From: Pseudomonas sp. RSB 5.4
GTDB lineage: Bacteria; Pseudomonadota; Gammaproteobacteria; Pseudomonadales; Pseudomonadaceae
NCBI RefSeq assembly: GCF_037126175.1
Contig: NZ_CP146986.1
Location: forward strand, 3,252,501-3,316,500
DNA length: 64,000 nt
Direction: 5' to 3'
A program made the position numbers and the translations under genes. Below, piece by piece: positions 1 to 64,000 of this stretch. Each line of letters begins with the position of its first letter. The first letter of the stretch is position 1. The notes beneath the pieces are model-generated. The model was not told the origin of the DNA, did no database searches, and saw nothing but the letters and a program-made list of their open reading frames with translations.

Positions 1-132
1 ACCTGCAGCGACGATCACACCGTGGTTGGCTTTTTCAGCAGCCGAACCTGGCAGGACGATACCGCCAGCGGTTTTCTTTTCTTCTTCGCTGCGACGGATG
101 ACGACGCGGTCATGCAGAGGACGAAGCTTCAT
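1..132 (-). CDS. groES: Co-chaperonin GroES, N-terminal part (gene runs off the window)
   Basis: The reverse strand from the ATG at 132 reads [20 protein letters not shown] followed by [15 protein letters not shown], the conserved GroES N-terminus. GroES forms the seven-subunit lid of the GroEL folding chamber in the cytoplasm. Only about 44 of roughly 97 residues are present; the 3' part and presumably groEL lie left of the window. An AGGAGA ribosome binding site sits a few bases before the ATG, and a sigma-32-like promoter lies about 140 bases upstream. Identity is certain from the sequence. Confidence 0.96.
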
Positions 133-275
133 TGTCGATCTCTCCTAATTGTGGTTTTCATCGGCCGGTGTAGTCCCGGCGGGTTTAACAAATCCGGCCT
201 GCGCCGGTTGCGATTCGTCGAGCGAACCGCGGAAGTCTGTCCGACTCAAATGCCGGAAACCTTTCGGTGACCGAT

Positions 276-305
276 ACATAAGGGCGCATAAGCTTATTAC
301 AAGGG
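276..305 (-). promoter_or_regulatory. Candidate sigma-32 (heat-shock) promoter of groES
   Basis: On the reverse strand CCCTTGTAA (305-297) and CCCTTATGT (284-276) are separated by 12 bases. They resemble the RpoH -35 CTTGAA and -10 CCCATNT elements, and lie where a groESL heat-shock promoter is expected. The -35 has one mismatch and the -10 is imperfect, so this is a reading by eye. Confidence 0.5.
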
Positions 306-351
306 CGGGGGGCAAAAAATTTTCATCGATTTGCCCCTTGAATGCCGCGCA

Positions 352-378
352 CAAAGAAACGGCACCCGAAGGTGCCGT
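352..378 (-). terminator. Rho-independent terminator after fxsA
   Basis: On the reverse strand ACGGCACC-TTCG-GGTGCCGT forms a perfect stem with a stable tetraloop, followed by TTCTTTG. It lies about 10 bases past the fxsA stop codon and separates fxsA from groES. Confidence 0.75.
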
Positions 379-388
379 GTCGATGCAG

Positions 389-868
389 TTACTTGCTGTC
401 GCGATGTTCGAACTCGCCTTCGATCACATCACCTTCGCGGCCCAGAGGCTGGCGTGGTGCAGGACCGCCACGCGGTTGCAGATCGTCGGCGAAGGCACGC
501 TGACGAATTGCCTGTTCTTCGGCGCGCTGGCGCATCTTGTTCGCCAGCAGGCGACGGGTGAACGGCAGCAGCATCACCAGACCGACCACGTCACTGACGA
601 AGCCCGGCAGGATCAACAGGCCACCGGCCAGTGCCAGCATCAGGCCTTCAAGCATGGTCTGTGCGGGCAACTCACCGCGATTCAGGCTTTCACGGGCACG
701 CAGCGCCGTGGCCAGACCGGCGACGCGCAGTACGAACACACCGAACATCGAGCCGAGAATGATCAGCAGCAGGGCCGGGAAAAACCCGATAGCCCCTGCC
801 ACTTTGACGAATACGAACAGCTCCAGCACCGGAAACAGCAGAAAGAGCAACAAAAAAGGGCGCATCAA
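389..868 (-). CDS. fxsA: FxsA family inner-membrane protein
   Basis: A 159-residue protein with three hydrophobic stretches in the first 110 residues (starting MMRPFLLLFLLFPVLELFVF, then a segment around FFPALLLIILGSMFGVFVLR, then ALAGGLLILPGFVSDVVGL). A charged cytoplasmic tail rich in Arg, Glu and Gln follows. This layout and the GLLILPGFVSD motif match FxsA, the small membrane protein of E. coli whose overproduction relieves F-plasmid exclusion of phage T7. The position beside groES is the usual one. Its native role is not established. The first or second Met could be the start. Confidence 0.9.
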   Translation of the reverse strand: MMRPFLLLFLLFPVLELFVFVKVAGAIGFFPALLLIILGSMFGVFVLRVAGLATALRARESLNRGELPAQTMLEGLMLALAGGLLILPGFVSDVVGLVMLLPFTRRLLANKMRQRAEEQAIRQRAFADDLQPRGGPAPRQPLGREGDVIEGEFEHRDSK

Positions 869-930
869 AGATTCCTCAACGCAAGAAATGCCTTGCAGTA
901 AGCCTTAGATGACGTCGCCCTTTCGTGAAT

Positions 931-1662
931 TCAAGCGTCGGCCATCGCATTTTTTGGCCAGACCTCGGCGTGAGCCAGAGAAACCAAGGCTTCGCGCACT
1001 TGTATCGGCGTATGACAAGGCGCTTGAAACGGCAGCCAGTACAGCGCCTGACCGATGCGCAGGTGCATGCCTTCGCTGTCGATCCCGGCCAGTTGTGCCG
1101 GTTCGGTTTTCGGCAGCCCGCTGAGTTCCACGTAATGCGCGATGGCTTTGGCGTGATCGCTGTTCATGTGCTCGACCATGCTGATTTCCGCCTTGCCGGC
1201 GAACGGGTTGGCCAGGGTCAGTTGATCAACCCAGTGAATCGCGCCGAAACCGCCGATGTAGCGGTGACGCACCGGGTTGAGCACCCAGAAATCAAAGTCG
1301 TGGGCCTTGTGGTAGTTCTGCGAGTCGGGGAAATAACGGTAGTAACGCTCGGCGGCGGCATCGATGGCAGCCGGGTCTTCGAGCTTCTGCGCCTCGGCCA
1401 GATAGGTCAGGCGACCAACGGCTTGCACGTCGTCGGCATCGCGCTCACCCACCAGCAGCGAACATTTCGGGTCCTTCTGCAGGTTGTGGGTGTGCTGGGC
1501 AATGCGGCTGATCAGGATCAGCGGGCGGCCTTGCTCATCCAGGCAATACGGCACCACCGAGCCGAACGGAAAACCGGGCATCGATTTGGAGTGGGTCGAC
1601 AATACGCCACGGTATTCCTTGAGAAGCAATTCTCGGGCATTCTTGGCCGCTTCAACGCTCAA
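931..1662 (-). CDS. HugZ-type haem utilisation protein (split-barrel flavin-reductase fold)
   Basis: A 243-residue protein with an N-terminal pyridoxamine-phosphate-oxidase-like split barrel ([40 protein letters not shown]) and a C-terminal DUF2470-type domain ([20 protein letters not shown]). This architecture is that of HugZ/HutZ proteins, which bind and may degrade haem. I start it at TTG 1662: AAGGAG lies seven bases upstream and the reading [12 protein letters not shown] matches relatives. A longer in-frame reading to an ATG at 1740 has no comparable binding site. Haem binding is a family inference. Confidence 0.85.
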
Positions 1663-1826
1663 TTTATGACTCCTTATATAGAATCCGTCGAAAAAACGGA
1701 CAGGCGCCTGGGGATAAGTCCCGGTCACGCCATCGGGCAATGCTCATGTGCAATCTGGCCATAACCGGTACGGATCGAGCGTCGCCAATAACAAAAACCA
1801 CTCAGACCGGCTATTGGGGCATGCGA

Positions 1827-2585
1827 ATGCAACTCAACGACAAAGTAATCATTATCACCGGCGGTTGCCAGGGTTTGGGCCGTTCCATGGCCGAGTATTT
1901 CGCCGGCAAAGGCGCGAAGCTGGCACTGGTAGACCTCAATCAGGAAAAACTCGACGACGCGGTGGCAGCCTGCAAGGCCAAGGGCGTCGAGGCGCGCAGC
2001 TATCTGTGCAACGTGGCCAATGAAGAACAGGTTGAGCACATGGTCGCCCAGGTCGCGGAAGATTTCGGCGCGATCCATGGCCTGATCAACAACGCCGGGA
2101 TCCTGCGTGACGGCCTGCTGCTAAAGGTCAAGGACGGCGAAATGACCAAGATGAGCCTGGCCCAGTGGCAGGCGGTGATCGACGTCAACCTGACCGGCGT
2201 GTTCCTCTGCACCCGTGAAGTGGCGGCGAAAATGGTCGAGCTGAAGAACAGCGGCGCGATCATCAACATCTCGTCGATCTCACGCGCTGGTAACGTCGGC
2301 CAGACCAACTACTCTGCCGCCAAGGCTGGCGTGGCCGCCGCCACCGTGACCTGGGCCAAGGAACTGGCGCGTTACGGCATTCGCGTCGCGGGCATTGCGC
2401 CGGGCTTCATCGAAACCGAGATGACCCTGGGCATGAAGCCGGAAGCGCTGGAGAAAATGACCTCGGGGATTCCGCTCAAGCGCATGGGCAAGCCGGAAGA
2501 GATCGCCCATTCGGCGGCGTACATCTTCGAGAACGACTACTACACCGGGCGGATTCTGGAGATGGATGGCGGGTTGCGGATCTGA
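1827..2585 (+). CDS. SDR family NAD(P)-dependent oxidoreductase (FabG-like)
   Basis: A 252-residue classical short-chain dehydrogenase. It has the cofactor motif TGGCQGLG near the N-terminus, NNAG (in GLINNAGIL), a catalytic Ser in INISSIS, the YSAAK Tyr/Lys pair and PGFIETEM after it. The length is usual for a single-domain 3-oxoacyl-ACP-reductase-like enzyme. The start at 1827 is preferred over the ATG at 1821 because GGGG sits seven bases before it. The gene stands alone between hugZ (divergent) and a REP pair. The substrate cannot be told from sequence. Confidence 0.88.
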
Positions 2586-2604
2586 CTGGCAATACAAAAA
2601 CCAG

Positions 2605-2708
2605 TGTGGGAGCGGGCTTGCTCGCGAAGGCGGTGGGTCAGACAACATTTTCGTCGACTGATACACCGCCTTCGTCGGAACGCCGCCCGGAGCAAGCCCG
2701 CTCCCACA
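2605..2708. repeat. REP pair, family A (GTGGGAGCGGGCTTGCTCGC)
   Basis: Two inverted copies of the Pseudomonas REP sequence bracket about 55 bases, between the convergent ends of the SDR gene and mrp. Each copy can fold into its own hairpin. The family occurs at least six times in the window. Confidence 0.9.
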
Positions 2709-2728
2709 GTTGATTGTGTTTCAGGCTA

Positions 2729-3823
2729 TCAATCGTCGCTGATGCTGATATTAGGCATCGCCGGTGTCGCCGCTTCCTGCAGCACAATGCGCGCGCCGAC
2801 GTGGCGGGCCAGTTCCTGGTAGACCATGGCAATCTGGCTGTCCGGCTCGGCGATCACCGTTGGCTTGCCGCCATCGGCCTGTTCGCGGATCAGCATCGAC
2901 AGCGGCAGCGAGGCCAGCAGCTCGACGCCATATTGGGTCGCCAGCTTCTCGCCACCGCCCTCACCGAACAGGTGCTCGGCATGTCCGCAGTTCGAGCAGA
3001 TGTGCACCGCCATGTTTTCCACCACGCCCAGCACCGGAATGTTGACCTTGCGGAACATTTCCACGCCTTTGCGCGCGTCGAGCAACGCCAGATCCTGCGG
3101 GGTGGTGACGATCACGGCGCCGGCCACCGGGACTTTCTGCGCCAGGGTCAGCTGGATGTCACCGGTGCCTGGTGGCATGTCGATGACCAGATAATCCAGG
3201 TCGCCCCACGCGGTTTGCGTGACCAGTTGCAGCAGTGCGCCGGAGACCATCGGCCCGCGCCAGACCATCGGCGTGTTGTCGTCGGTCAGGAACGCCATCG
3301 ACATGACTTCGACCCCGTGGGCCTTGAGCGGCACAAACCACTTCTGATCCTTGACTTCGGGGCGGGTGCGCTCGGGGATGCCGAACATGATCCCTTGGCT
3401 CGGGCCATAGATGTCAGCGTCGAGAATCCCCACTTTGGCGCCTTCGCGGGCCAGCGCCAGCGCGAGGTTGGCCGCGGTGGTCGACTTGCCCACACCCCCC
3501 TTGCCCGAAGCCACGGCGACCACGTTCTTGACGTTGGCCAGGCCCGGGATCTGTGCCTGAGCCTTGTGCGCGGCGATCACGCTGTTGACCTCGACCTTGG
3601 CGATCGTCACGCCATCGAGGTTTTCGATGGCCAACTGCAACAACTGCGCCCAGCCGCTCTTGAACAGACCGGCGGCGTAGCCGATTTCCAGCTGAACCTT
3701 GACGCGGTCGCCATCGATCTCGATGTGCTTCACGCAACCGGCGCTGACCGGGTCCTGATTCAGGTAAGGGTCGGTGTATTGGCTGAGGACGGCTTCCACC
3801 GCTGCGCGAGTGACGGCACTCAT
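2729..3823 (-). CDS. apbC: Iron-sulfur cluster carrier protein Mrp/ApbC
   Basis: A 364-residue Mrp/NBP35-type P-loop ATPase. An N-terminal DUF59/MIP18-like domain (residues 1-90) precedes the deviant Walker A ASGKGGVGKSTTAANLA, and a C-terminal CSNCGH (CxxC) supplies the cluster-binding cysteines. It assembles and hands over [4Fe-4S] clusters to apoproteins as a dimer in the cytosol. The start at 3823 is chosen because GGAG lies six bases upstream; the ATG 18 bases earlier lacks one. It is divergent from metG, a common arrangement in proteobacteria. Confidence 0.95.
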   Translation of the reverse strand: MSAVTRAAVEAVLSQYTDPYLNQDPVSAGCVKHIEIDGDRVKVQLEIGYAAGLFKSGWAQLLQLAIENLDGVTIAKVEVNSVIAAHKAQAQIPGLANVKNVVAVASGKGGVGKSTTAANLALALAREGAKVGILDADIYGPSQGIMFGIPERTRPEVKDQKWFVPLKAHGVEVMSMAFLTDDNTPMVWRGPMVSGALLQLVTQTAWGDLDYLVIDMPPGTGDIQLTLAQKVPVAGAVIVTTPQDLALLDARKGVEMFRKVNIPVLGVVENMAVHICSNCGHAEHLFGEGGGEKLATQYGVELLASLPLSMLIREQADGGKPTVIAEPDSQIAMVYQELARHVGARIVLQEAATPAMPNISISDD

Positions 3824-3916
3824 GGGCAACTCCGATAACAAGACTGGGAAAAGATGGCGGGTATCGTACGCTGGACGCAGATTTGTGGCGAACTGATTAC
3901 TTGAACCCGTTAACCC

Positions 3917-4050
3917 CTGTGGCGAGGGGATTTATCCCCGATCGGCTGCGCAGCAGTCGCAAAAACATCACCCGCGGTGTGTCTGATAGGCCCTGACATC
4001 TGGTTTGGGGGCGGCTTCGCCACCCATCGGGGATGAATCCCCTCGCCACA
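3917..4050. repeat. REP pair, family B (TGTGGCGAGGG type)
   Basis: TGTGGCGAGGGGATTTATCC at the left end is mirrored by GGGGATGAATCCCCTCGCCA at the right end, with about 90 bases between. The pair fills much of the mrp-metG divergent intergenic region, unusual for a region that must also hold two promoters. Confidence 0.85.
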
Positions 4051-4144
4051 AATGCTCTCAAAGTACCCAGCGGCACAGGGTGAAAAATATGCGCCAGCGC
4101 TTTATAGTGGCCGACCTCCGTTTCATCAAGTAGCGAAGCCCCAC

Positions 4145-6196
4145 ATGTCCGAACCACGCAAGATCCTCGTCACCAGCGCCCTGCCCTACGCCAACGGTTC
4201 GATTCACCTTGGCCACATGCTGGAATACATCCAGACCGATATGTGGGTGCGCTTCCAGAAGCATCGCGGCAATCAATGCATCTATGTCTGCGCCGACGAC
4301 GCCCACGGTTCGGCGATCATGCTGCGTGCGGAAAAGGAAGGCATCACCCCGGAACAACTGATCGCCAACGTGCAGGCTGAACACAGCGCCGACTTTGCCG
4401 AGTTCCTGGTCGACTTCGACAACTTCCACTCCACTCACGCCGAAGAAAACCGTGAGCTGTCGAGCCAGATCTACCTGAAGCTGCGTGACGCCGGGCACAT
4501 CGCCCAGCGCTCGATCACCCAGTATTTCGACCCGGAAAAGAAAATGTTCCTGGCCGACCGCTTCATCAAGGGCACCTGCCCGAAATGCGGCACTGAAGAC
4601 CAGTACGGCGACAACTGCGAAAAATGCGGTGCCACCTACGCCCCGACCGATCTGAAGGATCCGAAGTCGGCGATCTCCGGTGCCACGCCGGTGCTCAAGG
4701 ATTCCCAGCACTTCTTCTTCAAGCTCCCGGACTTCCAGCAGATGCTGCAGACCTGGACTCGCAGCGGCACCCTGCAGGACGCCGTGGCCAACAAGATCGC
4801 CGAGTGGCTGGACGCCGGCCTGCAGCAGTGGGACATCTCCCGCGATGCGCCGTACTTCGGTTTCGAGATCCCGGACGAGCCGGGCAAGTATTTCTACGTG
4901 TGGCTGGATGCGCCGATCGGCTACATGGCCAGTTTCAAGAACCTCTGCAACCGCACGCCGGAGCTGGACTTCGACGCGTTCTGGGGCAAGGACTCCACCG
5001 CCGAGCTGTACCACTTCATCGGCAAGGACATCGTCAACTTCCACGCGCTGTTCTGGCCCGCCATGCTCGAAGGCGCCGGTTTCCGCAAGCCGACCGGGAT
5101 CAACGTGCACGGCTACCTGACCGTCAACGGCCAGAAGATGTCCAAGTCCCGCGGCACTTTCATCAAGGCCCGTACCTACCTGGATCACCTGTCGCCGGAA
5201 TACCTGCGCTACTACTACGCGGCCAAACTGGGCCGTGGCGTCGATGACCTCGACCTGAACCTCGAAGACTTCGTGCAGAAGGTCAACTCCGACCTGGTCG
5301 GCAAAGTGGTCAACATCGCCAGCCGCTGCGCCGGTTTCATCCAGAAGGGCAACGGCGGCCTGCTGGTCGACAACAACGCTGCGCCAGAACTGACCGAAGC
5401 GTTCCTCGCCGCGGCGCCAAGCATTGCCGACGCCTATGAAGCCCGCGATTTCGCCCGCGCCATGCGTGAAACCATGGCCCTGGCCGACCGCGCCAACGCC
5501 TGGATCGCCGACAAGGCGCCTTGGTCGTTGAACAAGCAGGAAGGCAAGCAGGATGAAGTCCAGGCGATCTGCGCCACCGGCATCAACCTGTTCCGCCAAC
5601 TGGTGATCTTCCTCAAGCCAGTGCTGCCGTTGCTGGCCGCCGACGCCGAGGCCTTCCTCAACGTCGCCCCGCTGACCTGGAACGACCACACCACGCTGCT
5701 GGCCAACCACCAGTTGAACGAATTCAAACCGTTGATGACCCGCATCGACCCGGTAAAAGTGCAAGCCATGACCGACGCCTCGAAAGAAGACCTGACCGCC
5801 AGCCAGACCGATACCGGTGCCGCCACGCCTGCGGGCAATGGCGAACTGGCCAAGGATCCGCTGTCGCCGGAAATCGACTTCGACACCTTCGCCGCCGTCG
5901 ACTTGCGCGTCGCGCTGATCGTCAAGGCCGAACACGTGGAGGGTGCGGACAAGCTGCTGCGCCTGACTCTGGACATCGGTGACGAGCAGCGCAACGTGTT
6001 CTCCGGGATCAAGAGCGCTTACCCGGATCCGTCGAAACTCGACGGTCGCCTGACCATGATGATCGCCAACCTCAAGCCACGGAAAATGAAGTTCGGCATC
6101 TCCGAAGGCATGGTGATGGCAGCCGGCCCTGGCGGTGAAGAAATCTACCTGCTGAGCCCGGACAGCGGCGCCAAGCCGGGTCAACGCATCAAGTAA
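4145..6196 (+). CDS. metG: Methionine-tRNA ligase
   Basis: A 683-residue class I aminoacyl-tRNA synthetase charging tRNA-Met. It shows the HIGH variant HLGH near residue 25, a zinc knuckle [18 protein letters not shown] around residue 145, and KMSKS in [11 protein letters not shown]. The C-terminal EMAP-II/Trbp111-like tRNA-binding domain (from about residue 575, [16 protein letters not shown]) mediates dimerisation. Length is normal for the dimeric bacterial enzyme. Start at 4145 ([18 protein letters not shown]) is the conserved one; a longer in-frame extension has no support. Confidence 0.98.
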
Positions 6197-6213
6197 GACC
6201 CAGCGGTAAAACG

Positions 6214-6250
6214 ATCCCACAGGCATGTTCTGCAGGCCTGTGGGATTTTT
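6214..6250 (+). terminator. Rho-independent terminator after metG
   Basis: ATCCCACAGGC and GCCTGTGGGAT form an 11-bp stem followed by TTTTTC, about 20 bases after the metG stop. Confidence 0.85.
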
Positions 6251-6328
6251 CATATCTGGCCCACCCTTCGCGGGTGCCGGATAATGCCTAACCTTGAGTG
6301 ACATCCGCCCGTTTCTGCCGGCAGAACC

Positions 6329-6898
6329 ATGACCGAACTTGCGCTTACGCTGATCAGTGCCGCCCTGCTCAACAACTTCGTGTTGCACTGGCCGCTGGGC
6401 GTCGATCCGCTGCTGGCCGGCAGTCGGCGCCAAATGCATGCGCTGGGGTTGGCGACGGCGTGCCTGATGCTGAGCGTTGGCATCATCGGTTACCTGATCT
6501 GGCACTGGCTGCTGGTGCCGCTGCAACTGCAGGCACTGCAGCTGTTTGTGTTCTTGCCGCTCAGCGTGCTGCTGATCGCACCGCTGCTGAAGCTGCTGGA
6601 TCGCGGGCTGCCTGACTGGCCGTTCGATGGGCTATGGCCGCTGTTGCTGGGCAATGCCGGCGTGCTCGGGCTGGCATTGATCAATGCGCAAAATGATCGC
6701 GGCCTGCTGCAGGCAACGGCGCTGAGCATTGGCGCCGGGCTGGGTTTCTGGCTGGTGCTGAGCCTGTTCAGCGACTTGCGCGAACGCACCGCGGACAACG
6801 ACATTCCTCTGCCCTTTCGCGGCTTGCCGATCGACCTGATCGGCGCCGGACTGATTGCAGTGATTTTTCTCGGATTCAGTGGACTGATCAAAACATGA
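6329..6898 (+). CDS. rsxA: Rnf-like electron transport complex subunit A (RsxA), lacking both cluster cysteines
   Basis: A 189-residue membrane protein with six hydrophobic segments and the family landmarks NNFVL (15-19) and [10 protein letters not shown] near the C-terminus. RsxA/RnfA pairs with RsxE to form the membrane core; in studied Rnf and Nqr complexes each contributes two cysteines to a [2Fe-2S] cluster buried between them. Here the first cysteine (LGLCP in E. coli) is LGVDP with Asp26, and the second (TNCAVLG) is GNAGVLG with Ala110. First gene of a run in which every stop overlaps the next start. Family identity is firm, but standard electron transfer through the subunit is doubtful. 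Confidence 0.9.
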
Positions 6899-8109
6899 GT
6901 CTGATTCAACTCATCGATGCCCTCCTGCCGCAGACCCAGTGCGGCAAATGCGGCCACCCCGGGTGCAAACCCTATGCGCAAGGCATCGTCGATGGCGAAC
7001 CGATCAACAAGTGCCCGCCGGGGGGCGACGAAACCATTGCCGCCCTGGCTGAACTGTTGAAGGTGCCGGTGCTGGAACTGGACATCAGCCGTGGCACGGC
7101 ACCGCCGCAAGTGGCGTACATCCGCGAGGCCGAGTGCATCGGCTGCACCAAGTGCATCCAGGCCTGTCCGATCGACGCCATCGTCGGCGCGGCGAAACTG
7201 ATGCACACCGTGCTGATCGACGAATGCACCGGTTGCGACCTGTGCGTGGCGCCGTGCCCGGTGGATTGCATCGAGATGCATCCGCTGCCGCTCGGCACCT
7301 TGCCGGTGGTCGGTGGCCTGGCGTCCAGCCTTGAAGAACAGCGCGCGCGCACGGCCAAACGCGATCATGCACGCCAGCGTTTTGAACGCCGCAACGCCCG
7401 CCTGCAGCGCGAAGAACAGCAGAAACAGGCTGAGCGCGAAGCCCGGGCACGGCGCGCAGCGCAACCGGCGGTGGCCACCCTCGATCCGGTGCAAGCCGCT
7501 CTGGAACGGGTGCGCGCGCAGAAAGCCGCGACCGCCGACGCGGCGCTGAAAAAAGCCAAGATCGACGTCGCCATGAGCCGCGCGCAATTGCACAAATCGC
7601 TGAAAGCCTTCGGCCATCCACCGACCTTCGAACAGCAATCGCAACTGATCGTGTTGCAACAGCAGTTCGAAGCCGCCGAACAGGCGCTGGCGAAACTCGA
7701 AAGCAGCACCACCACTGCTCCAGCCGCTGCGGCCCCGGCTCCGGCGAAGGACGCGGATCTGAAGCGGGCGAAAATCCAGTTGGCCATGCGTCGCGCTGAA
7801 TTGAAAAAGGCGCAGACCGCCGAAGCGCCAGCGGAGCAGATCGCCACGCTGGAACAGGCACTGCATGACGCCGAGCAGGCCCTTCACGCTGCCGAAGCGG
7901 CAAGTGAACAGCCTGCGCCTGATCTGGTGCGCGTAGAAAAGCGCCCGATCGACAGCCAGCTTCGCCAGTTGAAAACCGAACTGGCCTACGCCCGCGCCGA
8001 CCTGAACAAACTCGAACGCCGCGCCGACACGCCGAGCGAAGCCCTCGACAAGGCCCGCGCCCGACTGCAGGCGGCCGAGCGTCAGGTGCAAGATCATGTC
8101 GCCCCGTGA
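6895..8109 (+). CDS. rsxB: Rnf-like subunit B (RsxB): ferredoxin domains with a long helical tail and no N-terminal anchor
   Basis: A 404-residue protein. Residues 1-45 hold the RnfB [4Fe-4S] domain ([16 protein letters not shown], with Cys16, 19, 24 and 40), then two ferredoxin motifs ([12 protein letters not shown] and [12 protein letters not shown], about 82-123). Residues 150-404 form an Ala/Glu/Lys/Arg-rich coiled-coil-like tail containing three related units near 216, 286 and 353 (for example [18 protein letters not shown] and [18 protein letters not shown]). E. coli RsxB is about 190 residues and starts with a membrane helix; here the start ([17 protein letters not shown]) has none. 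The tail recalls the Ala/Lys-rich C-terminus of enterobacterial RsxC, which is absent here. Overlaps rsxA by 4 bases. Confidence 0.9.
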
Positions 8110-9079
8110 GGCACCGGATGATCGCCTGCAACAGGCGATGAAGCGGGTGCTGCTGGCCACGCTGCCGGGGCTGCTGGCACTGTTCTGGTTCTACGGCTGG
8201 GGGGTTTTGATCAATCTGATCCTGGCGGCGAGCACCGCGCTGCTGATCGAGGCTGGCGTCGCCCGGCTGCGCCGACAGCCACTGCAACCAACGCTCAGCG
8301 ATGGCAGCGCACTGGTCAGCGCGACATTGCTGGCCGCCGCCCTGCCACCCTATTGCCCGTGGTGGCTGACCGTTACGGCGATAGCTTCGGGCCTGCTGTT
8401 CGGCAAGCATTTATACGGTGGCATCGGCAAGAATCCGTTCAACCCGGCCATGCTCGGGTTTGCCCTGGCAATGCTGCTGTTCCCGCAACCGATGACCCAC
8501 TGGCCGGCGCATGGCATGAATCTGCAGGCCGCTTTTGCGCAAGTCTTGAATCTGGGCCAGGCGCCGGACGCCTGGGTGCAGGCCACCGCGCTGGACAGTC
8601 TGCGCATCAACAAAAGCCTGACCCTGGATGAGTTGTTCGCGGCCAACCCGGCGTTCGGCCGCTTCGGTGGACGCGGTGCGGAGTGGATCAATCTGGCGTT
8701 TCTCGCTGGCGGGCTGTGGCTGTTGCAGCGCCGGGTGATTGCCTGGCAAGCGCCGGTCGGCATGCTGGCCAGCCTGTTTGTCGTCAGCCTGCTTTGCTGG
8801 AACGGCTCGGGTTCCGATTCCCACGGCTCACCGCTGTTTCATCTGCTGAGCGGCGCGACCATGCTCGGTGCGTTTTTCATCATTACCGAACCGGTGTCCG
8901 GCGCCAAAAGTCCGCTGGCCCGGCTGCTGTTCGGGGTGGGTGTCGGCTTGCTGACCTACCTGATCCGCACCTGGGGCGGCTACCCGGACGGTGTCGCGTT
9001 TGCCGTGTTGCTGATGAATCTCGGTGTACCGGCCCTGGAGCGTTTTGCCGCTGCCCGCCAGACGCAGGTGCAATCATGA
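8096..9079 (+). CDS. rsxD: Rnf-like subunit D (RsxD), flavoprotein membrane subunit
   Basis: A 327-residue, largely hydrophobic protein, a little shorter than the usual 350. It keeps [12 protein letters not shown] and [20 protein letters not shown]. The flavinylation site expected for ApbE-type FMN transfer (Dxx(S/T)GAT) is present in altered form as DAWVQAT, making Thr164 the likely FMN attachment residue. It overlaps rsxB by 14 bases, so nothing of an rsxC gene remains between them, although rsxC lies here in canonical rsxABCDGE operons. Role: membrane electron carriage with RsxG. Confidence 0.9.
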
Positions 9080-9681
9080 ACCGCGCGGCTACTGTCGTGA
9101 CCCTTGTGCTGCTGGCCGGCGCCGGTCTCGGTTTGACCTATGTCGTGCAGCGCGTCAGTGCGCCGCAGATTGCCAGCGAGCAACGCCTGCTCGACAGCCG
9201 CAAATTGCTGGATGTGCTCGCGGCCGATGCCTACGACAATCAGCCGCTGGAGCAGCCGCTGGCGCTGACTGATACAACGTTGAGCCACAGCACGCTGCTG
9301 GCAGGTTACCGCGCAAGCAAATCCGGTCAGCCAGTGGCAGTGTTGTTGCGCACCCAGACCGAGGGCTACGCCGGGGTTATCGAACTGCTGATCGCCATCG
9401 ATGCCAACGGCAGACTGCTGGGAGTAAAAACCCTGCGGCAAAACGAAACACCGGCGCTCGGCGGACTCATCGGCGACTGGCCGAACCAGTGGCTGGCGAC
9501 GTTTACCGGCAAGTCGCGCAACGCACCTGACGACGCTGGCTGGGCACTGAAAAAGGATCAGGGACAGTTCGATCAACTGGCGGGCGCCACCATCACATCC
9601 CGCGCCACTCTCAATGCCATCCATGACGCTCTGCGCTACTTTGACGAGCACCGGGCAATCTTGCTGGGGACCGGATCATGA
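9076..9681 (+). CDS. rsxG: Rnf-like subunit G (RsxG), periplasmic FMN-binding subunit
   Basis: A 201-residue protein with one N-terminal membrane helix (residues 5-25) and a periplasmic FMN-binding domain. LRQNETPALGGLIGDWPNQW and FDQLAGATITSRA are conserved; Thr172 in AGAT is the likely residue to which ApbE attaches FMN covalently. Unlike RsxA and RsxE, this subunit retains its cofactor site. It overlaps rsxD by 4 bases and rsxE by 4 bases. Confidence 0.9.
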   Translation: MNRAATVVTLVLLAGAGLGLTYVVQRVSAPQIASEQRLLDSRKLLDVLAADAYDNQPLEQPLALTDTTLSHSTLLAGYRASKSGQPVAVLLRTQTEGYAGVIELLIAIDANGRLLGVKTLRQNETPALGGLIGDWPNQWLATFTGKSRNAPDDAGWALKKDQGQFDQLAGATITSRATLNAIHDALRYFDEHRAILLGTGS

Positions 9682-10259
9682 ACCGGCCGACGAATCTGAC
9701 GAACACTTTGACGCTGATGCTGCTGCTTGGCACCAGCGCGACACTGGCTGGCGCGCTGGGCATGCTGTTGATGTCGAGTGCCGTTGTGGGGATTTACAGC
9801 GTGTGCATCGCCCCACTGCGCTTGCGGTTATCTGGCAACAGCCTGTTGCTGGCCAGTCTGCTGCTGGCCGCCACTCTGACCAGTTGTGCCAATATCCTCG
9901 CGCAGCGCTGGGCGCTGCAGTGGCAACAGTCACTCGGGATCTATGGCGGGTTGATCGCCTTGCAATGCGTGGTGCTGGAATACAATGGGTTCTTTCGTCA
10001 GGCGCTTGCCCAGCGCCTGACGTTTTTTGGCCTGTCGAGCGCGCTGCTACTGGCGCTGGCCGTACTGCGTGAACTGTTCGGTCAGGGGCACATCGGTCGT
10101 GTTCTGTCCGAGCACTGGCAAGGACTGGTTCTGTTCAGCGACGGGCTGCACCTGCTGACCCTGGTTCCCGGCGCCTTCATCCTGCTCGGACTCCTGCTCG
10201 CTGCCCGCCAGGCCTGGACCCGCTCGAACGCTCTCTCCAAGGAAACACATCATCCATGA
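9678..10259 (+). CDS. rsxE: Rnf-like subunit E (RsxE), one of two cluster cysteines lost
   Basis: A 193-residue membrane protein related to RsxA/RsxE. QQSLGIYGGLIALQC matches the E. coli YQSLGIFIPLIVTNC segment and keeps the second cysteine (Cys97). The first one (LLGLCPLLA in E. coli) is replaced, LLGTSATLAG having Ser20. The protein is also shorter than the roughly 230-residue E. coli subunit. With RsxA's losses, only one of four expected [2Fe-2S] ligands survives. It overlaps nth by 4 bases. Confidence 0.87.
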   Translation: MNRPTNLTNTLTLMLLLGTSATLAGALGMLLMSSAVVGIYSVCIAPLRLRLSGNSLLLASLLLAATLTSCANILAQRWALQWQQSLGIYGGLIALQCVVLEYNGFFRQALAQRLTFFGLSSALLLALAVLRELFGQGHIGRVLSEHWQGLVLFSDGLHLLTLVPGAFILLGLLLAARQAWTRSNALSKETHHP

Positions 10260-10894
10260 ATGCCGCAAAACGTCTGGAAATCTTCCGCAGACTTCATGAA
10301 GACAACCCCGAGCCGAAGACCGAGCTGGCCTATTCCTCGCCGTTCGAGTTGTTGATCGCGGTAATCCTCTCGGCGCAATCTACCGACGTTGGCGTCAACA
10401 AGGCCACGGCCAAACTGTTTCCGGTGGCCAATACCCCTGCGGCGATCCACGCGCTGGGCGTCGAAGGGCTGTCCGAATACATCAAGACCATCGGCCTCTA
10501 TAACAGCAAAGCGAAAAACGTGATCGAGACCTGCCGCATGCTGGTCGAACTGCACAATGGCGAAGTCCCGCAGACGCGCGAAGAACTGGAAGCGCTGCCC
10601 GGTGTCGGCCGCAAAACGGCCAACGTAGTGCTCAATACCGCTTTTCGTCAGTTGACCATGGCGGTCGACACGCACATTTTTCGCGTGAGCAACCGCACCG
10701 GCATTGCCCCGGGCAAAAATGTGGTCGAGGTGGAAAAGAAGTTGATGAAGTTTGTGCCGAAAGATTACCTGCTCGACTCTCACCACTGGCTGATTCTGCA
10801 TGGTCGCTATGTGTGTCTGGCGCGCAAGCCACGCTGTGGCAGCTGCCGGATCGAAGATTTGTGCGAGTACAAACACAAAACCTCGGACGATTGA
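10256..10894 (+). CDS. nth: Endonuclease III
   Basis: A 212-residue DNA glycosylase/AP lyase that removes oxidised pyrimidines. The helix-hairpin-helix LPGVGRKTANVVL contains the catalytic Lys, and the catalytic Asp follows in VDTHIFRVSNR. The C-terminal [4Fe-4S] loop CLARKPRCGSCRIEDLC has the canonical C-x6-C-x2-C-x5-C spacing. It is the last gene of the rsx run, the usual rsx/rnf-nth linkage in gamma-proteobacteria. Confidence 0.97.
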   Translation: MNAAKRLEIFRRLHEDNPEPKTELAYSSPFELLIAVILSAQSTDVGVNKATAKLFPVANTPAAIHALGVEGLSEYIKTIGLYNSKAKNVIETCRMLVELHNGEVPQTREELEALPGVGRKTANVVLNTAFRQLTMAVDTHIFRVSNRTGIAPGKNVVEVEKKLMKFVPKDYLLDSHHWLILHGRYVCLARKPRCGSCRIEDLCEYKHKTSDD

Positions 10895-11001
10895 CTGACT
10901 ATTGGAATAATTGATTCGTCGATTGAAAAAATCTTTTTTACCCGCAGCAGGAATATCGATATAAGGAGCGCCAAAGGCAGTCTTAGCCTGGAGTTCACCT
11001 T

Positions 11002-11181
11002 ATGACTGACACCAAAGAACAATTGGACGTAGATGACGATTTCACAGTTGTGGAAACCGACGACGCCGAACCTGTCGTCGAGGTCGCCAAGACCAATCTG
11101 AGCAAACGTCGCACCATCGATAACCTGCTTGAGGAGCGCCGACTGCAAAAGCAATTGGCCGATTACGATTTTGATCTCTGA
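11002..11181 (+). CDS. PA3496-family small acidic protein
   Basis: A 59-residue ORF starting MTDTKEQLDVDDDFTVVETD. The N-terminal half is very acidic and the C-terminal half basic and helical (KTNLSKRRTIDNLLEERRLQ). GGAG lies upstream, and a good terminator follows directly. In P. aeruginosa the small gene PA3496 likewise follows nth (PA3495). The family has been linked to envelope integrity, but nothing in the sequence shows a mechanism. Confidence 0.8.
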   Translation: MTDTKEQLDVDDDFTVVETDDAEPVVEVAKTNLSKRRTIDNLLEERRLQKQLADYDFDL

Positions 11182-11187
11182 TACTTG

Positions 11188-11214
11188 AAAGCCTCCCGAA
11201 CCGGAGGCTTTTTA
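11188..11214 (+). terminator. Rho-independent terminator after the PA3496-family gene
   Basis: AAGCCTCC-cgaacc-GGAGGCTT followed by TTTTA, only seven bases past the stop codon. Confidence 0.9.
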
Positions 11215-11267
11215 CTTTCCGGGAATCCGACACCGAGCGGCCCATGATCCGTCGGCAGGCAGGACCA

Positions 11268-11894
11268 TCAGACCAGCCCGTTGCGTTGCGCCAGCTCAAT
11301 CAGGTCCACCAGCGACCGAGCATTGAGCTTCAATAACAAACGGGTCTTGTAAGTGCTGACCATCTTGTTGCTGAGAAACATGCCGTCAGCGATTTCCTTG
11401 TTGGTCTTGCCCCGCGCCAATTGCTGCAACACCATCATTTCCCGCCCGGAAAGGCGGTCTACCATATCGGCCTCACTGGCATTACCGAGGCTGGTTCGCA
11501 CGGTATGCAGGGCCTGGTTTGGAAAATAGCTGTATCCGGACAGTACGGCCTTGATCGCACTGAGCAACTCTGTCAGATCCTGTTGTTTACAGACATACCC
11601 CGCCGCCCCCGACTGCATGCAGCGCATCGAAAAATGCCCGGGTGCCTGAGAGGTCAACACCAGAACTTTCAATGGCATCGGTGTCGAGTTCAGACGGGCA
11701 ATAACTTCCAGACCATCGAGCTTCGGTATTCCAATATCCAGAATAACGATATCCGGCATTTGTTCACGCGCAAGTTGCAATGCATCCACACCATTATCTG
11801 TTTCGGCAATAACTTCGTAGCCATGACGTTCCATCAGCATACGCACAGCAAGACGAATGACGGGGTGATCATCCACGATCAGCACTTTATTCAT
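11268..11894 (-). CDS. Orphan NarL/LuxR-type response regulator
   Basis: A 208-residue two-domain regulator: a receiver (MNKVLIVDDHPVIRLAVRML, phospho-acceptor Asp53 in VILDIG, Lys in GYVCKQ) and a C-terminal LuxR helix-turn-helix (LSGREMMVLQQLARGKTNKEIADGM begins it). It is closest in look to BvgA/EvgA-type regulators. No sensor kinase is adjacent, so its partner is elsewhere. Start 11894 is chosen for the conserved MNKVLIVDDH reading; 14 extra residues are possible upstream. Targets are unknown. Confidence 0.88.
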   Translation of the reverse strand: MNKVLIVDDHPVIRLAVRMLMERHGYEVIAETDNGVDALQLAREQMPDIVILDIGIPKLDGLEVIARLNSTPMPLKVLVLTSQAPGHFSMRCMQSGAAGYVCKQQDLTELLSAIKAVLSGYSYFPNQALHTVRTSLGNASEADMVDRLSGREMMVLQQLARGKTNKEIADGMFLSNKMVSTYKTRLLLKLNARSLVDLIELAQRNGLV

Positions 11895-12397
11895 GGGCAA
11901 GTCCAGTTTCGCTGTTCGAATTTTTAGAACCCGCACAATAGCCTAGTCACTTCCGACATGGCACAAGAGAGTTCCGTCACACTCACAGCCAAAGACATTC
12001 CCTACATCAAAAAAAGACTATTCCTACAAAAAACCGCCACTGGTGATATTGGCAAGCCCCGGCCGTTTCTCTGACCACGCCTTGGACGTGAAAAATACTA
12101 CGCACTGCAACCCAAGCCGGCTCACTGATCCAGAGCCTCTCGCGCAAGAAGAGACTGCAAAATTGCTGTTGTTGCATGACAGCGCACTGCTGAGGCCGGA
12201 CAGCTTCAGGCTGACAATCGATTGTAAAAACAACAGCAAGAACGCCACTACACATTTTAAACAATCAACGTCTGAAACAAGATACTTCTACCCAACGAAT
12301 TTTATTTAATATAAAAAAGAGCATCAGACGCAAAACTTCACCCACATGAAATCATTCAATAAACACATTGGAAAAACACACTTAATGAGCAAACACC
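11895..12397. other. AT-rich intergenic region, no gene supported
   Basis: About 500 bases between divergent genes, much richer in A and T than its surroundings, especially 12230-12400. One 88-codon open frame (12043-12309) shows no recognisable protein character. The region must hold the promoters of the response regulator and the hypothetical membrane protein. I see no clear repeat or terminator in it. Confidence 0.6.
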
Positions 12398-13051
12398 ATG
12401 ATAAAAATCAGAAAAAAAATCACCAACCCCATGACGGTAATTGCAATATTTGCATTTATTTCCGAATCGTCGGCGGCCATCTCCCTGCCTTTTCTAGATA
12501 ACGATGAAAGAGAAGTCTATATCTGGTTCCTGATCAGCTTCCCGTTTTACTTGCTGTTGCTGTTTTTTTTAACGCTGAACTTCAACTACCGTTCATTGTA
12601 TGCGCCGTCGGACTTCGACAAGGACGACAGTTTTCTAAAAGTCTTTGATGAGTTGAAGCAGACGGAGAATATCCCCTGTTCGTCCCCGGCACGCGGAGCA
12701 CCAGGCGGTCAGGAGTGGACGCTACCTGAACGTGGCATTGACGAATCCTGCCCGGAGCGAGCGTGGATTGAGCACACCATCCAACTGCCCAAATCCATGG
12801 GCACGTTGCGCGCCATCGATGTACGTCCGCTGAACAGCACACAGGCGTTCAATGCGCTGGCCGAACACTTTCCTCAGCTTGGCAAGCAATCGGCCAAGGC
12901 AGTGGTATTTTTGACCGACTCTGCGTCTGACGCTCTGCTCAAGCAAATTACCCTCAGCCTTGTCAAACAAGCGAAAAAAAACGGAGGCGCCAAACTTTTC
13001 GTTGCTTATAACGTGAGCACGCAAAGTACTACGGTGCTGAGGGGGGAATGA
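12398..13051 (+). CDS. Hypothetical membrane protein with two N-terminal helices
   Basis: I do not recognise this 217-residue protein. Two hydrophobic helices (about residues 14-33, TVIAIFAFISESSAAISLPF, and 43-64, ending LLLLFFLTLNF) are followed by a soluble region. In that region residues 130-215 look like a compact alpha/beta domain (AKAVVFLTDSASDALLKQIT, GGAKLFVAYNVSTQ). The first third is AT-rich with Lys/Ile/Asn codons unlike the neighbours, suggesting transfer or relaxed selection. It is monocistronic and divergent from the orphan response regulator, which might control it. Confidence 0.7.
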   Translation: MIKIRKKITNPMTVIAIFAFISESSAAISLPFLDNDEREVYIWFLISFPFYLLLLFFLTLNFNYRSLYAPSDFDKDDSFLKVFDELKQTENIPCSSPARGAPGGQEWTLPERGIDESCPERAWIEHTIQLPKSMGTLRAIDVRPLNSTQAFNALAEHFPQLGKQSAKAVVFLTDSASDALLKQITLSLVKQAKKNGGAKLFVAYNVSTQSTTVLRGE

Positions 13052-13141
13052 GACGCAGAGTAGATGCCTGAAGTGGACATTCAAGAAAATGCTGGAATTG
13101 ACCGTAACAACATATGTTGCGGGTTAACGTCAGACAACCAC

Positions 13142-13181
13142 AAAAAAAAATGGCGGCTTTGTCACTGGGACAAGCCGCCAC
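13142..13181 (-). terminator. Rho-independent terminator after argG
   Basis: On the reverse strand TGGCGGCTTGTC and GACAAAGCCGCCA pair around a short loop and are followed by nine T residues, about 22 bases past the argG stop. Confidence 0.9.
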
Positions 13182-13202
13182 TTCTTTACAGGCCCGCGAT
13201 GC

Positions 13203-14420
13203 TTAGAACAGCTTGCGGCCTTTGTTGGCAGCAATGCGCATGCGCAGCGCGTTGAGCTTGATGAAGCCCGCCGCGTCGGCCTGGTTGTAAGCGCCGCCGT
13301 CTTCTTCGAAGGTCGCGATATTGGCGTCGAACAGCGAATCGTCGGACTTGCGACCGGTCACGATCACGTTGCCTTTGTACAGCTTCAGGCGAACCACGCC
13401 GTTCACGTTGACCTGGGAAGCGTCGATCATCTGTTGCAGCATCAGACGCTCCGGGCTCCACCAGTAGCCGGTGTAGATCAGGCTGGCGTATTTCGGCATC
13501 AGCTCGTCTTTGAGGTGAGCGACTTCGCGGTCCAGGGTGATCGATTCGATGGCGCGGTGAGCGCGCAGCATGATGGTGCCGCCCGGGGTTTCGTAGCAGC
13601 CACGGGACTTCATGCCCACGTAACGGTTTTCAACGATGTCCAGACGACCGATACCGTGAGCACCGCCGATTTTGTTCAGCGTTGCCAGTACGGTGGCCGG
13701 AGTCATTTCGACGCCGTCCAGGGCAACGATGTCGCCGTTGCGGTAGGTCAGTTCCAGGTATTGCGGGGTGTCAGGCGCGTTCTCCGGGGAGACGGTCCAG
13801 CGCCACATGTCTTCTTCGTGCTCGGTCCAGGTGTCTTCCAGCACGCCGCCTTCATAGGAGATGTGCAGCAGGTTGGCGTCCATCGAGTACGGAGATTTCT
13901 TCTTGCCGTGACGCTCGATCGGGATCGCGTGCTTCTCGGCGTAGTCCATCAGCTTCTCGCGGGACAGCAGGTCCCACTCACGCCATGGAGCAATGACTTT
14001 CACGCCTGGCTTGAGCGCGTAGGCACCCAGTTCGAAACGCACCTGGTCATTGCCCTTGCCGGTAGCGCCATGGGAAATGGCGTCGGCGCCGGTTTCGTTG
14101 GCGATTTCGATCAGACGTTTGGCGATCAGCGGACGTGCGATGGAGGTACCCAGCAGGTACTCGCCTTCGTAAACGGTGTTGGCGCGGAACATCGGGAACA
14201 CGAAGTCACGCACGAATTCTTCGCGCAGGTCGTCGATGTAGATTTCTTTGACGCCCATGGCCTGAGCCTTGGCGCGAGCCGGCTCGACCTCTTCGCCCTG
14301 ACCCAGGTCAGCGGTGAAGGTCACCACTTCACAGTTATAAGTATCCTGCAGCCACTTGAGGATCACCGAAGTGTCCAGGCCGCCGGAATACGCCAGAACG
14401 ACCTTGTTTACGTCCGCCAT
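13203..14420 (-). CDS. argG: Argininosuccinate synthase
   Basis: A 405-residue type I argininosuccinate synthase, joining citrulline and aspartate with ATP in arginine synthesis. It has the PP-loop [15 protein letters not shown] near the N-terminus, [14 protein letters not shown] around residue 115, and [19 protein letters not shown]. Length and motifs are normal. argF, which makes the citrulline, lies about 8 kb away in the same window. Confidence 0.98.
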
Positions 14421-14549
14421 GCCATCACTCCACGGGGTTCTACGGAAAGCCGAGGAGTCTACCGCTCAAATACGATAATTTACAGAGGCGCGACAGCTTA
14501 AGACGACAAAGCGACAGAATCTGTCGAGAGCGCGACGATGACCGGCGGG

Positions 14550-15458
14550 TCAGGAAGTCGCCGCAGCATTGGCAGGCGCGCTGGCTTGTGGCGCTGGCGC
14601 AGTGGTCGGTGCCACCCGTGCCAGCTTCACGCTGACCCGGCGATTCTTCGCCCGGTTAGTGGCATTGGTGTTCGGCACCAAAGGATATTGCTCACCATGG
14701 AAACGCACGGTGATCTGCGATTCGGCGATGCCGTTGGCCTTGAAGAAATCGACCACCGCCAGCGCGCGACGGCGCGACAGTTCACGGTTGGTCAGACGGT
14801 TGCCGCTGTTGTCGGAATAGCCATCCAGTTCGATGTGATTGACCGTCGGATCGGCCTTCATGAAGTCCAGCATCACCTGCAGCCTGGCGCGAGCGGCGGA
14901 GTCCAGATCAGTGCCCTCACCCGGAAAACCGACCTGCGATTGTTTGATCTGGTCAAAATTCTGCGGCAGCAGTTTTGCCACACACGTCTGGTAATCATTG
15001 AACGCTTTGCTGAACTTCACCGGCAGCAGACGCACTTCCGAAACTCGGCCATCGCCGGACGCACGGCGCACCACCGGGCTGCGACCGTCCAGCAAACCGC
15101 TGATCAGCCCGCCGGCCTGGGATTGCGAACTGTTGAACAGCACGTTACCGGTGCCGATCCTGACGCTGCCCAGGTAGATGTCGTTGCGCCCCGGTTGCCA
15201 TGGCGCGGCCGCCGCAAGCAACGTCGCTGAACCGCCGCCGAGCATGGCGTTATAGGCATTGAGGCGGAATATCGCCTGTTCGCCGGCCTTGCGCACGAAC
15301 TGGCCCGAGCCGAAATCGGTGATCGGCTGGGTCAGGCGGCACTCGAACTTGTCGCCCTCGACCGTCCACTCAATGTTCTCCAGACGCGTCTGGTAGGTGA
15401 GCGCCATCGCGGGGAGGCTGGCAAACACACTGAGCAAGGCTAAATATCGCTGGCGCAC
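14550..15458 (-). CDS. motY: OmpA-family flagellar motor protein MotY
   Basis: A 302-residue secreted protein: signal peptide (to about residue 19, ending PAMA), an N-terminal MotY-specific beta domain (TYQTRLENIEWTVEGDKFEC), then an OmpA C-terminal peptidoglycan-binding domain with IELDGYSDNSGNRLTNRELS and NRRVSVKL. MotY anchors stator units of the polar flagellar motor; P. aeruginosa has it in the same argG-motY-pyrC context (PA3525-3527). I start at GTG 15458, which has GGAG six bases upstream; an ATG at 15470 would put non-signal residues first. Confidence 0.9.
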   Translation of the reverse strand: MRQRYLALLSVFASLPAMALTYQTRLENIEWTVEGDKFECRLTQPITDFGSGQFVRKAGEQAIFRLNAYNAMLGGGSATLLAAAAPWQPGRNDIYLGSVRIGTGNVLFNSSQSQAGGLISGLLDGRSPVVRRASGDGRVSEVRLLPVKFSKAFNDYQTCVAKLLPQNFDQIKQSQVGFPGEGTDLDSAARARLQVMLDFMKADPTVNHIELDGYSDNSGNRLTNRELSRRRALAVVDFFKANGIAESQITVRFHGEQYPLVPNTNATNRAKNRRVSVKLARVAPTTAPAPQASAPANAAATS

Positions 15459-15618
15459 GGGAGGCTCCATTGGCTTCTGTAACACAAAGACCGATTCACA
15501 CTATGTTTACGGCATACCTACGGGATATCGGAAGGTTCCGGCAAAACTTGATAGCGAGTGCCTGCAAGAGTCTTTTCCGGTAGCATTCCCCTCAGTTTGA
15601 CCCGCCTGGAATCCCCTC

Positions 15619-16665
15619 ATGTCCGACCGCCTGACCCTGCTGCGTCCCGACGACTGGCACATTCATCTTCGCGATGGTGCCGTGTTGACCAATACCGTTG
15701 CCGATGTTGCGCGCACCTTTGGCCGCGCCATCATCATGCCCAACCTGGTACCACCGGTGCGCAACGCCGCTGAAGCCGACGGCTATCGCCAGCGGATTCT
15801 CGCTGCCCGCCCGGCCGGCAGTCGTTTCGAACCGCTGATGGTGCTGTACCTCACCGACCGCACCCAGCCCGAAGAAATTCGTCAGGCCAAGGCCAGCGGT
15901 TTCGTGCACGCTGCCAAATTGTACCCGGCCGGCGCCACTACCAACTCCGATTCCGGGGTGACCAGCATCGACAAGATCTTCCCGGCGCTGGAAGCCATGG
16001 CCGAAGTCGGCATGCCGCTGCTGATCCACGGCGAAGTCACCCGTGGCGATGTCGACGTCTTCGATCGCGAAAAGATTTTCATCGATGAGCACATGCGCCG
16101 TGTCGTCGAGCGTTTCCCGACGCTCAAAGTGGTGTTCGAACACATCACCACCGGCGACGCCGTGCAGTTCGTCAACGAGGCTTCGGCCAACGTCGGCGCG
16201 ACCATCACCGCGCATCACCTGCTGTACAACCGCAACCACATGTTGGTGGGCGGGATTCGGCCGCACTTCTATTGCCTGCCGATCCTCAAGCGTAATACCC
16301 ATCAGGAAGCCCTGCTCGATGCCGCCACCAGCGGCAGCGCGAAGTTCTTCCTCGGTACCGACTCGGCGCCGCACGCCCAGCACGCCAAGGAAGCCGCCTG
16401 CGGCTGCGCCGGCTGCTACACCGCGTACGCCGCCATTGAGCTGTATGCCGAAGCCTTCGAACAGCGCAACGCGCTGGACAAGCTTGAAGCGTTCGCCAGC
16501 CTCAACGGCCCACGCTTCTACGGTCTGCCGGCCAACACCGATCGCATCACCCTGGTTCGCGAAGAATGGACCGCCCCGACCAGCCTGCCGTTTGGCGAGC
16601 TGACCGTTATCCCGCTGCGCGCCGGTGAAAAACTGCGCTGGCGCCTGCTGGAGGAACACGCGTGA
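15619..16665 (+). CDS. pyrC: Dihydroorotase
   Basis: A 348-residue class II dihydroorotase closing carbamoyl aspartate to dihydroorotate in pyrimidine synthesis. The zinc-binding HIHLRDG motif lies at the N-terminus, further ligands are in [14 protein letters not shown] and ITAHHLLYN, and the catalytic Asp is in FLGTDSAPH. Length is normal. It overlaps rnt by 4 bases, so the two are probably cotranscribed. Confidence 0.98.
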
Positions 16666-17339
16666 GTGAAGACCATTTCGACGACGAACTGGACGGTCAA
16701 GGTGGCGGCGGCGGTTCCCGTCACCCAATGGCAGCACGTTTTCGCGGTTACCTGCCGGTTGTCGTCGACGTAGAGACCGGTGGCTTCAATTCGGCCACCG
16801 ACGCTCTGCTGGAGATTGCCGCGACCACCATCGCCATGGATGAAAAGGGTTTCGTCTACCCGGATCACACCTACTTTTTCCGCGTCGAGCCGTTCGAAGG
16901 CGCCAACATCGAAGCGGCGGCGCTGGAGTTCACCGGGATCAAGCTCGATCACCCGTTGCGCATGGCGGTCAGCGAAGAAACCGCGCTGACCGACATCTTC
17001 CGTGGCGTGCGCAAGGCGCTGAAGGCCAATGGCTGCAAGCGCGCGATTCTGGTCGGCCATAACAGCAGCTTCGACCTTGGCTTCCTGAATGCTGCGGTTG
17101 CGCGTCTGGACATGAAGCGCAACCCGTTTCACCCGTTCTCCAGCTTCGATACCGCGACGCTGGCCGGTCTGGCTTACGGCCAAACCGTACTGGCCAAGGC
17201 CTGTCAGGCAGCCGACATCGACTTCGACGGCCGTGAAGCGCATTCGGCGCGTTACGACACCGAGAAGACCGCCGAGCTGTTCTGCGGCATCGTCAACCGC
17301 TGGAAACAGATGGGCGGCTGGGAAGACTTCGACGACTGA
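16662..17339 (+). CDS. rnt: Ribonuclease T
   Basis: A 225-residue DEDD exoribonuclease that matures the 3' ends of tRNA and other stable RNAs. The DEDD residues are visible: Asp and Glu in [10 protein letters not shown] (ExoI), Asp in NSSFDLGFL (ExoII), and Asp in [14 protein letters not shown] (ExoIII) with the DEDDh His. Its start overlaps the pyrC stop, and a bidirectional terminator follows. Confidence 0.97.
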
Positions 17340-17364
17340 TCCTCGTCGGACAAATCCCGTGCAT

Positions 17365-17397
17365 GAAAAAACCGGCCACGTGGGCCGGTTTTTTTGT
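17365..17397. terminator. Bidirectional terminator between rnt and the peroxiredoxin gene
   Basis: AAAAAACCGGCCCACG-type stem: AAAACCGGCC pairs with GGCCGGTTTT, with A residues before and T residues after. It can stop transcription from both convergent genes. Confidence 0.9.
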
Positions 17398-17413
17398 ACC
17401 TCGACGTTGTGCC

Positions 17414-18016
17414 TTACAGGGCAGCAGCGTTCTCGGTCAGGTAAGCCGCAACGCCTTCTGGCGAAGCGTTCATGCCTTTGTCGCCTTTTTTCCAGTTGGC
17501 AGGGCAGACTTCGCCGTGCTCTTCGTGGAATTGCAGAGCGTCGACCAGACGGATCAGCTCTTCCATGTTACGGCCCAGCGGCAGGTCGTTGATGATCTGC
17601 GAGCGGACAACGCCCTTGTCGTCGATCAGGAACGCGCCACGGAAAGCCACGCCGCCTTCGGACTCAACGTCGTAGGCCTTGGCGATGTCGTGCTTCATGT
17701 CGGCAGCCATGGTGTATTTCACCTGGCCGATGCCGCCATTGTTGACCGGGGTGTTGCGCCAGGCGTTGTGGGTGAAGTGCGAGTCGATCGACACAGCGAT
17801 CACTTCTACGTTACGTGCCTTGAAGTCAGCCATGCGGTTGTCCAGAGCGATCAGCTCGGACGGGCAGACGAAGGTGAAGTCCAGTGGGTAGAAGAACACC
17901 AGGCCGTATTTGCCTTTGATGGCCGAGGACAGGGTGAAGCTGTCAACGATCTCGCCATTGCCGAGTACGGCCGGGACGGTGAAGTCAGGGGCTTGTTTGC
18001 CTACGAGTACGCTCAT
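17414..18016 (-). CDS. Typical 2-Cys peroxiredoxin (AhpC/Prx1 class)
   Basis: A 200-residue thiol peroxidase. The peroxidatic Cys51 is in DFTFVCPSE and the resolving Cys171 in GEVCPANW; GGIGQVKYTMAADM and AFLIDDKGVVRSQ are further landmarks. It reduces hydrogen peroxide and organic peroxides, presumably with thioredoxin or AhpF from elsewhere. It corresponds to PA3529, which likewise precedes bfd and bacterioferritin, so the neighbourhood is one of peroxide and iron management. Confidence 0.95.
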   Translation of the reverse strand: MSVLVGKQAPDFTVPAVLGNGEIVDSFTLSSAIKGKYGLVFFYPLDFTFVCPSELIALDNRMADFKARNVEVIAVSIDSHFTHNAWRNTPVNNGGIGQVKYTMAADMKHDIAKAYDVESEGGVAFRGAFLIDDKGVVRSQIINDLPLGRNMEELIRLVDALQFHEEHGEVCPANWKKGDKGMNASPEGVAAYLTENAAAL

Positions 18017-18264
18017 GGATATCTCCTGGTGAATAACTTTGAAGTTCAGGGTCCGGGCCAGCCTGCCACCCTCAGGCGACAGCCCTGTGACACGAACCCT
18101 CTTCGCAAGGGCCGACCATCATACACTGCGTTTTTCGCCTGTCCTTAACGGTTTTTTGCTCAAAGCGGATAACCGTGCCGCATTTTCGGGGCCAGGCAAA
18201 TCGCCATTAAGCACCGTTCGTCAGTCATCGCTGATTCGTTCATAAAGCGTTCAGAAAGCACTTT

Positions 18265-18283
18265 GACAATCATTCTCGTTAAC
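18265..18283 (+). promoter_or_regulatory. Candidate Fur box upstream of bfd
   Basis: GACAATCATTCTCGTTAAC lies about 50 bases before the bfd start and matches most of the Fur consensus GATAATGATAATCATTATC read as hexamer repeats. Iron-repressed bfd is established in Pseudomonas, where Bfd releases iron from bacterioferritin under starvation. Found by eye. Confidence 0.65.
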
Positions 18284-18330
18284 ATTAAGATCCATCGCAA
18301 TTGAGTCACAACCAGCGACGGTTCTCACTT

Positions 18331-18549
18331 ATGTATGTTTGTCTCTGCACTGGCGTCACCGACGGACAGATCCGCGAAGCGATCTATGAAGGTTGCTGCA
18401 GCTATAAAGAAGTCCGCCAGGCCACCGGCGTCGCCAGCCAATGCGGCAAATGTGCCTGCCTGGCCAAGGAAGTGGTCCGCGAAACCCTGACCAAACTGCA
18501 AACCGCCCAGGCCGCGATCCCGTATCCGGTAGAATTTACAGCGGCGTAA
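18331..18549 (+). CDS. bfd: Bacterioferritin-associated ferredoxin
   Basis: A 72-residue [2Fe-2S] protein starting MYVCLCTGVTDGQIREAI. Cys4, Cys6, Cys38 and Cys41 (CLC and CGKC) supply the cluster. It docks on bacterioferritin and passes electrons from ferredoxin reductase to mobilise stored iron. A Fur-like box upstream suits expression in iron starvation. The gene precedes bfr but is separated from it by its own terminator. Confidence 0.95.
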   Translation: MYVCLCTGVTDGQIREAIYEGCCSYKEVRQATGVASQCGKCACLAKEVVRETLTKLQTAQAAIPYPVEFTAA

Positions 18550-18566
18550 TTACCCCAATTTCGAAG

Positions 18567-18591
18567 AACCGGACTTATGTCCGGTTTTTTT
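18567..18591 (+). terminator. Rho-independent terminator after bfd
   Basis: AACCGGAC-ttat-GTCCGGTT followed by TTTTT; separates bfd from bfr, which are oppositely regulated in Pseudomonas. Confidence 0.9.
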
Positions 18592-18749
18592 ATGCCCGTA
18601 AATCAACTGGTTAGGCGCTAGACGCGGAACACAAACATTCTTATTCAGATTTAATTTCATTTATTATTCAATAACTTAGGTTTGACACTTATAAGTACCA
18701 AGCTCAAACTCCGCCTTATATACAGCTATTACAGGGCAGGACTCCCATC

Positions 18750-19223
18750 ATGAAAGGCGACATTACAGTCATCCAGCATCTCAACAAGATCCTTGCCAAT
18801 GAGCTGGTCGCGATCAATCAGTACTTCCTGCATGCGCGCATGTATGAAGATTGGGGCCTGAACAAGCTGGGCAAGCACGAGTACCACGAATCCATCGACG
18901 AGATGAAACACGCGGACAAGCTGATCAAGCGCATCCTGTTCCTTGAAGGCCTGCCGAACGTGCAGGATCTGGGCAAGCTGCACATTGGCGAGCACACCCA
19001 GGAAATGCTCGAGTGCGACCTGCGCATCGAAAAGACCGGCCACGCCGATCTGAAAGCCGCCATCGCCCATTGCGAATCGGTTGGCGACTTCGGCAGCCGT
19101 GAACTGCTCGAAGACATTCTCGAGTCCGAAGAAGAACACATCGACTGGCTGGAAACCCAACTGGGCCTGATCGATAAAGTCGGTCTTGAGAACTATCTGC
19201 AATCGCAGATGGGCGAAGAGTAG
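18750..19223 (+). CDS. bfr: Bacterioferritin
   Basis: A 157-residue haem-containing ferritin subunit (24-mer iron store). All ferroxidase ligands are present: Glu18, Glu51, His54, Glu94, Glu127 and His130. Met52, the inter-subunit haem ligand, is present in DEMKHADKL. Placement beside bfd matches BfrB of P. aeruginosa. The 130-base region upstream is AT-rich and probably holds the promoter. Its TAG stop lies inside the first bases of a REP-like sequence. Confidence 0.97.
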
Positions 19224-19249
19224 GAGCTGCCGCAGGCTGCGATCTTTTT
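19221..19249 (+). repeat. Single REP, family C (TAGGAGCTGCCGCAGGCTGC)
   Basis: TAGGAGCTGCCGCAGGCTGC followed by GATCTTTTT directly overlaps the bfr stop codon. The same sequence appears as an inverted pair at 41177-41246. Here only one arm is present. Confidence 0.75.
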
Positions 19250-19289
19250 CGATTGCACCGGCAACTCGCGTTAACTTTTCCAGCGCACT

Positions 19290-19328
19290 AAAAAGCCCCG
19301 CCCTCTTACGAGGTGCGGGGCTTTTTTA
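19290..19328 (+). terminator. Rho-independent terminator after bfr
   Basis: AAAAAGCCCCGC and GCGGGGCTTTTTT pair around a CTCTTACGAG-containing loop that can itself form a short stem. Confidence 0.9.
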
Positions 19329-19358
19329 TTGGCAAATCCCGGATCAGATGCAGATCCC

Positions 19359-19446
19359 TGTGGGAGCGGGCTTGCTCGCGAATGCGGTGTATCAGTCAGT
19401 TACTATTTTTCTGATACACCGCATTCGCGAGCAAGCCCGCTCCCAC
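19359..19446. repeat. REP pair, family A
   Basis: Two inverted TGTGGGAGCGGGCTTGCTCG copies with an extended arm (AATGCGGTGTATCAG and its complement) around a small loop. It lies at the convergent bfr-grxD junction. Confidence 0.9.
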
Positions 19447-19455
19447 TAAGCCGGA

Positions 19456-19797
19456 TCAGGCTTCGGACTTGGCCGCAGCAGCCTTGGCCGATGCTTCCTT
19501 GACCAGAGTCTGCAGCTCACCGTTGGCGAACATTTCAGCCATGATGTCGCTGCCGCCGACCAGTTCACCGCCAACCCACAATTGCGGGAAAGTCGGCCAG
19601 TTGGCGTACTTTGGCAGGTTGGCGCGGATTTCCGGGTTCTGCAGGATGTCGACGTAGGCGAACTTCTCGCCACAGCCCATCACGGCCTGCGCAGCTTTCG
19701 CGGAGAAGCCACACTGCGGGGCATTCGGCGAGCCTTTCATGTAAAGCAGAATGGTGTTGTTGGCAATCTGCTCTTTAATCGTTTCGATGATATCCAT
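19456..19797 (-). CDS. grxD: Monothiol glutaredoxin Grx4
   Basis: A 113-residue Grx4-type protein with the CGFS motif (Cys29, in PNAPQCGFSAKA), WPTFPQLWVGGELVGG and an Ala/Lys-rich tail. Grx4 binds a glutathione-ligated [2Fe-2S] cluster as a dimer and hands clusters on. Start 19797 (MDIIETIKEQ) is the family start; 10 upstream in-frame residues are not conserved. It fits the surrounding iron and redox cluster. Confidence 0.95.
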   Translation of the reverse strand: MDIIETIKEQIANNTILLYMKGSPNAPQCGFSAKAAQAVMGCGEKFAYVDILQNPEIRANLPKYANWPTFPQLWVGGELVGGSDIMAEMFANGELQTLVKEASAKAAAAKSEA

Positions 19798-19894
19798 GGA
19801 GCACCTCGGCTGAACTTTCCGACTCATGGGTCGGCACGGTGGCGCATTGTAACGGAATCCCGAGCGCCCTGCTCGGTCTCCCCGACAGACATGC

Positions 19895-22000
19895 TCAAGC
19901 CGCCACCACCGTCACCGGCACGCCGTTGAGCGCCGCGTTGCCCGACAGCTCGTCGAGCTGGCATTCATCGGTCAGGTCGTTGGCGCTCGACCCCGGCTGA
20001 CCGCTGGCAATCGCCATCTGCACCCCCGGACGCGCGTGACCCCAGCCATGCGGCAGGCTGACCACGCCTTTCATCATGTCCAGGCTGCCGAGCACTTCCA
20101 CTTCGATCTGCCCGACCCGCGAACTGACGCGCACCAACTGCCCGTCGTCGAGCCCGCGACTGGCCAGATCATCAGGGTGCATCAGCAGTTGATGACGCGG
20201 CTTACCCTTCACCAGACGATGGTAATTGTGCATCCATGAATTGTTGCTGCGCACATGGCGCCGGCCGATCATCAGCAGCTCATCCGCCGCCGGCGCCTGC
20301 AAGGCGGCAAAGCGTGCGAGATCGGCGAGGATCTCCGGTGGCGCAGCCTGTACCCGTTGATTCGGGGTTTTCAGGCGGGCCGCCAGATTCGGCTTGAGCG
20401 CGCCCAGATCGACGCCGTGCGGATGATCGAACAGCGTCGCCAGCGACAGCTGGTGCGCCGAAGCATCGCCATACAGCCCCATGCGCAGCCCCATATCGAT
20501 CATCTTCGCCGGCGGCATCGTCGGTTTCAGCTCCTTACCGGTCTTCTCGGCAAACGCCTTGGCCAGGCCAACGAAGATCTCCCAGTCGTGTAATGCGCCC
20601 TCGGGCTTGGCGAGAATCGCCCGATTGAAGCGAGTGACGTTGCGCACCGCGAACAGGTTGAACGTAGTGTCGTAGTGATCGTTCTCCAGCGCCGAAGTCG
20701 ACGGCAGGATCAGGTCGGCATAACGCGTGGTTTCGTTGATGTACAGGTCGATGCTGAGCATGAACTCCAGACCATCGAGCGCCTGCTCCAGTTGCCGGCC
20801 GTTCGGTGTCGACAACACCGGATTGCCGGCCACGGTGATCAATGCGCGAATCTGCCCTTCGCCTTCGGTGAGCATCTCTTCGGCCAGCGCCGACACCGGC
20901 AGCTCGCCGCCGTACTCGGGCCGCCCGGACACCCGGCTCTGCCACTTGTTGAAATGCCCACCCGAGGTCGACGCCACCAGATCCACCGCCGGCTCGGTGC
21001 ACAGCGCGCCGCCGACCCGGTCGAGGTTGCCGGTGACCAGATTGATCAACTGCACCACCCAGTGGCACAAGGTGCCGAACGCCTGAGTCGAAACGCCCAT
21101 GCGCCCGTAGCACACCGCGCTCGGCGCAGCAGCGAAATCCCGCGCCAGTTGGCGGATCTGCTCGGCCGGCACCGCACACAGCGGGCTCATGGCTTCGGCA
21201 GTGAACGTTGCGATGGCTGCGCGCACTTCATCGAGGCCATCGACGGGCAAGTGACTGTCGCGGGTCAGGCCTTCTTCGAACAAGGTATTGAGCACGCCGA
21301 ACAGCAACGCCGCGTCGCCACCGGGACGCACGAACAAGTGCTGATCGGCGATGGCCGCCGTTTCGCTGCGCCGGGGATCGACCACCACCACTTTGCCACC
21401 GCGCGCCTGAATCGCCTTCAGGCGTTTCTCGACATCCGGTACGGTCATGATGCTGCCGTTGGATGCCAGCGGATTACCGCCGAGGATCAGCATGAAATCG
21501 GTGTGATCGATGTCCGGGATCGGCAGCAGCAAGCCGTGGCCGTACATCAGGTAACTGCTCAGGTGATGCGGCAACTGGTCGACCGAGGTCGCGGAGAAGC
21601 GATTGCGCGTTTTCAGCAGGCCGAGAAAGTAGTTGCTGTGGGTCATCAGCCCGTAGTTGTGCACGCTCGGATTGCCTTGATAGACCGCCACCGCGTTCTG
21701 GCCGTGACGCTCCTGAATTGCCGCCAGACGCTCGGCCACCAGCGCAAAGGCCTCGTCCCACTCGATCGGCAGCCATTCGCTGCCGACCCGGCGCATCGGC
21801 TGACGCAGGCGATCCGGATCGTTCTGGATGTCTTGCAGGGCCACAGCCTTGGGACAGATGTGCCCGCGACTGAACGTATCGAGGGCATCGCCCTTGATTG
21901 AGGTGATTGCGACGTTACCATCGGTTTCGGTGGTCTCGATGGTCAGGCCGCAAATGGCTTCGCACAGGTGGCAGGCACGGTGATGGAGAGTCTTGGTCAT
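19895..22000 (-). CDS. Molybdopterin-dependent oxidoreductase, single-subunit type
   Basis: A 701-residue DMSO-reductase-superfamily enzyme. The N-terminal [4Fe-4S] motif is RACHLCEAICGL (Cys10, 13, 17) with a fourth Cys in GHICPKA. GGNPLASNG, VDPRRSETA and a C-terminal molydopterin-dinucleotide domain (from about 590, SNNSWMHNYHRL) follow. At the place where formate dehydrogenases carry Cys or SeCys I read SVDQLPHHL, so a formate dehydrogenase role is not supported. No partner subunit or signal peptide is seen, suggesting a soluble cytoplasmic enzyme. It matches the position of PA3534. Substrate unknown. Confidence 0.85.
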   Translation of the reverse strand: MTKTLHHRACHLCEAICGLTIETTETDGNVAITSIKGDALDTFSRGHICPKAVALQDIQNDPDRLRQPMRRVGSEWLPIEWDEAFALVAERLAAIQERHGQNAVAVYQGNPSVHNYGLMTHSNYFLGLLKTRNRFSATSVDQLPHHLSSYLMYGHGLLLPIPDIDHTDFMLILGGNPLASNGSIMTVPDVEKRLKAIQARGGKVVVVDPRRSETAAIADQHLFVRPGGDAALLFGVLNTLFEEGLTRDSHLPVDGLDEVRAAIATFTAEAMSPLCAVPAEQIRQLARDFAAAPSAVCYGRMGVSTQAFGTLCHWVVQLINLVTGNLDRVGGALCTEPAVDLVASTSGGHFNKWQSRVSGRPEYGGELPVSALAEEMLTEGEGQIRALITVAGNPVLSTPNGRQLEQALDGLEFMLSIDLYINETTRYADLILPSTSALENDHYDTTFNLFAVRNVTRFNRAILAKPEGALHDWEIFVGLAKAFAEKTGKELKPTMPPAKMIDMGLRMGLYGDASAHQLSLATLFDHPHGVDLGALKPNLAARLKTPNQRVQAAPPEILADLARFAALQAPAADELLMIGRRHVRSNNSWMHNYHRLVKGKPRHQLLMHPDDLASRGLDDGQLVRVSSRVGQIEVEVLGSLDMMKGVVSLPHGWGHARPGVQMAIASGQPGSSANDLTDECQLDELSGNAALNGVPVTVVAA

Positions 22001-22137
22001 GGCCAGTCTCTGTCTTGTTCTGGGCAGGCAACGGACGTGCCTGCGGGAACAAAACTATGGCCCGTGTGCAGGAGCGACGCCAGCGACGTTCGTCTTGTGA
22101 ATCGACGGCTATCAGGCGAGCCGATAGCTCGTCAGGC

Positions 22138-22428
22138 TCAGTTGGACGGCAACTGCGGCGGCGCCTGCAACTGGATTTCCTGAATGGTTTCGATCTGCTC
22201 GTGGGCGACGTGCACGCCGGTGAGTTCGCCGATCAGTCGCCAGTGCTCGTCGAGCCCTGCGCTGATAGTCGCCATGCGATCGATCATCTGGCGACTGGCA
22301 GCCTTGACCACATCATCTTCGCTGCGCAGCAGTTCGAAGGACATTGACGTCACCGAGGCGGTGAGATGGGTCAGTGAGCGAGCCGTGTGGCCCAGCAATT
22401 CCATTAACAATTGTTCTTTCGATTCCAT
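22138..22428 (-). CDS. Small conserved helical protein of unknown function
   Basis: A 96-residue, mostly helical protein (MESKEQLLMELLGHTARSLT; later MIDRMATISAGLDEHWRLIG) without membrane segments or a recognisable motif. It ends in a Gln/Pro-rich tail. It sits between the oxidoreductase and argF, where Pseudomonas genomes carry short hypothetical genes. The start at 22428 is the best-supported Met; an upstream ATG would add 15 residues. No function is proposed. Confidence 0.65.
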   Translation of the reverse strand: MESKEQLLMELLGHTARSLTHLTASVTSMSFELLRSEDDVVKAASRQMIDRMATISAGLDEHWRLIGELTGVHVAHEQIETIQEIQLQAPPQLPSN

Positions 22429-22831
22429 GCGGAGGCTTCCTGCGTCGCTCGAAAGGTAGTTATAACCCAGCACTTTGCATTAGCAAATGTTTCAACCGGC
22501 CATCCGACCAAGCGAAGCCGTGGCCGGGCAGTCGCAAACCGACCCGACCTGCCCCATCCCCGCCACAGCGGATTGCCAAGCCCCGCGGCGCCAGTGTACA
22601 AATGAGTCCGTTACACGCCTCAACCCGGCTTCTACTGCGCGACTGCAACACTCTGTCGCCGCTGCAAACTCCGCAAAAACCGTAGCCTATTGGCGTAACG
22701 CGACATTTAGTGTCAATATCGCGCCTTCCCCTATTTCGTCGCCCCGTGCGGCTTACGCCGCAGGTCTCGCCCGTTGTTCCGTTAAACAAGGCTTTGAGCA
22801 TCTGCGGTTTGTAGCAAAAAGGTAGTCAATG
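22429..22831. other. argF upstream region
   Basis: About 400 bases with no supported gene. It contains TGTCGC at 22654-22659, a hexamer found in Pseudomonas ArgR half-sites, but the rest of that consensus fits only partly. AAGGTAG just before argF acts as its ribosome binding site. Nothing else stands out. Confidence 0.5.
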
Positions 22832-23752
22832 ATGAGCGCAAGGCACTTTCTCGCCCTGATGGATTGCACGCCCGAAGAGCTGGTCAGCGTGATCCGTCGA
22901 GGCGTTGAGCTCAAGGACCTGCGTAACCGCGGCGTACTGTTCGAGCCTCTGAAAAACCGCGTCCTGGGGATGATCTTCGAGAAGTCCTCGACCCGTACCC
23001 GGATCTCCTTCGAGGCCGGCATGATCCAGCTCGGTGGCCAGGCAATCTTCCTGTCGCCGCGCGACACCCAGTTGGGCCGTGGCGAGCCGATCGGCGACTG
23101 CGCCATCGTCATGTCGAGCATGCTCGATGCGGTGATGATCCGTACCTTTGCCCACAGCACCCTGACCGAATTCGCTGCCAACTCGCGCGTGCCGGTGATC
23201 AACGGCCTGTCCGATGACCTGCACCCGTGCCAGTTGCTGGCCGACATGCAGACCTTCCTTGAGCACCGTGGCTCGATCCAGGGCAAGACCGTGGCCTGGA
23301 TCGGCGACGGCAACAACATGTGCAACAGCTATATAGAAGCGGCGATCCAGTTCGACTTCCAGTTGCGCATCGCCTGCCCGGAAGGCTACGAGCCAAATCC
23401 TGAGTTCGTCGCCCGCGCCGGCGATCGTGTGACCATCGTCCGCGATCCGCAGGACGCTGTGCGCGGTGCGCATCTGGTGAGCACCGACGTCTGGACTTCG
23501 ATGGGTCAGGAAGAGGAAACTGCCAAGCGCCTGAAGCTATTCGCACCGTTCCAGGTGACCCGCGCCCTGCTCGATCTGGCGGCCGAAGATGTGCTGTTCA
23601 TGCACTGCCTGCCAGCGCACCGCGGTGAAGAAATCAGCCTCGACCTGCTTGATGACCCGCGCTCCGTCGCCTGGGATCAGGCAGAAAACCGTCTCCACGC
23701 ACAGAAGGCCCTGCTCGAGTTCCTCGTCGAACCGGCATATCACCACGCATGA
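22832..23752 (+). CDS. argF: Ornithine carbamoyltransferase, anabolic
   Basis: A 306-residue carbamoyltransferase converting ornithine and carbamoyl phosphate to citrulline. The carbamoyl-phosphate loop SSTRTR is near residue 50, [11 protein letters not shown] near 132, and the ornithine-site motif [12 protein letters not shown] near 270. The start [10 protein letters not shown] is the conserved one; an ATG directly before it adds one Met. It is translationally coupled to the ABC ATPase gene behind it (ATGA overlap). Confidence 0.96.
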
Positions 23753-24858
23753 GCCATGAATTACTGCTGAACCTGCGCAACCTTGCTTGCGGCTATCAAG
23801 ATCAACGTGTGGTGCAGAACCTCAATCTGCACCTCAACGCCGGTGACATCGGTTGCCTGCTCGGCTCGTCCGGCTGCGGCAAGACCACCACCCTGCGCGC
23901 GATTGCCGGTTTTGAACCGGTGCACGAAGGTGAAATCACCCTGGGAGGTGAAACCATCTCCAGCGCCGGTTTCACTCTGGCACCAGAGAAACGCCGGATC
24001 GGCATGGTGTTTCAGGATTACGCGCTGTTCCCGCACCTGAGCGTCGCGGACAACATCGCCTTCGGTATCCGCAAGCATCCGAACAAGGAGCGCGTCACCG
24101 AGGAGCTGCTGGAACTGGTCAACCTGAAGAACCTCGGCAAGCGCTTCCCCCACGAGTTATCGGGAGGCCAGCAACAGCGTGTCGCCCTCGCCCGGGCTCT
24201 GGCGCCGGAGCCGCAATTGCTGCTGCTCGACGAGCCGTTCTCCAACCTCGATGGCGAACTGCGGCGCAAGCTCAGCCACGAAGTGCGTGACATCCTCAAG
24301 GCCCGTGGCACCAGTGCGATTCTGGTGACCCACGACCAGGAAGAAGCCTTCGCCGTCAGCGATCACGTTGGCGTGTTCAAGGAAGGTCGGCTGGAGCAGT
24401 GGGACACGCCCTACAACCTCTACCACGAGCCAGCGACGCCGTTTGTCGCCAGCTTCATCGGTCAGGGTTATTTCATTCGCGGCCAGCTCGGCAGCCCGGA
24501 ATCGGTGCAGACCGAACTCGGTGAACTGCGCGGCAACCGGGCCTACACCTGGCCGGTGGGCGGTGCGGTGGATGTGTTGCTGCGTCCGGATGACATTGTT
24601 TATGCGCCGGACAGCGGGTTGAAAGCGCGGATCGTCGGCAAGACGTTCCTTGGCGCCTCAACCCTGTATCGCCTGCAACTGCCGACCGGTGCGCAACTGG
24701 AATCGATCTTCCCGAGCCATGCAGACCATCAGGTCGGTGCGGATGTGGGGATTCGGGTCGCCGCCGAACACCTCGTCCTGTTCCAGGCCAGCGGCAGTAC
24801 CGCGGCACAAATCCCGGCGGCGGAAAACGGCGTTCGCCGCTACAGCGCTGCACTCTGA
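23749..24858 (+). CDS. ABC transporter ATP-binding protein (Fe3+/spermidine/putrescine class) without adjacent permease
   Basis: A 369-residue ATPase: Walker [12 protein letters not shown]-loop [11 protein letters not shown], signature [15 protein letters not shown], Walker [14 protein letters not shown]-loop THDQ. A C-terminal TOBE-type domain follows ([15 protein letters not shown] and further). This is the CUT1/FbpC/PotA subfamily that energises import of iron, polyamines or similar ligands. It overlaps argF by 4 bases, but no permease or binding protein lies nearby, so its partners are elsewhere. An arginine or polyamine link is only suggested by the operon. Confidence 0.88.
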
Positions 24859-24876
24859 TCCGCCCCGGATCAAAAC

Positions 24877-24966
24877 TGTGGGAGCGGGCTTGCTCGCGAA
24901 TGCGCTGTGTCAGTCAACGAAGAGGTCGTCTGACACAGCGCATTCGCGAGCAAGCCCGCTCCCACA
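24877..24966. repeat. REP pair, family A
   Basis: Inverted TGTGGGAGCGGGCTTGCTCG copies with long arms (AATGCGCTGTGTCAG and complement), at the convergent junction between the ABC ATPase and PhzF genes. Confidence 0.9.
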
Positions 24967-24978
24967 ATTGGTTTTGGG

Positions 24979-25761
24979 TCAGCCTAGAATCAACGTACCG
25001 CTCGCCACCAGCGTCGCATTCCCGCCAATCTTCACCCGCTCACCTTCCAGCCGGCAGAATAACTCCCCGCCCCGCGCCGAGCGCTGGCACGCGGTCAAAC
25101 TGGACTTGCCCAGGCGTTTCGACCAGTACGGAATCAAGCTGCAATGCGTCGAACCAGTGACCGGATCTTCGTTGATGCCGATCGCCGGGGCGAAATAACG
25201 CGAGACGAAATCATGCTGATTGCCGCGTGCCGTCACGATCGCGCCGAGCCACGGCAATTTCGCCAGCGCGACCATGTCCGGCTTGCAGTCGAGCACCGCC
25301 TGCTCCGACTCGAGCACCACGAACAACTCGTTGGAACCAAGCACATCCACCGCCTCGACGCCCAGCGCACGCTCGACATCCAGCGTCACGCCAATCTCTG
25401 ACGGCACAATTGAAGGGAAGTCCAGCCACAGGCGATCGCCTTCACGACTGACACTCAACGGCCCGGACTTGCAGATGAAGTCCAGCCGCTCGGTGGTTTC
25501 CTTGTAGACCTCGAACAACACATAGGCGCTGGCCAGCGTCGCATGCCCGCACAATGGCACCTCGGTGGTCGGGGTGAACCAGCGGATATGCCACGCCGCG
25601 CCTTCGCGCACCACAAACGCGGTTTCCGCCAGATTGTGCTCGGCGGCGATCTTCTGCATCAGCTCATCCGCAAGCCATGCATCGAGCCGATAAACCATCG
25701 CCGGATTGCCACTGAACGGCCGATCGCTGAACGCGTCGACTTGATAAAACTCAAGCTGCAT
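24979..25761 (-). CDS. PhzF family isomerase-like protein
   Basis: A 260-residue member of the PhzF/DapF fold. MQLEFYQVDAFSDRPFSGNP at the start, the catalytic Glu in HNLAETAFV, RWFTPTTEVPLCGHATLASA and EDPVTGSTH are all conserved. True PhzF acts in phenazine synthesis, but stand-alone paralogues like this are widespread and of unknown substrate; no other phz gene is present. It precedes ybaK on the same strand only if read rightwards; here both run leftwards with about 95 bases between, so cotranscription from ybaK is possible. Confidence 0.88.
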   Translation of the reverse strand: MQLEFYQVDAFSDRPFSGNPAMVYRLDAWLADELMQKIAAEHNLAETAFVVREGAAWHIRWFTPTTEVPLCGHATLASAYVLFEVYKETTERLDFICKSGPLSVSREGDRLWLDFPSIVPSEIGVTLDVERALGVEAVDVLGSNELFVVLESEQAVLDCKPDMVALAKLPWLGAIVTARGNQHDFVSRYFAPAIGINEDPVTGSTHCSLIPYWSKRLGKSSLTACQRSARGGELFCRLEGERVKIGGNATLVASGTLILG

Positions 25762-25856
25762 AACCTTCTCCCTAAGTCCGTGGGCAGAGCATGCAACGCG
25801 GGCCGGATCAGCGCCAGTGACAGAACCGGCCAATTTTCTGCATACAGCGATGAGGG

Positions 25857-26327
25857 TTACGCACGGCCGATATCGGCAAATTTGGCCTGGGTGTGCTCAG
25901 CCAGCACCGCCGGCGCCAGTTCGACTTCGAGGCCACGTCGACCCGCACTGACATAAATAGTCGCAAAACCCTGGGCCGAGTTATCAATGAAGGTGCGCAG
26001 GCGTTTTTTCTGCCCCAGCGGACTGATGCCGCCCAACAGGTAACCGGTGGAACGCTGCGCGGCAGCCGGGTCGGCCATTTCGACTTTTTTCACCCCAGCA
26101 GCATGCGCCAGGCCCTTGAGGTCAAGGCTTCCGACGACCGGCACCACCGCCACCAACAATTCACCTTTTTCACTGGCGGCCAGCAGCGTCTTGAACACCT
26201 GAGCCGGCTCGAGCGCCAGCTTCTCTGCGGCCTCCAGCCCATAGGACGCAGCCTTGGGATCATGTTCGTAACTGTGCACGCGATGTTCGGCACGAACTTT
26301 TTTCAACAAGTCCAACGCAGGGGTCAT
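25857..26327 (-). CDS. ybaK: Cys-tRNA(Pro)/Cys-tRNA(Cys) deacylase YbaK
   Basis: A 156-residue YbaK/EbsC-type editing protein which hydrolyses Cys mischarged on tRNA-Pro. [20 protein letters not shown] carries the conserved Lys, and [20 protein letters not shown] the family's GGxSPxG motif. Length is normal. It is divergent from glpF. Confidence 0.93.
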
Positions 26328-26688
26328 GGCAGCTCCAGGCTCGGCATCAACAGAAAATCCTGCGCCGGATTCTAGGCCATCACCTCGCAAAAGGCTCTAG
26401 CGCAAGCCCCGTTTTTCGGGCTTTACAGGCGAATCACCGGGCTATCGCCGCAGTCACCCGCAGGATCATTCAACAGGTTGATAGTTTAATTGTGACCGAT
26501 GGTTCACTTTCGACCTTTGACAGGTTTGTTTCTTGTCTATATTTTTTCGAATCTGAATAATGTAAGAATTATCATCACCGCAGCACCCAGCAGTAAACCG
26601 GGAACAGGATGGGGATCCTGCCTCGGCGAAAATCGCGCCTTGCCCTGACGGCAAATGCGCCAGACAACAACAAAAATCGAGGTTTTCA
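26328..26688. other. ybaK-glpF divergent intergenic region
   Basis: About 360 bases containing the glpF promoter. TTTTTTCGAA at 26542-26551 matches 9 of 10 positions of the enterobacterial GlpR half-operator WATKYTCGWW, so this is a possible GlpR site, weaker than those before glpD. Segment 26480-26590 is AT-rich. No gene is supported. Confidence 0.5.
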
Positions 26689-29120
<2,432 letters not shown>

Positions 29121-29215
29121 GCCAACCTTCAGAGACTGATAGGCAACTAACTGGTCGGGAGGAGATTCCTGCGGCATCATGGGCAAATTTTGCACGGCAG
29201 CCCAAAGGAAGCCCC

Positions 29216-29971
29216 ATGAATCTGCCTCCCCGTCAGCAGCAAATCCTCGAGCTGGTCCGCGAACGCGGCTATGTGAGCATCGAGGAAATGGCTACGCTGT
29301 TCGTTGTTACCCCGCAAACCATCCGCCGCGATATCAATCAGCTCGCGGAAGCCAATCTGTTGCGTCGCTACCATGGCGGCGCGGCCTATGATTCCAGCGT
29401 CGAAAACACCGCCTATGCGATGCGCGCCGACCAGATGCGCGATGAAAAACAACGCATTGGCGAAGCCATCGCCGCGCAGATCCCCGATCACGCCTCGCTG
29501 TTCATCAACATCGGCACCACCACCGAATCGATTGCCCGCGCTCTGCTCAATCACAACCATCTGAAGATCATCACCAACAACCTGCACGTCGCCTCGATGC
29601 TCAGTGCCAAGGATGATTTCGATGTGCTGCTGACCGGCGGCAACGTGCGCCGTGACGGCGGTGTGGTGGGTCAGGCGAGTGTGGATTTCATCAATCAGTT
29701 CAAGGTTGATTTCGCGCTGGTGGGCATCAGCGGCATCGACGAAGACGGCAGCCTGCTCGACTTCGACTATCAGGAAGTGCGCGTATCGCAGGCGATCATC
29801 GCCAATGCGCGGCAGGTGATTCTGGCGGCGGATTCCAGCAAGTTCGGGCGCAATGCAATGATCCGCCTCGGTCCGATCAGCCTGATCGACTGCCTCGTGA
29901 CCGATCAGCAGCCGGTGCCGGCACTGGCGCAACTGCTGAGCCAACACAAGATTCGTCTGGAAGTCGTTTAA
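29216..29971 (+). CDS. glpR: DeoR-family glycerol-3-phosphate regulon repressor
   Basis: A 251-residue DeoR-type repressor. The N-terminal winged helix ([20 protein letters not shown], then [20 protein letters not shown]) is followed by the sugar-phosphate-sensing domain with [13 protein letters not shown] and [14 protein letters not shown]. It represses glp genes until glycerol 3-phosphate binds. GlpR-like operators are seen ahead of glpD. It lies 95 bases after glpK. Confidence 0.95.
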
Positions 29972-29992
29972 ATCCTACTGGGCGCAGCTCCC

Positions 29993-30127
29993 CTGTGGCG
30001 AGGGAGCTTGCTCCCGCTGGGCTGCGAAGCGGCCCCAAAACCATCCAGCCCGATTCATCCAGCCACGCCTTGCGCACCGGATTTACGACGGCTGCGCCGC
30101 CGAGCGGGAGCAAGCTCCCTCGCCACA
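29993..30127. repeat. REP pair, family B
   Basis: TGTGGCGAGGGAGCTTGCTC and its complement at the right end face each other about 90 bases apart, between glpR and glpD. The left copy extends with CCGCTGGGCTGCGAAGCGG. Confidence 0.88.
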
Positions 30128-30147
30128 ACAGTGCTTAAGCAATTCTA

Positions 30148-30157
30148 AATGTTCGAA
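30148..30157 (+). promoter_or_regulatory. Candidate GlpR half-operator upstream of glpD
   Basis: AATGTTCGAA fits all ten positions of the enterobacterial GlpR half-operator WATKYTCGWW, about 140 bases before the glpD start. Confidence 0.5.
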
Positions 30158-30230
30158 AATTTCTTTTAGCCGCCCTTCGATGAGTTTTTTCAATCGAACG
30201 TGACTGGCTGCGCGCGTCTTTATGGGCTAC

Positions 30231-30260
30231 CATTTTCGCAAATGAACATTCATGTTCGAT
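30231..30260 (+). promoter_or_regulatory. Candidate GlpR operator cluster immediately upstream of glpD
   Basis: CATTTTCGCA, then the perfect palindrome GAACAT-TC-ATGTTC (30244-30257), then ATGTTCGAT. Several GlpR-like half-sites in 30 bases, ending about 40 bases before the glpD ATG, would put a bound repressor over the promoter. Confidence 0.6.
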
Positions 30261-30298
30261 TTCCAAGACAGAAAATCAAAAGAGCCCGAGGCCAGCCG

Positions 30299-31834
30299 AT
30301 GTCCACCTCTACCTTGCGTACACCCCCTATCGCCGAGATCTACGATGTTGCCGTTATTGGCGGCGGGATCAATGGCGTGGGGATCGCAGCGGATGCCGCC
30401 GGTCGCGGTCTCTCGGTGTTCCTTTGCGAAAAGGATGACCTGGCCAGCCACACCTCGTCGGCCAGCAGCAAACTGATCCACGGTGGCCTGCGCTACCTCG
30501 AACATTACGAATTCCGTCTGGTGCGTGAAGCGCTGGCCGAGCGCGAAGTGCTGCTGGCCAAGGCGCCGCACATCGTCAAGCCGATGCGCTTCGTGCTGCC
30601 GCACCGTCCGCACCTGCGTCCGGCGTGGATGATTCGCGCCGGCCTGTTCCTTTACGACAACCTCGGCAAGCGCGAAAAACTGCCAGGTTCGAAAAGCCTG
30701 AAGTTCGGTGCCGACAGTGCACTGAAAAGCGAAATTACCAAGGGCTTCGAATATTCCGATTGCTGGGTCGATGACGCCCGCCTCGTCGTTCTGAACGCCA
30801 TGGCCGCCCGGGAAAAAGGCGCCCACGTGCACACCCAGACCCGTTGCGTCAGCGCCCGCCGCGCCAAGGGCCTGTGGCACCTGAATCTGGAACGCGCCGA
30901 CGGCAGCCTGTTTTCGATCACTGCCAAAGCCTTGGTGAACGCCGCCGGTCCGTGGGTCGCCAAGTTCATTCGTGACGACCTGAAGATGGAATCGCCGTAC
31001 GGCATCCGCCTGATTCAGGGCAGCCACATCATCGTGCCGAAACTGTACGAAGGCGATCACGCGCACATCCTGCAAAACGAAGATCAGCGCATCGTCTTCA
31101 CCATTCCGTATCTGAACCACTTCACCCTGATCGGCACCACCGACCGCGAATACACCGGCGATCCGGCGAAAGTGGCAATCACCGACGGCGAAACCGATTA
31201 CCTGCTGAAAGTGGTCAACGCTCACTTCAAGAAGCAGATCACCCGCGACGACATTCAGCACAGCTACTCGGGCGTGCGTCCGCTGTGCAACGACGAATCC
31301 GACAACCCGTCCGCCGTGACCCGCGATTACACCCTGGCGCTGTCTGGCGGCGGCGAAGAAGCGCCGCTGTTGTCGGTGTTTGGCGGCAAGCTGACCACCT
31401 ACCGCAAACTCGCCGAGTCGGCGATGGCTCAGTTGATGCCGTACTTCACCCAGATGCGCCCGAGCTGGACCGCGACCGCGACCCTGCCCGGCGGCGAAGA
31501 CATGACTACCCCGCAAGCGTTGAGCGCGCAGATCCGCGACAAGTTCGACTTCGTCCCGACCGAGATCGCCCGCCGCTGGGCCACCACCTACGGCAGCCGC
31601 ACCTGGCGCATGCTCGAAGGCGTCGAGTCGCTGAATGACATGGGCGAACACCTCGGCGGCGGTCTCTACACCCGCGAGGTCGATTACCTGTGCAGCGAAG
31701 AATGGGCCACCACCGCGCACGACATCCTGTGGCGCCGCAGCAAGCTGGGCCTGTTCACCACCCCGGCCGAGCAAGAGAAACTGGCGGCGTACCTGGGCAA
31801 GGTCGAGCAGAACCGCAAGATTGAAGCGGCCTGA
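30299..31834 (+). CDS. glpD: Aerobic glycerol-3-phosphate dehydrogenase
   Basis: A 511-residue FAD enzyme that oxidises glycerol 3-phosphate to dihydroxyacetone phosphate and reduces membrane quinone. The dinucleotide motif VIGGGINGVGIAADAAGRG is near residue 20; SSASSKLIHGGLRYLE and GLRPLC-like GVRPLCNDES are conserved. The C-terminal DAO domain carries the usual WRRSKLGL ending. Start 30299 (MSTSTLRT) follows GAGG; the longer frame to 30200 crosses the operator cluster and is rejected. Confidence 0.97.
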   Translation: MSTSTLRTPPIAEIYDVAVIGGGINGVGIAADAAGRGLSVFLCEKDDLASHTSSASSKLIHGGLRYLEHYEFRLVREALAEREVLLAKAPHIVKPMRFVLPHRPHLRPAWMIRAGLFLYDNLGKREKLPGSKSLKFGADSALKSEITKGFEYSDCWVDDARLVVLNAMAAREKGAHVHTQTRCVSARRAKGLWHLNLERADGSLFSITAKALVNAAGPWVAKFIRDDLKMESPYGIRLIQGSHIIVPKLYEGDHAHILQNEDQRIVFTIPYLNHFTLIGTTDREYTGDPAKVAITDGETDYLLKVVNAHFKKQITRDDIQHSYSGVRPLCNDESDNPSAVTRDYTLALSGGGEEAPLLSVFGGKLTTYRKLAESAMAQLMPYFTQMRPSWTATATLPGGEDMTTPQALSAQIRDKFDFVPTEIARRWATTYGSRTWRMLEGVESLNDMGEHLGGGLYTREVDYLCSEEWATTAHDILWRRSKLGLFTTPAEQEKLAAYLGKVEQNRKIEAA

Positions 31835-31855
31835 CGTTTACAGCGCTTAAAACGA

Positions 31856-31889
31856 AGCCCCTGAATCTGACGATTCAGGGGCTTTTTTG
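31856..31889 (+). terminator. Rho-independent terminator after glpD
   Basis: AGCCCCTGAATC-tga-CGATTCAGGGGCT followed by TTTTTG, about 20 bases past the stop. Confidence 0.92.
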
Positions 31890-31913
31890 TTTATCCGCGC
31901 CGGACGCTTTACC

Positions 31914-32011
31914 TGTGGCGAGGGAGCTTGCTCCCGCTGGGTCGCGTAGCGGCCCCATTCATAAAAGCGGGCCTGCTGCGCAGTCCAGCGGGAGCAAGCT
32001 CCCTCGCCACA
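31914..32011. repeat. REP pair, family B
   Basis: TGTGGCGAGGGAGCTTGCTC and its complement, about 60 bases apart, with partly complementary inner arms (CCGCTGGG and CCAGCGGG). Lies between the glpD terminator and the aatJ control region. Confidence 0.9.
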
Positions 32012-32047
32012 AAGGTCGCGCTACCGAAAACAACTGGCAACAAAGCA

Positions 32048-32061
32048 TTCGGTTTTCCGAA
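32048..32061 (+). promoter_or_regulatory. AauR-type activator site 1 for aatJ
   Basis: TTCGGTTTTCCGAA is a perfect TTCGG-N4-CCGAA inverted repeat, the motif reported for AauR-responsive promoters of P. putida. It lies about 120 bases upstream of the sigma-54-like promoter, a suitable distance for an enhancer site. Confidence 0.75.
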
Positions 32062-32078
32062 CGCGACCTCCCGGTCGA

Positions 32079-32092
32079 TTCGGATAACCGGA
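32079..32092 (+). promoter_or_regulatory. AauR-type activator site 2 for aatJ
   Basis: TTCGGATAACCGGA has one mismatch to TTCGG-N4-CCGAA. Its centre is 31 bases from that of site 1, close to three helical turns, so two regulator dimers could sit on one face of the DNA. Confidence 0.6.
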
Positions 32093-32168
32093 TCAGTTTC
32101 ATCGAAAAACACCGACACAAAACTTTAATCACCTTAAAAATCAATCAATTAGCTGCCATAGACTGCTC

Positions 32169-32183
32169 TGGCACGACTCATGC
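32169..32183 (+). promoter_or_regulatory. Sigma-54 promoter (-24/-12) of aatJ
   Basis: TGGCACGACTCATGC agrees with the consensus TGGCACG-N4-TTGC at every fixed position but one (A for the first T of TTGC). The ATG of aatJ is about 117 bases downstream of the -12 element. AauR, the sigma-54 activator encoded downstream, is the expected partner. Confidence 0.75.
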
Positions 32184-32299
32184 TCTACACTCTCTCGACG
32201 AATGCCTGCCGTGCCAACACTTCAGGAGCCGTCAGGCATTCGAAGCACAAAAGGGCCGACGAACTGGCTCCATAAAAAAAACAATTCGAGGAAAATTTG

Positions 32300-33226
32300 A
32301 TGCGCATCGTTCCCCATATCCTGGGTGCAGCCATTGCTGCCGCTCTGATCAGCACACCAGTTTTCGCCGCCGAACTCACCGGCACCCTGAAGAAAATCAA
32401 CGATTCCGGCACCATCACGCTCGCTCACCGCGACAGCTCCATCCCGTTTTCCTACATCGCGGATGCTTCCGGCACACCCGTGGGTTACTCCCACGACATT
32501 CAGCTGGCCATCGTTGAAGCCCTGAAAAAAGACCTGAACAAGCCAGACCTTAAGGTCAAGTACAACCTGGTGACCTCGCAAACCCGTATCCCGCTGATCC
32601 AGAACGGCACCGCGGATATCGAGTGCGGCTCCACCACCAACAACGCCGAACGCGCCCAGCAAGTCGACTTCACCGTCAACATCTTCGAAATCGGCACCCG
32701 TCTGCTGGTCAAGAAAGACAAGGATGGCAAGCCGTCCTACGCTGACTTTGCCGACCTGAAAGGCAAAAACGTCGTGACCACCGCCGGCACCACGTCCGAG
32801 CGCATCATCAAAGCGATGAACGCCGACAAGCAGATGGGCATGAACATCATCTCCGCCAAAGACCACGGCGAATCCTTCAACATGCTGGAAAGCGGCCGCA
32901 CCGTTGCCTTCATGATGGACGACGCGCTGCTGGCCGGTGAAGAAGCCAAAGCCAAGAAGCCGACTGACTGGGTCATCACCGGTACTCCACAGTCCTTCGA
33001 AGCCTACGCGTGCATGGTTCGCAAAGACGACCCGGCCTTCAAGAAGGCTGTCGATGACGCCATTGTCGCCCTGTACAAATCCGGCGAGATCAACAAGATC
33101 TACAGCAAGTGGTTCGAGAGCGCGATCCCGCCAAAAGGCCTGAACCTGAACTTCCCGATGAGCGACAAGGTGAAAGAGCTGATCGCCAATCCAAGCGACA
33201 AGCCTGCGCCTGACGTAAAAATCTGA
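32300..33226 (+). CDS. aatJ: Acidic amino-acid ABC transporter, periplasmic binding protein
   Basis: A 308-residue class 3 solute-binding protein with a Sec signal peptide (cleavage after about residue 24, PVFAA). Landmarks include IPFSYIADASGTPVGYSHDI, DIECGSTTNNAERAQQVDFT and the C-terminal IYSKWFESAIPPKGLNLNFP typical of GltI-type glutamate/aspartate binders. GAGGA lies seven bases before ATG 32300; the TTG one codon earlier is not needed. It is the first gene of the aatJQMP set, with sigma-54 and AauR-like sites upstream and a stem-loop behind it. Confidence 0.93.
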   Translation: MRIVPHILGAAIAAALISTPVFAAELTGTLKKINDSGTITLAHRDSSIPFSYIADASGTPVGYSHDIQLAIVEALKKDLNKPDLKVKYNLVTSQTRIPLIQNGTADIECGSTTNNAERAQQVDFTVNIFEIGTRLLVKKDKDGKPSYADFADLKGKNVVTTAGTTSERIIKAMNADKQMGMNIISAKDHGESFNMLESGRTVAFMMDDALLAGEEAKAKKPTDWVITGTPQSFEAYACMVRKDDPAFKKAVDDAIVALYKSGEINKIYSKWFESAIPPKGLNLNFPMSDKVKELIANPSDKPAPDVKI

Positions 33227-33243
33227 TTCCTGACTAACCTGTC

Positions 33244-33269
33244 GTCTGAGGGAGCAACCTCCCTCAGAC
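33244..33269 (+). promoter_or_regulatory. Stable stem-loop between aatJ and aatQ
   Basis: GTCTGAGGGAG-caac-CTCCCTCAGAC forms an 11-bp perfect stem with a 4-base loop, without a following T run. Such stems after binding-protein genes commonly protect the upstream mRNA, giving more binding protein than permease. Partial termination is the alternative. Confidence 0.7.
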
Positions 33270-33417
33270 GTCTGTTACTACCTGCTGGCTATACAGTGGA
33301 ACACTCGACCTGGCGGTTTTCGAGCCGATCGCGTGTGCCCGGCGTTCAACGTCGGACGGGAAAGGATCTTCCCCAAGCGGGTGCTTGTACATCGATCGAT
33401 TTCGAGGGGAGACCCTA

Positions 33418-34164
33418 ATGAATTACAACTGGGACTGGGGCGTGTTCTTCAAGTCCACCGGCGTGGGCAGCGAGACTTATCTCGACTGGTTCATCTCCGG
33501 ACTGGGCTGGACCATCGCCATCGCCGTCGTGGCATGGATTATCGCCTTGCTGCTGGGCTCCGTTCTTGGGGTCATGCGCACCGTACCGAGCCGCCTCGTG
33601 TCGGGCATCGCGACCTGCTACGTCGAACTGTTTCGCAACGTACCGCTGCTGGTTCAGCTGTTCATCTGGTACTTCCTGGTACCCGACCTGCTGCCGCAAA
33701 ACCTGCAGGACTGGTACAAACAGGATCTCAACCCGACCACCTCGGCCTACCTGAGTGTCGTCGTGTGCCTGGGCCTGTTCACCGCCGCCCGGGTCTGCGA
33801 GCAAGTGCGCACCGGCATCCAGGCGCTGCCACGCGGCCAGGAATCCGCCGCCCGCGCCATGGGTTTCAAGCTGCCGCAGATCTACTGGAACGTGCTGCTG
33901 CCCCAGGCCTACCGCATCATCATTCCGCCGCTGACCTCGGAATTCCTCAACGTCTTCAAGAACTCCTCCGTGGCGTCTTTGATCGGCCTGATGGAACTGC
34001 TGGCGCAAACCAAGCAGACCGCCGAATTCTCGGCCAACCTGTTTGAAGCCTTCACGCTGGCCACGCTGATCTACTTCACCCTGAACATGAGCCTGATGTT
34101 GCTGATGCGCCTGGTCGAGAAGAAAGTCGCAGTGCCCGGCCTGATCTCCGTGGGGGGTAAATAA
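33418..34164 (+). CDS. aatQ: Acidic amino-acid ABC transporter, permease 1
   Basis: A 248-residue HisMQ-type inner-membrane permease. Several hydrophobic segments, VELFRNVPLLVQLFIWYFLV near residue 80, and the EAA-like loop GQESAARAMGFKLPQIYW that contacts the ATPase are visible. GGGGAGA precedes the ATG. It forms a heterodimer with AatM, whose ATG overlaps this gene's stop codon by one base. Confidence 0.93.
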   Translation: MNYNWDWGVFFKSTGVGSETYLDWFISGLGWTIAIAVVAWIIALLLGSVLGVMRTVPSRLVSGIATCYVELFRNVPLLVQLFIWYFLVPDLLPQNLQDWYKQDLNPTTSAYLSVVVCLGLFTAARVCEQVRTGIQALPRGQESAARAMGFKLPQIYWNVLLPQAYRIIIPPLTSEFLNVFKNSSVASLIGLMELLAQTKQTAEFSANLFEAFTLATLIYFTLNMSLMLLMRLVEKKVAVPGLISVGGK

Positions 34165-34835
34165 TGGACTTCGATTTCAGCGGCATCATCCCCGCGATCC
34201 CGGGCCTGTGGAACGGCATGGTCATGACCTTGCAGTTGATGGTCATGGGCGTGGTCGGCGGCATCGTGCTGGGGACCATCCTCGCGCTGATGCGCCTGTC
34301 GTCCAGCAAACTGCTGTCGCGCGTCGCCGGCGCCTACGTGAACTACTTCCGCTCGATCCCGCTGCTGCTGGTGATCACCTGGTTCTACCTGGCGGTGCCG
34401 TTCGTGCTGCGCTGGATCACCGGCGAAGACACCCCGATCGGCGCGTTCACCTCCTGCGTCGTGGCCTTCATGATGTTCGAAGCCGCGTACTTCTGTGAGA
34501 TCGTCCGGGCCGGCGTGCAGTCGATCCCCAAAGGCCAGATGGCCGCGGCCCAGGCGATGGGCATGACCTATGGCCAGACCATGCGTCTGATCATCCTGCC
34601 CCAGGCGTTCCGCAAGATGACCCCGTTGCTGCTGCAACAGTCGATCATCCTGTTCCAGGACACCTCGCTGGTCTACACCGTGGGCCTGGTGGACTTCCTC
34701 AACTCCGCCCGCTCCAGCGGCGACATCATCGGTCGTTCCAACGAGTTCCTGATCTTTGCCGGTGTCGTCTACTTCATCATCAGCTTTTCCGCCTCGCTGC
34801 TGGTCAAGCGTCTGCAAAAAAGGTTTGCCGTATGA
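34164..34835 (+). CDS. aatM: Acidic amino-acid ABC transporter, permease 2
   Basis: A 223-residue partner permease of AatQ. It has the conserved [20 protein letters not shown] and the EAA-type loop [20 protein letters not shown]. Its start is embedded in the aatQ stop (TAATG), and its end overlaps aatP by 4 bases, indicating translational coupling and fixed stoichiometry. Confidence 0.93.
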
Positions 34836-35566
34836 TCTCCATCAAGAACATCAACAAGTGGTATGGCGACTTCCAGGTGCTGACTGATTGCAGCACCGAG
34901 GTCAAGAAAGGCGAAGTGATCGTGGTCTGCGGCCCGTCGGGCTCGGGCAAGTCGACCCTGATCAAGTGCGTCAACGCGCTGGAGCCGTTCCAGAAAGGCG
35001 ACATCGTCGTCGACGGCACCTCGATTGCCGACTCCAAGACCAACCTGCCGAAACTGCGTTCGCGCGTCGGTATGGTGTTCCAGCACTTCGAGCTGTTCCC
35101 GCACCTGACCATCACCGAGAACCTGACCATCGCGCAGATCAAGGTGCTGGGCCGCAGCAAGGAAGAGGCGACCAAGAAAGGTCTGCAACTGCTTGATCGC
35201 GTCGGTCTGTCGGCGCATGCCCACAAGCACCCGGGGCAACTGTCCGGCGGCCAACAACAGCGTGTGGCGATTGCCCGTGCGCTGGCGATGGACCCGATCG
35301 TCATGCTGTTCGACGAACCGACCTCGGCGCTCGACCCGGAAATGGTCAACGAAGTGCTCGACGTGATGGTGCAACTGGCCCAGGAAGGCATGACCATGAT
35401 GTGCGTGACCCACGAGATGGGCTTCGCCCGCAAAGTGGCTGACCGCGTGATCTTCATGGACGCCGGCAAGATCATCGAAGACTGCCCGAAAGAGGAGTTC
35501 TTCGGCGACATCAGCGCCCGCTCCGAACGCGCGCAGCATTTCCTCGAGAAAATCCTGCAGCACTAA
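34832..35566 (+). CDS. aatP: Acidic amino-acid ABC transporter, ATPase
   Basis: A 244-residue ATPase of the polar amino-acid (PAAT) family: Walker [12 protein letters not shown]-loop [10 protein letters not shown], signature [15 protein letters not shown], Walker [13 protein letters not shown] and the switch His in [13 protein letters not shown]. It drives glutamate/aspartate uptake by AatJQM. Length is normal for GltL-type ATPases. Confidence 0.94.
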
Positions 35567-35586
35567 AAGCAATACCGATTTGCCCT

Positions 35587-35719
35587 TGTGGCGAGGGAGC
35601 TTGCTCCCGCTGGGTCGCGCAGCGGCCCCAAAACCTGCCAATGCGATCTGTCTGAAACACCGCATTGAATGGATTTACGACTGCTTCGCAGCCGAGCGGG
35701 AGCAAGCTCCCTCGCCACA
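35587..35719. repeat. REP pair, family B
   Basis: TGTGGCGAGGGAGCTTGCTC and its complement about 90 bases apart, between aatP and aauS. It leaves only some 65 bases for an aauS promoter. Confidence 0.88.
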
Positions 35720-35784
35720 GGTTCCAGGCTCGACCAAACCAGTGCGTCGTCCGCGGCAGCGCTGGTTGACCCAAGGCAACTGTG

Positions 35785-37686
35785 ATGAAATGCGACCCCA
35801 ATCTCTATCGCGCAGCGCCGCCATCACTTGCCGTGAAGCCCCGTCTGATTCGCCATCTGTTCCTGCCGCCGCTGATCATCATCCTGATGATCGGACTGGG
35901 TTACATCGGCTTCTGGACCAGTGAACATTTCGGCATCCGCAGCCTCAGCGAAAACGGCCAGCGTCAGCTCGAACTGCACGCGCGTACGGTCGAAAGCGAG
36001 ATCAGCAAATACACCTACCTGCCCAGCCTGCTGGAACTGGAAACCAGTGTCCCGCAACTGCTGGCCGACCCGACCCCGGAACACCGGCAGACAGTCAATG
36101 CTTACCTTGAAGGCCTGAACCGGCGCAGCCGCAGTCGGGCCATCTACGTCATGGACACCACCGGCCGCGTGATGGCCACCAGCAACTGGCGCGACGTCGA
36201 CAGTTACCTCGGTGAAGACCTGTCCTTCCGCGCCTATTTCCAGAAAGCCGTGCGCGGCGAGCCCGGACGTTTCTACGGCATCGGCAGCACCAGCGGCGAG
36301 CCCGGTTACTACCTCGCCCATGGCCTGGAAGAACACGGCAAGATCATCGGCGTCGCCGTGGTCAAGGTGCGCCTCGAAGCCCTGGAAGAGCGTTGGCAGC
36401 GCGCCCGCCTGGAAGCCTTCGTCAGCGATGAGAACGGCATCATTATTCTTTCCAGCGATCCGGCGCGACGCCTCAAGTCCGTAATACCGCTGGGTGATGA
36501 AACCAAAGAAAAACTCGCGCGCAGCCTGCAGTACTACTGGTTCCCGCTCAACGAACTGCAACCGCTGGCCCGCGAAACCCTCGCCGAAGGTGTAGAGAAA
36601 CTGACCTTCCCGGCCAACAGCGAACTGAGCGCCGATGACGACAGCATCAGCTATCTTGCGCAGACCCGACCACTGAACGACACACCGTGGAATTTCACCC
36701 TGCTCACGCCGTTGCAGGACTTGCGCCGTGAAGCGATCAACCAAGGCATTCTGGTGGCGGTGGCCTTCGCCCTGGTGGCGTTCCTGCTGATCGCCTGGAA
36801 CGAACGGCGCAAGGTCATCGCCACCCGCCTCGCCGCTCGCGAAGCCTTGCAGGAAGCCAACAATCAACTGGAGCGTCGGATTACCGAACGCACCGGCGAT
36901 CTGCGTGCCAGCAACGAACGGCTGAAGAGCCAGATCCGCGAACGGCGCCAGGCCGAGGAAACCCTGCGCCGCGCTCAGGACGAACTGGTGCAGGCCGGCA
37001 AACTCGCGGCCATCGGCCAGATGTCGACCAGCATCGCCCACGAACTGAACCAGCCGCTGGCGGCAATGCGCACCCTGTCCGGCAACACCATTCGCTTTCT
37101 GGAACGCGGCCAGCTCGACGTCGCCAGCACCAACCTCAAGACCATCAACGACCTGATCGACCGCATGGGGCGGATCACCGCCAGCCTGCGCTCGTTCGCC
37201 CGGCGCGGCGACAACGAAGGCCAGGCCAGTCTCGGCAAAGCCGTGGACGCCGCCCTGCAACTGCTCGGCGCGCGGGTCGAGAGCATGGCGCTGCAACTGC
37301 ACCGGCAGTTCAGCGACGTGCAGGTGCAGATCGACCAGACCCGCCTCGAACAGATTCTGGTCAACCTGATCGGCAACGCCCTCGACGCCATGCAGGCGCA
37401 ACCCGCGCCGCAGCTATGGCTGGAAGGCGAAGAGTTCAACGGCAAATATCGCCTGCGGGTGCGCGACAACGGCCACGGGGTCGACGCCGAAGCGCGCAAG
37501 CATCTGTTCGAGCCGTTCTTCACCACCAAACCCGGCGAACAGGGGCTGGGCCTCGGCCTGACCCTTTCCGCCAGCCTCGCTGCCGCCACCGGCGGGCATC
37601 TGGGTGTCGAACACCCGGCCAGCGGTGGCACCACCTTCGTCCTCAGTTTACCGTTGGTAAGCCCTACTCCTGCCGAGCCAATATGA
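35785..37686 (+). CDS. aauS: Sensor histidine kinase AauS (DctB-like), acidic amino-acid sensing
   Basis: A 633-residue membrane kinase. First helix about residues 28-48 (FLPPLIIILMIGLGYIGF), a periplasmic double-Cache-like sensor to about 310, a second helix (ILVAVAFALVAFLLIAW), a coiled coil (RRQAEETLRRAQDELVQAGK), then the H-box SIAHELNQPLAAM and an ATPase domain with DNGHGVDAEAR and GLGLGLTLSASLAA. The layout is that of DctB-type C4-dicarboxylate sensors. Its position behind aatJQMP and its overlap with aauR identify it as AauS. Confidence 0.92.
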   Translation: MKCDPNLYRAAPPSLAVKPRLIRHLFLPPLIIILMIGLGYIGFWTSEHFGIRSLSENGQRQLELHARTVESEISKYTYLPSLLELETSVPQLLADPTPEHRQTVNAYLEGLNRRSRSRAIYVMDTTGRVMATSNWRDVDSYLGEDLSFRAYFQKAVRGEPGRFYGIGSTSGEPGYYLAHGLEEHGKIIGVAVVKVRLEALEERWQRARLEAFVSDENGIIILSSDPARRLKSVIPLGDETKEKLARSLQYYWFPLNELQPLARETLAEGVEKLTFPANSELSADDDSISYLAQTRPLNDTPWNFTLLTPLQDLRREAINQGILVAVAFALVAFLLIAWNERRKVIATRLAAREALQEANNQLERRITERTGDLRASNERLKSQIRERRQAEETLRRAQDELVQAGKLAAIGQMSTSIAHELNQPLAAMRTLSGNTIRFLERGQLDVASTNLKTINDLIDRMGRITASLRSFARRGDNEGQASLGKAVDAALQLLGARVESMALQLHRQFSDVQVQIDQTRLEQILVNLIGNALDAMQAQPAPQLWLEGEEFNGKYRLRVRDNGHGVDAEARKHLFEPFFTTKPGEQGLGLGLTLSASLAAATGGHLGVEHPASGGTTFVLSLPLVSPTPAEPI

Positions 37687-39011
37687 ACCACGACCTTAGT
37701 GTGCTGATCGTCGAAGACGACCCCCATGTGCTGCTCGGCTGCGAGCAGGCGCTGACCCTGGAAGACATTCCCTGCATCGGCGTCGGCAGTGCCGAAGATG
37801 CGCTGGAGCGGGTCGGCGACAACTTTGCCGGGATCGTCATCAGCGACATTCGCCTGCCCGGCATCGATGGCCTGGAACTGCTGACCCGCCTCAAGGCACG
37901 CGACCGCAGTCTGCCGGTGGTGCTGATCACCGGTCATGGCGATATCTCCATGGCGGTCGGCGCGATGCAGAAAGGCGCCTACGATTTCATGGAGAAACCG
38001 TTCTCGCCGGAACGTCTGGTGGATGTCGCCCGCCGCGCACTGGAGCAACGCAGCCTCGCCCGCGAAGTCTCCTCGCTGCGTCGGCAACTGGCCGAACGCG
38101 ACTCCCTCGAAGGTCGGATCATCGGGCGCTCGCCAGCCATGCAGAACCTGCGCGAGCTGATCGCCAACGTCGCCGACACTTCGGCCAACGTATTGATCGA
38201 AGGCGAGACCGGCACCGGCAAGGAACTGGTCGCCCGTTGCCTGCACGACTTCAGTCGTCGGCATGCCAAGCAGTTCGTCGCGCTGAACTGCGGCGGCCTG
38301 CCGGAAAACCTCTTCGAAAGCGAGATCTTCGGCCACGAGGCCAACGCCTTTACCGGTGCCGGCAAACGGCGCATCGGCAAGATCGAACACGCCGACGGCG
38401 GCACGCTGTTCCTCGATGAAGTGGAAAGCATGCCCCTGCCGTTGCAGATCAAATTGCTGCGCGTGTTGCAGGAACGCACCCTCGAACGCCTCGGCTCGAA
38501 CCAGAGCGTGGCGGTGGATTGCCGGGTGATTGCCGCGACCAAATCCGACCTCGACGAAGCGAGCAAGGCCGGCGAGTTTCGCAGCGACTTGTACTACCGC
38601 CTCAACGTGGTGACCCTGGAACTGCCACCGCTGCGCGAACGCCGTGAAGACATCCTGCAACTGTTCGAACACTTCACCCAGCAGTCGGCGCTACGTTTCG
38701 ACCGCGCTCTGCCGGAGCTGGACAACCAGACCCTATCGAACCTGATGAGCCACGATTGGCCGGGCAACGTGCGCGAACTGCGCAACGTCGCCGAGCGCTT
38801 TGCCCTCGGCCTGCCGGCGTTCAAGAAGTCCGGCGCCAGCAGCGGCGGTCAAGGTCTGGCGTTCGCCGAAGCGGTGGAAGCCTTCGAGCGCAACCTGCTC
38901 AACGATGCCTTGCAACGCAGCGGCGGCAACCTGACCCAGGCCAGTCTGGAACTGGGCATGGCCAAGACCACGCTGTTCGACAAAGTGAAAAAGTACGGGT
39001 TGAGCCACTGA
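37683..39011 (+). CDS. aauR: Sigma-54-dependent response regulator AauR, with a changed GAFTGA loop
   Basis: A 442-residue NtrC-class activator: receiver (EDD 11-13, phospho-acceptor Asp55, Lys105), AAA+ domain with Walker A GETGTGKE (174-181), Walker B GGTLFLDEVES, and a Fis-like C-terminal helix-turn-helix (LTQASLELGMAKTTLFDKVK). The sigma-54-contacting loop normally reads GAFTGA; here it is GHEANAFTGA with Asn221 in place of the first Gly. It overlaps aauS by 4 bases. It should activate aatJQMP and related glutamate/aspartate genes. Confidence 0.92.
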   Translation: MNHDLSVLIVEDDPHVLLGCEQALTLEDIPCIGVGSAEDALERVGDNFAGIVISDIRLPGIDGLELLTRLKARDRSLPVVLITGHGDISMAVGAMQKGAYDFMEKPFSPERLVDVARRALEQRSLAREVSSLRRQLAERDSLEGRIIGRSPAMQNLRELIANVADTSANVLIEGETGTGKELVARCLHDFSRRHAKQFVALNCGGLPENLFESEIFGHEANAFTGAGKRRIGKIEHADGGTLFLDEVESMPLPLQIKLLRVLQERTLERLGSNQSVAVDCRVIAATKSDLDEASKAGEFRSDLYYRLNVVTLELPPLRERREDILQLFEHFTQQSALRFDRALPELDNQTLSNLMSHDWPGNVRELRNVAERFALGLPAFKKSGASSGGQGLAFAEAVEAFERNLLNDALQRSGGNLTQASLELGMAKTTLFDKVKKYGLSH

Positions 39012-39349
39012 TGGATCTGATACTCAAAGCGGCACTTGGCGCGGCAGTGGTGGTGATTCTCGCCGCGCTGTCGAAGACCCGAAACTATTACATCGCCGGA
39101 CTGGTGCCGCTGTTTCCGACCTTCGCGCTGATCGCCCACTACATCGTCGGCAACAGCCGTTCGATCGATGACCTGAAGGCGACCATCGTGTTCGGCATGT
39201 GGTCGATCATTCCGTACTTCATCTATCTGGCGACGCTGTACGTGATGGTTGACCGCATGCGCCTGGAGGCGTCGCTCGCCGTGGCCGTGGTCGCGTGGTT
39301 GATCGCCGCCACCGTGCTCGTCTCGGTGTGGGTGCGGCTGCACGCCTGA
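39011..39349 (+). CDS. glpM: GlpM family membrane protein
   Basis: A 112-residue protein with four predicted helices, including AALGAAVVVILAALSKTRNY and YIAGLVPLFPTFALIAHYIV. It belongs to the GlpM family, linked to the glp regulon and alginate in P. aeruginosa, where it follows glpD. Here aat and aau genes lie between glpD and glpM, and glpM's ATG overlaps the aauR stop by one base, so its expression is now tied to aauSR. The molecular role is unknown. Confidence 0.88.
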   Translation: MDLILKAALGAAVVVILAALSKTRNYYIAGLVPLFPTFALIAHYIVGNSRSIDDLKATIVFGMWSIIPYFIYLATLYVMVDRMRLEASLAVAVVAWLIAATVLVSVWVRLHA

Positions 39350-39358
39350 GGCAACGGC

Positions 39359-39373
39359 TGGCCCGTCCCTTGC
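39359..39373 (+). promoter_or_regulatory. Candidate sigma-54 promoter of the arginase-like operon
   Basis: TGGCCCGTCCCTTGC (followed by A) differs from TGGCACG-N4-TTGC at a single position. It starts ten bases after the glpM stop and about 100 bases before the TTG start of the arginase-like gene. Activator unknown. Confidence 0.65.
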
Positions 39374-39459
39374 ATTTACCCGCAAAAGCCCTGCCCGGCT
39401 GGTGCTCATGCTCGATGAGGCCGGTGTCTGGCGGGGTCTGCCAAGGGTAAATAGCGACC

Positions 39460-40380
39460 TTGAATATTTTAGATCTCGACCACAGCCTGACCGCTCAGGC
39501 GCCGATTGCGCAACTGCTCGACAGTGGCCGCGCCAGACGCCTGGACCTGCTCGACCTCGGCCCGAAACTCCGGCTCTGGTCCAGCGAGCGTACCTGGCGA
39601 CGCTTCGCTGAACGCTTGCAGCAGCGGCCGCGGCACACCGGCCCGGCGCCGGAAATCTTCTTCGTCGGCTCCGGTGACTATCACCACCTGACCCCGGCGT
39701 TTCTTACCGATCTGCCAAGCCCCGTCAGCCTGATCCATTTCGACAATCACCCCGACTGGGTACGGTTTGCGCCGCGTCGGCATTGCGGTTCCTGGGTCAA
39801 TCAGGCGCTGAAACTGCCGAACATTCGCCGCATCGTGACCCTCGGCCCGTGCAGCGATGATTTGCAAAACCCGCAACTGAAGGGCGGCAACCTCGCGGCC
39901 TTAAAACGTGGGGTTCTGCAGCTGTTTCCGTGGCAGCACGCGCCCTCCAAAGTCTGGGGGCGGATCGGTGACGGCGCCGGGCATGAGCAACAGGAAAACA
40001 TGCTGCACTGGCACAACCTGTCGCAAGTGGACTGGACCCTGTTCCTCGACAAAATGATCGCCAGCCTGCCGACCGATGCGGTGTGGATCACCATCGACAA
40101 GGACGTGCTCGCCAGCGAAGACGCCGCCACCAACTGGGATCAGGGCGGCATGCGCCTGAACCATATGCTCCAGGCCCTGCGCGCGCTGGCGGCGAGCAAG
40201 CGGATCATCGGCATCGACATCTGCGGCGAATACGCCCGTCCGGCCTTCAGCAACGTATTCAAACGCTGGGAGGCGAAGACCGATCAGCCGCCGGCCGAGC
40301 GCTGGAGCGAGGCCGATATCCTGCGCAACTCCACCACCAATCAAGCCTTGATCGACCTGTTCGAGGAACTGTTTCCATGA
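39460..40380 (+). CDS. Arginase/ureohydrolase-fold protein of unknown substrate
   Basis: A 306-residue protein with arginase-family metal motifs: HFDNHPDW (equivalent of DAHxD) near residue 94 and TIDKDVL (equivalent of SxDxDxxDP) near residue 210, with a His pair in GSGDYHHL. The Mn-binding Asp/His pattern is kept, but the final DP is not, and the rest is unlike arginase or agmatinase. The start is TTG at 39460 (MNILDLDHSL). It overlaps the next gene by 4 bases and is the first gene of a three-gene operon with two half-size transporters. It may act on a guanidino or amide compound handled by them. Confidence 0.75.
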   Translation: MNILDLDHSLTAQAPIAQLLDSGRARRLDLLDLGPKLRLWSSERTWRRFAERLQQRPRHTGPAPEIFFVGSGDYHHLTPAFLTDLPSPVSLIHFDNHPDWVRFAPRRHCGSWVNQALKLPNIRRIVTLGPCSDDLQNPQLKGGNLAALKRGVLQLFPWQHAPSKVWGRIGDGAGHEQQENMLHWHNLSQVDWTLFLDKMIASLPTDAVWITIDKDVLASEDAATNWDQGGMRLNHMLQALRALAASKRIIGIDICGEYARPAFSNVFKRWEAKTDQPPAERWSEADILRNSTTNQALIDLFEELFP

Positions 40381-40751
40381 CTTTCACCGTGATCGTGCTG
40401 GTGGCCCTGTCCATTGTTCTGGATGTGATCGGCCAGCTGTGTTTCAAACTGGGCCTCGATCGCTTGCCGGAGCTTGAGGGTGGTTTTCGGCTTCAGGTGT
40501 TCTGGGGCCAGGTGTTCAATGCGCCGCTGCTGTGGGCAGGGATCGGCGCTTACGCGATCGAGTTTTTCGTCTGGCTCGGCGCCCTGTCGCGGGCGCCGCT
40601 GAGTCTGTTGTTTCCGGCAGCCGCGCTGGCCTATTGCGGCGTGGTGCTGGCGGGCAAACTGGTGCTCGGTGAAACCGTCAGTCGGCGGCGCTGGCTGGGC
40701 ACGCTGGTGATTACGGCGGGCGTGATGCTCGTGTGTGCCGGCCATGTCTGA
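40377..40751 (+). CDS. Half-size EamA/DMT transporter, subunit 1
   Basis: A 124-residue protein of four helices (TFTVIVLVALSIVLDVIGQL at the start; LSLLFPAAALAYCGVVLAGK in the middle). It has the SMR/EamA helix pattern with a Gln/Lys in the first helix. Its size and pairing with a second, similar gene recall ArnE/ArnF, the flippase pair for a lipid-linked aminosugar, and paired SMR exporters. The start overlaps the upstream stop (ATGA). Substrate unknown. Confidence 0.8.
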   Translation: MTFTVIVLVALSIVLDVIGQLCFKLGLDRLPELEGGFRLQVFWGQVFNAPLLWAGIGAYAIEFFVWLGALSRAPLSLLFPAAALAYCGVVLAGKLVLGETVSRRRWLGTLVITAGVMLVCAGHV

Positions 40752-40782
40752 CGCTCACCTGGAACTGCAAAGGAACGACGCA

Positions 40783-41166
40783 ATGCATTGGCTACACGGG
40801 CGCGTGGGCACCATCGTGCTCTGGGCGCTGTTGATCATTCTGGAAAGTGGCGGGCAGATCGCGAGCAAGGTCGGTGGCGATCAGTTGGGCCAGATGGACT
40901 TCACCCTGCAATGGCTGCAAGGCATCGTCATGACGCCCGGGGTGTGGGTCGCGGTTGGCTGCTACATCGGCGCGTTTTTTGTCTGGATGCTGATTCTGCG
41001 ACGCAGCAGTCTGTCGCTGGCGTTTCCCCTGAGTTCGCTGGTATTTGTCGGGGTGCTGCTGGGGTCGTGGCTGGGGCTGGGCGAGCAGATCAGTCTGCTG
41101 CACTGGATCGGCGTGGCGGTGATCATGGGCGGGATAGCCTTGCTCGCCGAGGGCGAAGAGCACTGA
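40783..41166 (+). CDS. Half-size EamA/DMT transporter, subunit 2
   Basis: A 127-residue, four-helix protein (GTIVLWALLIILESGGQIAS; LSLAFPLSSLVFVGVLLGSW). It is paralogous to the preceding subunit, sharing the SLxFPxSxLxxxGVxL pattern, and probably forms a heterodimer with it. I start at 40783, where AAAGGA is eight bases upstream; an ATG at 40744 overlapping the previous gene would add 13 residues. A Glu in the first helix (ILESGGQ) may be a proton-coupling residue, as in SMR proteins. Confidence 0.78.
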   Translation: MHWLHGRVGTIVLWALLIILESGGQIASKVGGDQLGQMDFTLQWLQGIVMTPGVWVAVGCYIGAFFVWMLILRRSSLSLAFPLSSLVFVGVLLGSWLGLGEQISLLHWIGVAVIMGGIALLAEGEEH

Positions 41167-41176
41167 AATCCCCCGG

Positions 41177-41246
41177 TAGGAGCTGCCGCAGGCTGTGATC
41201 TTTGCTTTTCAAGATCAAAAGATCGCAGCCTTCGGCAGCTCCTGCA
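41177..41246. repeat. REP pair, family C
   Basis: TAGGAGCTGCCGCAGGCTGT and GCAGCCTTCGGCAGCTCCTG are inverted, separated by GATCTTT-type arms that also pair. Lies at the convergent transporter-desaturase junction. Confidence 0.88.
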
Positions 41247-41254
41247 CAGAGCAG

Positions 41255-42127
41255 TCAGGCGTCAGGCTTTTGGTGGTTCAGCAGGAAGCCCAAACCGTGC
41301 GCCAGCGGAATATCCTTCACCCCCGCTTCCTGCTGTTGCCGGGCGATCTGCCGGTGATAGGCCTTGACCTGAGTCCAGTGCATTTTCGGCCGGTAGTGGT
41401 GCTCGGCGTGATAACCGTTGTTCATCCACAACAGGTTGTACAGCGGGCTGTAGGCACTCACGCCCCAGGCAATCGGCAAGTCCGGGTTGCCGCCAAAATG
41501 CTCGTAGTAACCGTTGAGCGATGACAGTGCCTGGCCCAGATACCAGAACGGCAACAACACCAGCACCGCCTGCCAGTCATACACCGCCAGCAACAGATAA
41601 AACGCCACCGTCACATAAATCTCGACCTGGACCCAACGTGCATCCTTCGGGCGTTTGCGGCGCATTTCGTTGTAGATCGGCTTGGGGTCGTCGCGGAAAA
41701 AACTCAGGAAGGTGTAGGCCCAGGGATTCTCCGGCTGACCGTTCTTGCCGCGCAGATAGATCGACAGCGGATCAATGGTCTTGCCGTCCGGCCCCGGCAG
41801 ATCCGAATTGCCCCGGTGATGGCGGTTGTGGATATCGCGATAGAGGGTTTGCGAAAAACCGATGGTCACCGACAACAGCAGATCGAACGCCCGGTTCAGC
41901 CACGTCGGGGTGAAGTAGGCGTTGTGAATCTGGTTGTGGGAAATGCTGTTGATGCTCCACGACAGGCTGATCGCATAGCCCAGCGCCAGCGGCACGAAGG
42001 CCCACCACGACAGGTCGTGGAAGGCCGCAACCAGCCACAGGACGAAAGCGAAATGGGCCAGGCCCGAAGCGATGGGGATCAGATCCCACAACGAATGAGC
42101 CAGCAGACGATAAGCAGGGCGAGCCAT
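41255..42127 (-). CDS. Membrane fatty-acid desaturase/hydroxylase family protein
   Basis: A 290-residue membrane di-iron enzyme. The three His boxes are clear: HNQIH (HxxxH), HNRHH (HxxHH) and HAEHH (HxxHH). Hydrophobic pairs lie before the first box and between the second and third. The start at 42127 (MARPAYRLLAHSLW) has AGGA eight bases upstream. It lies 72 bases after mipA on the same strand and is probably cotranscribed. The family acts on acyl chains or similar hydrocarbons; substrate is unknown. Confidence 0.85.
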   Translation of the reverse strand: MARPAYRLLAHSLWDLIPIASGLAHFAFVLWLVAAFHDLSWWAFVPLALGYAISLSWSINSISHNQIHNAYFTPTWLNRAFDLLLSVTIGFSQTLYRDIHNRHHRGNSDLPGPDGKTIDPLSIYLRGKNGQPENPWAYTFLSFFRDDPKPIYNEMRRKRPKDARWVQVEIYVTVAFYLLLAVYDWQAVLVLLPFWYLGQALSSLNGYYEHFGGNPDLPIAWGVSAYSPLYNLLWMNNGYHAEHHYRPKMHWTQVKAYHRQIARQQQEAGVKDIPLAHGLGFLLNHQKPDA

Positions 42128-42199
42128 GAAGAACATCCTGAAGGAATGGATTCGACATGGCTGTCTGCAAACCGCAGACCAATTCGCCCGCGCGCCTGA

Positions 42200-42961
42200 T
42201 CAGTCGAACTTGTAGGCGATGGCCGCCTGCACTTCGCCCTGATTGGTATCACCCACCGCTTTGACGATGCTGCTGTCCGCCGCCGAGCGGGTCAGGTGTA
42301 TCCAGCTCGCGCTGGTGACCAGCGACCAATGCTGCGCCAGGGGAAACTCGAAGCTTTGGGTCAGCGCCACGTTCTGTAAACCGCCGCCGGCGTTGTACGC
42401 GCGGATGCCCGAGGCCTGCGCCTCGCTGTCGCTGACACCGAAGAAGGTCTGCGTGCCCTGCGCATCAGCGAAATGCGCGGTCAGGTTGCTGCTGCCAATC
42501 ACCCCGCCGCCCAGTGGATAACCGATTTCACCGCCCACTTTGGCAAACACGCCGCCCTGACCGCTGCCACCGCCGACGGCCTGGCCGACGAAGGCGAACA
42601 CGCGCCAGAAATCGGCCGGGGCGTACTGCACGAAGCCGCCAGCCTCGGCCATGTCGGGCACATCACGCAAGCCGCGCAACTCGCCGTTGGCAGTGCGCCC
42701 GGAGAGGTAATTGATGTACGGCCCGGCGCTGAAGCCGTTGCTTTTCAAGGCGCTCCAGGTCAGGCCGTCGTCGGTGCCGAGGCTGACATCGCCCCAGTCC
42801 AGATCGAGATACGGTATCGGCCGGGTTTCGTAGCGGCTGCCGGTGGGATCATGAGGTTGGTAACTCAGTCCCAGGCCGGCTTCGCCGGTGATGCCATCCG
42901 CCAGCGCAGCCCCGGAAAAACAGGCCAGTGCGGTCATTAACGCCAGTGTATTCCTCTGCAT
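42200..42961 (-). CDS. MipA/OmpV family outer-membrane protein
   Basis: A 253-residue protein with a signal peptide (to about residue 21, GAALA) and alternating beta strands ending in AAIAYKFD, an outer-membrane C-terminus. GEAGLGLSYQPHDPTGSRYE and ETRPIPYLDLDWGDVSLGTD fit the MipA/OmpV family (scaffold for peptidoglycan hydrolase MltA in E. coli; other members respond to polycations). It is divergent from the HAD-aminotransferase operon and shares its 230-base control region. Confidence 0.85.
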   Translation of the reverse strand: MQRNTLALMTALACFSGAALADGITGEAGLGLSYQPHDPTGSRYETRPIPYLDLDWGDVSLGTDDGLTWSALKSNGFSAGPYINYLSGRTANGELRGLRDVPDMAEAGGFVQYAPADFWRVFAFVGQAVGGGSGQGGVFAKVGGEIGYPLGGGVIGSSNLTAHFADAQGTQTFFGVSDSEAQASGIRAYNAGGGLQNVALTQSFEFPLAQHWSLVTSASWIHLTRSAADSSIVKAVGDTNQGEVQAAIAYKFD

Positions 42962-43032
42962 GAGGCCATTCCTTTTCTGAACTTGCGCGCATCAATCCCC
43001 GGATAGAGCCCTTGGCGCAAGCACTCATGTTG

Positions 43033-43050
43033 TTTGTAGCAAGCTACAAA
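43033..43050. promoter_or_regulatory. Perfect palindrome, candidate activator site for the HAD-aminotransferase operon
   Basis: TTTGTAGC-AA-GCTACAAA has 8-bp perfect arms; a third copy TTGTAGC lies at 43053-43059. Its centre is about 72 bases upstream of the -24 element of the sigma-54-like promoter, a usual place for an NtrC-class enhancer. The likely binder is the response regulator encoded at the end of the operon. Confidence 0.6.
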
Positions 43051-43112
43051 AATTGTAGCTCCACTTCACGAAAACCATGCATAGGCCCCGCCATTACGGG
43101 GTTTTGCAGATT

Positions 43113-43127
43113 TGGCACAGTCCCTGC
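43113..43127 (+). promoter_or_regulatory. Candidate sigma-54 promoter of the HAD-aminotransferase operon
   Basis: TGGCACAGTCCCTGC keeps the GG and GC dinucleotides at the right spacing and matches TGGCACG-N4-TTGC except at two positions. The first ATG is about 65 bases downstream of the -12 element. Confidence 0.65.
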
Positions 43128-43191
43128 TCCCACCCTTGCCAGGCGCAGACCGCGCACCCTGACAACTGCCTCGACCCAACAGGTACTGCAG

Positions 43192-43902
43192 ATGATTGAC
43201 TGGCATATCGTGTGTGATTTCGACGGGACGATCACCCGTACCGACGTAATCGACAGCATCCTTGAACGCTTCGCCGACCCGAGCTGGGAGGCCATCGAAA
43301 ACGAATGGCTGGAGGGCCAGATCGGTTCCCGTGAATGCCTCAGCCGTCAGTTGGCGCTGATCAAGGCCACGCCTGCGCAACTGCTCGAATTCTTCGACAG
43401 CATCGACATCGACCCGGACTTCCCCGACTTCGTCGACCACGTGATCGGCCTCGGCGCTTCGCTGGAAGTGGTCAGCGACGGCATCGAACAAGGCATCGCG
43501 CGGATTCTGGCGCGCAACTACGTGACGCTGCTGCCGATCCTCGCCAACCGCCTGCGCCAGATCGATCACGACAAATGGCGCATCGATTTCCCTTACGCCA
43601 GTGACGCCTGCCGCGCGGCCTCCGGCAACTGCAAATGCAAATCCACCCCCAGCAGCAAACGCGTGCTGGTGATCGGTGACGGCCAGTCCGACATGTGCGT
43701 GGCGTCCACCGCCGATTTCGTCTTCGCCAAGGACCGCCTGGCCGAGCACTGCGAGCGCAACGGCATCGCCTACGCGCGCTTCGACAGCTTCGCCGAACTG
43801 CCGCAACTGCTGGCCCGCCTGCCTCTGGCCCCGGCCGCCAACGCCGTCAATTTCAGCACCGAATCCACTTCTGAAGCACAGGAAACCCTGCACCATGTCT
43901 GA
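43192..43902 (+). CDS. MtnX-like HAD-IB family phosphatase
   Basis: A 236-residue HAD hydrolase: motif I CDFDGTITRTD (nucleophile Asp9), motif II VVSDG, and motif IV VIGDGQSDMCVA. A Cys-rich insert (ACRAASGNCKCKS) near residue 140 is unusual and could bind metal. It resembles MtnX/SerB-type phosphatases, which act on small phosphomonoesters. No other methionine-salvage gene is here, so that role is not supported. First gene of a six-gene operon; it overlaps the aminotransferase by 8 bases. Confidence 0.85.
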   Translation: MIDWHIVCDFDGTITRTDVIDSILERFADPSWEAIENEWLEGQIGSRECLSRQLALIKATPAQLLEFFDSIDIDPDFPDFVDHVIGLGASLEVVSDGIEQGIARILARNYVTLLPILANRLRQIDHDKWRIDFPYASDACRAASGNCKCKSTPSSKRVLVIGDGQSDMCVASTADFVFAKDRLAEHCERNGIAYARFDSFAELPQLLARLPLAPAANAVNFSTESTSEAQETLHHV

Positions 43903-45289
43903 TATCCGCATTGCGACAGCCGAAGACAAAGTCCTTCTGGAAAAAGAAGCCAAATACTGCTCCTACGGCGACACCGTTCACTACATCGAACCGCCGCGCA
44001 TCTTCAGCCGCTGCGAAGGCTCCTACGTCTGGGACACCGAAGATCAGGCCTACCTCGACCTGCAAATGTGGTACTCGGCGGTCAACTTCGGTTACGCCAA
44101 CCCGCGGCTGAACAATGCGCTCAAGCAACAGATCGACACCCTGCCGCAGATTGCCAGTCAATACCTGCACAAAGGCAAGATCGAGCTCTCGGAAATGATC
44201 GCGGTCGATGCCAAGAACAAGTTCGGCCTCGACGGTCGGGTGCACTTCAACGTCGGCGGTTCGCAGTCGATCGAGGACTCGCTGAAAGTCGTGCGTAACG
44301 CCACCAACGGCAAGAGCCTGATGTTCGCCTTCGAGGGCGGTTACCACGGGCGCACCCTCGGTGCGTCGTCAATCACCTCCAGCTACCGCTATCGCCGCCG
44401 CTACGGTCACTTCGGTGAGCGTGCGCAGTTCATCCCGTTCCCGTATCACTTCCGCGGTCCGAAAGGCATGACCAAGGAAGAGTACGGCAGTCACTGCGTG
44501 CAGCAATTCGCGCGGTTGTTCGAGACCGAATACAACGGCGTCTGGGACCCGAAAGTCGGCCAGAGCGAATACGCCGCGTTCTACGTCGAGCCGATCCAGG
44601 GCACCGGCGGCTACGTGATCCCGCCGATGAACTTCTACAGCGAACTCAAGCACGTGCTGGATCAGCACGGCATCCTGATGGTGGTCGACGAAATCCAGAT
44701 GGGTTTCTATCGCACCGGCAAGCTGTGGTCGATCGAACACTTTGACGTCAAACCCGACGTGATCGTCTTCGGCAAAGCGCTGACCAACGGCCTCAACCCG
44801 CTGGGCGGCATCTGGGCCCGTGAAGAGCTGATCAACCCGAAAGTCTTCCCGCCAGGCTCGACCCACTCCACCTTCGCCTCCAACCCGCTGGGCACTGCGG
44901 TGGGTCTGGAAATGTTCAAGATGACCAGCGAAGTCGATTACGGCGCGATGGTCATGGCCAAGGGCAAATACTTCCTCGAAGGCCTGCAGGATCTGAAAAA
45001 ACGCTACCCGATCATTGGCGATGTCGACGGTCTGGGCCTGGCGCTGCGTTGCGAGATCTGCACCGAGGACGGCTTCACCCCGGACAAGGCCACTCTGGAT
45101 TACATGGTCGAAGAAGGCATGAAGGGCGACATCGAAATCGACGGTCGTCGCCTCGGTCTGATCCTCGACGTGGGCGGCTACTACAAGAACGTCATCACCC
45201 TGGCACCGTCGCTGGAAATCAGCTATCCGGAAATCGATCTGGGCCTGGCCCTGCTCGACCGCCTGCTGCATCGGGCGATGAAACGATGA
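43895..45289 (+). CDS. Class III PLP-dependent aminotransferase
   Basis: A 464-residue fold-type I aminotransferase of the ornithine/GABA/diaminobutyrate class. Lys294 in VFGKALTNG should bind PLP, with Asp265 in VVDEIQMGFYRTG; FNVGGSQSIEDSLKVVRNA and FEGGYHGRTLGASS hold the phosphate-binding region. It transfers an amino group to or from the end carbon of an amine or amino acid. Start ATG 43895 lies within the HAD gene's end, and its own stop overlaps the hydrolase start (ATGA). Substrate unknown. Confidence 0.9.
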   Translation: MSDIRIATAEDKVLLEKEAKYCSYGDTVHYIEPPRIFSRCEGSYVWDTEDQAYLDLQMWYSAVNFGYANPRLNNALKQQIDTLPQIASQYLHKGKIELSEMIAVDAKNKFGLDGRVHFNVGGSQSIEDSLKVVRNATNGKSLMFAFEGGYHGRTLGASSITSSYRYRRRYGHFGERAQFIPFPYHFRGPKGMTKEEYGSHCVQQFARLFETEYNGVWDPKVGQSEYAAFYVEPIQGTGGYVIPPMNFYSELKHVLDQHGILMVVDEIQMGFYRTGKLWSIEHFDVKPDVIVFGKALTNGLNPLGGIWAREELINPKVFPPGSTHSTFASNPLGTAVGLEMFKMTSEVDYGAMVMAKGKYFLEGLQDLKKRYPIIGDVDGLGLALRCEICTEDGFTPDKATLDYMVEEGMKGDIEIDGRRLGLILDVGGYYKNVITLAPSLEISYPEIDLGLALLDRLLHRAMKR

Positions 45290-46161
45290 TCGACGCAGAG
45301 ATCGATATGGGCGAAGGCAACGCCGGTTTCGTTCTCGGCGACGGGGAGGTCGCGGTGCTGTTGATCCACGGCCTCACCGGCACCCCGACGGAGTTGCGTC
45401 GGGTGGCCGTGGGCCTGGCGAAAGCCGGGCACACGGTCTATGTGCCGACCCTGGCCGGGCACTGCGGCGGCAATGCCGACCTGCAAGCCACCGGCTGGCG
45501 CGACTGGTACGAAAGCGCACGCAACACCTTCGTCGGTGTACGCCGCAAACACCACAAGGTGTATGTCGGTGGTTTGTCCATGGGCGCCGTGCTGTCGATG
45601 TACCTGGCCGCCGAACACCCGGGACAGATCGAGGGTTTGCTGCTGTATTCGACCACCCTGCGCTACGACGGCTGGAGCATCAACAAACTGGCGTTCCTCA
45701 CCCCGTTGCTGATGAAAATCCCGTTCGGCGTGCACCTGTGCAGTTTCGAAGAAAAGCCGCCCTACGGCATCAAGAACGAGCGCCTGCGGGCCATCGTCGA
45801 ACGCCAGATGAAAGAAGGTCAGAGCAGTCAGGCCGGGTTGCTGACCATGGAAGGCGTCACGGTGCGCGAACTGCACCGGCTAAACGCCGTGGTGAAAAAA
45901 CGCATGCCGTCGATCACCACGCCGGCGCTGGTGTTGCACTCCATCGAAGACGACATCACCAGCCGCTGGAATGCCGATTACGTCGAACGCAAGCTCGGCG
46001 GACCGGTGACCAAAGTGTTGCTCGACGACTGCTATCACATGATCACGGTCGACCTGCAGTACCGCCGTGTCGTGGAGTTGAGCATCGACTTCATACAGCG
46101 ACGCTTCATGCAGCAGATCAGCAGCCCAGTTGCGCCGCTGGAGTACCGGCAACTGGCTTGA
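45286..46161 (+). CDS. Alpha/beta hydrolase, carboxylesterase-like
   Basis: A 291-residue cytoplasmic hydrolase of the Est30/monoacylglycerol-lipase-like type. The oxyanion region is LLIHGLTGTPTELRR; the nucleophile Ser98 is in GLSMGA; the triad probably finishes with Asp in HSIEDDITS and His in DDCYHMIT. No signal peptide. It is translationally coupled to the aminotransferase. It could release a product from a thioester or ester, but the substrate cannot be told. Confidence 0.87.
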   Translation: MIDAEIDMGEGNAGFVLGDGEVAVLLIHGLTGTPTELRRVAVGLAKAGHTVYVPTLAGHCGGNADLQATGWRDWYESARNTFVGVRRKHHKVYVGGLSMGAVLSMYLAAEHPGQIEGLLLYSTTLRYDGWSINKLAFLTPLLMKIPFGVHLCSFEEKPPYGIKNERLRAIVERQMKEGQSSQAGLLTMEGVTVRELHRLNAVVKKRMPSITTPALVLHSIEDDITSRWNADYVERKLGGPVTKVLLDDCYHMITVDLQYRRVVELSIDFIQRRFMQQISSPVAPLEYRQLA

Positions 46162-46227
46162 GCAGTTGCCGGCAGACTTCCTGCGACACAGGCCGAACAC
46201 CACGACTCGCCGACATAAGGAAACGAC

Positions 46228-47355
46228 GTGACCACCGCTCAAGCCTTCTCAACGATCGAAGCGATCGACCGCTGCGCCTGGAATGACTGCTTCGTCGATG
46301 AGCTGGAGGACTGGGATTACTATCGCGCCGTTGAACGCGCCGGCATTGACGGCTTTCACTGGCGCTACCTGACGCTGCACGAGGACGGCCGCCTGATCGC
46401 GGCCACCGTGGCGTTCATCACGGCCTACTCACTCGATACCACGCTGCAGGGCGCGGGCAAACGCGTCAGTCAATGGCTACGCCGACATCTGCCACGGCTG
46501 TTCGACATCCGTCTGTACGCCCTCGGCTCGCCGGTGGCCGAGCAGTGCCATGTCGGCACGGCTTCGCACATTGCGCCGACGCACCGCCCGTCACTGCTCC
46601 GTCAGTTGCTGGAGCTGGCAAGACAGGATGCCGAACACGCCGGGATCGGCCTGTTCGCGGTGAAGGATGCCTCGCATCGCGATCCACAGTGGCTGGAAGT
46701 CTGTCAGCAGGCCGGCCTGCAAAGCATGCCCGGGTTGCCCGGTGCCGAACTGCCGATCAGCTTCGCCTCGGTGGACGCTTATCTGGGTAGCCTGGGGAAA
46801 TCCACGCGCAAGGATCTGCGCCGAATCTTGCGCAACCAGGGGCCGCGTACGGAATGGCGACGCTCGGTGCACGACTTGCTGCCGCGCATGATGGAACTCT
46901 ACGAAGCCACCCTCGCCCGCAGCGATCTGGCCTTCGAATGCCTGCCTGCGGCGTACTTTCGCGAAGTCCTCAATCACCTCGATAATCGGTCGGCGTGCGT
47001 GCTCTATTGGGTCGGCGACGAACTGGTGGCGTTCAATCTGGTATTGCTCGACGGGCAGCGGTTGGTCGACAAGTTTTTTGCCCACGATCTGGCCCGCACG
47101 CGGCAGTACAATCTTTACACCCGTAGCTGGCTGGAAAATGTCGACTACTGTATTGAGCACAAACTGGCGATCTATGTGTGCGGGCAGGCCGGCTATGCCA
47201 GTAAGCTGCGCCTGGGCTGCTCGTTTGTCGGTAACACCGTGTTCTTCCGCCATCGCAATCCACTGTTCGACCAACTGTTGCGTCTGGTGAAAATATTCGT
47301 CCGCCCGGATCGCAGCGATCCGGCCCTGGCAGCTGCAATAAGCGAAATCCAATGA
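46228..47355 (+). CDS. GNAT/FemAB-like N-acyltransferase
   Basis: A 375-residue protein read as the acyltransferase group related to FemAB and GNAT_6 folds. The second half carries the signature-like LGKSTRKDLRRILRNQ, YWVGDELVAFNLVLLDGQR and ARTRQYNLYTRSWLENVDYC. Such enzymes transfer acyl or aminoacyl groups to amines. Start is GTG 46228 with AAGGA six bases ahead. It overlaps the kinase gene by 4 bases, and the gap from the hydrolase is 66 bases. Donor and acceptor are unknown. Confidence 0.75.
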   Translation: MTTAQAFSTIEAIDRCAWNDCFVDELEDWDYYRAVERAGIDGFHWRYLTLHEDGRLIAATVAFITAYSLDTTLQGAGKRVSQWLRRHLPRLFDIRLYALGSPVAEQCHVGTASHIAPTHRPSLLRQLLELARQDAEHAGIGLFAVKDASHRDPQWLEVCQQAGLQSMPGLPGAELPISFASVDAYLGSLGKSTRKDLRRILRNQGPRTEWRRSVHDLLPRMMELYEATLARSDLAFECLPAAYFREVLNHLDNRSACVLYWVGDELVAFNLVLLDGQRLVDKFFAHDLARTRQYNLYTRSWLENVDYCIEHKLAIYVCGQAGYASKLRLGCSFVGNTVFFRHRNPLFDQLLRLVKIFVRPDRSDPALAAAISEIQ

Positions 47356-49124
47356 TCAATGACCGACGCGCCACGCCCCGACCTTTCGCCCTTTCCGGCT
47401 GGAGTCTGCAACGCAAACTGGTGTTGGCCTTCTGGCTGGTCAGCGTGATTCCGACCATGATCGCCGCGGAACTGGCCGCCACCACGCTGTCGCAGATCTT
47501 CGACAGCAACGTGCGCATCTGGCTGCAGGAATCGTCGAAGATCGTCGAGGACGAAATCAGTGAAATCCTGCGCGACAACGCCCGCGCTGCTCAGCTGTTT
47601 CTGCGTTACACGCGCCCTCCCACCGATCGTCAATCGGCCAAGCACAACAAGCTGACCGCCGACGTCGCCGACTCCATGGGCATCGACGTCGTGGCGCTGG
47701 TACGCAACAGCGATCACAAAGTGGTGTACAGCACCGCCGCCGACGACATCGTCAGCCAGATCAGCACCGCCCCGAAAGCGGTACTGCAAACCCTGCAGGT
47801 GGGCGGTGTGGCCACCGGCACGGTGATTTCGACGTTCGAGACCGAACAGAGCGGCATCGAATACAAATTGATCATCGGCACTTATCTGGACGACAGCTTC
47901 CTCACCAGTGTTGCCGACGTGCATTCGCTTGATCTGCGCCTTTACCTGGCCAAGGGCGATGACTTCTCGGAGATCTTCTCGACCCAGCGCTTTGAGGATC
48001 ACCCCTTGCAAGTGCCGAAAGGAATTGAACAGCACCTGCGCGAAAGCAAGCGGCCGTTCGAGCAATTCACCAACCGCTACAGCGGCATCTACCGGCCTAT
48101 CTTCAACGAAAACGGCCAACTGCAAGGGGTGATTTTCAGCGGACTGCTGCGCCACACCAGCCTGGTCGGCCTGGTCAATCAGAGCAACCTGTTCATCCTG
48201 ATTTTCCTGCTCAGTTCGGCGGCGTCGCTGGCGGTTGGCTGGCTGGTCTCGCAACGTCTGACCAAGCCGTTGCGCGGTCTGGCCAGAGGCGTACAAGCGG
48301 TGATTGCCGGCGACTATCATCAGCGCCTGAGCGTGAACGGCGGCGACGAACTGGCAGAACTGAGCAGCACGTTCAACCACATGAGCGAACGTCTGGAGGA
48401 GTTGCAGCATCTGGAGTCGCAACTGCGCCGCCGTGATCGCCTGCACGCGCTGGGCGAAGTCGCCATGGGGCTGGCCCATGAAATCCGCAATCCGCTGGGC
48501 ATCATCAAAACCGCCACGCAACTGCTGCACCGCCGTGCCGACCTGCCGGAAACCGACAGGCGACATCTGGAATACGTGGTCAAGGAAGTCAGCCGGATCA
48601 ACGATTTGATCACCGAGTTTCTCGACTTCGCCAAACCCAGCGCGCCGATCCGCGCCACCCAGTCAGCCCGCGCCCTGGTCGACGAACTGGCCGGTTTTTG
48701 CGCGCCGGAGCTGGCCAGCCACAACATTGATCTGCACATCGACGATCAGGCGCCGGGGGCGACAATCTATGCCGATGCCAAGCAACTCAAACAGGCCGGC
48801 CTGAACCTGATCGTCAACGCCATCGACGCGATGCCTGATGGCGGCCGACTGACCCTGAGCATCGCCAGCGACGCCAAATACACCATCGTCAGCGTGGCGG
48901 ACACCGGTCAGGGGATCGAAGCCGACATGCTGGAGCGCATCTTCACCCCGTTCGTCACCACCAAGGCCTCGGGCACCGGACTGGGCCTGGCCAAAGTGTT
49001 TTCGGTCATGGAAAACCATAACGGGCGCGTAGAATGTGTCAGCGAAAAAGATGCCGGCGCGACCTTCAGCCTGTACATTCCGGCCAATGGCGAGGACTTC
49101 GACGAGAGCGACGATGACGCATAA
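47352..49124 (+). CDS. Membrane sensor histidine kinase, NtrB-like
   Basis: A 590-residue kinase: helix about residues 23-46 (LVLAFWLVSVIPTMIAAELA), a periplasmic sensor of about 230 residues, a second helix (LFILIFLLSSAASLAVGWLV), a HAMP domain (RLTKPLRGLARGVQAV), H-box MGLAHEIRNPLGIIK, and an ATPase domain with DTGQGIEADM and GTGLGLAKVFSVM. The periplasmic domain shows no family I can name. It overlaps the regulator gene by 11 bases. Placed at the end of the biosynthetic operon, it probably senses a substrate, product or envelope state. Confidence 0.9.
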   Translation: MINDRRATPRPFALSGWSLQRKLVLAFWLVSVIPTMIAAELAATTLSQIFDSNVRIWLQESSKIVEDEISEILRDNARAAQLFLRYTRPPTDRQSAKHNKLTADVADSMGIDVVALVRNSDHKVVYSTAADDIVSQISTAPKAVLQTLQVGGVATGTVISTFETEQSGIEYKLIIGTYLDDSFLTSVADVHSLDLRLYLAKGDDFSEIFSTQRFEDHPLQVPKGIEQHLRESKRPFEQFTNRYSGIYRPIFNENGQLQGVIFSGLLRHTSLVGLVNQSNLFILIFLLSSAASLAVGWLVSQRLTKPLRGLARGVQAVIAGDYHQRLSVNGGDELAELSSTFNHMSERLEELQHLESQLRRRDRLHALGEVAMGLAHEIRNPLGIIKTATQLLHRRADLPETDRRHLEYVVKEVSRINDLITEFLDFAKPSAPIRATQSARALVDELAGFCAPELASHNIDLHIDDQAPGATIYADAKQLKQAGLNLIVNAIDAMPDGGRLTLSIASDAKYTIVSVADTGQGIEADMLERIFTPFVTTKASGTGLGLAKVFSVMENHNGRVECVSEKDAGATFSLYIPANGEDFDESDDDA

Positions 49125-50505
49125 CATTCTGGTGGTGGACGACGAACCGAAACTCTGCGATCTGCTGGCCTCGGCCCTCGGGCAGAACGGCATCAACGTG
49201 TTCACCGCCGGCAATGGCCTGCACGCACTCAAGGTGCTGGAAAGCGAAGACATCGATCTGCTGATCAGCGACTGGCGCATGCCCGGCATGGACGGTCCGC
49301 ATTTGCTGGCAGAGGTGAAGAACCGTTATCCACAGTTGCCGGTCATCGTCATGACCGCCTACAGCACGGTGAAAAATGCGGTGGAATCAATGCGCAATGG
49401 CGCATTTGATTACATCGCCAAACCGTTCGACATCGACGAGCTGGACATCACCGTCAGCAAGGCCCTGCAATTTCGCGACATCCTCAAAGACAACCAGCGC
49501 ATGCGCGCCGAGCTCGACGAACATCGGCAAATCGACAGCCTGATCGGTGACAGTCCGAGTTTTCGCAACGTGCTGCAAGCGGTGGACTCGGTACGCGAAA
49601 GCGCCGCCACCGTGCTGCTCAGCGGCGAAAGCGGCACCGGCAAGGAGATGGTCGCCCGGGCCATCCACAAACATGGCAACCGCGCCGACAAACCGTTCGT
49701 TGCGGTGAACTGTGCGGCCATCCCCGAGGGGCTGCTGGAAAGCGAAATGTTCGGCCACCGCAAAGGCGCGTTCACCGGCGCCGTGGCTGATCGCATCGGG
49801 CGCTTTCAGCAGGCCGACAAAGGCACATTGTTTCTTGATGAAATCGGTGAAATGCCGCTGGCACTGCAGGCCAAGATCCTCCGCGCCCTGCAGGAGCGGG
49901 TGATCGAGCCGGTGGGCGATACCAAGGAACGCAAGGTCGATGTGCGGGTGATCGCCGCCACCAACAAAGACCTGTTGCAAGCGGTGGCCAACAAGGAGTT
50001 TCGCGAAGATCTCTACTACCGCCTCAACGTGTTTCCCATTCCGCTGCCGGCGCTGCGCGATCGGGTCGAGGACATCGCCCCGCTGGCCCGACATTTTGCC
50101 CACACCCTGGGCGCCGCGGCCGGCAAACGCATCAGCGGTTTCAGCGCGCAAGCCTTGCAGGCGATGACCCGCTATTCATGGCCGGGCAACATCCGTGAAC
50201 TGCAGAACTGCGTGGAGCGCGCGACCATCGTCGCCTCCGCCAACATCATCGAGGAACAGGATCTGCCGGCCTACCTGTTCGCCGCGCAAGCCTCGGACAG
50301 CAGCGGCCCGCTGAGCGAAATCAACGGCGTGCCGGCGGATCTGGACGCAGCACTCGCCGAAGTCGAGAAAGCCTACATTCTTGCGGCACTGCAACAGAGC
50401 AACGGCGTGCAGGCCGCCGCCGCGCAGTTGATCGGGATCTCCGAGCGCAGCTTCTGGTATCGCCTGAAGAAGCTCGGGATTCACGTCGACAAGATCGTGC
50501 GCTGA
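49114..50505 (+). CDS. Sigma-54-dependent response regulator of the operon
   Basis: A 463-residue NtrC-class activator. Receiver with phospho-acceptor Asp53 (LLISDWRMPG), AAA+ domain with Walker A GESGTGKE, an intact GAFTGA loop (GHRKGAFTGAVADR), Walker B GTLFLDEIGEM, and a Fis-type helix-turn-helix at the end (VQAAAAQLIGISERSFWYRL). It presumably activates the sigma-54-like promoter at 43113, giving positive feedback on its own operon. Confidence 0.92.
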   Translation: MTHNILVVDDEPKLCDLLASALGQNGINVFTAGNGLHALKVLESEDIDLLISDWRMPGMDGPHLLAEVKNRYPQLPVIVMTAYSTVKNAVESMRNGAFDYIAKPFDIDELDITVSKALQFRDILKDNQRMRAELDEHRQIDSLIGDSPSFRNVLQAVDSVRESAATVLLSGESGTGKEMVARAIHKHGNRADKPFVAVNCAAIPEGLLESEMFGHRKGAFTGAVADRIGRFQQADKGTLFLDEIGEMPLALQAKILRALQERVIEPVGDTKERKVDVRVIAATNKDLLQAVANKEFREDLYYRLNVFPIPLPALRDRVEDIAPLARHFAHTLGAAAGKRISGFSAQALQAMTRYSWPGNIRELQNCVERATIVASANIIEEQDLPAYLFAAQASDSSGPLSEINGVPADLDAALAEVEKAYILAALQQSNGVQAAAAQLIGISERSFWYRLKKLGIHVDKIVR

Positions 50506-50515
50506 CCCCGCAAGG

Positions 50516-51181
50516 TCAGTTGACGGTGCCGCCGCGGGCTTCACTGATGATCTGCCGAATCGCCCCGACAAAGGTGTCCACCGGTTGCCCGCCCGTGACC
50601 GCGTACTGACCGTTGAACACCACGGTCGGCACCGAACTCACGCCGCGTTGCAGCCACAATTGCTCTTCTGCACGCACCTCATCGGCAAACTCGGCGGAGG
50701 CCAGAATCGCTTGCGCACGCTGCCGATCCAGGCCCACGCTTTCGGCAATCTGCGCCAGTTGCGCGTGATCGGACGGATTACCGCCGTCAGTGAAATACGC
50801 CTTGAACAGCGCCTCTTTCAACTTCAACTGCAAACCTTCAAGACCCGCCCAATGCAGCAGCCGATGAGCATCGAAGGTGTTGTAGATGCGGCTGTTGCCA
50901 TCGGTGCGAAAGGCAAATCCGACCTCGGCGCCACGGGCACGAATCGCCTCGCGGTTCTTCTGTGACTGTTCCGGGGTCGAGCCGTATTTCTCGCCGATGT
51001 GCTCGGTGATGTTCTGCCCGTCCGGGCCCATCTTCGGGTTCAGTTCGAACGGCTGGAAATGAATCTCGGCCTGCACTTCATCGCGTAGAACCTCCAGGGC
51101 TTGCAGCAGACTATTGAGGCCGACGACGCACCACGGGCAGGAAACGTCGCTGACAAAATCGATTTTCAAAGCTGAACTCAT
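50516..51181 (-). CDS. DsbA-family oxidoreductase, FrnE-like
   Basis: A 221-residue DsbA-fold protein without signal peptide, hence cytoplasmic. The redox motif is CPWC in SDVSCPWCVVG near residue 16, and the cis-Pro loop is GVSSVPTVVF. GGQPVDTFVGAIRQI near the end is typical of FrnE/DsbA-like polyketide-cluster and stress proteins. It converges with the response regulator gene, with 10 bases between. Function is probably disulfide exchange or isomerisation; partner unknown. Confidence 0.88.
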   Translation of the reverse strand: MSSALKIDFVSDVSCPWCVVGLNSLLQALEVLRDEVQAEIHFQPFELNPKMGPDGQNITEHIGEKYGSTPEQSQKNREAIRARGAEVGFAFRTDGNSRIYNTFDAHRLLHWAGLEGLQLKLKEALFKAYFTDGGNPSDHAQLAQIAESVGLDRQRAQAILASAEFADEVRAEEQLWLQRGVSSVPTVVFNGQYAVTGGQPVDTFVGAIRQIISEARGGTVN

Positions 51182-51261
51182 CACACACCTCGCGGGCGGA
51201 AATCGTGCGGGAAAGTTTGCACGATACACCTGCCTGCTCTTGCGATGACAGTGATGGCCCC

Positions 51262-51328
51262 TTCGCGAGCAAGCCCGCTCCCACATTCGGAATACGGTTG
51301 CCCTTGTGGGAGCGGGCTTGCTCGCGAA
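51262..51328. repeat. REP pair, family A (inward orientation)
   Basis: TTCGCGAGCAAGCCCGCTCC then GGAGCGGGCTTGCTCGCGAA, in the opposite order to the other family A pairs. Lies between the DsbA-like and hydrolase genes. Confidence 0.88.
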
Positions 51329-51359
51329 GAGGCCCGAATCAACACCGCCAAAACCTCGC

Positions 51360-52379
51360 CTACAGCAGGTTGCCGCTTGCCACCGGCTCGATCTGCGCCC
51401 AGTGCGACGTGTCCTCACGGTGCTGTTGCAAATACGGCAACACCGCCGCCAGCAACGGCGCCTTGAACGCCTCTTGAAAACGATGGGCCAGCCCCGGAAT
51501 CAGCTTAAGCTGACTGCCACGGATATGCGCCGCCAGATGTACGCCGTGCATCACCGGCAACAACGGATCGGCCGTGCCGTGTACCACCAGGGTCGGCACC
51601 CGCAGTTGATTGAGCAAGGTGACACGGCTCGGCTCGGCAAGGATCGCCATGATCTGCCGCTTCACCCCTTCAGGGTTGAACGCCCGGTCGTAGGCCACTG
51701 CAGCCTGATGCAGCAACGCCTGCCGATCATCAGTGACTGACGGGCTGCCGAGCGCCGCCAGCAGATCGGCCTGCTGCTCCAGTGCCACCTCGCGATTCGG
51801 CGCGCCGCGCCGCGCCAGCAGTTGCACCAGCGCCGCACTCGGCGCCGGCAATCCTTCGGCGCCGGAACTGGTCATGATCAGCGTCAGACTCTCCACCCGC
51901 TGCGGCGCCATCGCCGCCAGGTGCTGGGCGATCATCCCGCCCATGCTCGCGCCCAGTACGTGAAACTGGTCGACGTGCAGCGCGTCCATCAAGCCCAGCG
52001 CATCGTCGGCCATGTCGGTCAGCGAGTAAGGCGCCGACACCGGCAAGCCGAGCTTGTAGCGCAGCACTTCAAAGGTCAGGTTGGCCTCGGCGGGCGCTTG
52101 ACGCCAGGTCGACAGACCGACATCGCGATTGTCATAGCGGATCACCCGAAAGCCCTGCTGACACAGCGCAACCACCACTTCGTCGGGCCAGTGGATCAAC
52201 TGACCACCCAGGCCCATGACCAGCAACAGCGCCGGATCCGAGGCACGGCCGATGCTCTGGTACGCCAGGCTCACCTGTGCCAGATCGACCCGTTCGGTCG
52301 GTACATTGACGTCGCAACGCGAAGCCGCCATCGACGGCAGGCCGAACAACAGCGCGGCCAACAAAAGAAATAAACGCAT
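51360..52379 (-). CDS. Secreted alpha/beta hydrolase
   Basis: A 339-residue hydrolase with a signal peptide ([20 protein letters not shown]). Family motifs: [25 protein letters not shown], nucleophile elbow [12 protein letters not shown], late Asp in HGTADPLLP and His in GLAHRFQ. It resembles periplasmic or secreted esterases and matches the position of PA3586 before metR. Substrate unknown. Confidence 0.88.
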
Positions 52380-52692
52380 GAAGAAACACCGAAACGCAGA
52401 ACCCCAGTAGAGCGCGAGTCTGATGAAGTTTGTTCAAGCGCGCTGCCACAGTTGCATGACAGTTTGATGAAGTTTGCCGAGTGGTCACTCTGCGCAGCGC
52501 CCTGCCGTCCGACACGATCTTCTACGCCAACCCAATGACGGCAACGAATCAGGCCGGGCCGGTCTGTACATCCTCTGAAACAAAGCCACTACCCAGCGAT
52601 AACCATGTACCGCATGGGCTTGTGACAGCGCGCCTCTAATGGGCATGAAAACCGGAATTTCCCGGTTTGCATGCCCTCTGGAGCCTCGTCGC
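52380..52692. other. Upstream region of the toxin-like gene with a direct repeat and a hairpin
   Basis: TGATGAAGTTTG occurs at 52421-52432 and 52465-52476, 44 bases apart (about four helical turns). AAACCGG-aa/tt-CCCGGTTT at about 52649-52669 can form a hairpin just before the toxin-like gene. No gene is supported here. These could be operator elements for either divergent gene. Confidence 0.45.
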
Positions 52693-55600
52693 ATGTCCCA
52701 CGCACTGCCCCCTGCAACGGCCGACTTCGGCCTTGATCAACGGCTACAGCCATACGTCGATCAAACGCTTTACCTGTTGGCGACGGCTCGTTTGAACGAC
52801 TGTCGCCAGCAATGGCTGGATCTCATGGCCCAACATCCCCAACAGCCCGAAAGCGCCTGGTGGGGTGCCCGCGCGCCCGGCACGGCGCTGTCGCGGCGCG
52901 AGCATGCCCTGAGCCTCTATCACCGGCATTTCGAGGCCGCGCTTCAATGGGCGGGGGCCGAAGGCAAGCTCGACGCCGCACAACGACAGAGGCTGGCGCA
53001 GCTCCTCACCCCTTCGAACAAGGTCGCGGCGGACCTGCGGGTCGCGCAACCGGTACTCAACCGCGTCGATAACAGCCGTCTGCGCGTATGCGGCACGTTG
53101 CTGATCCAGCTGGAGGAAACGTTGCTGCTTTATCTGCCCGCGCACCGGCAACCGTTGATCTGTTTCGAACAGCAGACCACGCTTGAACGCTGGCTGATTG
53201 ATCAGCAGCCGGATCCGTTACGCATCATCTCGCTGGACTTCATCGAGTTTGGTAGCGATCCACTCACACGCGGAATCGAACCACTGCTGTCCACATCGGC
53301 AAGCGCCGGTGCCAGTTGGGCCACGCTCGACACATTCTTCCCGGTCGCGCCCGCCCTGCCGGAGAGTGCCGGGCAAACCGTCGATGAGGTTGCACCCTTC
53401 GGCTTGCTGGTTGCCGACATTCCCCTGGATCTGCGCCAGCAGGCGCTGGCGCTTGAACAGCGTGCGCTCGACCGCTTGTTTGGCGACGCTGATCCGGACA
53501 GTCCGCAACGTCAACAACTGGCGCAACGATTCGACGCTTTGAGCGACGCGCAGCAAGCCAGTCATGACGCGGCATCCGCCCTGCTCGACAGCCAGCATCC
53601 ACTGACGATGCTCGAACTGCGCCAAGCCAGCAACGTGCACTACCATGCCCTGCTGCAGGCGCGTATCGCAGGGCTGCGCGCCGAGGTCGAACTGCAACGG
53701 GCGCTGAATCAGCTGACCGTCGAAGAGCATCAACGCGTCATCGCATTGCTCGACGCGCCGGGGCACAATCTGCCGACAGCGGACGGGGTTATCGCCCGCG
53801 TATCGTTGGCGGCGGCAGATCAGGGCATTACTGCCGTCGAGGATCTTCGAGGCGTACTGATCATCGCGACGACTGCGGCGCTGGCGTCCGACTCAAGCGA
53901 CAGCCTGCTGCTTTACTGGCCCGGCCAGTTCGGCGGCCTGCAGCGTTTTACCTCGCGCGCGGCGCTGGAGCAGAATCTGTTCAAACGCTCGCCCAATGAC
54001 GGCGGGCTGACCCTGTATCTCACACCTCTCACTAATGACCCGCTCGCCTGGTCCCTCGATCAACAGCTTTATCAATGCGAACAGCAGGCCGCGCAGATCC
54101 TGCGCGACAACCCGCTGCCCGACCGTGTCGACGAACGTCGGGCCGAGATGGAAATGCTGCGCGAACAACACCTGCCACGCCTGACCGTAGCGGTCGCGCA
54201 GGCCCGCGACCGGGCCTTTGCCGAACGTCAGGCGCAAGACCATAGCGCGGCGCTGGCCGGCAGCCTGCCTGCATGGTTTGAAAAGCTGGACGACGCGCCA
54301 CGTGCACGGATCAAAACGCTGATCAGCCAGTATCTCGGCGCCATGCAACGCGCCCATGCGTTGCTCGAACGAGAGCTGCCGTCGCGACAGACCTTCGCCA
54401 GACAGCGCATCGACGCCCGCTTGCGCGCAAACTTTGCGCTCAAACAAAGCGCTAGCGTGAGCCTCGACCTGCCCGATTCGACTTTCTGGCAAAAAACCGT
54501 GATGGAGGGCGCCGCGCCTGGCACACCGCAAAGCAATGTGCTGACCGCGAGCGACAAGCGCGGCGACCTCAGCCTTGAACAACTGGCACAGGAAAACATC
54601 GATCAGGACATGTGGCTGCGCCTCTCGTTCATGCGCGCCGGAATCAGCGCCGAGAACCCCGCTGATCGACAGCGCCTCGAAGCCGGGATCACCCCGGCCT
54701 ATTTGCGCAACCTGGTGACAGAACTGGATCTGCCCGGACGTTACGAAGAACTGATTCGCCAGGCATTTCTCGGCGCACCGGCAGAACCTGCGTTTCAGCA
54801 GGCCTGGCGCCGCGAATGCCTGAGCGAGCCGTGGCGGCTGATGCTCCGGTTGCAAGGTGAATTCGCCCTGCTGCAACGGCACATCGACAGTGCCGGCCAT
54901 GCCGTGCTGAAGGTCGCCATTGAGGCGACTACACCTCAGGCGTATGCCGTTAATGGACAACGTATCGCGCTGCTGCCGGTGCACCTGACGGTCGGTGGAG
55001 AGGACACCGCGCATCAGGGACCGAGCACGCTCGCGGGTGTCACGTTCATTGTCGAGCAAACCAGTGGCCTGACCCTGCTGTACTTGCCCGACAGCACCGA
55101 CGCGATCTTCCTGCGTCAATACGCAACGCTGGAACAGGCGCGGGTGGATCTGTTCAGACGTTGTGTGGACAGCAAAGTCGTCAGCTACCTGGCCGGACGC
55201 GCCGTGAGTGGCAACTTTGCCAGCCATGTCAGCCGGATCAACCAGGCACAACTGCGCAATTTCGATGCGTTGATCGGCATCGGGATGGCCTGGCCGGCGA
55301 CCACCTCGCTGGCCTTTCATCTATTGAACGTGCACATGGGCCGGTTGCTGGAGGCCCATCGCAGCAGTTCGCGGTCCAACGATGCGTTGTATCTGGAGCG
55401 CTGTGCACTGAAGTCCGGAGCGTTGTTCAACTATCTGAAAATGGCCATCGGCATGTTGCCGTTCGTGGGCGCGGCGGTGGCCCTGTATGACGCCTGGAGC
55501 AGCGCCAATCTGGCCGTCGCGGCATTCTTGCGCGGCGAGCTCGGGCATGGGCTGGCGCAGGTGGAGGCGGTGCTGCTGTCGCTGATCGACGCAGCAATGG

Positions 55601-57858
55601 ATGTGCTGCCCGGAACGGTCTCGGCCCCCGCAGCCGCGCGTTTGGCCACCCGTCAGCGGCAACGCGCGGCACTGGGCAGATCCGCCGCGATGTCGACCTC
55701 CTGGCAATGGGCACGGCAGTCGCTCGAGCGCTTCAAGGGTTACGAGTACGAATTCGAAATCTCTCTCGCCGGCCTGCAACCGGCCACCCACGGTGTCTAT
55801 CGCAACGTCTACCGCCACGCCGATGGCGACTTCATTGTTCGTCAGGGTCGCATCTATCAGGTTCAGCTCAGCGATGCGCCGCGTGGCTGGAGGCTTTATG
55901 GCTCACGGATGCGCAGCTACAAACAACCGATCGCCCTCGACGAAAATGGCCAGTGGAACACCCACCATGCGGTGCACGGCACGCTGATGGACGGCGGCGG
56001 TGCTGGCGGCGGCGCCGTGCTCGGACATCTGGCCGACGGCATGGACCCACTCTGGCCCGCGCCGATCCGCCAGTGGTTGCCGCGCTGGTGGACCGATCGG
56101 CAACTGCGCAGGCAATTGACCCTGACCAATACCGCCGACGCCTACACCCGGCGTCTCGACACCCAGACACGCGCGTCCAACCAGTTGCTGGAGAACTACC
56201 AGAAACTCGACGTTGTCCAGCGTAAACCACTACAGGCAGCGGTCGACACAGCGTGCCTCAACGACATCGACATCGCGATCGCCCAATACCACAACCTTGC
56301 CGAACTGCTGCCTCTGAGCCACGGCCGCAAGCGTCTGCAAATCGAAGACATCCAGAGCCGCTGTGCCTGGATCGTGGTCGACCGCGCCGTACAGCGCGTC
56401 ACCGTCGCCCGCGATCGCTTGCTGGAACACCTGAACCGGATCGACGCACTGGTCGCCGAGTCCGATGCCACCCCTTTCGACAACACCGCCGTCCATATAC
56501 AACTCATGGCCCGGCGCAAGCGGGTACGCAAGGATTTCCTCAAGGAGTTCGATCAACTGCACGCAATCACCGAGCAGGCCAACCTGTGGAACAACCGCAT
56601 CAGCAATCGCGCGCAGAAAGCCCGGATGGCGACAGACATGAGCAATCTCAACCGCAACCTTGGCGACAACACGCACCACTACCTCAGAACTGCACATCTG
56701 CTGGAAATCATTACTCGCTACGATGCTGTCACCGACCTGTCCTGGGTGTATTTTCATACCCAACTCAAAGACGCCCGGGTCAAGGTCGGGCGCGCGTTGC
56801 TGACCCAGCATCACCTGCCAGAGGTCAGCGCCAGCCTCGCCCAGCGCAATCGGGTGATCGAGGACTGTCTGCAGATTTATGCCGGTTTCCGCCGTCAGCT
56901 CAACGCCTGGGCGCTGGGTTATGCGCAGCATCTGGATCTGGAACAGGTCGGGCCGTTTCTCGACGGTCTGAGCAAGGTTGAAGAACACGCGCGGCATGCG
57001 ATCAAACAGCGTCCGCCAATCAAGCCGAAGGAGCCCGGCGGCAGGCAACTGTTCGAAACCGAGGACAACCAGTTGTTGATCGGCAGGGAAAGCATCGACG
57101 CCGGCACCCGGGAAAAACGCTTCACTGTCGAAGGCATCGACGGCTTCCGCGAAACCTGGCTGCCGCGCTCCTCTGGCAAGTACCACCTGCAAGCCCAACC
57201 CGCGCCAGCCGCTGCACCACTGCCGACCGATGTTCAGCCGTTGCTGGCCGAGGCGCGAAAACGTCTCGCGGCGGTTCCAGCCTACAGCAACCGGGTTCAG
57301 GCCTACGCTCCCCAGGACATGCTGCCGGTGGATCTGGAACATATGCTCGTCAGCGAAGCAACGGAGCTGAGCACCCGCGCGCAGACTATCGAGCGATTGT
57401 CACCGACTGAACCTATGGTGCGACAACTGCACGACACGGCCGCTGAACTGCAGCGTACCGGCCGCACGCTGCGCATCGATCAGTCACTGCGCAGCAAGAC
57501 GCCTACCGAAGGCTATCTGGATTATTTGCTGCAACAGCAGGTGGTAGATATTCGCAAGGAAGGATCGCTGCGGGCGCTGGGCAAACGCGCTGACGGGCGC
57601 AAGGATTTCCTTCAGGAATACCAGGTGCGCGACCTCACGACCACGCCGCCGCGCGCGTTGTGGTATGCGCACTTTCACTACACCTCGGACAAGGTGCCGT
57701 TCGCCGACTTCGTCAAAGCCCATCTGAAATTGCCGGAGCAACGCAATCTCGGCCTGCAATGGCAGCAGGCCCAGGCCGCCGGCGGTGCGCAGGTCGAAGC
57801 GATCTGGCGTGGCGATATCGGCAAACCGCTGGGCATTCGGCATTTCGCAGATCTCTAA
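52693..57858 (+). CDS. Giant toxin-like protein (dermonecrotic-toxin/DUF6543-type), function unproven
   Basis: A 1721-residue protein without signal peptide. Three copies of a short module with the pattern L-L-L-Y-(L/W)-P-x-F-x-(S/T)-x-x-x-L occur at about 131-172, 386-434 and 780-825 (for example TLLLYLPAHRQPLICFEQQ, SLLLYWPGQFGGLQRFTS, LTLLYLPDSTDAIFLRQY). A hydrophobic segment at about 917-975 (MLPFVGAAVALYDAW) could cross a membrane. At about 1016-1070, GVYRNVYRHADGDFIVRQGR resembles a module common in large Pseudomonas toxin-like proteins. The C-terminal 600 residues are highly helical with no catalytic motif I recognise. Start 52693 has GGAG nine bases ahead. Confidence 0.75.
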   Translation: MSHALPPATADFGLDQRLQPYVDQTLYLLATARLNDCRQQWLDLMAQHPQQPESAWWGARAPGTALSRREHALSLYHRHFEAALQWAGAEGKLDAAQRQRLAQLLTPSNKVAADLRVAQPVLNRVDNSRLRVCGTLLIQLEETLLLYLPAHRQPLICFEQQTTLERWLIDQQPDPLRIISLDFIEFGSDPLTRGIEPLLSTSASAGASWATLDTFFPVAPALPESAGQTVDEVAPFGLLVADIPLDLRQQALALEQRALDRLFGDADPDSPQRQQLAQRFDALSDAQQASHDAASALLDSQHPLTMLELRQASNVHYHALLQARIAGLRAEVELQRALNQLTVEEHQRVIALLDAPGHNLPTADGVIARVSLAAADQGITAVEDLRGVLIIATTAALASDSSDSLLLYWPGQFGGLQRFTSRAALEQNLFKRSPNDGGLTLYLTPLTNDPLAWSLDQQLYQCEQQAAQILRDNPLPDRVDERRAEMEMLREQHLPRLTVAVAQARDRAFAERQAQDHSAALAGSLPAWFEKLDDAPRARIKTLISQYLGAMQRAHALLERELPSRQTFARQRIDARLRANFALKQSASVSLDLPDSTFWQKTVMEGAAPGTPQSNVLTASDKRGDLSLEQLAQENIDQDMWLRLSFMRAGISAENPADRQRLEAGITPAYLRNLVTELDLPGRYEELIRQAFLGAPAEPAFQQAWRRECLSEPWRLMLRLQGEFALLQRHIDSAGHAVLKVAIEATTPQAYAVNGQRIALLPVHLTVGGEDTAHQGPSTLAGVTFIVEQTSGLTLLYLPDSTDAIFLRQYATLEQARVDLFRRCVDSKVVSYLAGRAVSGNFASHVSRINQAQLRNFDALIGIGMAWPATTSLAFHLLNVHMGRLLEAHRSSSRSNDALYLERCALKSGALFNYLKMAIGMLPFVGAAVALYDAWSSANLAVAAFLRGELGHGLAQVEAVLLSLIDAAMDVLPGTVSAPAAARLATRQRQRAALGRSAAMSTSWQWARQSLERFKGYEYEFEISLAGLQPATHGVYRNVYRHADGDFIVRQGRIYQVQLSDAPRGWRLYGSRMRSYKQPIALDENGQWNTHHAVHGTLMDGGGAGGGAVLGHLADGMDPLWPAPIRQWLPRWWTDRQLRRQLTLTNTADAYTRRLDTQTRASNQLLENYQKLDVVQRKPLQAAVDTACLNDIDIAIAQYHNLAELLPLSHGRKRLQIEDIQSRCAWIVVDRAVQRVTVARDRLLEHLNRIDALVAESDATPFDNTAVHIQLMARRKRVRKDFLKEFDQLHAITEQANLWNNRISNRAQKARMATDMSNLNRNLGDNTHHYLRTAHLLEIITRYDAVTDLSWVYFHTQLKDARVKVGRALLTQHHLPEVSASLAQRNRVIEDCLQIYAGFRRQLNAWALGYAQHLDLEQVGPFLDGLSKVEEHARHAIKQRPPIKPKEPGGRQLFETEDNQLLIGRESIDAGTREKRFTVEGIDGFRETWLPRSSGKYHLQAQPAPAAAPLPTDVQPLLAEARKRLAAVPAYSNRVQAYAPQDMLPVDLEHMLVSEATELSTRAQTIERLSPTEPMVRQLHDTAAELQRTGRTLRIDQSLRSKTPTEGYLDYLLQQQVVDIRKEGSLRALGKRADGRKDFLQEYQVRDLTTTPPRALWYAHFHYTSDKVPFADFVKAHLKLPEQRNLGLQWQQAQAAGGAQVEAIWRGDIGKPLGIRHFADL

Positions 57859-57978
57859 GCAAAAGGCAGCGGGGCACTGGCTGTGCCTCGCGGCTGCTTG
57901 AGCGGTCGACAGCGCCGTCAACATGAGACAAACTCACTGCTTTCGTCCTGATCACAAATTTTCCTCATGGGGCCAGCA

Positions 57979-58896
57979 GTGCTTGAAATCCGTCATCTGA
58001 AAACCCTGCATGCCCTGCGCGAGGCCGACAGCCTGGTGGATGCCGCCGACCGTCTGCACCTGACCCAATCGGCTTTGTCGCACCAGTTCAAGGAGCTGGA
58101 GGAGCGCATGGGCATGCCGCTGTTCGTACGCAAGACCAAACCGGTGCGCTTCACCAGCGCCGGCCTGCGTCTGCTGCAACTGGCTGACGCGACCCTGCCG
58201 CTGCTGCGTGCCGCCGAACGCGACATCAGTCGTCTGGCCGGTGGCACCGCCGGGCGCCTGCACATGGCGATCGAATGCCACAGCTGTTTCCAGTGGCTGA
58301 TGCCGACCATCGACCAGTTCCGCGACGCCTGGCCGGAAGTCGAACTCGACCTCGCCTCGGGCTTCGCCTTCGCCCCGCTGCCGGCGCTGGCCCGCGGCGA
58401 TCTGGACCTGGTGGTGACCTCCGATCCGCTGGATATCGCTGGCATCACTTACGTGCCGCTGTTCACTTACGAAGCGATGCTCGCGGTGGCCAACCAGCAC
58501 CCGCTGGCGAGCAAACCGTACATCGTTCCCGAAGACCTGCTGACTGAAACGCTGATCACCTACCCGGTGGAGCGCGATCGGCTGGACATCTTCACCCGCT
58601 TCCTCGAACCGGCCGACATCGAACCGGCGCAGGTGCGCACCTCGGAGCTGTCGGTAATGATGATGCAACTGGTCGCCAGCGGCCGTGGCGTCTGCGGCAT
58701 GCCGCACTGGGCACTGCACGAATACAGCTCGCGCGGTTACGTGAAGGCCAAGCGCCTGGGCGAGAAAGGCCTGTTCGCCACGCTGTATGCGGCGATTCGT
58801 GCCGACATGCTCGATGCGCCGTACATGCGCGATTTCCTGCTGACCGCCAAGGACACTTCGTTCTCGACACTGGATGGCGTCAGCGCGGTGCGCTGA
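57979..58896 (+). CDS. metR: LysR-type regulator MetR
   Basis: A 305-residue LysR regulator with N-terminal helix-turn-helix (LVDAADRLHLTQSALSHQFK) and an effector domain that binds homocysteine in the family; ECHSCFQWLMPTIDQFRDAW is characteristic of MetR. It activates methionine-synthesis genes. I start at GTG 57979 (MLEIRHLKTLHALREADS), with GGGG six bases upstream and the family N-terminus; the ATG four codons earlier has no ribosome binding site. Confidence 0.93.
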   Translation: MLEIRHLKTLHALREADSLVDAADRLHLTQSALSHQFKELEERMGMPLFVRKTKPVRFTSAGLRLLQLADATLPLLRAAERDISRLAGGTAGRLHMAIECHSCFQWLMPTIDQFRDAWPEVELDLASGFAFAPLPALARGDLDLVVTSDPLDIAGITYVPLFTYEAMLAVANQHPLASKPYIVPEDLLTETLITYPVERDRLDIFTRFLEPADIEPAQVRTSELSVMMMQLVASGRGVCGMPHWALHEYSSRGYVKAKRLGEKGLFATLYAAIRADMLDAPYMRDFLLTAKDTSFSTLDGVSAVR

Positions 58897-58908
58897 CACA
58901 CATCCCCT

Positions 58909-58997
58909 TGTGGGAGCGGGCTTGCTCGCGAAAGCAATCTGTCAGTTGACGGGTTCTGCACTGCCCCACCGCCTTCGCGAGCAAGCCCGCTCCCACA
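58909..58997. repeat. REP pair, family A
   Basis: TGTGGGAGCGGGCTTGCTCG and its complement about 45 bases apart, between the convergent metR and GNAT genes. Confidence 0.9.
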
Positions 58998-59013
58998 GGG
59001 GGACAGTGTGGTG

Positions 59014-59512
59014 TCAGAGCTGGCGCCACATGTGGATCTTGTCGAAGTAGTCTTCACCCACCCGTACCGCCAGCGGCTCCAGTCCGAACTGGATGAAAGC
59101 CGCAGCGCTGGTACAGGTTGAACGCCGCATCGTTGCCGGCGGTGACGGTCAGCTGGATCAGTTTCAGTGCCGGATGAGTGTGTGCTTCGGCGATGGCGGC
59201 CTCGACCAGTTTTTGCCCCAGACCGTGCTGGCGAAAGTCAGCTGACACGTACATGCCGAACAAGGTGGATTTGTGCCTGGCCTTTTCCCTGGGCTCGAAA
59301 GCCAGGCCGACGATGCCGGCCAATGTGCCCGCTTCGAACGCACCGAGCACCACGTCGAGCTTGCTGGTCAGCCGCGCTTCCCACCAGCTCAACGGCATCA
59401 CCGCACGCTCGCGCACGCTGGAGGTGAACGCCTGCGGGTGGCGGTCGTAGGCTTCGAGCATCAGCTCGCGGTAAGCCAGCGCATGGCTGGCGTCGAGGCG
59501 TTCGATCCACAT
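59014..59512 (-). pseudogene. GNAT acetyltransferase with a single-base frameshift near the C-terminus
   Basis: The reverse strand encodes a GNAT protein (MWIERLDASHALAYRELM; acetyl-CoA loop YVSADFRQHGLGQKLVEAAI). After NLYQRCGF the frame goes to HPVRTGAAGGTGG and stops at 59054, giving 152 residues. In the next frame the text continues QFGLEPLAVRVGEDYFDKIH and MWRQL to a stop at 59014, the C-terminus usual in this family. One extra A in the AAA at 59096-59098 explains the shift. The core acetyl-CoA domain is intact, so a shortened protein may still be active. Sequencing error is the alternative. Its start lies two bases after the lysE-type gene. Confidence 0.85.
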
Positions 59513-59514
59513 GC

Positions 59515-60153
59515 TCAGGCCGTCCTGCGTTGTTCAAGCATCAGGCGCACCGCCAGACCGGCGAGTACAAAACCCATGAAATAACGCTGCAGCGCCAGCC
59601 ATGTCGGATTGCGCACGAACCACGACGCGATGCCCGCCGCGAACAGCGCGATCAGCAGATTGACGCTGAAACTGACGCTGATCTGGGTCAGGCCAAGCAT
59701 GATGCTCTGGGTGAACACCGAACCGTGTTCGGGGGTGATGAATTGCGGAAACACCGAGAGGTAGAACACCGCAATTTTCGGGTTCAGGGCGCTGGTAAGA
59801 AAGCCCATGGTGATCAGTTTGCGCGAGGAGTCCGGGGGCAATTGCTGCGCTTCGAACGGCGAGCGCGCACCGGGCTTGACCGCTTGCCAAGCCAGCCACA
59901 GCAGGTACAACGCGCCGGCCCATTTCAGCACTTCATAAGCCATCGGCACCGCGAGAAACACCGCCGTCAAACCGGCGGCAGCCGCGAACAGATGCGCGAA
60001 AAACCCCGCCACCACGCCAAGCAACGAAGTGACCCCGGCCTTGCGCCCCTGACAGATCGAACGGGAGATCAGGTAAATCATGTTCGGCCCCGGCGTCAGT
60101 ACCATCAACAGCGCGGCGGCAGCGAAGATCAGCAGGTCTGGAAGCGGGATCAT
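59515..60153 (-). CDS. LysE/RhtB-family amino-acid exporter
   Basis: A 212-residue, six-helix inner-membrane protein with the family signature LTPGPNMIYLISRSICQGRK, later LKWAGALYLLWLAWQAVKPG and NPKIAVFYLSVFPQF. LysE/RhtB proteins export amino acids or derivatives such as homoserine lactone. It lies 24 bases after the NUDIX gene and two bases before the GNAT gene, forming one operon. Confidence 0.93.
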   Translation of the reverse strand: MIPLPDLLIFAAAALLMVLTPGPNMIYLISRSICQGRKAGVTSLLGVVAGFFAHLFAAAAGLTAVFLAVPMAYEVLKWAGALYLLWLAWQAVKPGARSPFEAQQLPPDSSRKLITMGFLTSALNPKIAVFYLSVFPQFITPEHGSVFTQSIMLGLTQISVSFSVNLLIALFAAGIASWFVRNPTWLALQRYFMGFVLAGLAVRLMLEQRRTA

Positions 60154-60177
60154 GGTGGGCGTCCTGTGCGTGAATGA

Positions 60178-60612
60178 TCAGGCGATCGCGGTCAGCGAAT
60201 GGCGATAAAACGGCAGGATCAGGTCACGTGTCAATGGCGCCAGAACCAGACCCGTATCAGTCGCCGGATCGATCCAGATCACTTCCTCGATTTCGGCGGC
60301 GGGCGTCACATCGGCGTCGATGGTCAGCTGAAAAATCTCCGCTTGCACGACGAATCCCGGCTCGTTGGCCGCCGGCGCCGAGAACTGGCCAAGGAAGCAG
60401 GCCTGCGCCGGGTCGATTTGCAGGCCCAGCTCTTCCTCCAGCTCGCGGGCCAGCGCGTGCACCGGCAATTCATGCGTTTCGATCTTGCCGCCCGGCTGCA
60501 TGAACGCCGTGGTGCCGCGTTTGCGCACCAGCAGGGTCTGGCCTTCGGCGTTGAGCAACAGCGCGGCGGCAATACGAATGAGGCCGGAAGGTGGAGCGGA
60601 AAAAGTCGACAT
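60178..60612 (-). CDS. NUDIX hydrolase
   Basis: A 144-residue NUDIX protein. The Nudix box reads GGKIETHELPVHALARELEE then ELG (G-x5-E-x7-REUxEE-x2-GU), with all key Glu residues. It hydrolyses a nucleoside diphosphate linked to another group; the substrate cannot be told. Start 60612 is the Met before STFSAPPSG. First gene of the NUDIX-LysE-GNAT operon. Confidence 0.9.
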   Translation of the reverse strand: MSTFSAPPSGLIRIAAALLLNAEGQTLLVRKRGTTAFMQPGGKIETHELPVHALARELEEELGLQIDPAQACFLGQFSAPAANEPGFVVQAEIFQLTIDADVTPAAEIEEVIWIDPATDTGLVLAPLTRDLILPFYRHSLTAIA

Positions 60613-60689
60613 GTCAGACAAAGCCTTTGGCGCAAAAACGGCAAGCATCACATGCTTGCCGTTGCGCAGCAAAGCCGCTGCTGAAGATC

Positions 60690-62015
60690 TTACGTGGCTT
60701 CCTGAAAATCCATCTCCGGCGGCTGACGCCGAAAACCGCCGGTGAGCACCGCCAGATACACCACGCCAATCGCCAGCCAGCTCAGGCCCAGATACACCGC
60801 CAGGTGATCCAGGCTGACCATCAGCCACAAGTCCGCGACCAGCCCGATGAACGGAAAGATCAGAAACAGCACCAGCTCACGCGGGCCTTTTTTCGCGCCG
60901 CCGATCCAGTAATGAAAGATCACCGACAGGTTGACCAGACTGAACGCCAGGAACGCGCCGAAGTTGATGAACGAAGTGGACGTGGTCACGTCGAGTTTCA
61001 GCGCCAGCAACGCCACCACTGCACACAGCAGGATGCTGTTGACCGGTGTGCCGAAGCGCGCATGCAAGGTGCCGAAAAAAGACTTGGGCAACACGCCGTC
61101 GCGGCCCATCGCAAACAGCAGGCGCGCACCGCTGGCCTGGGCCGACAACCCCGAGGCGAACTGGCCGACGATCAAGCCAATGAGAAAGATCGAGACGAAC
61201 AGATCGCCGCCGATGTTGCGCGCAATTTCATAGGCCGCCGAGTCTACGCTGTCGAACTGCAATGACGGATGCGCGATCTGCACGAAGTACGACACCCCGA
61301 CGAAGATCAGCCCGCCGATCAGGGTGATCAACATGATCGCCCGTGGAATGGTGCGGCGTGGGTCGCGGGTTTCTTCGGTCAGCGTGCTGACCGCATCGAA
61401 GCCAAGGAACGAGTAGCAGGCGATGGCCGCGCCGCTCATGATCAGCGGCATCTGCATGTCGCCATTGAAGAACGGTTTGAGCGACCACAACGGTGTGCGC
61501 GCATCGCCGCCAACGTAGTGCACGCACAGCACGACGAAAGCGATCAGCACCAGAAATTGCACGAGCATCAGCAAGGCGTTGATGCCGTTGGCCAGTTTCA
61601 GACCGATGATGTTGATCGCACTGGTGACGCCGATGAACGCCAGTACCCAGAGCCACTGCGGGATCGACGGGAACGCCGAAGCGAGGTACGCCGCGCCGAT
61701 CAGCCAGATCGCCATCGGCAAAAACAGGTAATCGAGCAATACCGCCCAACCGGCGATGAAGCCGAGTTGGGGACTGATCGCCTTGCGTACGTAGCTATAG
61801 GCGGAACCTGCGACCGGGAACGCAGCGGCCATGCGCCCGTAGCTCATGGCGGTGAAGAACATCGCCACCAGTGCCGCCAGGTACGCGGCCGGAACCATGC
61901 CGGCGGTGGATTGCGCGAGGATGCCAAAGGTGCCGAGGACAATGATCGGCGTCATGTAGGCGATGCCGAACAGCACCACCGAGCCTAATGACAGGGTGCG
62001 TTGCAAACGAGCCAT
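60690..62015 (-). CDS. APC-family amino-acid permease
   Basis: A 441-residue inner-membrane transporter of about 12 helices. The start MARLQRTLSLGSVVLFGIAY, then [38 protein letters not shown] and FLGFDAVSTLTEETRDPRRT are typical for APC permeases. It lies downstream of the carbon-nitrogen hydrolase gene on the same strand. P. aeruginosa PA3597-PA3599 have the same permease-hydrolase-LuxR order. It may import an amide or amine handled by the hydrolase. Confidence 0.92.
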   Translation of the reverse strand: MARLQRTLSLGSVVLFGIAYMTPIIVLGTFGILAQSTAGMVPAAYLAALVAMFFTAMSYGRMAAAFPVAGSAYSYVRKAISPQLGFIAGWAVLLDYLFLPMAIWLIGAAYLASAFPSIPQWLWVLAFIGVTSAINIIGLKLANGINALLMLVQFLVLIAFVVLCVHYVGGDARTPLWSLKPFFNGDMQMPLIMSGAAIACYSFLGFDAVSTLTEETRDPRRTIPRAIMLITLIGGLIFVGVSYFVQIAHPSLQFDSVDSAAYEIARNIGGDLFVSIFLIGLIVGQFASGLSAQASGARLLFAMGRDGVLPKSFFGTLHARFGTPVNSILLCAVVALLALKLDVTTSTSFINFGAFLAFSLVNLSVIFHYWIGGAKKGPRELVLFLIFPFIGLVADLWLMVSLDHLAVYLGLSWLAIGVVYLAVLTGGFRRQPPEMDFQEAT

Positions 62016-62129
62016 GGGCGACTTACTCCGAATGTTATTGGATTTATGGCAGAGCCGAGTTCGGCGAATGTTTCAGGTGTGGCGTTGTTGTTTTTTGGAT
62101 CAAGCAGTTGTGTTGTCTGGACTGGCCTC

Positions 62130-62192
62130 TTCGCGAGCAAGCCCGCTCCCACAGTGACCGCGTTCCCCTGTTGGAGCGGGCTTGCTCGCGAA
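62130..62192. repeat. REP pair, family A (inward orientation)
   Basis: TTCGCGAGCAAGCCCGCTCC and GGAGCGGGCTTGCTCGCGAA about 20 bases apart, between the permease and hydrolase genes, in the reverse order like the pair at 51262. Confidence 0.88.
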
Positions 62193-62222
62193 GGCGTCAG
62201 CCCGACCGACACAGAATCCCGA

Positions 62223-63044
62223 TCAGTGCGCAGGAATCAGCAACTCACGCAGTCCGCACGCGTGCTCCACCACCTCCCCCGGCAGCTTCAAGCGCTGATC
62301 ATCCAGATAACGGTAATCCTTGCGCGCAACCTTCAACCGGTCGAAATCCAGCTCGACGCTGACCTGCCCCTCCTCACGCCCTGCTTCGAACAGCAACGTC
62401 CCCAGCGGATCGACCAGCGCACTGCCGCCGGCAAACATCAAGCCGTCGTCCCCGGCCTCGACGCGGTTGACCATCAACGCAAACGCCTGATTCTCCTGCG
62501 CCCGGGCCATGATCGCGGTGCGGTGGGTCGGGGCGTACGGGTCCATGTTGCCGTTGGTCACGATCAGCAAATCGGCGCCCAGCTGTGCCAGTGCACGGGC
62601 GGATTCGGGGAATTCGATGTCGTAGCAGATCAGCAGTCCGACGCGCACGCCGTTCCACTCGCAGGTGGAATAGCGGTCGCCCGCCTCGAACACGCCGCGA
62701 TCCGAGGCCCACAAATGGGTCTTGCGGTATTTCAGTGCGATGCCTTCTGGGGTGATCAGCAGCGTGGTGTTGTAGAAGCGCCCGTTGTCATTCTCGGCCA
62801 GGCCGATCACCACGGCGATATTGCGCTCACGGGCGGCGGCCAGCACGGCGCTGACGGTCGGGCCGTCCACAGGCTCGGCGATTTGCGCTACGGTTTCGGC
62901 CGTCGGGAAGCCCATCAGGTGGGTTTCCGGGAACACGATCAATTGCGAGTCGGCGGCGCACGCGGCAATCGCAGCGAGGGCACGTTCAAGGTTGTACGCC
63001 GTGTCTTTGTCACGGCCCGCCAGTTGGGCGAGTTCGACTTTCAT
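62223..63044 (-). CDS. Carbon-nitrogen hydrolase (nitrilase-superfamily amidase)
   Basis: A 273-residue nitrilase-superfamily enzyme with the Glu40-Lys108-Cys140 triad (FPETHL, YRKTHLW, GLLICYDIEFPES). It most likely hydrolyses an amide or carbamoyl compound. The start at 63044 (MKVELAQLAGRDKDTAYN) is the family start. It is divergent from the LuxR-type gene, which may regulate it, and precedes the APC permease. Confidence 0.92.
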   Translation of the reverse strand: MKVELAQLAGRDKDTAYNLERALAAIAACAADSQLIVFPETHLMGFPTAETVAQIAEPVDGPTVSAVLAAARERNIAVVIGLAENDNGRFYNTTLLITPEGIALKYRKTHLWASDRGVFEAGDRYSTCEWNGVRVGLLICYDIEFPESARALAQLGADLLIVTNGNMDPYAPTHRTAIMARAQENQAFALMVNRVEAGDDGLMFAGGSALVDPLGTLLFEAGREEGQVSVELDFDRLKVARKDYRYLDDQRLKLPGEVVEHACGLRELLIPAH

Positions 63045-63168
63045 GAGAATTCCTTGTGAAGGGCAGCGGGCGCTGAAAGATTGCCCGGTGGCTGTCTGTG
63101 GGCCAGTATGCGCAGCAAGCAACCGGCCAGGGAATCACGCGGCCGGGGTAACCCGACAGGGGTAGTCC

Positions 63169-63969
63169 ATGACTGTTTCACTTGATGACATCACCTGGCA
63201 CCGCGCCGTCGGGCAACTGATCGAGGCGTTGGACAAGCCTAATTTCTGGGCGCAACTGGTGCGTCTGCTCGACCAGTACCTGGCGTTCGATAGCTGGGTG
63301 GTGTTGCTGTTCAGCGCCGATCAACACCCACAGGTCTTCGCCGAATGCCCCGGCGAGGACGGCAGTCCCGACCCGCTGTTTCAGGACTATCTGCGCGGGT
63401 TGTACCGGCTCGACCCGTTCTACATCGCCTGCCGCGAGCAGTCGCGCACTGGCATGTACCGCTTGTCGGAGGTGGCGCCGGAGCATTTCGAGCTGACCGA
63501 GTATTACCAGCGATACTTTCGTCTGAATGTGGTCGCCGACGAAATCCAGTTCAATTGTCAGCTCGAAGGCGAGCGCACGCTGTGCCTGTCGCTGGGCAGT
63601 GAAAAACGTTTCACTGGCGAACAGATTGCTTTGCTGTCTTTGATCCAGCCTTGGGTACTGGGCCTTTTGCGCCAGCGCCTGCCGTACGAAATCAATGAAA
63701 CCGTGGCCCTCGCTGCCGCGCCGGCGCAGGTCGACTGGCGGGTGCAACTGGAAGCATCGGTGCAACAACTCAAGGGCGCGCAACTGACCGCCCGGGAACT
63801 GGATGTCGGGCGATTGATGCTCAGCGGTTGCTCCAGTAAAGAAATCGCCCGTAAGCTGGAAATCTCCGTAGAAACCGTGAAAGTCCATAAGAAACACATG
63901 TACAGCAAGCTGGGGATCAAATCCCAGTCGGAGCTGTTTTCGATTTTTCTCCAGGCGCAGAACGCCTGA
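63169..63969 (+). CDS. LuxR-family transcriptional regulator (no receiver domain)
   Basis: A 266-residue regulator with an N-terminal region (residues 1-195) of unknown ligand class and a C-terminal LuxR helix-turn-helix (LTARELDVGRLMLSGCSSKE, then IARKLEISVETVKVHKKHMY). It lacks receiver motifs, so it is probably ligand-driven and not phosphorylated. It is divergent from the hydrolase and permease genes with 124 bases between. The autoinducer-binding consensus is not evident. Confidence 0.9.
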   Translation: MTVSLDDITWHRAVGQLIEALDKPNFWAQLVRLLDQYLAFDSWVVLLFSADQHPQVFAECPGEDGSPDPLFQDYLRGLYRLDPFYIACREQSRTGMYRLSEVAPEHFELTEYYQRYFRLNVVADEIQFNCQLEGERTLCLSLGSEKRFTGEQIALLSLIQPWVLGLLRQRLPYEINETVALAAAPAQVDWRVQLEASVQQLKGAQLTARELDVGRLMLSGCSSKEIARKLEISVETVKVHKKHMYSKLGIKSQSELFSIFLQAQNA

Positions 63970-64000
63970 TAACGCGTGGAAATGCTTTCCTGTGTCGATA

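What the first reader, a model, noticed from the sequence alone, without database searches (positions are those of the whole stretch)
6329..10259. Rnf-like operon without rsxC and with three of four membrane [2Fe-2S] cysteines replaced
Seen: rsxB and rsxD overlap by 14 bases, so the RsxC gene is absent. RsxA has Asp26 and Ala110 where E. coli has Cys; RsxE has Ser20 for the first Cys and keeps only Cys97. RsxD (Thr164) and RsxG (Thr172) keep FMN-attachment threonines. Known: RnfC binds NADH and FMN, and RnfA/RnfE (like NqrD/NqrE) share a [2Fe-2S] cluster held by four cysteines. Inference: this is a different electron path, possibly a SoxR-reducing or flavin-linked module fed directly through RsxB, and probably not a standard ion-pumping Rnf.
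Basis: partly seen in the sequence, partly recalled or inferred. Interest (0 to 1): 0.78.

Follow-up and report, generated by a model that had tools for sequence, protein, structure and literature searches.

The report
Stripped-down Rnf flavin electron relay
Many Pseudomonas carry a cut-down version of a well-known membrane ion pump that has lost its NADH subunit and its buried iron-sulfur cluster but keeps its flavin carriers, which suggests the pump was turned into a one-way electron relay across the membrane.

Summary
The operon is metG-rnfA-rnfB-rnfD-rnfG-rnfE-nth. No rnfC was found anywhere in this single-contig genome, and three of the four cysteines that hold the intramembrane [2Fe-2S] cluster (AE1) are gone. 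Corrections: the first RsxE cysteine corresponds to Met14, not Ser20; and rnfC is not simply missing, because the last ~270 residues of RsxB are homologous to the RnfC C-terminal tail. The same three losses occur in every RnfC-less Pseudomonas locus examined here (60 RnfA, 61 RnfE). Sodium-path residues are mostly lost, and RseC, an iron-sulfur accessory protein, is missing. Kept are all 13 RnfB cysteines, both FMN attachment sites, the riboflavin site (with a clade-wide Asp-to-Glu change) and the flavin transferase ApbE (110 of 110 RnfD/NqrB carriers, 7 of 39 other genomes). RnfB itself is absent in 11 of 61 loci, while A, D, G and E persist under purifying selection. Best reading: not an ion pump but a single-path flavin conduit (riboflavin and FMN in RnfD, FMN in RnfG) carrying electrons across the membrane, fed by the RnfB-tail chimera or another donor. 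Donor, acceptor and direction are unknown. A dedicated SoxR reducer is unlikely.

The parts
6329..6898 (+). rnfA/rsxA, 189 aa: membrane subunit with both cluster cysteines replaced (Asp26, Ala110); clade-specific Pro77, Trp141, Asp149
6895..8109 (+). rnfB/rsxB, 404 aa: Fe-S ferredoxin subunit with all 13 cysteines kept, no N-terminal membrane anchor, fused to the RnfC C-terminal tail
7291..8106 (+). tail of RsxB (residues ~133-404) homologous to the C-terminal tail of RnfC, the surviving piece of rnfC; the junction is approximate
   Evidence: 301 bits to RnfC of L050, best of 20 shuffled tails 5.6 bits
8096..9079 (+). rnfD/rsxD, 327 aa: FMN Thr164 kept; riboflavin-site Asn116 kept and Asp (A. 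woodii 249) replaced by Glu265
9076..9681 (+). rnfG/rsxG, 201 aa: FMN-binding subunit with Thr172 and Tyr98 kept; the only PF04205 protein found in the genome
9678..10259 (+). rnfE/rsxE, 193 aa: first cluster cysteine replaced (Met14), Cys97 kept; RnfE fold retained in the predicted model
4052..6196 (+). metG (methionyl-tRNA synthetase, named by eye), upstream flank; ORF as listed, true start not settled
10256..10894 (+). nth (endonuclease III), downstream flank, overlapping rnfE by 4 bases

Best explanation
This is a repurposed, reduced Rnf. Canonical Rnf sends electrons out through the membrane by one path (RnfB, then the AE1 [2Fe-2S] cluster between RnfA and RnfE, then RnfG-FMN) and back by a second (RnfD-FMN, RnfD-riboflavin, RnfC, NAD), pumping ions. 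Here the first path is cut: AE1 ligands, most sodium-path residues and RseC are gone. The NADH end, RnfC, has been deleted except for its tail, now fused to RnfB. The second path (riboflavin and FMN in RnfD, FMN in RnfG) is kept, and so is its flavin-loading enzyme ApbE. RnfA and RnfE most likely persist as scaffold. I propose that electrons from the RnfB-tail chimera, docked where RnfC used to sit, or from another donor in RnfB-less species, enter RnfD's riboflavin and leave through RnfG's periplasmic FMN to an unknown acceptor, without ion pumping. SHOWN (sequence level): losses, fusion, retentions, selection, co-occurrence. INFERRED: that current flows, its direction, donor, acceptor, and the docking of RnfB.
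For: AE1 ligands: RnfA positions 26 and 114 (E. coli numbering) Cys in 0 of 60, RnfE position 26 Cys in 0 of 61, RnfE position 109 Cys in 59 of 61 RnfC-less sequences, against 20 of 20 at all four in RnfC-bearing loci. These are the AE1 ligands in A. woodii, and their mutation abolished ferredoxin-dependent NAD reduction (PMC11889175, passages). Sodium-path residues mostly gone. Flavin sites kept: RnfD Thr164 (60 Thr and 1 Ser of 61), RnfG Thr172 (58 Thr and 3 Ser of 61); RnfD Asn116 61 of 61, RnfG Tyr98 61 of 61, riboflavin-site Asp changed to Glu in 60 of 61 (Asp in 20 of 20 RnfC-bearing); the same in 80 named loci, with one gap at the Glu. ApbE in 110 of 110 genomes with RnfD or NqrB and in 7 of 39 without; leaving out genomes with rnfC or NQR, 87 of 87 against 7 of 39. 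RnfG is the only FMN_bind protein found in the own genome and in 12 of 12 other Pseudomonas tested. RnfB's 13 cysteines kept in 49 of 49 alignable rows. RnfC-less RnfD+RnfG form one clade of 60 rows, SH-aLRT 100. dN/dS 0.08-0.20 for RnfD and 0.08-0.36 for RnfG in 19 RnfC-less pairs, 0.05-0.32 for RnfB in the 14 pairs that have it. RnfA residues fixed in the clade: Trp141 60 of 60 and Asp149 59 of 60, where RnfC-bearing loci have Ser (20 of 20) and Ala (19 of 20).
Against: No activity, expression or phenotype was found. rnfB is missing in 11 of 61 loci and the whole module in 41 of 149 genus genomes, so it is dispensable. RnfA and RnfE evolve much faster than in RnfC-bearing species (dN/dS 0.07-0.57 against 0.00-0.11), which also suits slow decay. 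Some pairs have high dS (up to 1.8), so single ratios are rough. Why RnfE Cys97 is kept in 59 of 61 is not explained by a pure scaffold role. Arg at the A. woodii R67 position is still present in 13 of 61. Residue equivalences to A. woodii were read by eye from sequence alignments. The co-occurrence statistics are not corrected for kinship. No conserved partner gene points to an acceptor.
Confidence: 0.5

Rival explanations
1. Slowly decaying remnant: the operon lost its function in the ancestor of the clade and is being eroded gene by gene (rnfC, then the cluster, then rnfB, then everything).
For: Module absent in 41 of 149 genus genomes; rnfB absent in 11 of 61 loci, in more than one clade; RnfA and RnfE under clearly relaxed constraint.
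Against: dN/dS well under 1 for all five genes in close pairs (19 pairs; 14 for RnfB); complete co-retention of ApbE; all 13 RnfB cysteines kept in 49 of 49 alignable rows; flavin sites kept and residues fixed clade-wide. A dead operon would not keep these over a clade this diverse.
Confidence: 0.2
2. SoxR-reducing module like E. coli Rsx, switching off the SoxR response with electrons taken through RsxB.
For: E. coli rsx with RseC and ApbE reduces SoxR (PMC11729352, abstract and passages). The own genome has a SoxR of 226.6 bits and a second family match of 183.7 bits. SoxR is commoner in RnfC-less genomes (78 of 89) than in module-less ones (24 of 41), Fisher p 4e-4 with no correction for kinship.
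Against: RsxC and RseC were both not found; 11 of 89 RnfC-less genomes have no SoxR over the cut-off and 24 of 41 module-less genomes have one; only 4 of 19 RnfC-bearing genomes have SoxR; the A-D-G-E form has no RnfB ferredoxin.
Confidence: 0.1
3. NQR-like quinone reductase: with RnfC gone, RnfD's riboflavin hands electrons to (or takes them from) ubiquinone, so the complex links RnfB or a periplasmic partner to the quinone pool.
For: In NQR the riboflavin of the RnfD homologue NqrB reduces ubiquinone directly, whereas in RNF it passes electrons to RnfC (PMC12174285, passages). The clade-wide Asp-to-Glu change at the riboflavin site fits a retuned flavin.
Against: A forward RnfB-to-quinone reaction by the known route would need AE1, which is gone. 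RnfD lacks the two extra N-terminal amphipathic helices that form NqrB's quinone pocket (PMC12174285, passages; window RnfD is 327 aa and aligns from its start with solved RnfD chains).
Confidence: 0.15
4. The cluster is still there, held by Cys97 and substitute ligands, and the complex pumps ions with another NADH partner.
For: RnfE Cys97 is kept in 59 of 61; RnfA position 26 is Asp in 44 of 60.
Against: RnfA position 114 is Ala, Gly, Val, Leu or (2 of 60) Thr, and RnfE position 26 is Ala, Val, Thr, Pro, Met or Ser in all 61; the only other common cysteine column is RnfE Cys70 (52 of 61), which is ancestral, since 19 of 20 RnfC-bearing loci have it. Sodium-path residues are mostly lost.
Confidence: 0.05

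Closest known systems
Rnf / Rsx complex (RnfABCDGE; E. coli RsxABCDGE, A. woodii, A. vinelandii)
   Same: Same order of the shared genes, nth follows in E. coli too, same subunit families for A, B, D, G, E, same FMN and riboflavin sites
   Different: No RnfC core, no AE1 cluster ligands, sodium-path residues mostly lost, no RnfB membrane anchor, no RseC found; some species lack RnfB too
'NQR/RNF-like' flavinylated systems (Meheust et al. 2021, PMC8238504; passages and section 13 read)
   Same: Keep one of the two transmembrane paths (RnfD/NqrB plus an FMN-binding protein), proposed for one-way electron flow
   Different: Those are RnfD/NqrB fused to an NqrF-type NAD domain, 127 genomes, primarily Actinobacteria and CPR; ours has no such fusion, keeps RnfA and RnfE, and uses an RnfB-RnfC-tail chimera or no RnfB
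Na+-NQR (NqrABCDEF)
   Same: Homologous D/B, G/C, E/D and A/E subunits; shares ApbE; in NQR too the RnfC homologue NqrA carries no redox cofactor, and NQR is thought to have arisen from an rnf copy that lost rnfB (PMC4014512, passages)
   Different: No NqrA, no NqrF, no AE1 cysteines; NqrB occurs mainly in the RnfC-bearing species (18 of 19)
RnfC-less operon of another gammaproteobacterial family (G241 L192, G362 L193; unnamed draft genomes, 90% and 95% complete)
   Same: rnfC core missing from the operon, remainder fused to RnfB, same metG and nth flanks
   Different: Keeps all four AE1 cysteines, RnfC's ferredoxin domain, the RnfB membrane anchor, the riboflavin-site Asp and RseC: most likely an independent loss, and an earlier stage

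Membership tests
Ion-translocating Rnf (ferredoxin:NAD oxidoreductase) | RnfC with NADH/FMN core and two [4Fe-4S] clusters | tested here: not met
   No rnfC found in locus or genome; only its tail remains on RsxB
Ion-translocating Rnf (ferredoxin:NAD oxidoreductase) | Four cysteines of RnfA and RnfE holding the membrane [2Fe-2S] cluster | tested here: not met
   One of four kept; ligands as in PMC11889175 (passages)
Ion-translocating Rnf (ferredoxin:NAD oxidoreductase) | Sodium-path residues of RnfA/RnfE (A. woodii T110 RnfA, R67 and E115 RnfE) | tested here: not met
   Window Leu107, Leu56, Gly104; in RnfC-less rows Thr in 1 of 60, Arg in 13 of 61, Asp or Glu in 6 of 61; in RnfC-bearing rows 20 of 20 each, Asp or Glu for E115. 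Equivalences by eye
Ion-translocating Rnf (ferredoxin:NAD oxidoreductase) | Covalent-FMN threonines in RnfD and RnfG, and ApbE | tested here: met
   attachment itself not shown
Ion-translocating Rnf (ferredoxin:NAD oxidoreductase) | Riboflavin site in RnfD | tested here: met
   Asn116 in 61 of 61; Asp replaced by Glu in 60 of 61; binding itself not shown
Ion-translocating Rnf (ferredoxin:NAD oxidoreductase) | RnfB with Fe-S clusters and membrane anchor | tested here: inconclusive
   Cysteines kept in 49 of 49 alignable rows; anchor missing, first cysteine motif at residue 16 in 43 of 50 rows (L041 RnfB with anchor for comparison)
Ion-translocating Rnf (ferredoxin:NAD oxidoreductase) | Ferredoxin:NAD activity and ion transport | not testable with these tools
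   Needs biochemistry
E. coli-type SoxR-reducing system (RsxABCDGE, RseC, ApbE) | RsxC | tested here: not met
E. coli-type SoxR-reducing system (RsxABCDGE, RseC, ApbE) | RseC | tested here: not met
   No PF04246 match at E <= 0.01 in G000
E. coli-type SoxR-reducing system (RsxABCDGE, RseC, ApbE) | SoxR and ApbE present | tested here: met
NQR/RNF-like flavinylated system (PMC8238504) | RnfD/NqrB membrane domain fused to a cytosolic NqrF-type NAD domain | tested here: not met
   RnfD is 327 aa with PF03116 only
NQR/RNF-like flavinylated system (PMC8238504) | Extracytosolic FMN-binding partner of a flavinylated RnfD | tested here: met
   RnfG with PF04205, the only one found in the genome; location and flavinylation inferred
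Na+-NQR | NqrA and NqrF, AE1 cysteines | tested here: not met
   No nqrA/nqrF in the operon; cysteines as above; no second RnfD/NqrB-type match in G000

The most novel reading that the evidence does not exclude
A whole Pseudomonas clade has turned the Rnf ion pump into a one-way flavin wire: the buried [2Fe-2S] path, the ion path and NADH docking are discarded, RnfB carries RnfC's tail as a new docking arm (or is lost), RnfD's riboflavin is retuned by a fixed Asp-to-Glu change, and electrons leave through RnfG's FMN to a periplasmic acceptor. As a side result, RseC, whose exact role has been unclear, follows the cluster cysteines and not RnfC (present in 8 of 8 RnfC-bearing Pseudomonas and 2 of 2 RnfC-less genomes that keep the cysteines, absent in 12 of 12 that lost them), so RseC may be the factor that builds this cluster, as NqrM is thought to do in NQR.
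Probability: 0.35. Interest if true: 0.8.

Novelty: new variant of a known kind. Interest (0 to 1): 0.62.

Why it matters
Database names label these proteins as Rnf subunits (names seen), so models of many Pseudomonas may wrongly give them a ferredoxin:NAD ion pump. The clade is a natural dissection of Rnf: it shows which parts can be removed together (AE1 cluster, ion path, RnfC core, RseC) and which stay together (RnfD, RnfG, ApbE), supporting the view that the two membrane crossings are separable modules. It also gives a direct test of what RseC does, and points to an unknown redox partner in these pseudomonads.

Tried and rejected
Rejected: (a) rnfC elsewhere in the genome. (b) Substitute cysteines at the cluster site: RsxE Cys70 looked new at first, but it is ancestral (19 of 20 RnfC-bearing loci have it). 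(c) A dedicated SoxR link. (d) A simple gap where rnfC was: the RnfB tail is RnfC's (control, RnfB ends of 19 RnfC-bearing loci reach at most 5.3 bits against RnfC). (e) One loss of rnfB: holding the 11 rows together is rejected at p-AU 5e-6 on the RnfD+RnfG tree, which needs 4 changes; the metG+nth marker tree needs 3. Both trees are quick searches. (f) rnfB elsewhere in the A-D-G-E genomes: only matches under the cut-off in 11 of 11.

Led nowhere: the RsxA model is weak in residues 1-29, which hold the first cluster position, so cluster-site geometry could not be judged; the RsxE model only confirms the RnfE fold. Literature: ten searches of open-access PMC papers, of which I saw the listings; I saw no report there of an RnfC-less Rnf or of lost AE1 cysteines in Pseudomonas, for six phrases meaning 'without RnfC', found 0 papers. 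Subscription papers were not searched. Papers opened, passages only unless stated: PMC12174285, PMC8238504 (id recalled; passages, section 13), PMC11889175, PMC4014512, PMC12052999, PMC11729352, PMC9124969 (section 26); PMC5764234, opened for an ApbE link, was irrelevant; PMC12718326 held none of my terms.

Rows dropped or partial: 80 loci were fetched; with the window they cover 80 of the 108 genus genomes with an Rnf-type RnfD (G022 twice); 28 were not fetched. L065 (contig end) has no RnfA. L081 (G034, with metG, rnfB, rnfD and nth in pieces) is in the residue counts but not in the RnfD+RnfG tree. The tail test used the 41 of 50 RnfB rows that match one exact motif; one of these (G045) scored 0 and one (G077) 19 bits, the other 39 scored 30 or more. 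RnfB cysteine counts leave out one row with gaps. An earlier motif count for the named loci used a loose pattern for RsxE Cys97 and was replaced by an alignment. RseC was tested in 28 chosen genomes, not in the whole sample; published data count against a strict rule, since 7 of 30 acetogens with potential RNF genes showed no rseC (PMC9124969, section 26). G241 and G362 are draft genomes, so an rnfC elsewhere in them is not strictly excluded.

Full report
WHAT IS THERE. The window is part of a single-contig 6,243,169-base genome (G000:C1:3252501-3316500). Closest named relatives by RnfA are Pseudomonas strains 93-95% identical, among them P. koreensis DSM 16610 at 94% (records very near the window may be left out there). 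Between metG and nth lies a tight five-gene operon: rnfA 6329-6898, rnfB 6895-8109, rnfD 8096-9079, rnfG 9076-9681, rnfE 9678-10259, overlapping by 4, 14, 4 and 4 bases. NCBIfam and Pfam assign the five families, but RnfA and RnfE score far under the curated cut-offs of their TIGR models (115.5 bits against 229.3; 58.2 against 213.4) whereas RnfB, RnfD and RnfG pass theirs.

RNFC. The only Complex1_51K (PF01512) match in the genome is NuoF, next to NuoE. RnfC_N (PF13375) gives one partial match, 23.9 bits (26.1 with neighbours in the frame, cut-off 25.6), in a frame that I read by eye as a biotin-dependent carboxylase/decarboxylase subunit; matches of this kind are common in the sample. TIGR01945 gives nothing better than 2.2e-15. 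But rnfC did not vanish cleanly. Residues ~133-404 of RsxB match the C-terminal tail of RnfC nearly to its end, with 301 bits against RnfC of L050; 20 shuffled tails reach at most 5.6 bits. In 41 RnfC-less RnfB sequences with a clear ferredoxin motif the tail scores 0 to 301 bits, 39 of them at 30 or more, against at most 5.3 for the ends of 19 RnfB proteins from RnfC-bearing loci. So the rnfC core was most likely deleted and its tail joined to rnfB. RsxB also lacks the N-terminal membrane helix: its first cysteine motif starts at residue 16 (the same in 43 of 50 RnfC-less rows), against residue 49 in E. coli (L041 RnfB with anchor).

CYSTEINES. In A. woodii the membrane [2Fe-2S] cluster is held by C25 and C113 of RnfA and C25 and C108 of RnfE, and mutating its cysteines stopped ferredoxin-dependent NAD reduction (PMC11889175, passages). 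I parsed 80 genus loci plus the window: 20 with rnfC, 61 without. At the four columns, RnfC-bearing loci have Cys in 20 of 20. RnfC-less loci have Cys in 0 of 60, 0 of 60, 0 of 61 and 59 of 61. RnfA position 26 is Asp in 44 of 60. Eighty named Pseudomonas loci agree: both RnfA cysteines and the first RnfE cysteine absent in 80 of 80, the second RnfE cysteine present in 79, one gap. The named and unnamed sets probably overlap in part (equal contig lengths).

OTHER LOSSES. The A. woodii sodium-path residues are mostly gone: RnfA T110 (Thr in 1 of 60), RnfE R67 (Arg in 13 of 61), RnfE E115 (Asp or Glu in 6 of 61), against 20 of 20 each in RnfC-bearing loci (equivalences read by eye). RseC (PF04246), part of the E. 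coli SoxR-reducing system and able to form an Fe-S cluster (PMC11729352, abstract and passages), is over its cut-off in 8 of 8 RnfC-bearing Pseudomonas, 0 of 12 RnfC-less and 0 of 6 module-less genomes tested (one of these six, G003, has a 19.9-bit match under the cut-off of 24.4). The CX2CX5C motif was seen in 9 of the 10 RseC loci; my filter found none in L209.

WHAT IS KEPT. FMN threonines: RnfD 60 Thr and 1 Ser of 61; RnfG 58 Thr and 3 Ser of 61. Riboflavin site: Asn116 in 61 of 61; the Asp (A. woodii D249) is Glu in 60 of 61 and Gln in 1, against Asp in 20 of 20 RnfC-bearing. RnfB: 13 of 13 cysteines in 49 of 49 alignable rows. ApbE: 117 of 149 genus genomes; all 110 with an RnfD or NqrB match have it, 7 of the other 39 do. 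Leaving out the 23 genomes with rnfC or NQR, 87 of 87 against 7 of 39, Fisher p 2e-23, not corrected for kinship (in G034 both rnfD and apbE are broken into pieces). In the own genome the one ApbE match is in an open frame of 344 aa, beside a gene for a Si-specific NAD(P) transhydrogenase, and RnfG is the only FMN_bind match; a single FMN_bind match was found in each of 12 other Pseudomonas tested, eight of them A-D-G-E genomes. A flavin-loading enzyme kept with this module says that the flavins matter.

EVOLUTION. On RnfD+RnfG the RnfC-less loci form one clade, 60 rows, SH-aLRT 100. On metG+nth four of them (G123, G028, G054, G013) fall among the RnfC-bearing species, so the module, or its neighbours, may have moved. 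rnfB is absent in 11 loci (A-D-G-E), with no rnfB over the cut-off elsewhere in those 11 genomes; the RnfD+RnfG tree needs 4 changes for it, and one clade is rejected at p-AU 5e-6. dN/dS in 19 RnfC-less pairs is 0.07-0.43 (A), 0.08-0.20 (D), 0.08-0.36 (G), 0.12-0.57 (E), and 0.05-0.32 (B, 14 pairs); in 4 RnfC-bearing pairs 0.00-0.03 (A), 0.02-0.05 (B), 0.04-0.09 (D), 0.06-0.16 (G), 0.05-0.11 (E) (simple pairwise counts). All stay under purifying selection, but RnfA and RnfE are strongly relaxed. RnfA also gained residues fixed in the clade: Trp141 60 of 60, Asp149 59 of 60, Pro77 59 of 60.

A SECOND CASE. In a class-wide sample (274 genomes) two genomes of one other family (G241, G362; drafts of 430 and 290 contigs) have strong RnfD and only weak RnfC matches. 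Their operons, also between metG and nth, have RnfB with its membrane anchor fused to RnfC's ferredoxin domain and a short tail, and all four AE1 cysteines; they have ApbE and RseC. So losing the RnfC core need not remove the cluster, and RseC follows the cluster, not RnfC. Six other class genomes (G283, G301, G363, G365, G369, G381), all drafts of 70-520 contigs, also had a strong RnfD without a strong RnfC; they were not followed, apart from a contig-end fragment of G301 (L194).

MECHANISM. Canonical Rnf runs electrons RnfB, AE1, RnfG-FMN, RnfD-FMN, RnfD-riboflavin, RnfC, NAD (PMC12174285, passages). With AE1 gone, RnfB cannot reach RnfG by that route; with RnfC gone, riboflavin has no NAD partner. 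What remains is a continuous flavin chain from riboflavin in RnfD to the FMN of RnfG. The economical reading is a one-way conduit of the kind proposed for other partial systems (PMC8238504, section 13), with RnfB's intact clusters, carrying RnfC's tail, as one donor at RnfC's former place. Species without RnfB must use another donor. I put 0.5 on this mechanism and above 0.9 on 'not a standard ion pump'. Donor, acceptor, direction and docking are inferred.

RIVALS. Slow decay is the main one; ApbE co-retention, the RnfB cysteines and fixed substitutions speak against it. SoxR reduction is weak: SoxR over its cut-off in 4 of 19 RnfC-bearing, 78 of 89 RnfC-less and 24 of 41 module-less genomes, and no RsxC or RseC. 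Quinone coupling through riboflavin is open.

NOVELTY. New variant of a known kind. Ten literature searches of open-access papers (listed in Tried and rejected) showed me no report of it; partial NQR/RNF systems are known, but of different composition.

Noticed in passing
L192 (G241) and L193 (G362), unnamed Gammaproteobacteria: RnfB fused to RnfC's ferredoxin domain and tail with the NADH/FMN core missing, all four cluster cysteines kept: most likely an independent RnfC-core loss.
   Followed up: partly
L200-L209 and G000: RseC/MucC is present where the Rnf cluster cysteines are (10 of 10 genomes tested) and absent where they are lost (12 of 12), suggesting a role in building the membrane [2Fe-2S] cluster.
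   Followed up: partly
L058, L059, L060, L064 (G028, G054, G013, G123): RnfC-less modules in species that metG+nth place among RnfC-bearing pseudomonads; G028 and G054 also have an NqrB-like match. Possible horizontal exchange. In one search the RnfD matches of G028, G054 and G013 contain one in-frame TGA, not examined.
   Followed up: no
L057 (G022:C1:533704-545175): A second Rnf operon (A, B, C, D, G, E with all four cysteines) in a genome that also has the RnfC-less one.
   Followed up: no
G021, G057, G060, G072, G082, G093, G103: A further RnfD-like protein (37-41% identity) next to a PF13375 match in a 480-551 aa frame, in several with an ApbE nearby: another Rnf/Nqr-like system.
   Followed up: no
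L109 (G000:C1:2537000-2550000), ApbE at L109:6062-7096, strand -: The single ApbE sits beside a Si-specific transhydrogenase gene and near a glyceraldehyde-3-phosphate dehydrogenase gene; in NQR-bearing relatives such as G148 and G041 NqrB lies about 4 kb from ApbE, so nqr may have been lost from this spot.
   Followed up: partly
genus sample: rnfC and NqrB co-occur almost perfectly in the genus (18 of 19 rnfC genomes have NqrB; 4 NqrB genomes lack rnfC).
   Followed up: no
window 9678-10259, RsxE Cys97: One of the four cluster cysteines is kept in 59 of 61 RnfC-less RnfE proteins although its three partners are gone; no explanation.
   Followed up: no
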